Shown here piece after piece: positions 1 to 37,971 of a stretch of DNA of 37,971 bases. The translations under genes and the position numbers were made by a program. Origin of the DNA: an uncultured Clostridia bacterium (GTDB taxonomy: Bacteria; Bacillota; Clostridia; Oscillospirales; Ruminococcaceae); contig CAMVGH010000015.1 in assembly GCA_947166945.1 (NCBI GenBank), positions 1-37,971 on the forward strand, given 5' to 3'. Numbering within the stretch: position 1 is the stretch's first letter; the number at the start of each line of letters is the position of its first letter. The notes beneath the pieces are model-generated. The model did not search any database. It was not told the origin of the DNA and saw only the letters and a program-made list of their open reading frames with translations.

Positions 1-55
1 AAATAGCGATTTATCTGCGTCGGCAACATGTTACGCATTGTACGACGACGATACA
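1..55. repeat. Left copy of 55-bp terminal direct repeat
   Basis: These 55 bases are identical to the last 55 of the window. The repeat length equals a common assembler k-mer, so this is most simply the overlap left when a circular or terminally redundant genome was assembled. A reading frame continues across the join, which supports circular closure. Confidence 0.9.
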
Positions 56-397
56 GCTATTGGGTTTATGGCGGTGCTGCATCAACCAAATGCGATAAAC
101 AAGCGCATAAAAAGATGTTCCAGATTGGTTATACTACCAGACTATCAGGGAATAGGTCTCGGAAGAAAATTTTTGGAAACAATCGCTGAAATATATGCTA
201 AAGATCATTATATCTTCACGGTTGTAACAAGTGCCAAAAACATGATTATGGCATTAGCACATTCCGATAAGTGGGAAATGCGCCGATGGTCGGCGAATAA
301 AAGTTCCAACAAAACGGATTCAATAGATTTCAGACGAAAATCCATGCGAACGCAAAACAGAACGGCAAGTTTCAGATATAAGGCGAATTTGATATGA
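1..397 (+). CDS. GNAT acetyltransferase domain, C-terminal half of an ABC ATPase-GNAT protein (continues from the contig end)
   Basis: This frame is open from before the contig start; once the ends are joined it reads back into the ABC ATPase gene at the right end. The protein has a YHYLN motif and a clear GNAT acyl-CoA loop (DYQGIGLGRKF) followed by a helix typical of the fold. The first local start would be TTG at 38, which would cut off conserved N-terminal residues, so an independent start is unlikely. The ATPase lies in the frame one base over, and the slippery site at 37825 would fuse the two into about 358 residues. The fold recalls Mom-type GNATs that modify DNA bases; that link is inference. 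It ends just before the small terminase. Confidence 0.75.
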   Translation, partial: NSDLSASATCYALYDDDTAIGFMAVLHQPNAINKRIKRCSRLVILPDYQGIGLGRKFLETIAEIYAKDHYIFTVVTSAKNMIMALAHSDKWEMRRWSANKSSNKTDSIDFRRKSMRTQNRTASFRYKANLI

Positions 398-419
398 CAG
401 AAGACGGAGGTGACAAATC

Positions 420-803
420 ATAGCTAAAACAGGAAGACCGAAAATCGAGATTGACGAGCCGACATTCCGAAAGCTCTGCAAAGGGATGAACACGCTCGAA
501 GAGATCGCCGATTTCTTCGACTGCTCGGAAGACACAATCGAAAATTGGTGCAAGCGCACATATCACGCGAATTTTTCGGAGATGTTTAAAAAGTTCTCGG
601 CAGGCGGAAAAAGGTCGCTCCGGCGCTGGCAGATGCAGGCGGCGGAAAAGGGCAACACGGCGATCCTGATATTTCTCGGCAAGCAATATCTGGGTCAAAA
701 AGATAATCCCGACGAAAGCGACAATGCCGAGGTTCTGGAACGTCTGACCGAGCTGTTGACGGCTCAGGCGGAAGCGGCGAAAAGAGATACGAACGGGGGG
801 TGA
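420..803 (+). CDS. terS: Terminase small subunit, ATA start
   Basis: The small terminase subunit recognises phage DNA and recruits the large subunit for packaging. The product has an N-terminal MAKTGRPKIEID segment, a helix-turn-helix region (EEIADFFDCSEDTIENW) and a C-terminal helical part rich in Glu and Ala. The first ATG is at 486 and would delete the conserved start of the DNA-binding domain. An in-frame ATA at 420 sits 9 nt after a GGAGG at 406-410, and the stop just upstream (411-413) leaves no other good start. I therefore choose ATA, a rare initiator. The large terminase follows 5 nt later, as is usual for the pair. Confidence 0.85.
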   Translation: MAKTGRPKIEIDEPTFRKLCKGMNTLEEIADFFDCSEDTIENWCKRTYHANFSEMFKKFSAGGKRSLRRWQMQAAEKGNTAILIFLGKQYLGQKDNPDESDNAEVLERLTELLTAQAEAAKRDTNGG

Positions 804-807
804 TTGA

Positions 808-2051
808 GTGCCTTACTTTTCGGCGAAGCAGAATGAATTTATCAGGAACGCTAACAGCCGCTGGAATTTGAAGGTGGGTTAGGCGCTGTTAGAAGCGGGA
901 AATCCTACGTCGATATCGCTCATGTGATCCCGAACGCGCTTATCGAGCGGCGGGAGGAAAAGGGGCTGAACCTTATCCTCGGCGTCTCGAAGGGGACGAT
1001 AGAGCGAAATGTATTGCAGCCGATGAGGGAGATATTCGGCGGGCGGCTGATAGGGCAGATCAACAGCCGGAATATCGCCGTCGTGTGCGGATGTCCCGTG
1101 TATTGCCTCGGTGCGGAAAAGGTCAATCAGGTCTCGAAGATCGTCGGTTCGTCGGTGAAATACTGCTATGGGGATGAGATCGCGAAATGGTCGCCGGACG
1201 TGTTCGAGCAGATCAAAGCGCGTCTCGACAGACCGGGATCACGGTTTGACGGAGCTTGCAACCCGGAATATCCGTCCCATTGGCTGAAACAATTCATTGA
1301 CAGGGACGACATCGACAAATACGTGCAAAAATACACGATTGACGATAATCCGTTCCTTCCGCCGGAGTTCGTGGAGAATCTGAAACGCGAATATTCCGGG
1401 ACGGTGTTTTATCAGCGGTACATTCTCGGTGAGTGGGCGCTTGCCGAAGGGCTGATATATCCGATGGCGGGTGACGCTGTGGCTGAGCCGCCGGAGGGCG
1501 AGCCGCTGAAATACGCGTTGTCAATCGACTACGGCACGGAAAACGCTTTTGCCGCGCTGATATGGGAATACCATTCCGACGGCGTGTGGTATGCCGTGGA
1601 TGAGTATTATTATTCAGGGCGGGACACGGGCGTGACCAAGACGGATGAGGAATACGGGCAGGATATCGACGCGTTCACGGAGAGAATTCCCGACGCGAAG
1701 ATAAAGACAGTCGTCGATCCCTCGGCGGCGTCGTTTATCGCCCTGCTCCAGCGGAAAAAGCGATACGGCGTGATTCAGGCGGACAACGCCGTGCTTGACG
1801 GGATTAGAGACACGGCGACGGCGATGCAGACGGGGAGGATTAAGATATCGCCGAGGCTAAAAAACTGGCGGAAGGAAGCGGACGGCTATGCGTGGGACGA
1901 TTCGAGCGGCGAGGACAGACCGATCAAGGTGAATGATCACTTGATGGATTCCATGAGGTACTTCGTCCGCACGTTCCAGATCATGGCGAGAAAGAAAAGG
2001 GAGGTAAACGCGATTGAAAACTTATCAGGACTTGGTTACTCTTGGCGATAA
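808..2051 (+). CDS. terL: Terminase large subunit, frame broken near Walker A (candidate 5-nt translational hop)
   Basis: ATP-driven packaging motor and nuclease. A GTG at 808, 7 nt after a G-rich Shine-Dalgarno, starts a PYFSAKQNEF segment that reaches KVG and then an in-frame TAG at 880. From 882 another frame gives GAVRSGKSYVDI, the Walker A, then Walker B (KYCYGDEIAKW), the RNase H-like nuclease Asp residues (SIDYGTENAF, TVVDPSAASF) and a C-terminal DHLMDSMRY. Both halves belong to one terminase_3-like protein. If peptidyl-tRNA-Gly hops from GGT (877-879) to GGC (882-884), the product reads KVG-AVRSGKS, the expected continuous sequence. A mutation or assembly error is the alternative. The portal start overlaps its 3' end. 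Confidence 0.85.
877..887 (+). other. Candidate recoding (hop) site in terL
   Basis: Glycine codon GGT, then an immediate TAG stop, then GGC in the new frame, then GCT. One tRNA-Gly (anticodon GCC) can pair with both GGT and GGC. Take-off at a glycine codon next to UAG and landing on a matching glycine codon is the layout known from T4 gene 60, but here with a hop of only 5 nt. Function is inferred. Confidence 0.45.
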
Positions 2052-3423
2052 TGAAGCGGCGAGAATGGACTTCATACTCGCCGTGATCAACGAACACAGC
2101 TCTTCCCCGCTGTTTCGGGTGGCGAGAGACGCGGAGATGTATTATCGGCACTTAAACCCGACGATCATGAAGGCGCAGAAATTCATCTATGACGCTATCG
2201 GGCGGTCGGTGCCGGACATCTACTCGGCGAACAACAAAATCCCGAGCCGGTATTATTTTTACTTTGTCACTCAGGAAGTGGAGCACCTTCTCGGGAACGG
2301 CGTTTCATTCTCCGACATGGCTGTTAAGGACCGTCTTGGGGAGAAATTCGATGAGAAAATGTCCGAGCTGGCTGTCCGGGCGATCAACGGCGGCGTTGCG
2401 TTCGGGTTCTGGAACGTGGATCATTTAGAGGTGTTTCCGGTCGCCGGGTTCGATTCTCCCTCTTTCGCGCCGATATACGACGAAGAGAACGGGGCGCTGA
2501 TGGCCGGGGTGCGTTGGTGGTCTCTCGGTGCGCAGAAGCCGCTCAGGTGCACTCTGTATGAGCCGGACGGATTTACCGAATACATCCGTCGTGAGGGCGA
2601 GGACATAACCATACTGCAAGAGAAGCGGGATTATGTCATGGTCGTCGGTCGGTCGGAGGTATCCGGGGTGGAGATATTGAACGGGTACAACTATCCCACT
2701 CTGCCGATTATCCCGCTGTTCAACATCAACAGGCAGTCGGAAATTGTCGGGGGACGGGAAACGATTGACGCTTATGATCTCATGGCGTCCGCTCTGGTCA
2801 ATAACATCGACGACGCGAATCTGATATACTGGATCATCAAAAATGCCGGTGGAATGGACGACGCGGATGACGCTGAATTTGTCCGCCGTCTGAAAACGCT
2901 GCATGTGGCGCACGTTGACGGAGCGGCGGGGACGGAGATATCCTCTCACTCAATCGAAGCGCCGTTTGAGGCGAACGAAACCGCGCTGAAACGGCTCCGG
3001 TCTCAGCTGTTCGATGATTTCATGGCGCTGGACGTGAAGGAGATCGCCTCCGGGGCGGTCACGGCTACTCAGATCGAGGCGGCTTACGAACCGTTGACAA
3101 GCAAGGTCGATATGTTTGAGCATTGCGTGAGCGAGTTTATCCTTTCTCTGCTCTCTCTGCTGGGGATCGATGACAAGCCGACATACACCCGGTCGAAGAT
3201 CGCGAATAAGGGGGAAGAAATTCAGAACCTTGTCACGGCGGCGGATTATCTGTCGGCGGATTACATCACGGGCAAGGTGCTTGAAGTCATGGGCGACATC
3301 GACAAGGTTGAGGAAGTCAAAGTGCAGAGAGAAACCGAAGAAGCGCGGAGATACGCGTCGGGGCAGTCTGACGAAGGCGATGACGAAAACGACGACAAAT
3401 TTGACAACGGCGGTGAAGTCTGA
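2014..3423 (+). CDS. Portal protein (SPP1 gp6-like)
   Basis: A 469-residue protein of the size and style of SPP1 gp6-type portals, which form the dodecameric DNA gate at one capsid vertex. Visible features are the N-terminal helical segment, the central NGYNYPTLPIIPLFN stretch and a GAVTATQIEA stretch typical of these portals, and an acidic C-terminus. The start is TTG at 2014, 8 nt after GGGAGG; it overlaps the terL stop by 38 bp. The stop overlaps the next ATG (TGATG), suggesting translational coupling to the minor head protein. Confidence 0.88.
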   Translation: MKTYQDLVTLGDNEAARMDFILAVINEHSSSPLFRVARDAEMYYRHLNPTIMKAQKFIYDAIGRSVPDIYSANNKIPSRYYFYFVTQEVEHLLGNGVSFSDMAVKDRLGEKFDEKMSELAVRAINGGVAFGFWNVDHLEVFPVAGFDSPSFAPIYDEENGALMAGVRWWSLGAQKPLRCTLYEPDGFTEYIRREGEDITILQEKRDYVMVVGRSEVSGVEILNGYNYPTLPIIPLFNINRQSEIVGGRETIDAYDLMASALVNNIDDANLIYWIIKNAGGMDDADDAEFVRRLKTLHVAHVDGAAGTEISSHSIEAPFEANETALKRLRSQLFDDFMALDVKEIASGAVTATQIEAAYEPLTSKVDMFEHCVSEFILSLLSLLGIDDKPTYTRSKIANKGEEIQNLVTAADYLSADYITGKVLEVMGDIDKVEEVKVQRETEEARRYASGQSDEGDDENDDKFDNGGEV

Positions 3424-4397
3424 TGGCGGAGAACGTATTTGACGAGGCTCACATCGCGGCGGACAAAGAGATCGCGCGGATGGAAAAGCGGCTTCGCAAA
3501 ATCTACAAAGACGCTTACGACGATATCGGCAAAGAGTGGAAAGAATATCTCGACGGCATGAACGCCGAGACGGAGCGGCTTCGGGAGATGATCAAAAACG
3601 CGAGCGATCCGAAGGAGAAGAAGAAGCTCGAAGCGGCGTATCAGCGGCACATGCGACTGAACACGACGATGCACCGACGATACAATCAGCTCACCGAGCG
3701 CGTCGCCCGCGAAATGTCGAACGTGAATCAGATGGCGGCGGATTACGTCAACGGCAGAGCGCCGAAGGTCTACGCCGACACGTGGAACTGGAACGGCAAG
3801 GACATCGAGGCTCAGACCGGGGCGGCGGTGAGGTTTGATATCATAAATCCGAACACGGTGAAAAATCTGGTGCAGGAAGACGCAAACTTTCTGCCTGAGT
3901 ACAAGATCGACCCGACGAAGGACGTGCCGTGGAATATGCGAGCCATCAACAGCGAGGTCGCGAAAGGCGTCATCGCCGGAGAACCGATTGACAAAATCAA
4001 GGCGCGCTTGCAGAACGTGTGCGATATGAACGAGAAATCGGCGGAGCGGGCGGCAAGAACCATTGTCACGGCTGCCGAAAATAAGGCGAGGATGGACACG
4101 GCACATGAGGCGCAGGAAAAGGGCGTCAAAATGCGGAAAATGTGGATATCTGCGCACGACAGCCGGGTAAGAGAATGGCATGAGCAAGCGGACGCTGATT
4201 ATCACAGCAGAGAGAAAGCCATAGATGTGGACGAGCCTTTTATCGTGAATGGCGAGGAGCTTATGTTTCCCGGCGATCCGTCAGGCTCTCCCGAAAATGT
4301 GTATAACTGCCGATGCTCGACATCTCATGTGATCGATGGATTCACGTCGAATCTTCCGCCCGAAAGGCGGGGAAAAATTAAGGTGACGTTCAGATGA
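3423..4397 (+). CDS. Minor head / head morphogenesis protein (SPP1 gp7, Mu F-like)
   Basis: The C-terminal half carries the hallmark of the family: MWISAHDSRVREWH, then a FIVNGEELMFPGDPSGSP segment, then NCRC. The N-terminal 130 residues are strongly helical and charged. Proteins of this type are carried in the head with the portal in SPP1-like phages. The start codon overlaps the portal stop by one base, and its own stop region overlaps the next ATG, so the three genes are a tight coupled block. Confidence 0.88.
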   Translation: MAENVFDEAHIAADKEIARMEKRLRKIYKDAYDDIGKEWKEYLDGMNAETERLREMIKNASDPKEKKKLEAAYQRHMRLNTTMHRRYNQLTERVAREMSNVNQMAADYVNGRAPKVYADTWNWNGKDIEAQTGAAVRFDIINPNTVKNLVQEDANFLPEYKIDPTKDVPWNMRAINSEVAKGVIAGEPIDKIKARLQNVCDMNEKSAERAARTIVTAAENKARMDTAHEAQEKGVKMRKMWISAHDSRVREWHEQADADYHSREKAIDVDEPFIVNGEELMFPGDPSGSPENVYNCRCSTSHVIDGFTSNLPPERRGKIKVTFR

Positions 4398-4765
4398 GCA
4401 AAAAATCAAAATGGTCAGCGGGCGGGGCAAACATAAATATACAGATCGAGCTTGAAGATTCTTCGGAGGACATCGTCGAAGCGCTTGCCATAGCGATTGA
4501 GCGCGGATTGATGGCAATAGGCGAGACGGCAGAGGGCTACGCCAAGGATATTGTCCATGTCGATACGGGACGATTAAGAAACTCGATAACTTATGAGGTC
4601 GCCGCCGATGAAAGCGCGGTATATATAGGATCGCGCGTTGAGTATGCCGCTCCCGTGGAACTGGGAACGTCCAGAATGAGACCGAGACCGTACCTTTCCC
4701 CGGCGGCAACTCAGCACAACGCCGAATATCGTGATTTAATCAAGGATTCGCTCGAAAACGCGTGA
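4394..4765 (+). CDS. HK97 gp10-like head-tail / tail completion protein
   Basis: A 123-residue protein with the family signature VDTGRLRNSITY, then YIGSRVEYAAPVELGTSRM and RPYLSPA. HK97 gp10 relatives act at the neck or tail end and normally lie between connector genes and the tail tube. Here the gene sits before the scaffold and capsid, an unusual position that suggests mosaic exchange. The start overlaps the previous stop (ATGA). Confidence 0.85.
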   Translation: MSKKSKWSAGGANINIQIELEDSSEDIVEALAIAIERGLMAIGETAEGYAKDIVHVDTGRLRNSITYEVAADESAVYIGSRVEYAAPVELGTSRMRPRPYLSPAATQHNAEYRDLIKDSLENA

Positions 4766-4778
4766 CGGAGGTGAAAAT

Positions 4779-4970
4779 ATGCTAACAGGGCTTGACAAAC
4801 CGCCGAAACCGTGGTATAATAAGAGCGGCAAGAAGAATGCCGACGAAAAAGGAAGCCGTGCCCTGCGATGCGGGTGCGGAAAGATCATCGCCTACGTCCG
4901 CGACGGAGATATATATATCAAATGCCGTGGATGCGGGCATGAGCTGAAACTGAATAATATAGAGCCGTAG
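4779..4970 (+). CDS. Small zinc-ribbon protein, Com-like
   Basis: A 63-residue protein with paired cysteines C31/C33 and C49/C52 around a short strand segment (IIAYVRDGDIYIKC), which should bind one zinc. The layout resembles the Com family, known from phage Mu where Com activates translation of the mom DNA-modification gene by binding its mRNA. The start has a good GGAGGTGA ribosome site. A perfect promoter-like sequence overlaps its first codons and a terminator follows its stop. The Com assignment is a motif resemblance only; zinc ribbons of this size have many roles. Confidence 0.65.
   Translation: MLTGLDKPPKPWYNKSGKKNADEKGSRALRCGCGKIIAYVRDGDIYIKCRGCGHELKLNNIEP
4792..4820 (+). promoter_or_regulatory. 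Consensus sigma-A promoter inside the zinc-ribbon gene
   Basis: TTGACA at 4792-4797, a 17-bp spacer and TATAAT at 4815-4820, with an extended -10 TG. Transcription would begin near 4827. Both hexamers are perfect, which is rare by chance in this GC-rich region. It would give a short transcript up to the terminator at 4988-5028 and, with read-through, extra scaffold and capsid mRNA. Confidence 0.65.
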
Positions 4971-4987
4971 AGCGCCTCAGAGCGCCA

Positions 4988-5028
4988 AGAGCCGAACACA
5001 CTCAATCGAGTGTGCGCGGCTCTTTTTT
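4988..5028 (+). terminator. Strong intrinsic terminator before the scaffold gene
   Basis: Stem arms AGAGCCG and CACACTC pair with GAGTGTG and CGGCTCT around an AATC loop, with a small AA/CG internal mismatch, and are followed by TTTTTT. It lies inside the structural operon, so it should reduce rather than abolish downstream transcription, or be read through by antitermination. Confidence 0.85.
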
Positions 5029-5094
5029 CGTTTTCACGGCAAAAAAATACGCTAACGGGCGAGGTAAAGCCCGCCGAGGAACAGGAGCGAAATT

Positions 5095-5703
5095 ATGGCA
5101 CTGACGAGAAAATATCTTAAAACAATCGTGGTCGGCGACAAGGGACTGTCGGATGATCAGATCGACGGCATCATTGAGATGCACACCGAAACGGTCGACG
5201 GGCTGAAGGAAGAGCTTAAAACCGCGAAGGAATCCGCCGACAAGCTGAAAGAAGTCCAGACGGAGCTTGACGATCTGAAAGCTAACAACGGCGACGATTA
5301 CAAGACCAAATACGAGAAAGAGCACAACGATTTCGAAGCGTATAAAAAGAGCATTACCGATAAAGAAACAGCTCAGGCGAAAGCGAACGCCGTAAAAGCC
5401 TATTTTGAATCGAAGGGCATCACCGGCACGAATCTTGATATCGCCATGCGGGGAGCGACGGAGGAAATCGGTGGAGTTGAACTTGCCGACGGGAAGATCA
5501 AGGACACAAAGACGCTTGACACTCTGCTCTCCGGGATCTACAAGGGGCTGATAATCAGCAAGGGCAACGTCGGCGCGAATACCGGCAATCCGCCCGCCGG
5601 AGCCGGAGGCGCGACGAAAACGAAAGAGGAGATTCTGAAAATCAAGGACACGGCGGAGAGGCAGAAAGCTATCGCCGAAAATCATGAGCTGTTCGGAATC
5701 TGA
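5095..5703 (+). CDS. Capsid scaffolding protein
   Basis: A 202-residue protein with a long Lys/Glu-rich coiled-coil at about residues 20-105, including a DGLKEELKTAKESADKLKE segment. A conserved middle and a Gly/Ala-rich linker precede a C-terminal helix that in such proteins binds the capsid. This composition and the place directly before the major capsid gene identify it as the scaffold that guides procapsid assembly and is then lost. AGGAG precedes the ATG. Confidence 0.85.
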   Translation: MALTRKYLKTIVVGDKGLSDDQIDGIIEMHTETVDGLKEELKTAKESADKLKEVQTELDDLKANNGDDYKTKYEKEHNDFEAYKKSITDKETAQAKANAVKAYFESKGITGTNLDIAMRGATEEIGGVELADGKIKDTKTLDTLLSGIYKGLIISKGNVGANTGNPPAGAGGATKTKEEILKIKDTAERQKAIAENHELFGI

Positions 5704-5725
5704 AAAGAATAGGAGATAACATAGC

Positions 5726-6850
5726 ATGGCAAATGTAGAAACTACCGCCGAAACCAATCTCATAAAAGCGGCGCAGATGGCGAAAGTTCGCGAGGTCGAC
5801 TTCGTCAGCCAGTTCACGCACAACTCTCTCGCTAAACTCATCGAGGTTCTGGGCGTTACTCGCAAAATCCCGATGATGGAAGGGACCACGATGTATCTGT
5901 ACACCACAAGCGGCACTCTCCAGAGCGGCGCGGTGGATGAGGGCGCGATAATCCCGCTCTCGCAGTACGCTACTACCAAGACCCCCGTCGGCGAGATCAC
6001 TCTGCACAAGTGGAGAAAAGCCGCCTCTGCCGAGGCTATCAAGAAAAGCGGATATGAAGCCGCCGTTCGTGACACCGACGCGGCTCTGCTACGCGATGTA
6101 CAGAAGACCATTCGCTCCGACTTCTTCACGCTGCTCACGGGCGACATCACTGGGGCGACCACTATCACCGGGAACGGGCTTCAGGGCGCGCTCGCTGACG
6201 CTTGGGGTCAGCTTCAGGTTAAATTTGAGGACGATACTGCTGAGGCTGTATATTTCCTCAACCCGATAGATGTAGCGGATTATCTCGGCACGGCGCAGGT
6301 AACTGTTCAGACCGTCTTCGGCATGAACTATATCGAGAACTTCCTCGGTCTCGGTACCGTCATTCTGACTTCCGGCATCACTCGCGGCACATTCGTCGCG
6401 ACCGCGAAACAGAATATTATCCTGTATTACCTGACCATGAACGGCGACATCGCCGATGCTTTCCAGCTTACCGCTGACGAGCTCGGCTATATAGGCATCA
6501 AGAGCGGCTACCAGAATGAAGAAAGAGCGCAGATCGAGTCTCTTGTCATGGACGGCATCCAGTTCTTCGTCGAGTACGCCGCCGGTGTGGTCAAGGGCTT
6601 CATCTCGCCCAGCGTCAGCCTTAACAAGAGCACCGCTTCTGTCGCGGCTGGCTCTACCGTGTCACTGACCGCCACCACTATTCCGGCTGGCGAAACCGTC
6701 ACTTGGAGCACTTCCAACTCCAGCAAGGCGACCGTTTCCAACGGAACAGTTACCGGCGTAGCGGCTGGTTCTGCCACCATCACGGCTTCTATCACCGTCG
6801 GCGGCAAGACTGTCACCGACAAATGCGTCGTGACTGTCACTGGTTCTTAA
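5726..6850 (+). CDS. Major capsid protein with C-terminal Ig-like (Big_2) domain
   Basis: Residues 1 to about 293 have the length and motifs of an HK97-fold capsid protein of Gram-positive phages (FTHNSLAKLIEVLGVTRKI near the N-terminus, ending in FFVEYAAGVVKGF). Residues 294-374 form a bacterial Ig-like group 2 domain (SPSVSLNKSTASVAAGS ... TITASI). Such domains are displayed on the capsid surface and may bind mucus glycans or cells; that role is inference. AGGAGA lies upstream of the ATG. It follows the scaffold by 22 bp. Confidence 0.9.
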   Translation: MANVETTAETNLIKAAQMAKVREVDFVSQFTHNSLAKLIEVLGVTRKIPMMEGTTMYLYTTSGTLQSGAVDEGAIIPLSQYATTKTPVGEITLHKWRKAASAEAIKKSGYEAAVRDTDAALLRDVQKTIRSDFFTLLTGDITGATTITGNGLQGALADAWGQLQVKFEDDTAEAVYFLNPIDVADYLGTAQVTVQTVFGMNYIENFLGLGTVILTSGITRGTFVATAKQNIILYYLTMNGDIADAFQLTADELGYIGIKSGYQNEERAQIESLVMDGIQFFVEYAAGVVKGFISPSVSLNKSTASVAAGSTVSLTATTIPAGETVTWSTSNSSKATVSNGTVTGVAAGSATITASITVGGKTVTDKCVVTVTGS

Positions 6851-6869
6851 CGCATAGGGGAGCGGCTGA

Positions 6870-7322
6870 ATGGTAACGCTTACAGATTTTTGCGGAGAGG
6901 TTCAGAACTATTTTCTCCGCGACCGATATGCGGATATTCATGTCGGGACTTTCAAAATCTCAGGCGGCTACATTCAGCCGCTCGACTTTTTGAAGGAAGG
7001 GCAGTATTACCGCATCGTCGGAAGCACTTTTAACGACGGCGTGTGGATATATCCATTTGAGGGCTTGAAAGACGAGACATTTTCCGGCTCGATATGGGCG
7101 ATGTATGTTCCGCCCGCCGTGCTGTCTCTGGTCGATGAGATCGATAGGTGGGTAGAGGATCACGCCGGGGCTATCGAATCGCCGTATCAGTCGGAATCGT
7201 TTGACGGGTACAGCTACACCAAAAGCGACGGCGGAGTTGCGACAGGATCATCGTCGGCAATAACATGGCAGGCGCATTACGGCTCCCGCCTTAACCAATG
7301 GAGGAAACTAAGGGCGATATGA
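6870..7322 (+). CDS. Head-tail connector protein (adaptor position)
   Basis: A 150-residue protein right after the capsid gene, where siphoviruses encode the adaptor that docks under the portal. It has an N-terminal helical start (VTLTDFCGEVQNYF), a beta-rich middle with aromatic residues and a flexible Gly/Ser region before a conserved C-terminal LNQWRKLRAI. The assignment rests on position, size and general pattern; I do not see a diagnostic motif. The stop overlaps the next start (ATGA). Confidence 0.6.
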   Translation: MVTLTDFCGEVQNYFLRDRYADIHVGTFKISGGYIQPLDFLKEGQYYRIVGSTFNDGVWIYPFEGLKDETFSGSIWAMYVPPAVLSLVDEIDRWVEDHAGAIESPYQSESFDGYSYTKSDGGVATGSSSAITWQAHYGSRLNQWRKLRAI

Positions 7323-7669
7323 GTCTGCTTACAGAAGCGATGGAAAAATGCGTGATCATAAACAGAGCCATCGTAGACGACGGTTACGGCGGATATAAGA
7401 CCGCATGGGTCGACGGAGCACACATAGAAGCGGCGATCACGCTCGATACATCCACAGAGGCGAAGCTGGCTGAGGCGAGTGGAGTAACAGGCGTGTATCG
7501 TATCATCACCGGGCGAAAGCTGAATCTGCAATATCGCGACGTTGTCCGCCGTGAGAGCGACAGAAAGATATTCCGCGTCACGTCGGACGGCGACGACAAA
7601 AAAACGCCGCAGAGCGCAGGGCTTGATATGCGGGTAGTGTCCGCCGAGGAATGGAGGCTGACAGAATGA
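7319..7669 (+). CDS. Head closure / head-tail joining protein
   Basis: A product of about 116 residues of the size and beta-strand pattern of SPP1 gp16-like stoppers, which plug the connector. It reads VDDGYGGYKTAWVDGAHIEAAI near its start, a common opening in phage head-tail joining proteins. I choose ATG 7319 because it overlaps the previous stop as ATGA, the coupling style of the neighbours; an upstream in-frame ATG at 7298 lacks a better ribosome site. It in turn overlaps the next start. Confidence 0.65.
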   Translation: MSLLTEAMEKCVIINRAIVDDGYGGYKTAWVDGAHIEAAITLDTSTEAKLAEASGVTGVYRIITGRKLNLQYRDVVRRESDRKIFRVTSDGDDKKTPQSAGLDMRVVSAEEWRLTE

Positions 7670-8307
7670 TCAGAATATCAGTCAACACCCGCCATGCCTA
7701 CAAGGTTTACACTGAGATGATCACATCGGGAAGCTCCGGCATTCCGGTCACGTTCAGCTTTTCCCCGGAGTGGGACGGGCTGACAAAGATTGCGACGTTC
7801 TCAGGTTCGGGCGTTCAGCGCGACATGGTATTAAACTCGCTGTCCGTAGTCGTTCCGGCGGAGGTGCTGACGACGGCGGGCGGCGATCTCATGATCGGCG
7901 TTTATGGGACGGACGGGCAGGACGGAGCAATCATCATCCCCACCGTCTGGGCGAACGTCGGGCGAATCAGAGCCGGAGTTGTCCCCTGCTGCGAGACAGA
8001 CCCGCAGCCGACGGCGACCGTGATAGATCAGGTGCTCGCAGCGGCGGCTAACGCTGTAGAACAGGCGGACACGGCGGCGGCGGAACAGGCGGAGATCGCA
8101 GAGGGACACGCTGAAAGCGCGGCGGTATCGGCGGAGCAGTCGGAGCACTACTACGAGCTCGCTGTTCAAGCCGCCGAGGGTAAAGGCTTCATCTGGTTCG
8201 ACATCGGCACGGACGGGTGCCTGTACATGAGACGATCCGACAATCTGACAGACGATGTATCGGCGGAGATCAATACAGCCGGAGAACTGGAGATTATTTT
8301 ATCATGA
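7666..8307 (+). CDS. Tail fibre / baseplate-type structural protein
   Basis: A 213-residue protein. Residues 1 to about 110 form a beta-rich N-terminal domain (MIRISVNTRHAYKVYTEM), like the upper baseplate or fibre adaptor domains of lactococcal and clostridial phages. An Ala/Glu/Gln-rich coiled-coil follows (about 125-165), then a compact end (GFIWFDIGTDGCLYMRR). It probably attaches the receptor-binding module to the tail. The start at 7666 overlaps the previous stop. It begins a module that ends with the DGR. Confidence 0.65.
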   Translation: MIRISVNTRHAYKVYTEMITSGSSGIPVTFSFSPEWDGLTKIATFSGSGVQRDMVLNSLSVVVPAEVLTTAGGDLMIGVYGTDGQDGAIIIPTVWANVGRIRAGVVPCCETDPQPTATVIDQVLAAAANAVEQADTAAAEQAEIAEGHAESAAVSAEQSEHYYELAVQAAEGKGFIWFDIGTDGCLYMRRSDNLTDDVSAEINTAGELEIILS

Positions 8308-9212
8308 GTAAAACTATAAATGTCGGGCGAGTGACGGCCTACGCCGAGGCTGTGGCGGGAGGATATACCGGCACGCGCGAGGAATGGGAGCGCGATCTCG
8401 CCGCTCTCGGCACAACCGCGGCGGAGGTCGAGGCAAACCGTCAGGCTGTCGCGGAGGATAAAGCGGCAGTCGGGGAAGATCTCACGACCGTCGAAAGCTA
8501 TAAAAACTCCGCCGCACAGTCGGCGTCCGAGGCGTTGCAGTCTGCCGAAAGCGCACACGCCGACGCTCTCGCGGCTACGGCTGCGAAAGAGGCAGCCCAG
8601 ACGGCGCAGGGACTTGCCGAGGAGGCGAAGGCGGACGCCGTGAGCGCAAAGGGAGCGGCGGAAAGCGCCCAGACCGAAGCTAACGCGAGCGCGTCAGCGG
8701 CGACGGAAGCGGCTCTCGTGGCGGGAGAGGCGGCGCAGACGGCGACAGCTCAGGCGCAGGCGGCTGCTCAGAGCGAGGCGAACGCTGACGCTGACGCGCA
8801 GGCTACGGCGGCGGACAGGGCGTCGGTCGGTCAGACACTTGCCGACATCGCGACAGCCAAAGCGGCGGCTATATCGGATATCGACACCGAGGGCGCGGCT
8901 CAGGTGAAAGCGGTCGAGGACAAAGGCGAGGAGACGCTTGCTTCTATCCCGTCCGACTATAGCACGCTTGGTTGGCATCAGATGCTGCTCGCCGAGGAAG
9001 TCCCGGACACGGTGCAGGAATACTCCTTCGACAACGCCGGTGACATATCCGCTGTGGCACATAAGCGGAACGGCGCGACCATCCGGGAGGACACTTTCGT
9101 CTTTTCCGACACAACGACTGTGGAAACGCGGACGCTGTCGGGAGGGCAGTCGCTGACGATCACGACAAATCTTGAGACTTATGAGACGTCCGTCGTATAC
9201 GCGGCGGCATGA
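8304..9212 (+). CDS. Ala-rich coiled-coil tail fibre protein
   Basis: A 302-residue protein with the common fibre opening TAYAEAVAGGYTGTREEWE, followed by about 200 residues dominated by Ala, Glu and Gln in long heptads, suggesting a trimeric shaft. The C-terminal part (LGWHQMLLAEEVPDTVQEYSF onward) is beta-rich and could be a tip or a dock for the DGR-diversified protein encoded next. The start overlaps the previous stop (ATGA). Base composition is strongly biased to GCG/GCC, as expected for such repeats. Confidence 0.7.
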   Translation: MSKTINVGRVTAYAEAVAGGYTGTREEWERDLAALGTTAAEVEANRQAVAEDKAAVGEDLTTVESYKNSAAQSASEALQSAESAHADALAATAAKEAAQTAQGLAEEAKADAVSAKGAAESAQTEANASASAATEAALVAGEAAQTATAQAQAAAQSEANADADAQATAADRASVGQTLADIATAKAAAISDIDTEGAAQVKAVEDKGEETLASIPSDYSTLGWHQMLLAEEVPDTVQEYSFDNAGDISAVAHKRNGATIREDTFVFSDTTTVETRTLSGGQSLTITTNLETYETSVVYAAA

Positions 9213-9224
9213 AAGGAGAAATAA

Positions 9225-10394
9225 ATGGGAGTATCTTTATGGGCTGGAAAGAAAGCGGACGAGCTTATCGAAGCCGTCTGGGCGATATCCGGTTCTTATG
9301 ACACTCACTCGGCTTCATCCATCGTCGCCGCTCTGAGAGGCGGTCACGGCGAGGACATCCCGAACGGATCGGTATTTAAAGAGACGCACGAGACTTATGG
9401 CGACATATACTTCGTGACCCGCAGACACAACGTGGAGAAGGTTTCCGGCGATCCGGAGCGTCCGACCATCACGATCCAGCCGCTTTATCTGCTGTCATCG
9501 AACGGCGGGACTTCTGCCGCATCATTCCAGTATGACAGGCCGGAGGCGTTCGCTAAGGTCGCCGAGGCGATCCCGGCGGGGACGGTGTGCAAATTCAACA
9601 TTCCGTCGGCTTATTCTTCGTGGGCTGCCGGGACCTATCATTTCACGGCGACCGGAACTATAGCCGCCAGAGCAAAGCTTTGTCTTTCGATCAACGCCGA
9701 AACGGCTCTGCCGGGGGCGTATGTGAGAGTATACGACAGCGCGAAGGCGACCACGCATTCGGCGCAGTATGTCATCACAGCCGGTGACGGAGGGGCGACG
9801 GTCGACCTCGGAACGTTCGGGACTACCGCCAACCACGCGGCAAGAGTGAGCTATGGCAACAACAACGAAGCCGAATCGAACATATTCCAGTGGTTGAACG
9901 GCGACAGCGGCAATGGCTACATGGATTCGATCTTCGTCGAGAAGAATGACTACGACATGATGGACACTTCCTTCGTGTCTAAGAAGGGCTTCCTCGGCGG
10001 GTTCTCCGATGAGTTCCGATCGTATCTTGGTCTCGCTCATATCCACAACATCACGAACGGCGTATATGAGAACAGCGGATATAGCGTTAACTCGGAATAC
10101 GACCACAACGGGTATTTCTGGCTGCCGTCGGGGAAAGAAATTTATGGAACGAACGAGAACACCCACGAGGACAGCGAGACTCAGCTGCCGTACTACGCCG
10201 AGATAGGCACTGCGGACGCCGACAAGCTGATGTATGCTGAAAAAGCGACTTCTCCCACGTCATACTGGCTCCGCACGCCCCGCGCTTCCGACGCCCGCGG
10301 TGTGCGATTCTGCTACGCAGGGCGCGGCGGGGCGCTGCACCACTACGGTGCCAGCAGTGCCATCGGGGTCGCGCCGCTTGCAATTTTAGCGTAA
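9225..10394 (+). CDS. DGR target: variable receptor-binding protein with C-terminal C-type-lectin-like domain
   Basis: A 389-residue protein. The N-terminal 40 residues look like an attachment helix, the middle is a beta-rich jelly-roll-like segment, and the final 130 residues have the layout of the DUF6273/C-type-lectin-like targets of diversity-generating retroelements: YFWLPSGKEIYG, then YWLRTPRASDARG, and GVAPLAIL at the end. The last 40 residues are the variable region. In such phages the DGR rewrites this surface to change the receptor recognised. AAAGGAG precedes the ATG. A 7-bp hairpin follows the stop. Confidence 0.85.
   Translation: MGVSLWAGKKADELIEAVWAISGSYDTHSASSIVAALRGGHGEDIPNGSVFKETHETYGDIYFVTRRHNVEKVSGDPERPTITIQPLYLLSSNGGTSAASFQYDRPEAFAKVAEAIPAGTVCKFNIPSAYSSWAAGTYHFTATGTIAARAKLCLSINAETALPGAYVRVYDSAKATTHSAQYVITAGDGGATVDLGTFGTTANHAARVSYGNNNEAESNIFQWLNGDSGNGYMDSIFVEKNDYDMMDTSFVSKKGFLGGFSDEFRSYLGLAHIHNITNGVYENSGYSVNSEYDHNGYFWLPSGKEIYGTNENTHEDSETQLPYYAEIGTADADKLMYAEKATSPTSYWLRTPRASDARGVRFCYAGRGGALHHYGASSAIGVAPLAILA
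10264..10376 (+). repeat. DGR variable region (VR)
   Basis: 113 bp at the 3' end of the target gene that align without gaps to 10929-11041. There are 21 substitutions. In 11 codons the third base (C or T) is conserved and only the first two differ, the mark of AAY codons in a DGR template. The last 18 bp (10359-10376) are identical in both copies and would be the initiation of mutagenic homing sequence. Confidence 0.85.
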
Positions 10395-10409
10395 GCGGAA
10401 TCAAATAAT

Positions 10410-10427
10410 CCCGCCCGTTAGGGCGGG
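10410..10427. promoter_or_regulatory. Hairpin downstream of VR (DGR target recognition element)
   Basis: CCCGCCC pairs with GGGCGGG around a GTTA tetraloop: a 7-bp stem and 4-nt loop located 33 bp beyond the VR end. A stem of 7-10 bp with a 4-nt loop just 3' of VR matches the hairpin/cruciform known to mark the DGR target in Bordetella phage BPP-1 and relatives. No such hairpin follows the template-slot copy. Confidence 0.65.
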
Positions 10428-10448
10428 GAGAATGAGAGGTTAACGAAT

Positions 10449-10901
10449 ATGTCCGTCCGAGCCAATGACAGAGGTCAGCATGAGCTTGAGGTGATCAACT
10501 ACAGCCGTCAGCTGACTCAGTACACATACGAGCGCGTCAGGGGCGGGGTGTTCCCGAAGGCTGACCGCTGGATCATGGCGAAGCATATCTGGGACGAGAT
10601 CGCCAACGCTCACGCGAAGATCATCCGGGCGAACGCCATCCGGGTCGAAACCGCCGAAGACGCGGCTCGTAGACTGCTGATGGAGAAGGAAGCCATCGGG
10701 CATCTTGACGCCGCCGTATCGCTGATAGACATCTGCAACGTCGTGGGGCTTATTTCAGACGACAGGGCGGATTTCTGGACGGGATTGGCGACAAAGACGC
10801 AGAATTTTGCGAAAGCGTGGCTAAAATCGGACAGACAGGCGTATAAACCTCTGCTGGTTAAATTAGTATCTGACTCACAATCGGATAGGGGAAACGGCTA
10901 A
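10449..10901 (+). CDS. avd: Avd, DGR accessory variability determinant
   Basis: A 150-residue all-helical protein with the features of the Avd four-helix bundle (RGGVFPKADRWIMAKHIWDE, then a long helix RVETAEDAARRLLMEKEAIGHLDAAVSLID). Avd forms a pentamer that binds the reverse transcriptase and is needed for mutagenic retrohoming. Its position between the variable gene and the template/RT is canonical. The ribosome site is GAGAGG. Confidence 0.85.
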   Translation: MSVRANDRGQHELEVINYSRQLTQYTYERVRGGVFPKADRWIMAKHIWDEIANAHAKIIRANAIRVETAEDAARRLLMEKEAIGHLDAAVSLIDICNVVGLISDDRADFWTGLATKTQNFAKAWLKSDRQAYKPLLVKLVSDSQSDRGNG

Positions 10902-10928
10902 CTGTCCCCCGCTGGCACCCGGTTCGCG

Positions 10929-11041
10929 ACTGGCTCCGCACTCCCAACGCTTCCTACGCGTTCACTGTGCGATTCTGCTACACAGGGCACGGCGGGGCGC
11001 TGACCAGCGGCAGTGCCCTCACTGCCATCGGGGTCGCGCCG
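10929..11041 (+). repeat. DGR template-slot repeat (TR position) lacking an AAY-rich template
   Basis: This copy lies between avd and the reverse transcriptase, exactly where the template belongs. It is non-coding here: no start codon, and a stop at 10886 in its frame. Compared with VR it differs at 21 positions, of which only 8 are A in this copy, so the present VR cannot have come from it by A-only mutagenesis. The codons at variable positions (aac, tac, ttc, act, cac, acc, agc, ggc, ctc, act) look like mutated AAY. Both copies may derive from a lost template. Confidence 0.75.
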
Positions 11042-11195
11042 ATTGGGGGAACTGCCTGATTCAAGTACCGGAAGGGAAAGCCGAGCGTCTCCCGCAAGGA
11101 GTTGTTTTCCCGCTTCCCGGCGCAAGACCGGGAGCGAAAACCGTCAGGGACGCGGAGGGGATATGTCCTCAAAACTATAAGCCCTGATCAACACT

Positions 11196-12290
11196 ATGGA
11201 CAATCACGATTATTTTGACAAAGCCCTGACCTACGGCAGTATGCGGAAGGCTCTCCGCCGGTGCTGCCGAAACGTCAGGTGGAAGGACAGCGTCGTCGGA
11301 TACGAGCTTCACGCTCCGCAGAACACGCACAAGCTGATAGATTCTTTCCGGGACGGCAGTTACCGAATCAGTCCGTATCAGCGGTTCACGGTGTATGAGC
11401 CGAAGAAACGGGAGATTCTCGCGACGAGGATCGCCGACAGACAGTTTCAGATGTCGCTGTGTCAGGCGGGGCTATATGACGATTTCGTCGAGCATTTCAT
11501 CTATGACAACTGCGCCTGTCAGATCGGCAAAGGGACGGATTTCGCGATAAAGCGGCTGAAACATCATATGGCGGAGTATTACCGCGATCATGGCTCGGAC
11601 GGATGGGTGCTGGCTCTGGATATACACCATTTCTTTCCGTCCACCCGTCATGATGTGGCGAAGGCAGCGGTAAAAAAGCGGATAAGCGATAAGCGTGCGG
11701 CTGATTACGTCTGCGGCGTTATCGACAGCTTTGGCGGCGACAATGGCATCGGTCTGGGCAGTCAGATATCGCAGCTCGTCGAACTCGCGGTGCTGGACGA
11801 TCTCGACCACTATATCAAGGAGCGGCTGAGAGTACGGCATTACATCCGGTATATGGACGATCTGCGGCTGATACATCATGACCGGGAATTTCTCCGGCGA
11901 TGCTGGTGTCAGATCGACGACAAACTCGGCGAGATCGGATTCGAGCTTAACCGCAAATCGACGATGTACCCGCTCAGGCAGGGCGTTAAGTTTCTGCAAT
12001 GGCGGCTTTGCTGCAAATCGACCGGAAAGATCATCCTGAGGATGAACGGAAAGAAGGTCAGCAGAGAGCGGCGGAGGATACGGAAGATTCTGCGCAAAGA
12101 GGTTGACGGAGAGTTTACACAAGGGACAGCGTATAACAGTCTTACGGCATGGAGAGCGAACGCCGCGCGAGGGAACGAGTGGCGGCGGCAGATAAACATG
12201 AGAAACTATTACTATACCACGAAAGCGGGGTTAAGACATGGCGAAAATCACAGCGGCGGACAACTACCGGCTCCTCAAGCTGGAGCATGA
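11196..12290 (+). CDS. DGR reverse transcriptase
   Basis: A 364-residue reverse transcriptase that copies the template RNA with errors at adenines. Catalytic motifs are visible: motif A LALDIHHFFPS (Asp 142), the DGR-type motif GIGLGSQISQ (residues 184-192) in place of the usual retroviral QG motif, and YMDD at 219-222. N-terminal RT motifs (YQRFTVYEPKKREI) and a C-terminal thumb-like region are present, so it seems intact. It follows the template slot by about 155 bp. The next small gene begins inside its 3' end. Confidence 0.92.
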   Translation: MDNHDYFDKALTYGSMRKALRRCCRNVRWKDSVVGYELHAPQNTHKLIDSFRDGSYRISPYQRFTVYEPKKREILATRIADRQFQMSLCQAGLYDDFVEHFIYDNCACQIGKGTDFAIKRLKHHMAEYYRDHGSDGWVLALDIHHFFPSTRHDVAKAAVKKRISDKRAADYVCGVIDSFGGDNGIGLGSQISQLVELAVLDDLDHYIKERLRVRHYIRYMDDLRLIHHDREFLRRCWCQIDDKLGEIGFELNRKSTMYPLRQGVKFLQWRLCCKSTGKIILRMNGKKVSRERRRIRKILRKEVDGEFTQGTAYNSLTAWRANAARGNEWRRQINMRNYYYTTKAGLRHGENHSGGQLPAPQAGA

Positions 12291-12405
12291 TATGCGCAAC
12301 GAGGCATGGAAGGCCGAGCGCGACAGAGCGATCACTGAATATAACATCATGATGGGAACACTCGAAGACCCGTCGGAGGGCGAGGAGGACGAAGGCGATG
12401 AATGA
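12238..12405 (+). CDS. Small acidic protein after DGR reverse transcriptase
   Basis: 55 residues starting MAKITAADNYRLLKLEHDM and ending in an acidic tail (SEGEEDEGDE). It overlaps the RT end by 53 bp in another frame and the XkdX start by 8 bp. It has a helical N-terminal part and no cysteine or membrane segment. I do not recognise a family with confidence; small helical proteins like this often sit between fibre and XkdX genes. Confidence 0.6.
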   Translation: MAKITAADNYRLLKLEHDMRNEAWKAERDRAITEYNIMMGTLEDPSEGEEDEGDE

Positions 12406-12547
12406 GCATTCCGAGAAGTACGAGCTTGTAAGGGGCTACTACGAGAACGGATTCTGGAAGAAGAAAGCCGTCCACAACGCCGTTAAAAAAGGCTGGATCA
12501 CGGCGGAGGAGTATGAGGAGATCACAGGCGAGGCGTACGACGGATGA
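12398..12547 (+). CDS. XkdX family protein
   Basis: 49 residues with the family pattern YYENGFWKKKAVHNAVKKG then WITAEEYEEITGE. XkdX proteins are tiny proteins usually encoded right after tail fibre genes in Bacillus PBSX-like and many Clostridia phages; their function is unknown. Overlapping ATGA junctions on both sides show translational coupling. Its presence here marks the end of the fibre module. Confidence 0.85.
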   Translation: MNEHSEKYELVRGYYENGFWKKKAVHNAVKKGWITAEEYEEITGEAYDG

Positions 12548-12741
12548 GGACCGCTGTACAGCTTGAGTCGAAGGATATCCGGGCTATTATCGCCCGATTT
12601 CTCGGCGTCCCGGAAGAGAACATCATCCCGCAGAGGTACGGATTCTCCGTCGTCGGGATGACGGCGGGGGAGATTGAGGGAAAGATAAATAAGAATTCGG
12701 ATATAATCAATCATGACAATTCGCCCGTGACTAAAGCATGA
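12544..12741 (+). CDS. Small hypothetical protein
   Basis: 65 residues, MRTAVQLESKDIRAIIARFL and then a short beta/helix region. The opening recalls short phage proteins beginning with an AVQLESKDIR-like helix before a variable tail, but I do not know a function. It is coupled at both ends: it overlaps the XkdX stop and the next start by 4 bp each. Confidence 0.6.
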   Translation: MRTAVQLESKDIRAIIARFLGVPEENIIPQRYGFSVVGMTAGEIEGKINKNSDIINHDNSPVTKA

Positions 12742-13103
12742 ACGCAATACAGACCCTTCATTCGTTTCTCTCCGGCTTCTCGCTCCCAGCTTATGACAGG
12801 GCGACCGTGCCGGATGGCGCGCCGCTTCCAAGGCTGACGTACACGGTCGTGTACAGCAATTTCGACGAGCCTGTAGCAATCTCCGCCGATCTATGGTATT
12901 ATTCCACCTCATGGACGGAGATTACCGAAAAGGCGCTGGAAATCAACGCGGCTATCGGGCAGGGCGGAGAATGCCTTCCGTGCGACGAAGGCTATCTCTG
13001 GATCAAACGCGGAAATCCGTTCGCGCAGCGCATGAGCGACAAGAACGACGGAATCAGACGAATATATATCAACATAGAATTAGAGTACTTCACATCGGCT
13101 TAA
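12738..13103 (+). CDS. Tail completion / tail terminator protein
   Basis: A 121-residue protein just before the tail tube gene, with the pattern of siphovirus tail completion proteins: helical start (IQTLHSFLSGF), a LPRLTYTVVYS strand, a WTEITEKALEI helix and a final IYINIELEYF strand. It would cap the tail tube and join it to the head. The position is right, although the DGR module separates it from the other connector genes. Confidence 0.75.
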   Translation: MNAIQTLHSFLSGFSLPAYDRATVPDGAPLPRLTYTVVYSNFDEPVAISADLWYYSTSWTEITEKALEINAAIGQGGECLPCDEGYLWIKRGNPFAQRMSDKNDGIRRIYINIELEYFTSA

Positions 13104-13124
13104 AAGCCGGGAAAGGATCACAAA

Positions 13125-13694
13125 ATGGCAAGGACATTCACGAAAGTCCCGCAGGACGCTTTTGAAAATCTTCAGCTCGACGCTGGCGTTCTGCTCACCG
13201 AGTTCACACCGGCGGCGAAACCCACGCTGACGGACGCAAACATCCTCGGCGCCACTACGGGCGGCATATCCGTAAACTGCACGCCTGAATACAGTGATTT
13301 CGCGGAAGACGTGGATAATGCTCCGAACAATCTCAAAGAGTTTAAACATCTGGATTCATGGACTTGCACCTTCTCAACCACGCTTCTCAATCTCTCGACC
13401 ACCGGGGCGAAAAAAATTCTCGGCGCGGCTGACATCGACGGCACCGACACTCACAAAGTCACGCCGAGGGCGAATGTCACGGCGGCTGACTTCGGCGATC
13501 TGTGGTGGGTCGGCGACAAGGCTGACGGCGGATATGTCGCCGTGAAACTGATTAACGCTCTCTCCACCGGCGGCTTCTCGCTCCAGACGTCGAAAAATGC
13601 GAAGGGGCAGATATCCGTCGAGTTCACCGGGCACGTCTCGCTCGCAAATCAGGACGTCATGCCGATGGAGTTTTACATTTACGACGGAACCTGA
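13125..13694 (+). CDS. Major tail (tube) protein
   Basis: A 189-residue, beta-rich protein with the usual tail tube opening (PQDAFENLQLDAGVLL), a central WTCTFSTTLLNL segment and a C-terminal SVEFTGHVSL strand. Its size and position directly before the tail assembly chaperone are standard. It would be one of the most abundant virion proteins. AAAGGA lies upstream of the start. Confidence 0.85.
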   Translation: MARTFTKVPQDAFENLQLDAGVLLTEFTPAAKPTLTDANILGATTGGISVNCTPEYSDFAEDVDNAPNNLKEFKHLDSWTCTFSTTLLNLSTTGAKKILGAADIDGTDTHKVTPRANVTAADFGDLWWVGDKADGGYVAVKLINALSTGGFSLQTSKNAKGQISVEFTGHVSLANQDVMPMEFYIYDGT

Positions 13695-13742
13695 TCAGGG
13701 AATAAAAATCGAATATAAATCACAATCCGAAAGAGGCTCAAA

Positions 13743-14099
13743 ATGAAAAAACTTTCCGAGTACAAGGGCGAAGAGGCGCTGGATATCCTCGCCGATCTTC
13801 TCGAACCGGCGATTGAGGTGTTCGCCGACAAGGAGTTCGCCCGCCTGATTCAGGCAAAGCAGATTCCGAAGGCGGTCAAGGTGGCGCTCAAAAACCACAA
13901 ATCCGCCGTGCTTGACATTATGGCGATTCTCGACGGCGCGGACAGAGCTACATATGCTCCCGGCGTCTTCGTGCTCCCGGTCAAGCTGATTGAGATACTG
14001 AATGATCCCGACATGATGAGCCTTTTTCGCTCTGCGGGGGAGACGGCGGAAACAATGTCCGTATCTGCCTCGGAGAGTACAACGGTCGACAGCGAGTAA
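13743..14099 (+). CDS. Tail assembly chaperone, short form (gpG-like)
   Basis: 118 residues; helical, acidic, with a conserved LADLLEPAIEVFADKEFARL segment. It binds the tape measure protein during tail assembly. Like lambda gpG, it has a longer form made by -1 frameshifting near its end; the overlapping frame carries the conserved LGEY-GR-RVKDFLRY sequence. The ribosome site is AGAGG. Confidence 0.8.
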   Translation: MKKLSEYKGEEALDILADLLEPAIEVFADKEFARLIQAKQIPKAVKVALKNHKSAVLDIMAILDGADRATYAPGVFVLPVKLIEILNDPDMMSLFRSAGETAETMSVSASESTTVDSE

Positions 14100-14314
14100 A
14101 AGATTTCCTCCGCTACGCCAAAGCGCGGGCGGAGGAACGTCTGATTACACGGTCGTATCAAATCTACATAACGGACGCGCTTCGGGCAGCGTATAAACTC
14201 AATCTGCGCTGGGGCGACAGATTCAAACCTGAGGAAACGCGAACGGCGGAAGAAATCACGAACAGCATTATCACAGGATTCAACGCTCTTTCAGAAGGGA
14301 GTGAGGGCAACTGA
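14027..14314 (+). CDS. Tail assembly chaperone, frameshift extension (gpT-like)
   Basis: The frame one base back from the short form has no good start. It encodes CLGEYNGRQRVKDFLRY, then ARAEERLITRSYQIYITDAL, the conserved C-terminal part of the chaperone family in Firmicutes phages. A -1 shift should join the two. Candidate slip sites in the overlap are CCTTTTT at 14021-14027 and the GGGGG at 14036-14040; neither is a perfect X-XXY-YYZ heptamer, so the exact site is uncertain. The stop overlaps the tape measure start. Confidence 0.75.
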   Translation, partial: SLCGGDGGNNVRICLGEYNGRQRVKDFLRYAKARAEERLITRSYQIYITDALRAAYKLNLRWGDRFKPEETRTAEEITNSIITGFNALSEGSEGN

Positions 14315-16926
14315 ATATATTTGATTTAGCGGCGAAGATCACTCTCGATTCGAGCGGCTACGAAAAGGGCGTCGACGACGCGGAGAAAAAGACGACGTCG
14401 TTCGGCTCGAAGCTGGGGTCGGCGCTGGGGACTGCGGGAAAGGTCGCGGGGGCGGCTATTGCGGCTGTCGGAACGGCGGCTACCGCTATGGGGGCGGCTG
14501 TAACCAAAGCAGCGGGAGATACGGCTGCTTACGGCGACAACATCGACAAAATGTCGCAGAAAATAGGTATATCAGCCGAGGCTTATCAAGAGTGGGACGC
14601 CATATTCCAGCACAGCGGCACGTCGATAGATTCCCTACAGGCGGGCATGAAAACTCTCCGAACCGCCATGGACAGTCTCGGCGGGGCGACGGGTGAGGCG
14701 ACAGTTGATCAGGAAAAACTCAACAAAGCGCAATATGCCTACGAAAACGCTGTATTAACGGCAGAACAGGCGCAGATCAAATATGAGGCGGCGGTCGCTA
14801 AGTCGGGCGAAAATTCAGACGCGGCGCGACAGGCGTATATAAATCTTGAAAAAGCGCAGAACAAAGTCGCCGAGGCGTCGGATAAAGTGGCAGCGGCTCA
14901 GGAAGGCGAAGTCGGAAAACTATCGGACGCGGCGGCGGCTTTACTGCAGCTCGGTGTAGCCGCAACGGATTCTGAGGGAAATCTCAGAGACGAAGAAGAA
15001 GTGTTCCGCGAGGCTGTCACCGCTTTGCAAAACATGGAAAATGAGACAGAGCGTGCGCGAATGGCGTCTCTGCTGTTTGGGCGAACGGGAACGGAACTGG
15101 GGGCGCTGTTGAACACCTCCGCCGAAGATACCGAGGCGATGCGTCAGAAGGTGCATGAGCTGGGCGGTGTTATGTCCGACGAAGCGGTTAAGGCGGCGGC
15201 GGCATATCAGGACAGCTTACAGGACATGCAGACGGCGTTCAGCGGTTTGAGCCGTAATCTGTCATCAGAATTTCTCCCCGGCATAACTCAGGTTATGGAT
15301 GGCCTCGCCGATATATTCTCGGGCGGTGACGGAATGGAGATGATATCCGAGGGTATCAGTTCCATTGTGGACAGCGCGACGGCAATGCTCCCGAGATTTA
15401 TAGAGTTGGGGAGCGGAATTATCACCTCGCTCATTTCGGCGATTTCCGAAAATCTCCCGGCGCTGGTTGAAGGCGCTATGTCTCTGCTCTCGGCTCTGGG
15501 ACAGGGGTTGATCGATAACCTTCCGATGCTGGCTCAGGCGGCGACCGAGATAATCTTGAATTTGACACAATTTATCATACAGGCATTGCCTGAATTGATA
15601 CAAGCCGGATTCATGATAATCTCAACCGTGGCGCAGGGGCTTGCCGAGGCTTTGCCTGAGCTGATACCCGCTATTGTCGATGTGATCCTTGAAATCGTAG
15701 ACGTTCTGACGCAGCCGGACAACATCGTATTGCTGTTGGATGCCGCAATCGCCATAGTCATCGGACTGGCGGACGGGATCATGAAGTCACTCCCGAAACT
15801 GCTTGAACGGATGCCGGAGATAATCGTAAACGTCGTGGGAGCGCTTATCGCCGCTATCCCTGAGTTGATAGAGGGTGTTCTTGATCTCGGCTATGCCATA
15901 ATAACCGGGATTGTGGACGGCGCGATGAGCGTCATGGACAATCTCGGCGAGATATGGGAGAGCGTCAAAGACGCTTTCTCCGGCGCGTGGGACAAAATCA
16001 AGGAAACGTGGGCAGGCGTCGGCGACTGGTTCGGTGAGAAGTGGAGCGACATCAAGAGCAGGTTCGCAGAAACGAAGGAATGGTTCGGCGAAAAATTTGA
16101 GGACGCGAAGACCGCTGTACAAGACGCATGGGCGAACATTGGCGACTGGTTCGGCGAGCGAAAAGAAGATGTACAGAACGCATGGAATACCGTCGATACA
16201 TGGATGGGGGATAAATTCGGCGGCGCGTGGGATTTGGTCAAAAAACCCTTTGAAATGGCGGGAGAATTTTTCTCGGGCGTATGGGAAGGGATCAAGGAAA
16301 TCTTCGCCGTCGTTCAGGACGTTCTTTCCGGCGATTTTGAAGGCGCTTGGGACGGTATAAAGGGTATATGGGATCAGGTCGTCGGATTCTTCGACGGCAT
16401 ATGGACAGATATTCAGAATATATTTGCCGGTGTCGGGACATGGTTTTCGGACAAATTCGACGAAGCGGTTGATGGCGTGAAAAAAGTGTTCACGGGCTTG
16501 ATTGATTCCGCGCTTACGTGGGGAAGCGATCTTGTCGACAATTTCATCGGCGGTATAAAAAACATGTGGGGAAATCTTACAAGCACGGTATCCGACATCG
16601 CGGGAACTGTGGCGTCATTCCTCGGCTTTTCCGAGCCGGAGAAAGGCCCGCTTTCGGATTTCCATACATACGCGCCGGACATGATGGATTTGTTTATCAA
16701 AGGTATCGAAAGCAGCGAAGGGAAACTCCGTTCGGCTGTGGCTGACGCTTTTGACTTCCAGCCGATCATTAACGCCGGAATGCCAAGCGGCACTACATAC
16801 GGCGGCGTCGGAAGCGTCAACGTCACGGTTAATGCCGCACCGGGGCAGTCAGTCGAGGCTGTTGCGCAGGAGGTCGAGCGGCGGATTCTCAACGCGTTCG
16901 CAAACAGGAAGCAGGTGTACGCATGA
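14311..16926 (+). CDS. Tape measure protein, CTG start
   Basis: 871 residues that set tail length. The product has an NIFDLAAKITLDSSGYEKG opening typical of this family and an Ala/Gly-rich hydrophobic stretch (about 40-65). A coiled-coil follows (about 130-200), then several amphipathic or membrane segments (LITSLISAISENLPALVEG type) and tryptophan repeats (WAGVGDWFGEKWSDIK, WANIGDWFGERKEDV). The first ATG (14488) would remove the conserved opening; CTG 14311 follows a GGGAGTGAGGG ribosome site and overlaps the previous TGA exactly as ATGA would. I choose CTG. Confidence 0.88.
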   Translation: MNIFDLAAKITLDSSGYEKGVDDAEKKTTSFGSKLGSALGTAGKVAGAAIAAVGTAATAMGAAVTKAAGDTAAYGDNIDKMSQKIGISAEAYQEWDAIFQHSGTSIDSLQAGMKTLRTAMDSLGGATGEATVDQEKLNKAQYAYENAVLTAEQAQIKYEAAVAKSGENSDAARQAYINLEKAQNKVAEASDKVAAAQEGEVGKLSDAAAALLQLGVAATDSEGNLRDEEEVFREAVTALQNMENETERARMASLLFGRTGTELGALLNTSAEDTEAMRQKVHELGGVMSDEAVKAAAAYQDSLQDMQTAFSGLSRNLSSEFLPGITQVMDGLADIFSGGDGMEMISEGISSIVDSATAMLPRFIELGSGIITSLISAISENLPALVEGAMSLLSALGQGLIDNLPMLAQAATEIILNLTQFIIQALPELIQAGFMIISTVAQGLAEALPELIPAIVDVILEIVDVLTQPDNIVLLLDAAIAIVIGLADGIMKSLPKLLERMPEIIVNVVGALIAAIPELIEGVLDLGYAIITGIVDGAMSVMDNLGEIWESVKDAFSGAWDKIKETWAGVGDWFGEKWSDIKSRFAETKEWFGEKFEDAKTAVQDAWANIGDWFGERKEDVQNAWNTVDTWMGDKFGGAWDLVKKPFEMAGEFFSGVWEGIKEIFAVVQDVLSGDFEGAWDGIKGIWDQVVGFFDGIWTDIQNIFAGVGTWFSDKFDEAVDGVKKVFTGLIDSALTWGSDLVDNFIGGIKNMWGNLTSTVSDIAGTVASFLGFSEPEKGPLSDFHTYAPDMMDLFIKGIESSEGKLRSAVADAFDFQPIINAGMPSGTTYGGVGSVNVTVNAAPGQSVEAVAQEVERRILNAFANRKQVYA

Positions 16927-17711
16927 GCACAAACGGAGAGTTATACGTCAACGGAAATCGGATAGACGAGGACGGCGAGTACGGCACGGTGACTGTTTTT
17001 CCCGGCGCTATCGACAACATAGCGGCGAGGGCGCAGACAGTCGCCGACGTGCCGGGCAACAACGGCGGAATCATCGTGGATGAGGAGCGATATAAAAATA
17101 TCGCTCACTCATACAACGTCATTATCAAGGGCGTCAACTCAGACGGCGCGGCTATCCTCAAAGCGCGAGTCGCGAACAAGGTCAACGCAGCGGGCGGATT
17201 TGTCCGTGTCTTTGACAGTTTCCACAGCGGCGAGTTTTACGAGGCGTATCTTCCCGACGGGATCACGTTCACGGCTGACGATTCGCGCACGATGTTCAAG
17301 GCAACGCTGAATTTTGTGCGGAAACCGCAGAGATTTCTCAACTACGGCGAGGAATGGTATGATTCGCCGTCGGGATGGTCGCCGAGTTCCGGCATAGAGG
17401 TATCTAATGCCTATATGCCGTCAAAGCCGAGGATCAGGCTGAATCGTGCGGACGGCGTTACGGCGACGCCGAACTTCACGATGACGCTTTCGGGCGGGAG
17501 CGTGAGAATCTACGGCACGGTCGGAACGTGGGTCACGGTCGATCTTGAGGCAATGTCGTACAAATGTCAGGCGACGGACAGCTCGACGACGGTCGCGATC
17601 ACCGGCAAGCCGGTCATCCCGAGCGGATCATACACGATCAGTTTCAGCGGCAACAACTTCTCCACATGGATAGGCAGTTATAGGTTACAGCCGAGGAGCT
17701 GGAGACTATGA
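16923..17711 (+). CDS. Distal tail protein (Dit-like)
   Basis: A 262-residue protein after the tape measure. N-terminal beta domain (YVNGNRIDEDGEYGTVTVFP), a middle with FVRVFDSFHSGEFYEAYLPD and a C-terminal beta-sandwich, the two-domain layout of Dit/RIFT-related proteins that form a hexameric ring at the tail tip. The start overlaps the tape measure stop by 4 bp and its own end overlaps the next ATG. Confidence 0.8.
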   Translation: MSTNGELYVNGNRIDEDGEYGTVTVFPGAIDNIAARAQTVADVPGNNGGIIVDEERYKNIAHSYNVIIKGVNSDGAAILKARVANKVNAAGGFVRVFDSFHSGEFYEAYLPDGITFTADDSRTMFKATLNFVRKPQRFLNYGEEWYDSPSGWSPSSGIEVSNAYMPSKPRIRLNRADGVTATPNFTMTLSGGSVRIYGTVGTWVTVDLEAMSYKCQATDSSTTVAITGKPVIPSGSYTISFSGNNFSTWIGSYRLQPRSWRL

Positions 17712-18814
17712 TACCGTATATTTTCAACCCGACCGTCAAAGCTGTCACCGACGCATCGGGCGCGATTCTCGGACAGGCGACGTCCCGCGCCCTTCCTCAC
17801 GCGACGTATTGCGAAGTGACGGAAGAGCTTAACGGCGAATTTTCCCTTGCTATGGGATATCCGGCGAAGGAATTTGACGCGATTCTGACCGAGGGAAACG
17901 CCAACGGAATTGTCGACCTTATCATCGCGGCTAACGTCAAAAACGGTCAAAATGGTTGGTGGGAGCCGTTTCGGATATTTCAGGTCAACAAGCAACAGGG
18001 GATGTATGATATCCTCGCAAAACACATATCATACGACCTGTCGTGGTACACCGTCAGCAATCCGAACAGCGCGCCGAGAACGCAGTACGGCTCTGTCGGG
18101 ACGATGATCAACTACATCGTCAATCAATCATCGTGGAGCAGTACCGGCTTCTCGATGGGCTTCGACACCGACGTGAGTTTCCCGGTGACTAAAATGCTGT
18201 TCCCGCCTCAGTCGCTCAACAGTCTGATTTACGACGTTTTTCTCAACAAAGAATACGGCGGAAAGGAAGTCAGCCTCTCGGGGTGGGCCATCTACTTCAC
18301 ATCCCGCAGGGGATCGTCAAACCCGCTGACGCTTGTTGACGGCGTAAACGCGGACGTCACGTCAGTCAAAACCAATTCTGAAAACGGGCTGGACAGCGTC
18401 ACGCCGTTTATCACCTTCCAATTCCCGGATCAGCCGGAGATGTTCTATCGTTCGAGCACGATAACGGCATCGGGGACAAGCTATGAAATCCGTCACACCG
18501 AGACAAAGGATTTCACGAAGGAATTGAACGACGCCAACTATCAATCCACGGAACAGGATTTAATACAGCTGGCGACAAACTGGGTCAACTCGCATTACGC
18601 TCCGCCTCAGGCGTCAATCGAGGCGAAAGTGTACGCCGATATAACCACCCGGAACGTCGGCGACACCTTCTCGATCATTGCGCCGAGGATGGGAATGGCG
18701 AGATACACGGGGCGGCTTTTAAAAGTCACCTACGACGTACTCAACGAGCGCCCGGAAAGCGTGTATTTCGACGCCGTTCGAGCCGGGGTCGGCGACATCA
18801 TCTGGACGAGGTGA
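17708..18814 (+). CDS. Tail spike / tail-associated protein (Tal, Gp44-like)
   Basis: A 368-residue protein with the N-terminal domain of phage tail spikes (EVTEELNGEFSLAMGYPAKE, then EPFRIFQVNK and YDILAKHISYDL), a conserved fold that forms the tail tip hub. It ends soon after this hub domain (RYTGRLLKVTYDVLNERPES), so it lacks a long enzymatic or fibre extension. The separate M23 peptidase encoded next may supply the enzymatic function. Confidence 0.8.
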   Translation: MIPYIFNPTVKAVTDASGAILGQATSRALPHATYCEVTEELNGEFSLAMGYPAKEFDAILTEGNANGIVDLIIAANVKNGQNGWWEPFRIFQVNKQQGMYDILAKHISYDLSWYTVSNPNSAPRTQYGSVGTMINYIVNQSSWSSTGFSMGFDTDVSFPVTKMLFPPQSLNSLIYDVFLNKEYGGKEVSLSGWAIYFTSRRGSSNPLTLVDGVNADVTSVKTNSENGLDSVTPFITFQFPDQPEMFYRSSTITASGTSYEIRHTETKDFTKELNDANYQSTEQDLIQLATNWVNSHYAPPQASIEAKVYADITTRNVGDTFSIIAPRMGMARYTGRLLKVTYDVLNERPESVYFDAVRAGVGDIIWTR

Positions 18815-18819
18815 CGATT

Positions 18820-19392
18820 ATGGTATATTCGCCTTACATGGGCGGGCGCTTCCGGGTGTCGTCGCCGTATGGATGGCGCACGCTGTCAGGCGTGAGAGAG
18901 TTCCACGGCGGGATCGATCTTGTCGGGGCTGACGGCGATACAGACGTTTGCGCTTCGGTCGGCGGGAAGGTCATACAATCGCGGATCATCTACGATCACT
19001 CGAATCTCACATGGCAATGGGGGAATTACGTCTCCGTCGAGGGCGAGGACGGGAACGTGATATATTACTGTCATCTTGCCGAGCGGTACGTCGAGAAGGG
19101 CGAGACCGTCACAGCGGGACAGAGGATCGGCAAACAGGGGCACACCGGGTACAGCTTCGGAGATCATCTGCATTTCGAGGTGAGGCGGGGCGGGAACCGC
19201 ATAAACGCCGCTAATTATCTCGGCGTCCAGAACGTCGCCGGGATGAGGTACTACGATCTGCCCGTCGCCGCTCCCGATTATGCCGATCTGGTATGTCGAA
19301 AATGCAGATTCGAGCAACAGACACGGGATTATCTCAACGCATACAAATACGCCAGCGATCTGTGGAGAAAATTATATGAACAAATGGTCTGA
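18820..19392 (+). CDS. M23 family metallopeptidase (endolysin or tail lysin)
   Basis: 190 residues with the zinc site of M23 endopeptidases: H29 and D33 in FHGGIDLVG and H116/H118 in DHLHFEVR. These enzymes cut peptidoglycan cross-bridges. There is no signal peptide. The position between the tail tip and holin suggests an endolysin; a tail-associated lysin is also possible. I choose ATG 18820 after GAGGTGA; a GTG at 18811 is in frame but lies in the ribosome site. A C-terminal ~50 residues with CRKC may be a small extra domain. Confidence 0.82.
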   Translation: MVYSPYMGGRFRVSSPYGWRTLSGVREFHGGIDLVGADGDTDVCASVGGKVIQSRIIYDHSNLTWQWGNYVSVEGEDGNVIYYCHLAERYVEKGETVTAGQRIGKQGHTGYSFGDHLHFEVRRGGNRINAANYLGVQNVAGMRYYDLPVAAPDYADLVCRKCRFEQQTRDYLNAYKYASDLWRKLYEQMV

Positions 19393-19397
19393 AGAAA

Positions 19398-19476
19398 ATT
19401 GTACTACAACAGAAAATACTTATAGTACAATCGTTTCCTCAACTGATTCCTCAACTTGGCAAGTTACGGGCAAGTT
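19398..19476. repeat. AT-rich intergenic repeat cluster before holin
   Basis: A perfect 9-bp inverted repeat, ATTGTACTA (19398-19406) and TAGTACAAT (19423-19431), with a 16-nt loop. It is followed by TTCCTCAACT twice with 2 nt between (19435-19444, 19447-19456) and GGCAAGTTA twice in close tandem. The stretch is AT-richer than both neighbours. No convincing gene is seen; an in-frame ATG at 19376 leads into the holin frame but with an unlike, Ser/Thr-rich sequence. Confidence 0.6.
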
Positions 19477-19516
19477 AAGCAACTCAGACAGCAAGCGGAC
19501 AAACGGAGGCAATTTC

Positions 19517-19747
19517 ATGAAAATCGATTGGCGGCGCAAGTTAAGTTCACGAAAATTTTGGGCGGCTGTCGGCGGCGTCGTCGCGGCTGTTCTCGCATTC
19601 GTCGGCGCTTCGGACGCTGTGACAACTCAGGTCACGGCGATAATCTCGGCGGCGGGAGTGCTGATAGCGTATATCCTCGCCGAAGGCTTCGCGGACGCGG
19701 CTCACGCCGGAGACGATCACGACGGGGAGGGCGGCAATGCCGATTGA
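19517..19747 (+). CDS. Holin (phi-LC3-like)
   Basis: 76 residues: a charged start (MKIDWRRKLSSRKFWAAVGG), one hydrophobic segment (about 14-30), a second (about 38-56) and an acidic tail with GDDHDGEGG. This matches small two-segment holins that form the membrane lesion for lysis. GGAGG precedes ATG 19517. The frame is open further upstream, but that part is unlike a holin. The end overlaps the next gene by 11 bp. Confidence 0.8.
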   Translation: MKIDWRRKLSSRKFWAAVGGVVAAVLAFVGASDAVTTQVTAIISAAGVLIAYILAEGFADAAHAGDDHDGEGGNAD

Positions 19748-19964
19748 CGAGAAGGATATGCAGACGATCACACGACGGCTCGACGAGCGGTATGTCAAGC
19801 GGGAGGACTGCGACACAACACAGAAAGACATCGACAGGAAGCTCCACAGCGACGACAAAAAGCTCGCCGTCATCGAGTACAGGCTTAACGTCAACAACTG
19901 GCTGACGACCGCCATCGCGGGCGGGATAATCGCCCTTGTCATCAAGATATTTCTCGGAGGTTAA
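19737..19964 (+). CDS. XhlA-like holin-associated membrane protein
   Basis: 75 residues with an N-terminal amphipathic coiled helix (about 5-50) and a single C-terminal membrane span (LTTAIAGGIIALVIKIFLGG). This is the layout of hemolysin XhlA family proteins encoded beside holins. It overlaps the holin gene and precedes another one-span membrane protein by 3 bp, making a three-gene lysis set. Confidence 0.75.
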   Translation: MPIDEKDMQTITRRLDERYVKREDCDTTQKDIDRKLHSDDKKLAVIEYRLNVNNWLTTAIAGGIIALVIKIFLGG

Positions 19965-19967
19965 AAC

Positions 19968-20261
19968 ATGGACTGCAAAGGGTGCGATAACAAGACGACC
20001 GCCGTGCCGTATCTCGTCTATGAGGGCGAGATGGCGAGAGGCGAGCGAAATCTGAAACGGCTGTGGATTACGGTGATTCTGCTGATATGTCTGCTCGTCG
20101 GATCAAACGTCGGATGGCTGATATATGAGAGCCAGTATATGACGGAGGAATATACCGTCGAATCCAACACAGACGGCGGAGGCACGGCAATCGCGAACGC
20201 AAGCGGTGAGGTGACTGTATATGGCGAAGGCGAAGGTGACGGTCAGGCGGCGCGTCCGTAA
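19968..20261 (+). CDS. Single-span membrane protein of the lysis region
   Basis: 97 residues: cytoplasmic CKGC and NLKRLWI, then a span (VILLICLLVGSNVGWLIY), then an acidic Gly-rich extracytoplasmic tail. Similar short proteins are common next to holins in Clostridia phages; a role in lysis, such as a spanin-like or regulatory one, is only inferred. The end overlaps the next small gene by 41 bp. Confidence 0.7.
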   Translation: MDCKGCDNKTTAVPYLVYEGEMARGERNLKRLWITVILLICLLVGSNVGWLIYESQYMTEEYTVESNTDGGGTAIANASGEVTVYGEGEGDGQAARP

Positions 20262-20334
20262 ATACGGCGGGAACTCCGGCTATCGGAAATGCAACATGTG
20301 CGGCGGTACGGGAAGGATCAAGACTAAGAAATGA
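20221..20334 (+). CDS. Tiny basic zinc-knuckle protein
   Basis: 37 residues, very basic (VTVRRRVRKYGGNSGYR) with a CNMCGGTGRI motif resembling the CxxCxGxG half-site of DnaJ zinc fingers, and a Lys-rich end. Short proteins of this form are frequent in gut Firmicutes phages; RNA or DNA binding is likely from the charge. It overlaps its neighbours at both ends, by 41 bp and by ATGA. Confidence 0.65.
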   Translation: MAKAKVTVRRRVRKYGGNSGYRKCNMCGGTGRIKTKK

Positions 20335-20540
20335 TCGAATACACCAATTCGGAGATCGCCGAGGCTATTGATGAGTACATCCATAGCAAGCGCGATAGAT
20401 GCGTTTTAAAATCCCGGCTGATTGATGGTATATGTTTCGAGCCTTTAGCGGAGATGTATGATATGTCAGTCAGACAGATCAAGACCATAGTCTATAAGGG
20501 GCAGGATATCGTTTTCAGGCACGTCCGAAAGACGCACTAA
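20331..20540 (+). CDS. Sigma factor region 4-like HTH regulator
   Basis: 69 residues whose second half (LIDGICFEPLAEMYDMSVRQIKTIVYKGQD) is a helix-turn-helix of sigma-70 region 4 type. Such proteins, like ArpU-type regulators, control late gene transcription in Gram-positive phages. It is the last gene before a strong terminator, so it may close the late operon; role inferred from family. Confidence 0.7.
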   Translation: MIEYTNSEIAEAIDEYIHSKRDRCVLKSRLIDGICFEPLAEMYDMSVRQIKTIVYKGQDIVFRHVRKTH

Positions 20541-20589
20541 ATCTGCACAAAGAGCGCCCGGCGGCTTCATCGTAAAAACAATCGGATAA

Positions 20590-20598
20590 TGGTATAAT
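20590..20598 (+). promoter_or_regulatory. Extended -10 promoter-like element
   Basis: TGGTATAAT just before the terminator stem, the same extended -10 form as the other promoters in this genome, but with a poor -35 (TCGTAA). It could start the leader of the protease gene near 20605. Weak evidence. Confidence 0.35.
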
Positions 20599-20632
20599 AC
20601 CGACAGTCAAACAAGACTGTCGGTATTTTTTT
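20598..20632 (+). terminator. Intrinsic terminator at end of late structural/lysis operon
   Basis: TACCGACAGTC pairs with GACTGTCGGTA (11 bp) around AAACAA and is followed by seven T. The next start codon begins right after the T tract. Confidence 0.9.
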
Positions 20633-21016
20633 ATGTTCAAATTTTTGAATCCGAATCCTTGCCGAAAGCGGCGCGGAGACTGCTCCGTTCGGGCTGTTTC
20701 CCTCGCTCTCGGCGTGTCATGGGAGGACGCTTACTGGATGATGGCTATACAAGGAGCGATAATGTGCGATATGCCCTCGGGCAACGACGTATGGGGCGAA
20801 GTGCTGATTAAGCATGGATATGTCAAGCGTCCCGTCGCCGGGATCGTAACGGCGGGGGAGTTCGCGGACGATCATCCGTCGGGAAGATATGTCCTCGGCA
20901 TGGAGGGACACGTCGCCGCCGTGATAGACGGTATCCTGTATGATATCTGGGACAGCGGTGATGAGATCGTTACCGATATCTGGGAGGATGTAGGAGGCGA
21001 GAGATATGCCGTATAA
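20633..21016 (+). CDS. Papain-like cysteine protease (C39/C70-like) of unknown role
   Basis: 127 residues opening FLNPNPCRKRRGDCSVRAVS with candidate catalytic Cys 17 (GDC). Next comes the ALGVSWEDAY helix, then EGHVAAVIDG with the candidate His and YDIWDS with Asp, the order of a papain-like fold. Similar small proteins occur in many phages and plasmids. The start follows the terminator T tract directly and has no Shine-Dalgarno; I keep it because the first residues match the usual FNPNP opening. It overlaps the next gene by 11 bp. Confidence 0.7.
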   Translation: MFKFLNPNPCRKRRGDCSVRAVSLALGVSWEDAYWMMAIQGAIMCDMPSGNDVWGEVLIKHGYVKRPVAGIVTAGEFADDHPSGRYVLGMEGHVAAVIDGILYDIWDSGDEIVTDIWEDVGGERYAV

Positions 21017-21410
21017 TAATACGTATTACGCGCCGGGATATCAGCCGCAGGTACCGGCTTACCCTTCCGTTCCGCAGAACATCCAGCCGCAGCAGCCGCA
21101 GACGCCCGGCGGTGGGCTTATCTGGGTGCAGGGCGAGAACGGAGCGAAATCATATCTGCTCGCACCGTCAACGACGGTTCTGCTGATGGACAGCGAGGCG
21201 GAGAGGTTCTATATCAAATCATCCGACGCTTCGGGTATGCCGCTCCCGCTCCGCGTGTTTGAGTATCACGAGATGGCGCAGAACGGCTCTAAAATCGATT
21301 TTAAGGGTGGGGAAGGTATAGACGCCCGATATGTCACCAAAGACGAATTTGATGCCTTAAAACGCATCGTAGAGGCTTTGAGGGGGGATAAGGATGAATC
21401 CGCTGTATAA
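21006..21410 (+). CDS. Pro/Gln-rich protein of a conserved unknown cassette
   Basis: 134 residues. The first 35 are disordered (Tyr, Pro and Gln rich), followed by a compact beta segment (GLIWVQGENGAKSYLLAPST, TVLLMDSEAERFYIKSSD) and a C-terminal helix (TKDEFDALKRIVEALRG). The core looks like a small oligomeric structural domain. It starts after GGAGG and overlaps the next gene by 17 bp. I do not know its function; the context suggests an assembly with the following genes. Confidence 0.6.
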   Translation: MPYNNTYYAPGYQPQVPAYPSVPQNIQPQQPQTPGGGLIWVQGENGAKSYLLAPSTTVLLMDSEAERFYIKSSDASGMPLPLRVFEYHEMAQNGSKIDFKGGEGIDARYVTKDEFDALKRIVEALRGDKDESAV

Positions 21411-21606
21411 CACTCTCGGCGGGCAGACCGCCATGAATCCGATGAGCGCGATGATGTCAAGGCTGGAGCAGTTTCGGCAGACCTTCTCCGGCGACCCGAG
21501 GCAGACCGTCCAGCAGCTTTTAAACTCCGGGCGGATGACTCAGGCACAGTATAATCAGCTTTCTTCTGCCGCTACTCAGATACAGCGGATGCTCGGCGGA
21601 AGGTAA
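21394..21606 (+). CDS. Small Gln/Met-rich helical protein
   Basis: 70 residues: MNPLYNTLGG, then MSRLEQFRQTFSGDPRQTVQQLL and a C-terminal QAQYNQLSSAATQIQRMLGG. Mostly amphipathic helix with no cysteine, compatible with a partner or internal virion protein. GGGGGG precedes the start. Family not recognised beyond its recurrent place in this cassette. Confidence 0.6.
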   Translation: MNPLYNTLGGQTAMNPMSAMMSRLEQFRQTFSGDPRQTVQQLLNSGRMTQAQYNQLSSAATQIQRMLGGR

Positions 21607-21623
21607 ATGCTGTACTTTTTGGA

Positions 21624-21648
21624 ATACAATTTCCTGCGCAGGATTGTA
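21624..21648. promoter_or_regulatory. Inverted repeat between cassette genes
   Basis: ATACAA/TTGTAT and TCCTG/CAGGA form a stem with a TT bulge and a CG centre, followed about 8 nt later by six T. It may be a weak terminator or processing site before the Gly-rich gene. Confidence 0.5.
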
Positions 21649-21683
21649 TATACGCTTTTTTCACACAAAAAAGAGGTTAAAAA

Positions 21684-22565
21684 ATGTCTATAACTGCAAG
21701 CGAGATGACACCCGCCGACATCGCGGCTGTCACCAATAACGGCGGATCAGGCTCCGGCTTCGGATGGGGCGGAGACGGCGGCTGGTGGATTATACTGCTG
21801 TTCCTCTTCATGCTCAACGGCGGATGGGGCAACGGCTTCGGCGGAGGCTATGGAGGCTTCATGCCGTGGATGTACGCCGGGCAGACCAACACCAACAACG
21901 ATGTTCAGCGCGGTTTCGACCAGAATTATGTAATGACCGGGATCAACGGCATTCAGAACGCCGTCAACAACGGCTTCGGGAACGTATCGACCCAGCTGTG
22001 TAACGGCTTCGCCGGAGTAAATCAGGCTGTCTCCAACGGCTTCGCTCAGGCGGAGATCGCCGCCAACAGCCGTCAGATGGCGGACATGAATCAGATGTTC
22101 GGGCTCCAGTCGGCGCTCCAGAACTGCTGCTGCGAGAATCGTGCCGCGACCGCCGATCTGAAATACACCGTCGCGACCGAGGCGTGCAATGACCGTGCCG
22201 CCGTGACGAACGCGCTTCAGGCCGTTTCGACTCAGAATGCCGCCAATACAAACACCCTGCTCAACGCGATCACCAGCGGCATACAGTCCATCAAGGACCA
22301 GAACTGCCAGAATCAGATCGAGCAGAAGAACGACACAATCGCTCAGCTCCGCTCCGAGCTTATGTACTCTCGCGGGCAGGCTTCGCAGGATGTTCAGACG
22401 GCGAGAATCCTTGCCGGACAGAACAGCGAGATCGACGCCATGTATAACCGCCTGAGAGATTGCCCGGTCGGGACTATGCCGGTCTACGGAAACCAGCCGA
22501 TCTTCACGTGCCCCGTGAACAACGCCTATAACAACAGCGGTTGTCCGTGCGGTTGCGCTGCGTGA
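21684..22565 (+). CDS. Gly-rich, hydrophobic-patch coiled-coil protein, unknown
   Basis: 293 residues. Residues 20-65 are Gly and Trp rich with a hydrophobic core (WWIILLFLFMLNGGWG), then Asn/Gly repeats (FGNVSTQLCNGFAGVNQAVSNGF), a Cys-rich spot (NCCCENR), a long coiled-coil (QIEQKNDTIAQLRSEL) and a Cys-rich end (CPCGCAA). It could be a membrane-associated or pore-forming virion protein. Similar proteins recur in Clostridia phages without a known role. Confidence 0.65.
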   Translation: MSITASEMTPADIAAVTNNGGSGSGFGWGGDGGWWIILLFLFMLNGGWGNGFGGGYGGFMPWMYAGQTNTNNDVQRGFDQNYVMTGINGIQNAVNNGFGNVSTQLCNGFAGVNQAVSNGFAQAEIAANSRQMADMNQMFGLQSALQNCCCENRAATADLKYTVATEACNDRAAVTNALQAVSTQNAANTNTLLNAITSGIQSIKDQNCQNQIEQKNDTIAQLRSELMYSRGQASQDVQTARILAGQNSEIDAMYNRLRDCPVGTMPVYGNQPIFTCPVNNAYNNSGCPCGCAA

Positions 22566-22579
22566 CGAGGTGATCCCAT

Positions 22580-23041
22580 ATGGCAGAATATGTAGCCAAT
22601 GCCGAACAGCTTGTCGAGCTTAATACGCCGATACTGTTCACGGCTTCTATCCCGTGTCCGAGGGGATATGTGTACCATCAGGACGAATCAGGGATTTTTA
22701 TTCTCAAGGGGATCGTCTCAAACCCGAACGGATGCAAGGCGAGATATCAGGTGACCTTTAACGGCAACATCGCGATCCCGACAGGGGGCGAGGTAACGCC
22801 GATAGCCGTTGCGATAGCCGAGAACGGAGAGCCAAGGCAGACGAGCAGGGCAATATACCCTGCCGCCGCCGTGGACGTGTACGGCAATGTGACCAGTACC
22901 GCGATCATTGATGTGCCGAGGGGCTGTTGCTTTTCGGTGTCAGTCCGCTATGTCAGCGGCATAACCGGCGAAGCGGCGACCGTTCCGACGCCGGAGATCG
23001 AGGTCATAAATGCGAACCTTGTAATCAACCGAATAGCGTGA
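22580..23041 (+). CDS. Beta-sandwich protein of the unknown cassette
   Basis: 153 residues, predicted nearly all beta: LVELNTPILFTASIPCPRGY, YQVTFNGNIAIPTGGEVTPI, DVPRGCCFSVSVRYVSG and a final IEVINANLVINRIA. There is no signal peptide. The pattern suggests a jelly-roll that may decorate the capsid or form a trimer. GAGGTGA is in the leader. It sits between the Gly-rich coiled-coil gene and a charged gene. Confidence 0.65.
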   Translation: MAEYVANAEQLVELNTPILFTASIPCPRGYVYHQDESGIFILKGIVSNPNGCKARYQVTFNGNIAIPTGGEVTPIAVAIAENGEPRQTSRAIYPAAAVDVYGNVTSTAIIDVPRGCCFSVSVRYVSGITGEAATVPTPEIEVINANLVINRIA

Positions 23042-23051
23042 GGACGAAACG

Positions 23052-23459
23052 ATGAAAGCATTACACGATCTTAAAGAAATGCTCGAACAGGAAATAAAAG
23101 AGATTTCCAACAAGGGCGAGCTGACCGCCGGAAGTCTCGATACCGTAGACAAGCTGACGCACTCGCTGAAATCAATCGAGACCATTATCGCCATGAGCGG
23201 CGAGGGTGAATATTCGCAGAGGGACGGCAGAGGCGGAAACAGCTACAACGACGGCGGAAACATGGGCGGAGGTTACAGCGGATATTATCCGCGATACGCC
23301 TACGCCCGAAATCAGCGCCGCTCCTCGAACGGTAGATACAGCCGGGACGACGGCAGAGAAGCCATGATCGAGAAACTGGAAGACATGATGGAGGACGCTC
23401 CCGACGATAAGACGAGGAACGCAATCCAGAAATGCATCTCTCAGATGGAGCGGGACTGA
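23052..23459 (+). CDS. Charged protein with Gly/Tyr-rich linker
   Basis: 135 residues: an N-terminal coiled helix (LHDLKEMLEQEIKEISNKGE), a low-complexity Gly/Asn/Tyr/Arg centre (GGNMGGGYSGYYPRYAYARN) and a C-terminal acidic helix (MIEKLEDMMEDAPDDKTRN). The tripartite helix-linker-helix form suggests a tether. Function unknown; part of the cassette. Confidence 0.6.
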   Translation: MKALHDLKEMLEQEIKEISNKGELTAGSLDTVDKLTHSLKSIETIIAMSGEGEYSQRDGRGGNSYNDGGNMGGGYSGYYPRYAYARNQRRSSNGRYSRDDGREAMIEKLEDMMEDAPDDKTRNAIQKCISQMERD

Positions 23460-23477
23460 AAGGGCGGGTGACCGCCG

Positions 23478-23807
23478 ATGATAACCGAGCGAGAGATCAG
23501 AGCCGCGATTGACGAGTGTCACGCTGTGGAGAATCCCACGGCAGACACCTGCCGAAAGCTGGCGAGCTACTACATCATACAGGATCATCTGTCGGGCGAG
23601 CCGGAGCCGGAACGATATTCCTACGCCGCCGAGCCGAAACGTGGAGGGCAGTATATATACGTTGACAGTTCCACCGATTTCGCCGAGGCGGTCAACGGTC
23701 GCCCGGCAGATGAGATTATCCCCATCGTAGACGAGCTGATGACGGTGTTGCAGGCTGTAAATCCCCGTCTGTATGCCGGTGTCATGCGCAAGCTGCGCGG
23801 GGAATGA
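23478..23807 (+). CDS. Hypothetical protein, last gene of the cassette
   Basis: 109 residues with two helical regions (TEREIRAAIDECHAVEN; DEIIPIVDELMTVLQAVNP) separated by a Pro/Glu linker and an IYVDSSTDFAEAVNG segment. The opening helix recalls short proteins seen after Gly-rich proteins in gut phages. It ends 5 bp before a terminator, so it closes the 20.6-23.8 kb unit. Confidence 0.6.
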   Translation: MITEREIRAAIDECHAVENPTADTCRKLASYYIIQDHLSGEPEPERYSYAAEPKRGGQYIYVDSSTDFAEAVNGRPADEIIPIVDELMTVLQAVNPRLYAGVMRKLRGE

Positions 23808-23812
23808 TGTTT

Positions 23813-23841
23813 AAGCATCCGCTTTTATGCGGGTGCTTTTT
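23813..23841 (+). terminator. Intrinsic terminator after unknown cassette
   Basis: AAGCATCCGC pairs with GCGGGTGCTT (one G-T) around TTTTAT and runs into TTTTT. Confidence 0.85.
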
Positions 23842-23887
23842 AGTTGCTATCAACTATTAATTATTTGTAAACTATGGGCTTTTCTTA

Positions 23888-23916
23888 TTGACTTTATAGC
23901 AAGTTTGTGGTATAAT
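23888..23916 (+). promoter_or_regulatory. Near-consensus promoter of accessory unit 1
   Basis: TTGACT, 17 bp, TATAAT, with TG before the -10 and the sequence ATATACAG after it, shared with the promoters at 25141 and 26771. It should start the mRNA for the 23966, 24357 and 24647 genes. Confidence 0.85.
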
Positions 23917-23965
23917 ATATACAGAACAAAGGAAGACACCAATCAAGAGCAAAAAGGAGACCAAA

Positions 23966-24304
23966 ATGAAAATCTACTGCTTTGAACAGTTCAAACCCGA
24001 AACCGCCAGAGAAATAGCCGAGATCGATGAGACCAAATACGGCAGCGTCGCGAATTGGATTAACTCGATGAGCGACGAAGAATATTATGAATTTATAGAA
24101 AAAAACGGCCCAGAGCTCCTGTATTATGGTGAAATCCGTGTGTTCTACGGTTTTTACAAAAAAATGCTTAACGGTTACTACACCAAGCCGGACAGCTATG
24201 ACCCCGAAACCAAAACTATTGTGGTATATATCAAAAAATGGGGTGATGATCTCGATGTCAAGCGCAAACTGTATGACATCCTCTACGCCAAAAAGAGAAG
24301 CTGA
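23966..24304 (+). CDS. Small acidic/aromatic protein, accessory unit 1
   Basis: 112 residues, MKIYCFEQFKPETAREIAEID, rich in Tyr, Asp, Glu and Lys, with a long helical C-terminus ending in basic residues. First gene after a strong promoter, with the stereotyped ribosome site AAAAAGGAGACCAAA. Family not recognised; position and composition fit early phage host-takeover or anti-defence proteins, which is inference only. Confidence 0.65.
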   Translation: MKIYCFEQFKPETAREIAEIDETKYGSVANWINSMSDEEYYEFIEKNGPELLYYGEIRVFYGFYKKMLNGYYTKPDSYDPETKTIVVYIKKWGDDLDVKRKLYDILYAKKRS

Positions 24305-24322
24305 CATTATATATAACGCCGA

Positions 24323-24342
24323 GCCCGGCGGCAAATCCGGGC
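24323..24342 (+). promoter_or_regulatory. Intercistronic hairpin with CGGCAAAT loop
   Basis: GCCCGG, loop CGGCAAAT, CCGGGC, immediately followed by AGAAGGAGATCAAAATG. Same loop and placement as the hairpins at 24611 and 26274, with different but complementary stems. Confidence 0.7.
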
Positions 24343-24356
24343 AGAAGGAGATCAAA

Positions 24357-24593
24357 ATGATGAGCAACGACGTCAGAACCATTCTCGAAATGATGGTCAG
24401 ATCGCATGACTACTATGAATCTCAATGGCACAACCCCGACAACTACGAGGAGCAGAGAGAGGCCAACCGTGCAGCATGTTCAGCCATATATCAACTGATC
24501 GGCGATGTATGCCAGCGGTTTAATGTCGGATTTAACGGCGAAAAATGCGGAACGAAAGGCATAATCTACATCAACGGCGAAAAAATGAACTAA
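24357..24593 (+). CDS. Small hypothetical protein, accessory unit 1
   Basis: 78 residues: MMSNDVRTILEMMVRSHDYYE, a helical charged middle and a compact C-terminus with KCGTKGIIYINGE. Start chosen at ATG 24357 because AGAAGGAGATCAAA precedes it directly; the open frame upstream lies in another gene. A hairpin with conserved loop lies just before the ribosome site. Function unknown. Confidence 0.65.
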   Translation: MMSNDVRTILEMMVRSHDYYESQWHNPDNYEEQREANRAACSAIYQLIGDVCQRFNVGFNGEKCGTKGIIYINGEKMN

Positions 24594-24610
24594 CTCACAC
24601 CAACAACCGA

Positions 24611-24630
24611 GGGCGGCGGCTAAACCGCCC
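24611..24630 (+). promoter_or_regulatory. Intercistronic hairpin with CGGCTAAA loop
   Basis: GGGCGG, loop CGGCTAAA, CCGCCC, then GGAAAGGGAGATCAAAATG. Relative to 24323 the stem bases differ on both sides in a compensating way. Confidence 0.7.
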
Positions 24631-24646
24631 GGAAAGGGAGATCAAA

Positions 24647-25084
24647 ATGAAACGCTACATCAACGGCAAAGTTTACGACACCGAGACGGCGCATGAGATC
24701 GGCAGCTGCGCCAATGCCGGAAACTGGAGAGATTTCTCGCACTATGAGGAAACGCTGTACCGTAAGCGCACGGGCGAGTTTTTCCTGCACGGCGAGGGAG
24801 GCCCGATGACCAAATACCGGGAATCGGCAGGTCAGAACACATGGAGCGGCGGAGCGAAGATCGTCCCCATGACGGTCAAGGAAGCCGAGGCGTGGGCGGA
24901 AGAGCATCTGACGACGGATGAGTACGACGCAGCTTTCGGCGAGATCGTCGAGGATGAGACGCTGGAACTGGTCTCGTTCCGTATCAAGGCGAGCAACGCC
25001 GAGCGCGTACGTCGGGCAATGTCCGAGACCGGGAAATCCGGCGGGGCGATCATCGACGAGCTGATCGAGACGTTGCTGAAATAA
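24647..25084 (+). CDS. Conserved mobile-element protein with INGKVYDTETA opening
   Basis: 145 residues. The first 90 (RYINGKVYDTETAHEIG, YRKRTGEFFLHGEGGPMTKY, MTVKEAEAWAEEHL) form a domain I recognise as common in Firmicutes phages and conjugative elements but without a known function. Residues 105-145 (VSFRIKASNAERVRRAMSETGKS, IIDELIETLL) look like a ribbon-helix-helix or dimerisation helix pair. Start at ATG 24647 after AAAGGGAGATCAAA. It is last in unit 1 and ends at a terminator. Confidence 0.7.
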   Translation: MKRYINGKVYDTETAHEIGSCANAGNWRDFSHYEETLYRKRTGEFFLHGEGGPMTKYRESAGQNTWSGGAKIVPMTVKEAEAWAEEHLTTDEYDAAFGEIVEDETLELVSFRIKASNAERVRRAMSETGKSGGAIIDELIETLLK

Positions 25085-25088
25085 CCGT

Positions 25089-25119
25089 AAAAAGCCGAGA
25101 AAAAAATCTCGGCTTTTTT
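25089..25119 (+). terminator. Intrinsic terminator after accessory unit 1
   Basis: AAAGCCGAGA pairs with TCTCGGCTTT around AAAAAA, followed by T residues. Nearly the same terminator occurs at 26722. Confidence 0.92.
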
Positions 25120-25140
25120 CAACTTTTTTTCAAAAAGGTA

Positions 25141-25169
25141 TTGACATTTACATCCAAATGTGGTATAAT
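25141..25169 (+). promoter_or_regulatory. Consensus promoter of accessory unit 2, with operator-like spacer
   Basis: TTGACA, 17 bp, TATAAT. Between -35 and -10 lies ACATTT-ACATCC-AAATGT (25144-25161), an inverted repeat with a 6-bp centre. The promoter at 26771 has the exact reverse complement of this element. Confidence 0.92.
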
Positions 25170-25219
25170 ATATACAGTCAAAGAGAGAACCACATAGAAA
25201 CAACAGAGAGGTACATAAA

Positions 25220-25411
25220 ATGAAGTACGGCATTTACATGAGAAAGCCAAATTCAACAAAGACTTTCAAACGTCATTGCAAGGTTGATTACAACCGCAAA
25301 GGATTATTAACTCAATATCCGATAGCTTATGACACTTTAGAAGACGCAAAATTTGAAGCGGAACTTCTTCAAAATGCCGGATATGAAGTCAAAATTAAAG
25401 AAGTAAAATAA
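25220..25411 (+). CDS. Small basic protein, accessory unit 2
   Basis: 63 residues, MKYGIYMRKPNSTKTFKRHC, basic, with a C-terminal LEDAKFEAELLQNAGYEVKI helix-strand. The A+T content is clearly higher than in the surrounding genes, suggesting recent acquisition. A similar AT-rich small protein is at 26308. The ribosome site is GAGAGG rather than the stereotyped one. Function unknown. Confidence 0.6.
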   Translation: MKYGIYMRKPNSTKTFKRHCKVDYNRKGLLTQYPIAYDTLEDAKFEAELLQNAGYEVKIKEVK

Positions 25412-25460
25412 ACACTAAAACCCGCTGACCTAACGGCGAGACGGGGAGAAGGAGACCAAA

Positions 25461-26261
25461 ATGGAGGCCAAGACCAGCACTCATTATATGATCGACATGA
25501 TCGAGCAGGGCGTGAAGGATGTGCTCACGTCCGAGAGGTGGGCGGAGTTCCTGAGATTTGCGGCGCGATTCCACGATTACAGCCTCGGGAATATGATTCT
25601 GATTCTCATGCAGAGACCCGACGCGTCCTATGTCGCCGGATATAACACGTGGCAGAAGATGAAGCGGCAAGTCAACAAGGGCGAACGCGGCATAAGGATT
25701 CTCGCTCCGTGCGTCAGCAAGAAGACCGTCGAGGACGACAGCGGGGAAGAGCGGGAGATTGTTTCCCGGTATTTTAAGACCGTGAGCGTGTTTGATATCA
25801 GCCAGACGTCGGGGGAGGACGTCCCGACTATCTGCGATGAGCTTTACGGCGATGTCGAGAATGTGGCGGAGCTTACGGAGAGGATCGCGGCGGCGACGGA
25901 TTACGCCGTGAGTTATGGGTATGACGGCAGGGGCTTCGGGGTTTGCAGAAACGACGAAAAAACCATCCAGATTCGCGACGGCCTTGACGACCGGCAGAGG
26001 GTGAAGACGCTGATACACGAGGTCGCTCACTCGCTCCTTTGGGATGACGACGAACGGGATCAGAACAGCCGGGAAGACAGAGAGATCGAAGCGGAATCAA
26101 CGGCGTTTATCGTCTGCAACCGGATCGGCGTTGACACATCGTCATACAGCTTTGATTATATCGCTTCGTGGTCGAACGGGAAAGACACCAAGGAGCTGAA
26201 ACGCCTGTTCGGGAACATCCAGAGCGCGGCGCAGAGGATCATCGACAAAATCAGCGCGTAA
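25461..26261 (+). CDS. ArdC-like antirestriction protein with metallopeptidase motif
   Basis: 266 residues. The N-terminal 95 match the ArdC ssDNA-binding domain (FAARFHDYSLGNMILILMQ, TWQKMKRQVNKGERGIRIL). The C-terminal half has a zinc-peptidase motif HEVAH (186-190) and a following acidic EIEAESTAF that would supply the third ligand. ArdC proteins protect incoming plasmid or phage DNA from restriction. The ribosome site is AGAAGGAGACCAAA. This is the best functional clue that the region is an anti-defence island. Confidence 0.85.
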   Translation: MEAKTSTHYMIDMIEQGVKDVLTSERWAEFLRFAARFHDYSLGNMILILMQRPDASYVAGYNTWQKMKRQVNKGERGIRILAPCVSKKTVEDDSGEEREIVSRYFKTVSVFDISQTSGEDVPTICDELYGDVENVAELTERIAAATDYAVSYGYDGRGFGVCRNDEKTIQIRDGLDDRQRVKTLIHEVAHSLLWDDDERDQNSREDREIEAESTAFIVCNRIGVDTSSYSFDYIASWSNGKDTKELKRLFGNIQSAAQRIIDKISA

Positions 26262-26273
26262 AAACCAAGCCGA

Positions 26274-26295
26274 GCGGGGGCGGCAATTCCCCCGC
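26274..26295 (+). promoter_or_regulatory. Intercistronic hairpin with CGGCAATT loop
   Basis: GCGGGGG, loop CGGCAATT, CCCCCGC, followed by AGAAAGGA and ATG. Third member of the hairpin family with conserved loop and changed stem. Confidence 0.7.
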
Positions 26296-26307
26296 AGAAA
26301 GGACGTC

Positions 26308-26508
26308 ATGTACGCGATTAGAAACAAAAAAACAAGGAAATGGGTATATGGGACAGATTATAGGCATCATCCATATATTCAAAGAACGTCTTTTGATCAG
26401 GCAATGACATTTGATACGCTTGAAATGGCAAACAGCGAATTTAAACACCGAATGTGTGGAAAACTATACGAAATCGTCCCGATAAGAATTGAAGCGCTTG
26501 AATCATAG
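26308..26508 (+). CDS. Small basic protein, accessory unit 2
   Basis: 66 residues, MYAIRNKKTRKWVYGTDYRH, then TFDTLEMANSEFKHRMCG and a final strand. The same plan as the 25220 product (short strands, a DTLEMA/DTLEDA helix) suggests the two are distant paralogues. AT-richer than its neighbours. Function unknown. Confidence 0.65.
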   Translation: MYAIRNKKTRKWVYGTDYRHHPYIQRTSFDQAMTFDTLEMANSEFKHRMCGKLYEIVPIRIEALES

Positions 26509-26522
26509 GAGAAGTGAAGACC

Positions 26523-26717
26523 ATGCCGAAAAAACCGTCAGGCGACTTTGACCAGAAAGCCTACATCGCCGAGTATCACAGGACGCACCTCAGAGCGCTG
26601 ACCATCAAGGTTCAGCGTGACGAATATGACAGATTTCAGGCGGCGTGCGAAGCCAAGGGCGAGCCTATGGCGACAGCGCTCCGGCGCTTCATGGCAAAGT
26701 ATGCCGAAACAAAATGA
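26523..26717 (+). CDS. Ribbon-helix-helix-like small protein
   Basis: 64 residues: LRALTIKVQRDEYDRFQAAC strand-helix and EPMATALRRFMAKYAE second helix, the pattern of an Arc/MetJ-type DNA-binding dimer. It would be a natural candidate repressor for the operators in the two neighbouring promoters; that is inference. I choose ATG 26523 after AGGAGAAG. It is last in unit 2. Confidence 0.65.
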   Translation: MPKKPSGDFDQKAYIAEYHRTHLRALTIKVQRDEYDRFQAACEAKGEPMATALRRFMAKYAETK

Positions 26718-26721
26718 TCGT

Positions 26722-26749
26722 AAGCCGAGAAAAAATCTCGGCTTTTTTC
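26722..26749 (+). terminator. Intrinsic terminator after accessory unit 2
   Basis: AAGCCGAGA pairs with TCTCGGCTT around AAAAA, followed by T residues. With the following promoter it is a near copy of 25089-25169. Confidence 0.92.
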
Positions 26750-26770
26750 AAACTTTTTTCCAAAAAGGTA

Positions 26771-26799
26771 TTGACATTTGGATGTAAATGTGGTATAAT
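26771..26799 (+). promoter_or_regulatory. Consensus promoter of accessory unit 3, with inverted operator core
   Basis: TTGACA, 17 bp, TATAAT. The spacer carries ACATTT-GGATGT-AAATGT (26774-26791), the reverse complement of the element in the promoter at 25141. Confidence 0.92.
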
Positions 26800-26850
26800 A
26801 TATACAGTTAAGAGAGAACACCAACCAAAACCAAAAAGGAGACCAGAATC

Positions 26851-27237
26851 ATGATGCGCCACGAATTTATTGAAAGAACAGGCTACACTCCCGAAATCAG
26901 ACGCGGCGAAGACGGCTGGACGGTCGAGTACGACGAGTACAGATACATCGAGCAGAGCTACTACGACAGCGAGTGCGTCAACAAGGACGAGTTCTGCAAG
27001 GAGTGGAAGAAGAACTTCAAGGCGGGCTTTTGGAAGAGAGAGCTTCAGCTTCTCATCAAGCTTGAGCGCGAGGCGTTTAGAATCAAATCCAGAGACGAGC
27101 AGATCGAAGAGCTCAAGAAAGACCTGAACGATACCGCTAATGAGTATCTCGACCTTCGCAAGGAATACAAAGAGAGCAAAAGAAAACTCGACAGGATCAC
27201 GGCGATAGTCACAGGCGAATGCCAGATAGCCGAGTAA
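26851..27237 (+). CDS. Coiled-coil hypothetical protein, accessory unit 3
   Basis: 128 residues: a compact start (MMRHEFIERTGYTPEIRRGE), a Tyr/Asp-rich middle and a long C-terminal coiled-coil (DEQIEELKKDLNDTANEYLD, LRKEYKESKRKLDRITAI). It is the only gene of its transcription unit, between a strong promoter and the 27285 terminator. The ribosome site is AAAAAGGAGACCAGAATC. No family recognised. Confidence 0.65.
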   Translation: MMRHEFIERTGYTPEIRRGEDGWTVEYDEYRYIEQSYYDSECVNKDEFCKEWKKNFKAGFWKRELQLLIKLEREAFRIKSRDEQIEELKKDLNDTANEYLDLRKEYKESKRKLDRITAIVTGECQIAE

Positions 27238-27249
27238 CAAAACCAAGGG

Positions 27250-27269
27250 GGGCGGAAAGCTCCGCTCCC
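27250..27269 (+). repeat. GC-rich hairpin after accessory unit 3
   Basis: GGGCGGA and its flanking Gs pair with TCCGCTCCCC around AAGC, giving roughly 8-10 bp with one G-T. It lacks the CGGC loop and is not followed by a start codon. Confidence 0.5.
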
Positions 27270-27284
27270 CATACAAGAAACGAT

Positions 27285-27320
27285 AAAAAAATACCCGCCA
27301 TTATCGACGGGTATTTTTTT
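27285..27320. terminator. Bidirectional terminator
   Basis: ATACCCG pairs with CGGGTAT, flanked by seven A on the left and seven T on the right, so it can stop transcripts from both sides: unit 3 (+) and the recombinase remnant (-). Confidence 0.88.
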
Positions 27321-27801
27321 GTATGTAGCGCGAAATGATGAAGACGATTTCGCGTTGCAGTGGTGCGGATAGCCCGGCGCCAATCTCAGACGCATTTTCC
27401 CCACCTCCGACCGGGGAGAGGATGCTTATCTCCGCCTTGCTATCTGTGACGACGATCTTATCGACAAATACCTCGACCGCTCTCCGCTGCTCATGCGGTT
27501 CGGCGGAGCGGATATCCCCGAACGTGGAGAGGTATTGAAGTATTTCATCCCTGCTTGCCGTCGTGGTAGCCGCTCGGCGCTCGATATCCCGAAGCCGGGC
27601 GAGGTAGACGTCCTTCCTCGCTTCAAGCTCCGCCATCTTCTGATTCAGAGCGGGGGAATACATTCCGGCAGTCACGGCTTCGACGATCCCGGCGATCTGC
27701 TTCTCCGTTTCGGAGAGGACTTTTTTTATCTCGCCGAGCTGGGCGGGTGAGGCGTTGCGGAAGGGTATGTCTTCGACGTTGTCGAGGGTATCGAAATTTT
27801 T
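27301..27801 (-). pseudogene. C-terminal remnant of a large serine recombinase
   Basis: On the - strand the frame reads FDTLDNVEDIPFRNASPAQL, EIKKVLSETEKQIAGIVEAV, MAELEARKDVYLARLRDIE and EQRRAVEVFVDKIVVTD. These are the coiled-coil and end region of large serine integrases. About 165 residues remain; the catalytic N-terminal and recombinase domains (several hundred residues) are absent from the whole window. The frame opens after a stop in a seven-T (+ strand) run, where one base more would link it to an ATG. It looks like the scar of a deleted integrase. The function is very likely lost. Confidence 0.75.
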
Positions 27802-27852
27802 TTATACATTTCAATCACCATAAAAGTGTACAAAAACCGCGATGATAGTTTG

Positions 27853-27931
27853 TGTAACTTGTATAGTAAATATTTGAGAGTTTCTATTGACAAAAAGAAT
27901 ATTTGGTGGTATAATATTAATGTAAGTTACA
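27853..27931. promoter_or_regulatory. Operator-like repeats around the early promoter
   Basis: TGTAACTT at 27853-27860 and its reverse complement within TGTAAGTTACA (27921-27931, a perfect odd palindrome) flank the promoter at 27887-27915. The right copy covers the expected start of transcription, a place suited to a repressor. Confidence 0.5.
27887..27915 (+). promoter_or_regulatory. Consensus early promoter (+)
   Basis: TTGACA, 17 bp, TATAAT, with GG before the -10. Start expected near 27922, leading to the HTH gene at 28025 and the early operon. Confidence 0.88.
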
Positions 27932-27975
27932 GAAACTTTCATGCTGAAATCTGCTGCAACCAAAACCACATATAT

Positions 27976-28004
27976 ATTATACCATCAAAAATAAAATTTG
28001 TCAA
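27976..28004 (-). promoter_or_regulatory. Consensus promoter (-) facing the early promoter
   Basis: Reading the - strand: TTGACA (28004-27999), 17 bp, TATAAT (27981-27976), with TGG before the -10. Start near 27969, transcribing toward the recombinase remnant. It would be the old lysogeny promoter. Confidence 0.85.
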
Positions 28005-28024
28005 TATGTAGAAAGGAGATCAGA

Positions 28025-28240
28025 GTGGACGGACTGGATATCAAGGCAGCGCTCGCCGAGAACGGTCTGAGTCAGCAATGGCTCAGAAAAAATCTCGAAC
28101 GCAAGGGTCAGGTGTACGACACGGCTGATATCAGCAGAGCCGTGAGCGGCATCACCCACGGCGAGAGAGCGCAGAAGATCGTGAGCGAATCGCGAAAGCT
28201 GCTGACGCTCTACGAGAAAACCTTCGGGGCGGCGATATGA
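28025..28240 (+). CDS. HTH regulator (Cro-like position)
   Basis: 71 residues, GTG start after AAAGGAGATCAGA: IKAALAENGLSQQWLRKNLE, then VYDTADISRAVSGITHG, a helix-turn-helix layout of small phage regulators. First gene of the rightward early operon behind a strong promoter with operator-like repeats, the position of a Cro or Rha-like control protein. Its stop overlaps the next start (ATGA). Confidence 0.7.
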   Translation: MDGLDIKAALAENGLSQQWLRKNLERKGQVYDTADISRAVSGITHGERAQKIVSESRKLLTLYEKTFGAAI

Positions 28241-28482
28241 CCGCCAGAGTGATCCGGCTGACGGTCGATCTCGCTACGGGCGAGACGATATCCCGCGAAG
28301 AAGCCGGAGAAAAGGAGATCGCCGAGAAGGATTATCTCGAAGGTATGTCGGCGGTCATGTGCGGGAGAAAGTTTGAAACCATCGCCGAGAAGGTCGGCGA
28401 GAAATATTACAACATCAAAGGAGACCAATCACAATGGACATCAACATCACGGTCGTCGGCATGGACGCCGCCGAGCGTATGA
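28237..28482 (+). CDS. Small early protein, unknown
   Basis: 81 residues: strand start (ARVIRLTVDLATGETISREEAG), helical charged middle and a low-complexity end (SQWTSTSRSSAWTPPS). The last 49 bp overlap the next gene and are probably shaped by it. Coupled by ATGA to the HTH gene. No family recognised. Confidence 0.6.
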   Translation: MTARVIRLTVDLATGETISREEAGEKEIAEKDYLEGMSAVMCGRKFETIAEKVGEKYYNIKGDQSQWTSTSRSSAWTPPSV

Positions 28483-28823
28483 TCGACAGACTGCTCGCTG
28501 TCGAAGGTCAGGACGGAGAGGACGTCGAGCGGATCGAGCGGCAGATGTCGGATTTGTTCGCCGCGCTGGACGGGCTTGAGGAGAGTATCAAGAGGGCGTC
28601 GGGCATGATCCAGCCGGAAGAAGGTGAGCCGGTCGAGCCGGAGAAGCCGGAGGCATGGGCGCCGGAAGAGGGAGAGACGTACTATTACGTCGACACGAAA
28701 TACGGTCAGGTTTTCCGCGCCGTGTGGCGCAACGGCAAGATGGATCGCGTCCGGGCGAGGCTCGGCGACGTGTTTCAGACCATCGAGGCGGCGTATCGGC
28801 ACGTCGAGAGAGTGAGGGCGTGA
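28434..28823 (+). CDS. Early protein with W-P..GE.YYY domain, coiled-coil N-terminus
   Basis: 129 residues. An N-terminal helix (INITVVGMDAAERMIDRLLA) and Glu/Pro linker lead to WAPEEGETYYYVDTKYGQVF ... LGDVFQTIEAAYRHVE. The second half is the same small domain as in the 34328 product (aromatic strands, then a helix after a TxEEA-like turn). The domain is common in Firmicutes phages and has no known role. The ribosome site is AAAGGAGACCAATCACA. Confidence 0.65.
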   Translation: MDINITVVGMDAAERMIDRLLAVEGQDGEDVERIERQMSDLFAALDGLEESIKRASGMIQPEEGEPVEPEKPEAWAPEEGETYYYVDTKYGQVFRAVWRNGKMDRVRARLGDVFQTIEAAYRHVERVRA

Positions 28824-28826
28824 GGG

Positions 28827-29174
28827 ATGGATAACGAGAGAATTAATCTCGAAGACCTTATAAAACAGGCAGAGAGAGAAGCAAGGGCGACGGTTGAGCA
28901 CGTCATGAAGTCTGAGGTGCCATTGCTGGATGTGATAGCGGCATTTGGGGTTTCCGACGAAGCCTATATTAGATCAATACATCATACCTACGGTATTTTC
29001 CCGGGAGATAGTGAGAAATTAGCGGTCACCTCGGTGATGGTAGGAGTCCTTACTGTGCTGAAAGCTCACGAACAGCTTGGGGTCGACAAGACTGCATTGT
29101 GGCAGTTATCAGAACAAATTTATGATCAGTCATTATTAGATGCCACGGGAAAAGCAGGTGATGAGAATGGATAA
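28827..29174 (+). CDS. Helical early protein, unknown
   Basis: 115 residues, mainly helical: INLEDLIKQAEREARATVEH, VPLLDVIAAFGVSDEAYIRS and a C-terminal DKTALWQLSEQIYDQSLLDA. The middle has an HTH-like spacing but I would not call it one. It overlaps the SleB hydrolase start by 8 bp. Confidence 0.6.
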   Translation: MDNERINLEDLIKQAEREARATVEHVMKSEVPLLDVIAAFGVSDEAYIRSIHHTYGIFPGDSEKLAVTSVMVGVLTVLKAHEQLGVDKTALWQLSEQIYDQSLLDATGKAGDENG

Positions 29175-29709
29175 GATCAAGGTGGCCGCTGGGATCGCCT
29201 CCGCCGTCATGCTGATGGGGAGCGCATACACCTTCTTCAACATGCCGGTCGCCGCCGAAGAGCCGGAGACGGCATACGCCGAATGCCTCGGCAGAGTGAG
29301 AACGGTCGATGAGATCGCCGAGATAAACGCTCTCGCCAAAATGCTCTGGGGCGAGGCGCGGGGCGTGAAGTCCACGACGGAAAAAGCCGCCTGCGTGTGG
29401 GTAGTGCTCAACCGCGTGGATGACGACCGATGGCCGGACAACGTCATAGACGTGCTCGAACAGCCGTATCAGTTCGGCGGATATTCGTATAAATTCCCTG
29501 TCGATGATTGGGCGAGAGTACTTGCCGCAGATGTGTATGACAGATGGACAGACGAGCGGGAGACCGGGCAGGACAGCGGAAGAGTGATACCGAGCGACTA
29601 TTACTATTGGAGAGGATCGCGGGACGGGCACAATTATTTCCGGCAGGAGTTTGACGATTACAGTAAGGAGACCTACACCTTCGGGGAGGGGACGCCGTAT
29701 GAAGATTAA
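29167..29709 (+). CDS. SleB/CwlJ-type cell wall hydrolase, secreted
   Basis: 180 residues. An N-terminal hydrophobic segment (IKVAAGIASAVMLMGSAYTFF) acts as a signal or anchor; then comes the hydrolase_2 fold: LAKMLWGEARGVKSTTEKAA with the catalytic Glu, VWVVLNRVDD, a YQFGGY loop and an aromatic end. This family cuts peptidoglycan in spore germination. A second wall enzyme far from the lysis genes, in the early region and exported, may act on the host surface or superinfecting phage. The start could be ATG 29161 or 29167; I use the latter. Confidence 0.8.
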   Translation: MDKIKVAAGIASAVMLMGSAYTFFNMPVAAEEPETAYAECLGRVRTVDEIAEINALAKMLWGEARGVKSTTEKAACVWVVLNRVDDDRWPDNVIDVLEQPYQFGGYSYKFPVDDWARVLAADVYDRWTDERETGQDSGRVIPSDYYYWRGSRDGHNYFRQEFDDYSKETYTFGEGTPYED

Positions 29710-29914
29710 CAACTGTCACGGGTGCAAATGGCTCGACGAAGCGCGGACGAGCGCGAGCGGGAAGAAGCTGCTCCCCGGCGAAGGCTACTGCTCGATGGTC
29801 GTGAGAAGCGTAACATACAAGCCCGGCGACTGCATCAGAACGGAAAAAGATCGCCCCTGTGAGTATTACAAAGCGGGGCGATATGAAACAAGATTCGAGG
29901 ATGAAGCCTTATGA
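29699..29914 (+). CDS. Small cysteine-rich protein
   Basis: 71 residues with CHGCKWLD near the start, GYCSMVV and GDCIRTEKDRPCEYY, five or six Cys that could bind one or two zinc ions. A common small phage protein class of unknown role. It overlaps the hydrolase end by 11 bp and the next gene by 4 bp. Confidence 0.65.
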   Translation: MKINNCHGCKWLDEARTSASGKKLLPGEGYCSMVVRSVTYKPGDCIRTEKDRPCEYYKAGRYETRFEDEAL

Positions 29915-30279
29915 AGATTAAGGTCATGATCAAAGAGCCGTACAGAGCTCCATATGAAGCTGAGATCGAGAACGAGCTTGCGGAGTTTCAGCGGATCGTC
30001 GGCGGATATATAGAGACGGTTCCGTGTCCGGGAGCGTCGGGAGTCAAGATTATCTGCAATGAAGAGGGAAAGATAAAGGGGCTTGCCCCGAATCTTTCCA
30101 TCGCGCCGGATGTCATCGTCGGGACGGTGATCGTTGTCGGAACGGTGATCATGTACGGCGATGACGGCGAAGAATTCGTCTCGCTGACTGAAAAACAAAA
30201 AAATGCCGCATGGATGGCGCTGGCGGTCAGATCGATTCACGAGCCTGAGACGATACTGGGAGTGTTCGGACTATGCTGA
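29911..30279 (+). CDS. DUF3846-like protein
   Basis: 122 residues with the DUF3846 pattern: NELAEFQRIVGGYIETVP, ICNEEGKIKGLAPNLSIA, TVIVVGTVIMYGDDGEEFVS and a SLTEKQ end. The domain is frequent in phages and mobile elements of Firmicutes; function unknown. Coupled on both sides by short overlaps. Confidence 0.75.
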   Translation: MKIKVMIKEPYRAPYEAEIENELAEFQRIVGGYIETVPCPGASGVKIICNEEGKIKGLAPNLSIAPDVIVGTVIVVGTVIMYGDDGEEFVSLTEKQKNAAWMALAVRSIHEPETILGVFGLC

Positions 30280-30611
30280 ATACCCGAAACAGAAATCGCC
30301 CGAAGGTCGTGGTTGACGAGCGAGCGGGATTTATAGAAGTGCCGACTGATATTGAAGTGGTATTCATACCGAAGGAGACCAAAATGGACGGAGACGGAAT
30401 GAGCATGGCAAAAGCCGAGTGTGAGAGACAGCTTATGGCGGAAGCCGATGAGCGGGAGAAGAGAGAGACGCTGACGGCGGATGAAATTTGCATGGCTATG
30501 ACCGCCGTCATGGGCGCGAAGATCAAGGCCGAGAACATGGGCGATTATGCCAGCGCCGCGAAATATCAGCTTATCTTCGACAAGCTTTTCCACATCCCCG
30601 CGTCGGCGTAA
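30273..30611 (+). CDS. Early hypothetical protein with a strong internal start
   Basis: 112 residues. ATG 30273 overlaps the previous gene, but a stereotyped site GAAGGAGACCAAA precedes an in-frame ATG at 30384, which would give a 75-residue form beginning MDGDGMSMAKAECER. The C-terminal part (ADEICMAMTAVMGAKIKAEN, YASAAKYQLIFDKLFHI) is helical. Both forms may be made. No family recognised. Confidence 0.6.
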   Translation: MLNTRNRNRPKVVVDERAGFIEVPTDIEVVFIPKETKMDGDGMSMAKAECERQLMAEADEREKRETLTADEICMAMTAVMGAKIKAENMGDYASAAKYQLIFDKLFHIPASA

Positions 30612-30613
30612 CG

Positions 30614-30703
30614 ACAAAAACGCTCCCCGGAGACCAATCCGGGGAGCAAAAGGAGACCAAATCCGGACACACATCAAAAGAGAGATGAGCAATCGGATAA
30701 GGC
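30614..30703 (-). ncRNA. Predicted ~90-nt antisense small RNA complementary to the early ribosome site motif
   Basis: A perfect - strand promoter (30710-30738) should start an RNA near 30703. It would end at a 10-bp hairpin (arms 30622-30631 and 30638-30647) followed by UUUUU on the - strand. It contains UUUGGUCUCCUUUU and, at the hairpin loop, AUUGGUCUCC, both complementary to the GGAGACCAA ribosome sites of many early genes. There is no open frame of note. Existence and action are inferred. Confidence 0.5.
30622..30664 (+). promoter_or_regulatory. Hairpin plus orphan ribosome site with no start codon
   Basis: On the + strand, GCTCCCCGG, an 8-nt loop AGACCAAT and CCGGGGAGC are followed by AAAAGGAGACCAAATCC. 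The arrangement copies the leaders of other early genes, but the next ATG is about 30 nt away and no gene begins here. Confidence 0.6.
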
Positions 30704-30709
30704 AAGTAT

Positions 30710-30738
30710 ATTATAGCATAGGATTGACGTTTTGTCAA
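30710..30738 (-). promoter_or_regulatory. Consensus antisense promoter
   Basis: Reading the - strand: TTGACA (30738-30733), 17 bp, TATAAT (30715-30710), with TG one base before the -10. The -35 is part of a palindrome, TTGAC-5-GTCAA, a likely operator. No - strand gene lies downstream. Confidence 0.8.
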
Positions 30739-30757
30739 GAGGAAAGGAGACCAAAAC

Positions 30758-30946
30758 GTGACACAACAGCATTTATTACGCAGCCACTACAACTGGGTAG
30801 AGCTTGACCCGAAGATTGTGAAGCGCCGGCGAAAAGGCTTTACACTAAAGCAAATCGCCGAGAAGCTAAATATCAACTATAACGGGCTTATGACGCATTT
30901 GTATAACAGCAGGGCGAAATCGGGGGGGGGTACAGCCTGTGAGTGA
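30758..30946 (+). CDS. Small HTH protein, GTG start
   Basis: 62 residues from GTG after GAAAGGAGACCAAA: ELDPKIVKRRRKGFTLKQIA, EKLNINYNGLMTHLYN, a classical helix-turn-helix. A run of eight G at 30922-30929 lies near the 3' end. The stop overlaps the next gene's start. Probably a small regulator or a DNA-binding partner of the recombination genes. Confidence 0.7.
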   Translation: MTQQHLLRSHYNWVELDPKIVKRRRKGFTLKQIAEKLNINYNGLMTHLYNSRAKSGGGTACE

Positions 30947-31484
30947 GGAGAAGAAAGAGATCGTCGCCGAGACGGTCGCCCCGGCAAGGAAGGTTAAAAA
31001 GCCGACGCTGAAAACGACGGCTGACGAGCTTATCGCCCTTGCGCAAGCGATCGAAGTCGATCTCGAAACAGGCGAGGTCTACGGCATGGTCGAGCTTGAG
31101 GCGGCGAACGCCGCTTTTGAGGAAAAAGCCGAAGCGGTAGCCGTGGCGATCAGGCTCGCCGAGGGATTTATCGAGACACAACAGCAGTTTGAGCGGGACA
31201 TCGCGGCAAGAAGACGAGCCGGGGAAAAGAAGGTCAAATGGCTGCGAGAATATCTCAAAAACAACATGGAGAGCGTCGGCAAAGACAAGATCGAGACCGT
31301 CGCGGCGAAGATAACGCTGAAAGACACCGAAGCCGTTGAGGTGACGGACGAGCAGCTCGTCCCGATGGAATATAAAAAAATCAAATGGGAAGTCTCGAAG
31401 ACGGCGATCCGCGACGCGATCAACAAAGGCGAGACCGTCGACGGGGCGAGGATGGTTACACACAGGAGCGTGATAATCAAATAA
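30939..31484 (+). CDS. Siphovirus Gp157 family protein
   Basis: 181 residues with the family order: LKTTADELIALAQAIEVDLE, a long coiled-coil with VAVAIRLAEGFIETQQQFER and KKVKWLREYLKNNME, and the strand-rich end KITLKDTEAVEVTDEQLVP. Gp157 of a Streptococcus phage was linked to resistance; it commonly travels with recombination genes. GTG start, overlapping the previous stop. Confidence 0.8.
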   Translation: MSEEKKEIVAETVAPARKVKKPTLKTTADELIALAQAIEVDLETGEVYGMVELEAANAAFEEKAEAVAVAIRLAEGFIETQQQFERDIAARRRAGEKKVKWLREYLKNNMESVGKDKIETVAAKITLKDTEAVEVTDEQLVPMEYKKIKWEVSKTAIRDAINKGETVDGARMVTHRSVIIK

Positions 31485-31678
31485 TGCGTGATTCCCCATG
31501 CCACGGATGCGCTCTCCGTCACCTCGGCTGTCATGCCAAATGCCCGGATTACAAGGCATACGCAGACGAGCGTGAGGCGGCGAGGGCGCGCCGGGCGTTG
31601 GAAAATGTATGGAATCCCGAAGCATACACTCATATGCTCCGGGAAAAGCGAAAGAAGGGTCGGAAAGATGACAATTAA
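31484..31678 (+). CDS. Small cysteine-rich protein
   Basis: 64 residues: DSPCHGCALRHLGCHAKCPD gives four Cys and two His that can bind zinc, followed by a basic helix (YADEREAARARRALENV) and a Lys-rich tail. The common small C..C...C...C phage protein beside Gp157 and recombinase genes; function unknown. It overlaps both neighbours. Confidence 0.7.
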   Translation: MRDSPCHGCALRHLGCHAKCPDYKAYADEREAARARRALENVWNPEAYTHMLREKRKKGRKDDN

Positions 31679-31862
31679 CGAACTGTCGAGCGCTTTCAAG
31701 GCGCAGTCATGGGTGATATACGACGGCAAACGATGCTTTTTGCAGGGTGTGCTCTCGCAATGGATCAACGGCAGGATCAAGACGTCGGCAATCATAGAAG
31801 ACCCGACAACGGAATCGAGAACAATATATCAGGTCAAGCCGGAAGATATCCGACCGGCGTGA
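31668..31862 (+). CDS. Small hypothetical protein
   Basis: 64 residues, beta-rich: MTINELSSAFKAQSWVIYDG, QWINGRIKTSAIIEDP and YQVKPEDIRPA. SH3-like strand order is possible but not certain. It overlaps the previous gene by 11 bp and precedes the annealing protein gene by 14 bp. Confidence 0.6.
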   Translation: MTINELSSAFKAQSWVIYDGKRCFLQGVLSQWINGRIKTSAIIEDPTTESRTIYQVKPEDIRPA

Positions 31863-31876
31863 AAGGAGATCAAATC

Positions 31877-32773
31877 ATGGATAACACAGCTATCGCGAAC
31901 TACAACAACAGCGTCGTGCCGAGCACGCTGACGACCTATGATGTTTTTACAAATCCGAACGTGTATAAAACCTGCGAGTTTCTCGCTCAGTCAAATTTTG
32001 TCCCGGACTCCTACAGAGGAAAGCCGCAGGACGTAATGGCGGCGCTATCAATCAGTATAACTCACCATATGGACGCCTTTACGGTGATGCAGAATCTCCA
32101 GATGGTCAAAGGTAATGCTCGCTGGAAGTCGGACTACACTATTGGAGCTATAAATTCGAGCGGACTGTATGTGGGCAATCTCAAATTTGAGATTAAGCAC
32201 AACGACGCCGGAGAAGCCGTCGAATGCACGGCTTGGGCAATCGAAAAGGCAACAGGCGAAAAGGTCTTCGGAAGCCCGATAACGTGGGATATGGTCGTAA
32301 ACGAGGGGTGGAACAAGGACAGCACGACAAAATCGGGCTATGTGCAGAAATCAAAATGGAACACCATGCGCGAACAGATGTTCCGTTATCGCGCCGCCGT
32401 ATTCTTTGCTCGGACGAATTGCCCGGAGGTGCTTATGGGATATTATACGGCAGACGAGGGCGACGATATTGCGGCAAATCAGGAATTGCAGTATGAGGAC
32501 AAGACCGCTCCGGCTCCAGCTCCGGCAGAACCCGAACAGCCGAGACAGCCGTCGCCGAAGATGCGGCTTTGGAATGCCGTCCTTGAGCAGGTCGAGGGCG
32601 ACGAGGCGAAGGCTGCGGATATATGCAAGGCGGTCGTCGGCGGTCAGACCGTCACCGAGGATAATATCGGCGGGATGATCATTGAGGCATCCAAAATGAT
32701 CACCGAGTCGGCGAGCAAGAGCGAGACCGAGCCGGAGGAAGTGCCGGAACATCTGAGTGAGGAACCGTATTGA
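31877..32773 (+). CDS. RecT/Bet-like single-strand annealing protein
   Basis: 298 residues. The core reads ISITHHMDAFTVMQNLQMVK, ARWKSDYTIGAINSSGLYVG, WAIEKATGEKVFGSPITWDM and NTMREQMFRYRAAVFFART, a RecT-superfamily pattern (surface Trp/Lys, then MLRYRA-like helix). The C-terminal 80 residues are Pro/Glu rich and acidic, as in proteins that bind partners such as SSB. I choose ATG 31877 after GAAAGGAGATCAAATC. No exonuclease partner is seen; the VRR-NUC and SSB genes lie nearby. Confidence 0.75.
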   Translation: MDNTAIANYNNSVVPSTLTTYDVFTNPNVYKTCEFLAQSNFVPDSYRGKPQDVMAALSISITHHMDAFTVMQNLQMVKGNARWKSDYTIGAINSSGLYVGNLKFEIKHNDAGEAVECTAWAIEKATGEKVFGSPITWDMVVNEGWNKDSTTKSGYVQKSKWNTMREQMFRYRAAVFFARTNCPEVLMGYYTADEGDDIAANQELQYEDKTAPAPAPAEPEQPRQPSPKMRLWNAVLEQVEGDEAKAADICKAVVGGQTVTEDNIGGMIIEASKMITESASKSETEPEEVPEHLSEEPY

Positions 32774-32777
32774 GAAC

Positions 32778-32796
32778 AGGGGAGGAAATCTCCCCT
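32778..32796 (+). promoter_or_regulatory. Intercistronic hairpin after annealing protein gene
   Basis: AGGGGAG, GAAAT, CTCCCCT: a 7-bp stem between the annealing protein gene and the DUF5662-like gene. It has no T tract. Confidence 0.55.
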
Positions 32797-32811
32797 TAAG
32801 GGAAAATTATT

Positions 32812-33366
32812 ATGGGTGCAAGATGGAAACATTTCAAGACCGTCTGGAAACACAAGGCCATAGTATATCGCGAGTGTAAGGCCTGCGGAATTAGATGGCA
32901 GGGTATAATCCATGATATGTCTAAATTCAGCATAGAGGAGTTCTCAGCGTCGGCTCGATATTTCCAAGGCAATAAATCCCCGATAGAAGCGCAGAAAGCA
33001 AAGGAGGGGTATTCCGTGGCATGGCTCCATCACAAGGGGCGTAACAAGCATCATTGGGAATGGTGGACAGACTTTGATGAGAACGGTGAAATCATTGCCT
33101 ACAAGATTCCTTCCAATTACGTTGTTGAGATGATCTGCGACTGGATCGGTGCGGGAATGGTATACGGCGGTGATAAATGGACACAGGCCGAACCGCTGAA
33201 TTATTACAACAAAGTAAGGGCGGGACGTCACTTTCATCCTGAGACGGAAAGACTTCTCGTGACATTGCTTAAAACAATCAATGATGAAGGATTGGAAAAG
33301 TATCATAAAGTCTGTAGAGACAGATATCCGCTTTTAACTGATTATGATGGAATCTATATACCATAA
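32812..33366 (+). CDS. DUF5662-like protein
   Basis: 184 residues: RWKHFKTVWKHKAIVYRECK, GIIHDMSKFSIEEFSASARY, AWLHHKGRNKHHWEWWTDF, with many His (HDMSK, HH, HH) suggesting a metal site like that of HD-type hydrolases. The domain is widespread in phages; an HD-like nucleotidase or hydrolase role is possible but unproven. Codon use is AT-richer than the neighbours, suggesting separate origin. The ribosome site is a plain AAGGG. Confidence 0.75.
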   Translation: MGARWKHFKTVWKHKAIVYRECKACGIRWQGIIHDMSKFSIEEFSASARYFQGNKSPIEAQKAKEGYSVAWLHHKGRNKHHWEWWTDFDENGEIIAYKIPSNYVVEMICDWIGAGMVYGGDKWTQAEPLNYYNKVRAGRHFHPETERLLVTLLKTINDEGLEKYHKVCRDRYPLLTDYDGIYIP

Positions 33367-33388
33367 AGGAGAATTAAGGAGAGAGGAC

Positions 33389-34192
33389 ATGGCGAACGAA
33401 TCTTTCGCGTTTTTGGCGCTGTACATGGAAGACGCCGAGGACATGACGGCGGAGGAAAGGGGAGAGTACCTTGAGGCTGTTATCAACTACGGCTTATACG
33501 GAACTGAGGCAGAGCACGAATCCGCTGCTGTAAGGATAGCGTTCCGCCACGCGAAGAAATTGATAGACGGCGCGAACGCGAAAAAAGAGGCAAACAAAGA
33601 GAACGGCGCTAAAGGTGGTAGACCAAAAACCGAGGCAAAACCCAACCATAACCCAACCATAACCCAACAGAAACCCAACCATAACCCAAGCGAAACCATA
33701 AAGGTAAGTATAAATGATAATATAAGTGTAAGTGATAATATTAATAATAATAATAATATTAATAATAATACTCTCTCTCTCTCTCCTACCTCTCCCTCTC
33801 AACGTATCATCGCCGGGGGAAAGGCGAGGGAGAGAGAGAGAGATAAGAGCGATTTTGATTTATTTTGGGACGCGTACCCACGGAAGGACGGGCTGAGCGC
33901 CGCGTCGGACGCATGGATAAGCGCCGTAGAAGCGGGGGATATCAAATATGGCGACGGAGCTATGATCGCCGAGGCTGTCGAGCGGGCGAAGACGTCACGA
34001 CAATGGACACAGGATGGCGGGAGGTACATCCCTATGCCAGCGAGATACATAGCCGAAAGGCGATGGACGGATCAGGGAACGACCTTGCCGGACACGGCGA
34101 AGGAATCATCGTTTGACACGTCCGCCTTCTTCGCGGCGGCTGTTGAGGCAAGCGAGGCGCAGATGAAAGCCATGGCGGGAGGCGGCGGATGA
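33389..34192 (+). CDS. Replication initiator-like protein (DUF6291 N-terminus), containing the candidate origin
   Basis: 267 residues. N-terminal domain ESFAFLALYMEDAEDMTAEE ... GRPKTEA is of DUF6291 type. The linker (residues ~85-140) is low complexity, Asn, Pro and Ser rich. The C-terminal domain FDLFWDAYPRKDGLSAASDA ... YIPMPARYIAERRW is the end seen in phage replication proteins. The linker DNA holds five 11-bp repeats and an AT-rich tract, like lambda O with its iterons. I choose ATG 33389 after GAGAGG. No helicase loader or DnaB gene follows, so host helicase is probably used. Confidence 0.75.
   Translation: MANESFAFLALYMEDAEDMTAEERGEYLEAVINYGLYGTEAEHESAAVRIAFRHAKKLIDGANAKKEANKENGAKGGRPKTEAKPNHNPTITQQKPNHNPSETIKVSINDNISVSDNINNNNNINNNTLSLSPTSPSQRIIAGGKARERERDKSDFDLFWDAYPRKDGLSAASDAWISAVEAGDIKYGDGAMIAEAVERAKTSRQWTQDGGRYIPMPARYIAERRWTDQGTTLPDTAKESSFDTSAFFAAAVEASEAQMKAMAGGGG
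33641..33770. repeat. Candidate replication origin: five 11-bp iterons plus AT-rich tract
   Basis: CCCAACCATAA repeats in perfect tandem register at 33641, 33652, 33663 (CCCAACAGAAA), 33674 and 33685 (CCCAAGCGAAA). The 11-bp period is not a multiple of three, so it is a DNA-level, not a protein-level, repeat. It is followed at about 33700-33770 by nearly pure A/T sequence with many AATAAT units, suited to strand opening. Confidence 0.75.
33771..33843. repeat. (CT)n and (GA)n inverted pair beside the candidate origin
   Basis: A CT run begins at 33771 and a GA run lies at about 33828-33841, with about 45 bp between. The runs are complementary and could fold back into a stem of about 13 bp. Both lie in the initiator gene directly after the AT-rich tract. 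Confidence 0.6.
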
Positions 34193-34347
34193 GGCGTGAC
34201 GATTATGAGCGGCTGATAAAAGCCATTGCCAGCCTCGAAAGAGAGATCGACGATCTGATCGAGGCGGTCAATGCGCTAACCGTTGTCATGGCGAAGACGA
34301 GAGAGGACGAAAGGAAAGGAGATCAGGATGACAAGCAAGGAGTATGA
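34189..34347 (+). CDS. Small coiled-coil protein
   Basis: 52 residues: a single helix (YERLIKAIASLEREIDDLIE, AVNALTVVMAKTRED) with a charged tail. It overlaps the initiator stop (ATGA) and the next gene by 20 bp, so it is translationally coupled. Function unknown. Confidence 0.6.
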   Translation: MRRDDYERLIKAIASLEREIDDLIEAVNALTVVMAKTREDERKGDQDDKQGV

Positions 34348-34846
34348 GCAGAGGCTGGAAGCGTTGGAGCGGGAAATAGCCGCACTGAAGCGGGAAAACG
34401 TGGAGGACGGAGCGACGCCGAAGCCTCCGCACCCGAGATGGAAGCCCGTTTTCAATGAAACGTATTACCTAATCAGCAGGGATGCAAGCATTTTGTCTTT
34501 TAATTGGGATTGCGGCAGCATCGATACTGGCTTATTTGCAGCCGCGAATGTGTATAAATCGGAAGACGACGCTAAGTTCGCCGCTGAGCGCTGGAAAGTT
34601 CTCGCTGAGATACGGGAATGGGCGGGAACATGGGACGATCTGTGGAAATTGAGCTGTGACGGCTATCGAGTGCAGGTAGTTAGGGATTTATTAAAAGACA
34701 TAACATACGGAGAAATGAGATTCGCAACACGGGAAGACGCCGAAAACTGTATCAAAGCCGTCGGCGAAGACAGGCTGAAAACATATTATTTCCGAATAAG
34801 AAATAACAAAATCCCCATGCCAGACTGCTGCTGCTGCTCTTACTGA
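34328..34846 (+). CDS. Coiled-coil protein with W-P..YY domain and CCCC tail
   Basis: 172 residues. N-terminal coiled-coil (KEYEQRLEALEREIAALKRE), a Pro linker, then RWKPVFNETYYLISRDASIL ... FAAANVYKSEDDAKFAAE, the small domain shared with the 28434 product. The end is four consecutive Cys followed by Ser-Tyr. I choose ATG 34328 after AAAGGAGATCAGG. Unknown function; the Cys cluster could bind metal or be acylated. Confidence 0.65.
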   Translation: MTSKEYEQRLEALEREIAALKRENVEDGATPKPPHPRWKPVFNETYYLISRDASILSFNWDCGSIDTGLFAAANVYKSEDDAKFAAERWKVLAEIREWAGTWDDLWKLSCDGYRVQVVRDLLKDITYGEMRFATREDAENCIKAVGEDRLKTYYFRIRNNKIPMPDCCCCSY

Positions 34847-34859
34847 GCCGGGATGATAA

Positions 34860-35309
34860 ATGAGTATGAAAGCGACACTAAAACCGCAGGACTTTAACCC
34901 ATCCGAGGACGCCGAACAGGAAGCCGTGATGGAATGGGCGGCGTGGTCGCCGCATCGAAAGGCTCTGAAATGGCTGCACCACACCCCCAACGGCGGACAC
35001 CGCTCAGGCGCTGAGGCGGCTAAATTTAAGCGTCTCGGCGTAAAACCGGGAGTGTCAGACCTCTTTCTGCCGCACCCAGTCAGACCATTCCACGGGCTGT
35101 GGATCGAAATGAAGCGGCGGCACGGCGGAGTATTATCAGACAGGCAGGCGGAGTTTCTGCGGGACATGGCGAATGAAGGCTATGCCACAGCCGTGGCGAA
35201 AGGCGCGGATGAGGCGAGAGAGATAATCGAGAAATATCTGGAAAGGGAGACCAAAGATGACGGAGATACGCAAGCGCTTGCTTACGGCGCAGAAAACGTG
35301 GATAAATGA
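34860..35309 (+). CDS. VRR-NUC domain nuclease
   Basis: 149 residues with the PD-(D/E)xK nuclease pattern of VRR-NUC: E20 in the helix EDAEQEAVMEW, GVKPGVSDLFLPHPVR with the catalytic Asp, and GLWIEMKRRHGG with ExK. Such phage enzymes act on branched or replication DNA. The last 53 bp overlap the next gene. A partner for the recombination and replication genes. Confidence 0.85.
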   Translation: MSMKATLKPQDFNPSEDAEQEAVMEWAAWSPHRKALKWLHHTPNGGHRSGAEAAKFKRLGVKPGVSDLFLPHPVRPFHGLWIEMKRRHGGVLSDRQAEFLRDMANEGYATAVAKGADEAREIIEKYLERETKDDGDTQALAYGAENVDK

Positions 35310-35499
35310 GATCATGAGAGAAACCGGCTCAGGAGTGGCTGAGATGGCGAAAGCCGCCGGAGTGACTAACTGCTCGCTCTACCAATGGCGGAGAGGATAC
35401 CGTGTGATACCGATGAAGCGGGCGATCACGATGTGCCATGAGCTTAACATCGATGCCATAAAATGGCTCAGACGGCTGATATGGGAGGCGCTGAGATGA
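35257..35499 (+). CDS. HTH regulator-like protein
   Basis: 80 residues, with AEMAKAAGVTNCSLYQWRRG as the helix-turn-helix and a basic C-terminal helix (DAIKWLRRLIWEAL). It starts after GAAAGGGAGACCAAAG inside the nuclease gene and overlaps the next gene by 4 bp. A possible control protein for late or replication genes. Confidence 0.65.
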   Translation: MTEIRKRLLTAQKTWINEIMRETGSGVAEMAKAAGVTNCSLYQWRRGYRVIPMKRAITMCHELNIDAIKWLRRLIWEALR

Positions 35500-35732
35500 T
35501 GGAGTGCGACACAACGGTTCTTGTCCTGCGCAAGGCCGGGAAGAAAATCAGGGAAATAGCCGAGATCACGGGACTGTCTTACAACGAGGTCAACTATCGC
35601 CTGTTGGTGCTCGCAAAAAACGGCATGATAGAGAGACGCCGGAAAAAGCTCGGTCGGATGGGACTGTCGCGTGAGGATTTCGCCGACGTGATCGCCGAGA
35701 CCGAGGACATGAGAGCGAGGGGCGAGATATGA
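35496..35732 (+). CDS. Winged-helix-like small protein
   Basis: 78 residues: VLVLRKAGKKIREIAEITGL, SYNEVNYRLLVLAKNGMIER forms a helix-turn-helix with a following wing. The tail is charged. GGGAGG lies before ATG 35496. Coupled to its neighbours by ATGA overlaps. Confidence 0.65.
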   Translation: MMECDTTVLVLRKAGKKIREIAEITGLSYNEVNYRLLVLAKNGMIERRRKKLGRMGLSREDFADVIAETEDMRARGEI

Positions 35733-35830
35733 GCGGGATCATGCTGTTCGCGCTCGGCGTCTTCGCCGGGTCGCTGTTGTGCCTTATCATCGTGGCGCTG
35801 GTCATGGGCGGAGGGGGTGATCCGTCATGA
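35729..35830 (+). CDS. 33-residue membrane protein, DUF3789-like
   Basis: One membrane span (MLFALGVFAGSLLCLIIVAL) and a short GGGGDPS tail. Tiny proteins of this kind (DUF3789) are common in Firmicutes phages; function unknown. Overlaps both neighbours by 4 bp. Confidence 0.7.
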   Translation: MSGIMLFALGVFAGSLLCLIIVALVMGGGGDPS

Positions 35831-36237
35831 AGGCGAGATTGGCGAGACCGATAGACGGATTCGACGCCAAAACAAAAAAAGCCGTCATAGCGGCGGCGAC
35901 GGATGAGTTTGAGCGGCAGAAAAAGGATTTTCTCGACATGGTGTTTAACATCATCCTGTGGACGCTGCACACGGAGTGCGGATTCGGGCTTGTCCGCATG
36001 AAGCGCTTCTACCGGGCTATGTTCCGGGCGTGTTATGTCACGAGGGAACGGTACGAGCTGGTCGGATCGGAGCGGATGAAACGTTCCATGTCTGACAAAG
36101 TGCGGAAATTGGAGCAGTCGAAAGCATGGACATACCCGGAGTGGGTGGAGGATCAGCTTCGGGCTTACGGCTGGGACACCGAGAAGGTCGAAGAAGAATT
36201 TTATCAGGAATATATCGAGAACGGAGAGGAATTTTGA
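35827..36237 (+). CDS. Helical protein, unknown
   Basis: 136 residues: helix-rich with IAAATDEFERQKKDFLDMVF, a conserved-looking aromatic centre (LWTLHTECGFGLVRMKRFYR) and an acidic tail (EKVEEEFYQEYIENGEEF). A compact alpha protein often encoded before SSB in such phages. Role not known. Confidence 0.65.
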   Translation: MKARLARPIDGFDAKTKKAVIAAATDEFERQKKDFLDMVFNIILWTLHTECGFGLVRMKRFYRAMFRACYVTRERYELVGSERMKRSMSDKVRKLEQSKAWTYPEWVEDQLRAYGWDTEKVEEEFYQEYIENGEEF

Positions 36238-36240
36238 ATC

Positions 36241-36699
36241 ATGAGTAATTTCAACTACAACCGCGTCATGCTCGGCGGACGTCTGACGGGCGATCCCGAG
36301 GTCAAAACCACGGCGAGCGGGACGAACGTGGTCACATGGAATCTGGCTGTCAACCGGCAGAGCCGGAACAATCAGGATCAGGCGGACTTCTTCCGCTGCA
36401 TAGCCTACGAAAAGACGGCGCTTTTTGTGAGCCAGTATTTCCGCAAGGGTCAGGCGATGTTTGCCGAAGGCAGAATACAGTTTAACAACTGGACCGATGA
36501 TAAGGGGATCAAACACTACATGACCGACGTGATCGTGAGCAACGTCCAGTTCGTTGACAGCAAGGCGGAGACGTCGGGCGGATATCAGCAGCCGCAGCCG
36601 GAGCCGACGAATTATGTGCCGACGGCGTATAAAAAGGACGTGGCGGACATTCCGCCGAACGTCGTTGAGATCGCGGAAAATGACGAACTGCCGTTCTGA
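36241..36699 (+). CDS. ssb: Single-stranded DNA-binding protein
   Basis: 152 residues. The OB fold is clear: NRVMLGGRLTGDPEVKTTAS, VVTWNLAVNRQSRN, FFRCIAYEKTALFVSQYFRK and MFAEGRIQFNNWTDDKG. A flexible linker and acidic tip (EIAENDELPF) end the protein, matching the SSB tail that recruits partners. Supports phage replication and annealing. Confidence 0.93.
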   Translation: MSNFNYNRVMLGGRLTGDPEVKTTASGTNVVTWNLAVNRQSRNNQDQADFFRCIAYEKTALFVSQYFRKGQAMFAEGRIQFNNWTDDKGIKHYMTDVIVSNVQFVDSKAETSGGYQQPQPEPTNYVPTAYKKDVADIPPNVVEIAENDELPF

Positions 36700-36713
36700 G
36701 GGGAGAATCAGAC

Positions 36714-37259
36714 ATGGACGAAAGCTACAGACTCAAAATCGAATACGTTCCGCTCGACAAGCTGAAACCGTATGAGCGGAACGCGAGAAAACACGGAGAT
36801 AAGGATATCGACGCTATCGCGGCGTCGATAAAGCGTTTCGGATTTAAAGACCCGATAGGTGTATGGGGCAAGGATATCATCGTCGAGGGACACGGGCGGC
36901 TTCTGGCGGCTAAGAAGCTGAATCTCGCCGAAGTGCCGATAATCCGGCTGGACGATCTGACGGATGAGGAACGGCGGATGTACGCTCTCGCCCACAACAA
37001 GACCGCCGAGCTGTCGGCGTGGGATTTCGACACGATGGAGACCGAGCTTGAAGAGCTGGGCGAGATGTTCGACGTGGAAGAGCTGGGGTTTGATGTAGCG
37101 GAGCGAAACGATATTGAATATCATGAATCGAGTCCGCGGAACATAACATTTCACGAAAATATATCGGTGATTGTGGAATGCTCAAATGACGAAGAAGCGG
37201 AAAAAACATTTAATGCGTTATCGCAAGAAGGTTATACATGCCGAATTTCGACATTGTGA
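36714..37259 (+). CDS. ParB N-terminal domain protein (phage type)
   Basis: 181 residues. Residues 1-95 hold the ParB-N/Srx-like fold (IEYVPLDKLKPYERNARKHG, AASIKRFGFKDPIGVWGKD, IIVEGHGRLLAAKKLNLAEV); the motif EGHGR is the nucleotide-binding site of the family. The rest is an acidic helix and a small end domain (ISVIVECSNDEEAEKTF). In phages such proteins often neighbour DNA modification genes and terminases. The end overlaps the ABC ATPase start by 22 bp, so the two are coupled. Confidence 0.85.
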   Translation: MDESYRLKIEYVPLDKLKPYERNARKHGDKDIDAIAASIKRFGFKDPIGVWGKDIIVEGHGRLLAAKKLNLAEVPIIRLDDLTDEERRMYALAHNKTAELSAWDFDTMETELEELGEMFDVEELGFDVAERNDIEYHESSPRNITFHENISVIVECSNDEEAEKTFNALSQEGYTCRISTL

Positions 37260-37918
37260 GGGTGAACACCCCGGATATTACATATCGTGTGGCAAAAGTG
37301 CAGGCGGATTACGATGTCAAGCTCGAACATTCCTGCGAACATTTTGTCGGGAGCATAGATATACCTGATGACGATAAATGGCATATCGGGCTGATTGTGG
37401 GGGGGAGCGCCACAGGCAAGAGCACTATTGCAAAAGAGCTGTTTCCCGATATTTATGTGAATGGATATAATTATACTCATAAATCGGTGATTGATGATAT
37501 GCCGTGCGATAATGTAAACCAAATCGAGAAGATGTTTTATGCTGTCGGCTTTGGCTCTGTCCCGTCATGGCTGAAACCATATGAGGTATTAAGCGAAGGC
37601 GAAAAAATGCGTGTTGATCTTGCACGTGCGATGCTTTCCAGCGATAGAGTGTGTTTTGACGAGTTTACGTCTGTCGTCGATAGGCAAGTGGCGCGCACGG
37701 CATGTATCGCTATTAAAAAAGCAATCATTGAAAATAAAATGCACTTTATAGCAGTTTCTTGTCATCGCGATATTATAGAATGGCTCACTCCGGATTGGGT
37801 GTTTGACACAAGCACGATGCAGACAAATTTTCATCCGGCCCGCGTCCTGAAAAAAGGTATTATATCAAAAGATGCGGGCGAGATGAATGGGAAATGTTTA
37901 GGCGTTATCACTATTTAA
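37238..37918 (+). CDS. ABC-type ATPase, N-terminal half of ATPase-GNAT protein
   Basis: 226 residues in the zero frame. Walker A GGSATGKST (55-63), signature LSEGE (118-122), Walker B VCFDE (138-142) with D-loop SVVD, and H-loop His 176 are all intact. The sequence is a soluble ABC ATPase with no membrane part. After residue 198 the zero frame gives an unrelated 28-residue tail, while the frame reached by a -1 shift gives GPRPEKRYYIKRC and a GNAT domain. The fused form is probably the functional one. The start is after AAGAAGG. Confidence 0.85.
   Translation: MPNFDIVRVNTPDITYRVAKVQADYDVKLEHSCEHFVGSIDIPDDDKWHIGLIVGGSATGKSTIAKELFPDIYVNGYNYTHKSVIDDMPCDNVNQIEKMFYAVGFGSVPSWLKPYEVLSEGEKMRVDLARAMLSSDRVCFDEFTSVVDRQVARTACIAIKKAIIENKMHFIAVSCHRDIIEWLTPDWVFDTSTMQTNFHPARVLKKGIISKDAGEMNGKCLGVITI
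37825..37879 (+). promoter_or_regulatory. Candidate -1 frameshift signal joining ABC ATPase and GNAT
   Basis: Slippery heptamer A-AAT-TTT (37825-37831) in the right frame, a 6-nt spacer, then a 6-bp stem GCCCGC (37838-37843) with GCGGGC (37874-37879) and a 30-nt loop. This is the standard layout of programmed -1 frameshift sites. Confidence 0.65.
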
Positions 37919-37971
37919 ATAGCGATTTATCTGCGTCGGCAACATGTTACGCATTGTACGACGACGATACA
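37917..37971. repeat. Right copy of 55-bp terminal direct repeat
   Basis: Identical to bases 1-55. The unique genome is therefore 37,916 bp. The ABC ATPase stop (37916-37918) lies at its first bases and the GNAT frame runs through it. Confidence 0.9.

Follow-up and report, generated by a model that had tools for sequence, protein, structure and literature searches.

A phage DGR whose template locus appears to have been rewritten by its own mutagenesis

Judging by sequence comparisons, the template of a DGR is apparently rewritten at times by the element's own mutagenesis. The case analysed here lies in a stretch of 37,971 nucleotides (the window), which is contig C15 of a 244-contig genome of an uncultured Clostridia bacterium. 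The slot at 10929-11041 is probably a real DGR template locus, the interior of which was replaced, by way of cDNA, with a product of the element's own adenine-specific mutagenesis. This reading is suggested by the template-type flanks of the slot, its interior resembling a variable region (VR), its independence from the present VR and A-specific changes found in two pairs of sister phages.

Target, Avd, slot, spacer and reverse transcriptase (RT) together form a phage DGR (Table 1). The RT is of DGR type by its RVT_1 match and by identities of up to 66% to RTs of loci with A-biased repeat pairs; the 66% value is for the RT of L003, a locus where 17 of 17 slot/VR mismatches are A in the slot. 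One repeat copy lies at the 3′-end of the target and the other is intergenic near the RT, with an Avd-like protein, present in many, not all, DGRs. The 3′-ends of the VR (IMH) and of the template (IMH*) differ, and the VR is followed by a GC hairpin of the type that, according to passages of PMC3240598, marks DGR targets. DUF6273 is the only domain recognised in the target by sequence, the VRs of DGRs being expected in a C-type lectin fold. The layout is that of the Bordetella phage BPP-1 DGR (mtd-avd-TR-brt), which has the same order of target, avd, template and RT, a VR at the 3′-end of the target followed by a GC hairpin, and template and VR ends that differ. In BPP-1, however, information flows from template to VR according to excerpts of PMC3240598 and PMC12875486, whereas the template locus of the window itself appears rewritten. 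Vibrio phages VP58.5 and VHML (NC_027981, NC_004456) likewise carry phage DGRs, but their templates are A-rich and alike.

Table 1. Features of the DGR locus and a recombination gene in the window
Feature	Position	Strand	Description
Target gene	9225..10394	+	389 aa, DUF6273 domain (PF19789, E 8.3e-10), VR at 3′-end
Variable region (VR)	10264..10376	+	repeat copy inside the 3′-end of the target
Hairpin 3′ of VR	10410..10427	.	7-bp GC stem, 4-nt loop; kept after VR in relatives
Avd-like protein	10449..10901	+	150 aa; phrog_3206, E 1.4e-14
Template slot with very probably diversified interior	10929..11041	+	second repeat copy, intergenic near RT
Template-type 3′-end and spacer up to RT	11042..11195	+	conserved blocks common to template loci of seven relatives
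Reverse transcriptase	11196..12290	+	364 aa, YMDD motif; PF00078 (RVT_1), E 1.9e-8
RecT-like single-strand annealing protein	31709..32773	+	phrog_561, E 2.6e-46

The two repeat copies are related beyond chance (E 3.7e-26) and are the only ones in the assembly. The original prediction was that the slot holds a diversified sequence and cannot template the present VR, and the comparison supports it. A recount confirmed 21 mismatches over 113 positions, with A in the slot at 8 of them, as well as the 11 codons in which the third base (C or T) is unchanged while the first, the second or both differ. Most mismatches in this DGR do not fall on adenines of the template copy, and this departure is the finding itself. 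The VR has A at only 4 of the 21 mismatches; an extended alignment differs at 22 of 117 positions, and the exact runs common to both copies measure 13 nt at the 5′-end and 19 nt at the 3′-end. With A in neither copy at 9 of its 21 differences, the pair resembles the VR-VR pairs of four two-target loci, which differ at 22, 19, 17 and 12 positions and lack A in both copies at 6, 6, 5 and 3 of these.

Several features set the slot apart from a second target. The base right after the shared stretch is A in the slot and in all seven templates of the relatives used as a reference (two of which, L004 and L006, carry the same template); three of the seven (L004, L006 and L083) also match the slot locus exactly over the ten bases ATTGGGGGAA. 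Spacer blocks are common to the slot and the template loci of the relatives, and the VR of the window ends as their VRs do. No inverted repeat of at least 6 nt was found after the slot in 11035-11105, and no plus-strand ORF of at least 60 aa covers the slot. Template-type flanks and spacer, together with the lack of a hairpin after the slot and of an ORF over it, identify it as a template locus rather than a second target.

Its interior was compared with the same seven templates. Of the 21 mismatches, 19 fall on the 30 positions where four or more of the seven have A (hypergeometric 5e-12); the other two (10277/10942 and 10295/10960) are at positions without A in most of them. The slot keeps 13 A's at these 30 positions and the VR keeps 9; both copies are changed at 13 positions and carry the same base at 6 of them. 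For comparison, 47.7% of the A's in AAY codons are still A in the VR over 104 TR-VR pairs, which were selected for at least 75% A mismatches. The 13 of 30 A's kept by the slot fit one round of mutagenesis about 20 times better than two. The 9 of 30 kept by the VR are low for one round (P 0.04), and the explanations we can offer are chance or wrongly guessed ancestral positions. Given its VR-like pattern and one-round A retention, the slot looks like another copy of an A-rich template, mutated once and independently of the VR, and we consider it highly likely that it truly holds a diversified sequence in the genome. The direction of change was set here with relatives whose RT identity is at most 66%, and none of the RT relatives proved to be a sister of the window phage.

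Direction can be read more closely in a pair of sister phages, L399 and L406, from IMG/VR samples 3300028213 and 3300028214. Over 1,500 nt (2261 to 3760), a stretch that takes in the VR-slot interval, slot and spacer and reaches into the RT, they show 15 differences, all in the slot; more differences are seen outside 2261-3760. By analogy with the layout of this DGR type, the VR-slot interval would include Avd. At 14 of the 15 positions the A is in L399 (changed to G at 10, to T at 3 and to C at 1), and the remaining difference is a T-to-A change, while the 60 nt on either side of the L406 slot contain 27 and 12 A's, with no changes relative to L399. L432, a phage 98.2% identical to L406 over 5.7 kb, has the same slot as L399, and the A-rich slot of L433 departs by two bases and two indels of one base each, so that of the four phages L406 alone has a rewritten slot. 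The L406 slot agrees with the sister templates at two non-A positions at which its own VR has another base, with changed sites on both sides; it is therefore no plain copy of that VR.

The second pair is less clean, since the flanks of L234 and its A-rich sister L199 differ at 10 of 240 positions. The 5′-flanks of L195 and L200 have diverged too far to give the direction of the 5′-flank changes in L234. The slots of L199 and L234 differ at 15 positions, 13 of them A in L199 and the other two common to the L234 VR. All five positions changed jointly in the L234 slot and VR carry the same base, as if the template had changed once, the VR had been made from the altered template and the slot had then changed again.

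Templates are normally stable, as slots are identical in 82 of 111 comparable sister pairs (at least 95% identity), and the hankyphage templates are reported as identical in a section of PMC12135933. Treponema denticola DGRs share with the present cases more than one template version within one species, but the difference described in extracts of PMC4891356 is between lineages about 81% identical or consists of a single silent T-to-C change, and neither is A-specific rewriting of the kind seen between sister genomes. One further pair, L372/L373, was rejected: 3 of 4 slot differences are at A, but the changed bases are common to the L373 VR. A Vibrio-phage-type template in L357 (2795-2910) has three A-to-G changes relative to seven relatives, VP58.5 and VHML among them, that keep A. 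This candidate was also set aside, as all 11 differences from VP58.5 over about 1.7 kb are transitions, 3 in the slot and 8 elsewhere, and ordinary mutation is possible.

How rare such slots are was estimated in two surveys of RT loci. When 54 RT relatives were each compared with themselves, without selecting on the base, 46 showed a slot/VR pair upstream of their RT and 8 gave no such pair. In 45 of the 46, at least 86% of the mismatches are A in the slot; the exception, L017, has A at 19 of 31 mismatches and a template that is still A-rich. The L017 template (within 3106-3848, with the same 31 VR/template differences) may have been exchanged rather than rewritten.

The larger survey comprised 400 RT loci, including the window and some duplicate contigs (the 399 others fall into 328 clusters at 99%). 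Near the RT, 304 loci (254 clusters) show an A- or T-biased pair; 89 have no pair of either kind, and 7 have only an unbiased codon-phased pair: the window, L406, L234, L158, L155, L257 and its duplicate L340. On reading, the templates of L155 and L257 (the same contig as L340) proved A-rich and were discarded as diversified slots; L154 and L115 were likewise dropped, with fewer A mismatches yet A-rich templates, and L122, with 20 of 20 mismatches T in one copy, is an ordinary pair on the other strand. L158 (3351-3737), from a Clostridia bin, has a diversified slot with 14 mismatches, A in one copy at 6 and in the other at 6; no close sister of it was found. In total, diversified slots are present in 4 of 311 loci with a pair, or 3 of 310 besides the window, a lower bound of uncertain quality, as pairs failing the phase filter were mostly not read. 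Left unread by letter were 18 of 27 loci with a near-RT pair but no biased pair, the loci L431, L440 and L496, and L076, L137, L253 and L397, whose screen rows also hold a biased pair. L431, L440 and L496 come from a later screen of nine rows; among the other six, L427 and L504 are the same contigs as L406 and L234. A-poor templates with only 6-10 slot/VR mismatches are seen in a group of three loci, L486 (slot near 2715), L458 (near 2626) and L468 (near 2727), which were not counted as cases; perhaps these are templates that have lost A's.

The original prediction offered three accounts of the slot: mutated cDNA homed into it, the true template lies elsewhere, or the slot is misassembled. A rewritten template, as in the first of these, fits best, given the sister phages with A-rich and rewritten templates. 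Error-prone cDNA would be made from the template transcript, would match its own locus at least as well as the VR, and would recombine back into that locus by a route that we infer. Most simply, this may have happened once, in the window phage or a recent ancestor. The altered template would still be usable, with fewer positions diversified. The further claim that an overwritten template would end or change diversification may be too strong as to ending, as the L234 VR seems to have been made from an altered template. Passages of PMC12875486 place the start of cDNA synthesis in the spacer, at the template 3′ junction, and its end in avd. A cDNA carrying template flanks would fit its own locus, which makes an occasional return plausible. 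Against this stands the slot's lack of the hairpin and VR-type end that direct cDNA. Portions of PMC3240598 attribute direction to a 21-bp segment of IMH that mismatches the template at 5 positions, and state that efficient homing needs a hairpin after the VR. In the text excerpted from PMC12875486, removing the repeat after the VR impaired repair severely, not completely, and cDNA entry was better with the complementary target strand as lagging-strand template. The RecT-like protein of the window is a possible, unproven helper of template rewriting. As a general helper it is unsupported, since phrog_561, the one RecT family searched for, was found in none of 30 other DGR records, L406, L234 and L357 among them.

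Instead, ordinary homologous recombination between the two repeats might have carried an earlier or sibling VR into the slot, with no new cDNA event at the template. We regard this as rather unlikely, although the slot interior is VR-like, the exact ends common to VR and slot could host crossovers, and the L406 changes are confined to the stretch shared with the VR, the 39 A's of its flanks being intact. Such copying fits poorly with the T at 10942 of the window slot, which is also present in five of the seven relatives' templates where the VR has G, or with the absence from the L406 slot of the two non-A bases of its own VR, for which another VR could be the donor. Chimeric assembly or a mixture of strains, in which VR-type reads were joined between template flanks, seems improbable and found no positive support, even though the VR is hypervariable and each of the four cases stems from a metagenome-type record or bin. 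The window may have been assembled with k=55, as its 55-bp terminal repeat suggests, and the exact runs common to slot and VR are short by that measure; if k was 55, there should be reads that link the template flanks with the diversified interior. Mixing should also put template sequence into VRs, yet pairs with three or fewer mismatches were seen near the RT in 0 of 399 loci.

It is very doubtful that the true template lies elsewhere and acts in trans, the slot being a relic or an extra recipient. The present VR indeed cannot derive from the slot. However, the search for another A-rich copy that the original prediction had proposed, carried out in the 3.39-Mb assembly of binned contigs (a bin that may be incomplete) with a masked 36-base pattern allowing up to 3 mismatches at fixed bases, returned no third copy, and the assembly holds no second related RT. 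The same pattern had 0 matches in viral_contigs, and the L083 template region matched only the slot at a strong E-value in the window's own genome. Point-mutation decay of a dead template is just as hard to credit: it could account for the two mismatches at positions without A in most relatives' templates, but is disfavoured by the A-specific pattern of the other 19, and the Avd and RT frames are open and the spacer blocks conserved.

In the usual picture, a DGR template is fixed and only the target changes. We give about even credence to the broader proposition that DGR templates are not constant, that their own mutagenised cDNA rewrites them in about 1% of loci (the 3 of 310 with a pair besides the window), sometimes stepwise, and that rewritten templates go on serving, as L234 suggests. 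If so, the end structures that send cDNA to the VR would act as a one-way valve that leaks, every leak would leave fewer positions open to diversification, and self-rewriting would limit how long a DGR keeps its range. It could also explain some reported pairs without adenine bias: passages of PMC6642488 give non-A substitutions in 46.3% of pairs, naming sequencing or assembly errors as one possible cause, and list 98 pairs (26 DGRs) in which every substitution is non-A. Rewritten templates would further provide a natural readout of DGR cDNA destinations, and sister genomes with A-rich and rewritten templates would make directionality directly testable. In the open-access literature searched, we recognised no report of natural rewriting of a DGR template.

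Some observations concern the surroundings of the locus. Among phage records, the window has one weak match, covering 11%, and its RT matches 5 of 59 other genomes (60 with its own), at best with 30% identity. Contig C18 of the same genome bin has further RVT_1 matches (85-831 and 22527-23354), unrelated to the DGR in a search with its RT. The window begins and ends with an exact 55-bp direct terminal repeat (1-55 and 37917-37971), like a circular phage contig. It also contains two 90-nt repeats that are 83% identical (25092-25181 and 26722-26811), each with an inverted repeat and a T run followed by TTGACA- and TATAAT-like boxes, the latter read by eye; these are putative duplicated terminator-promoter junctions.
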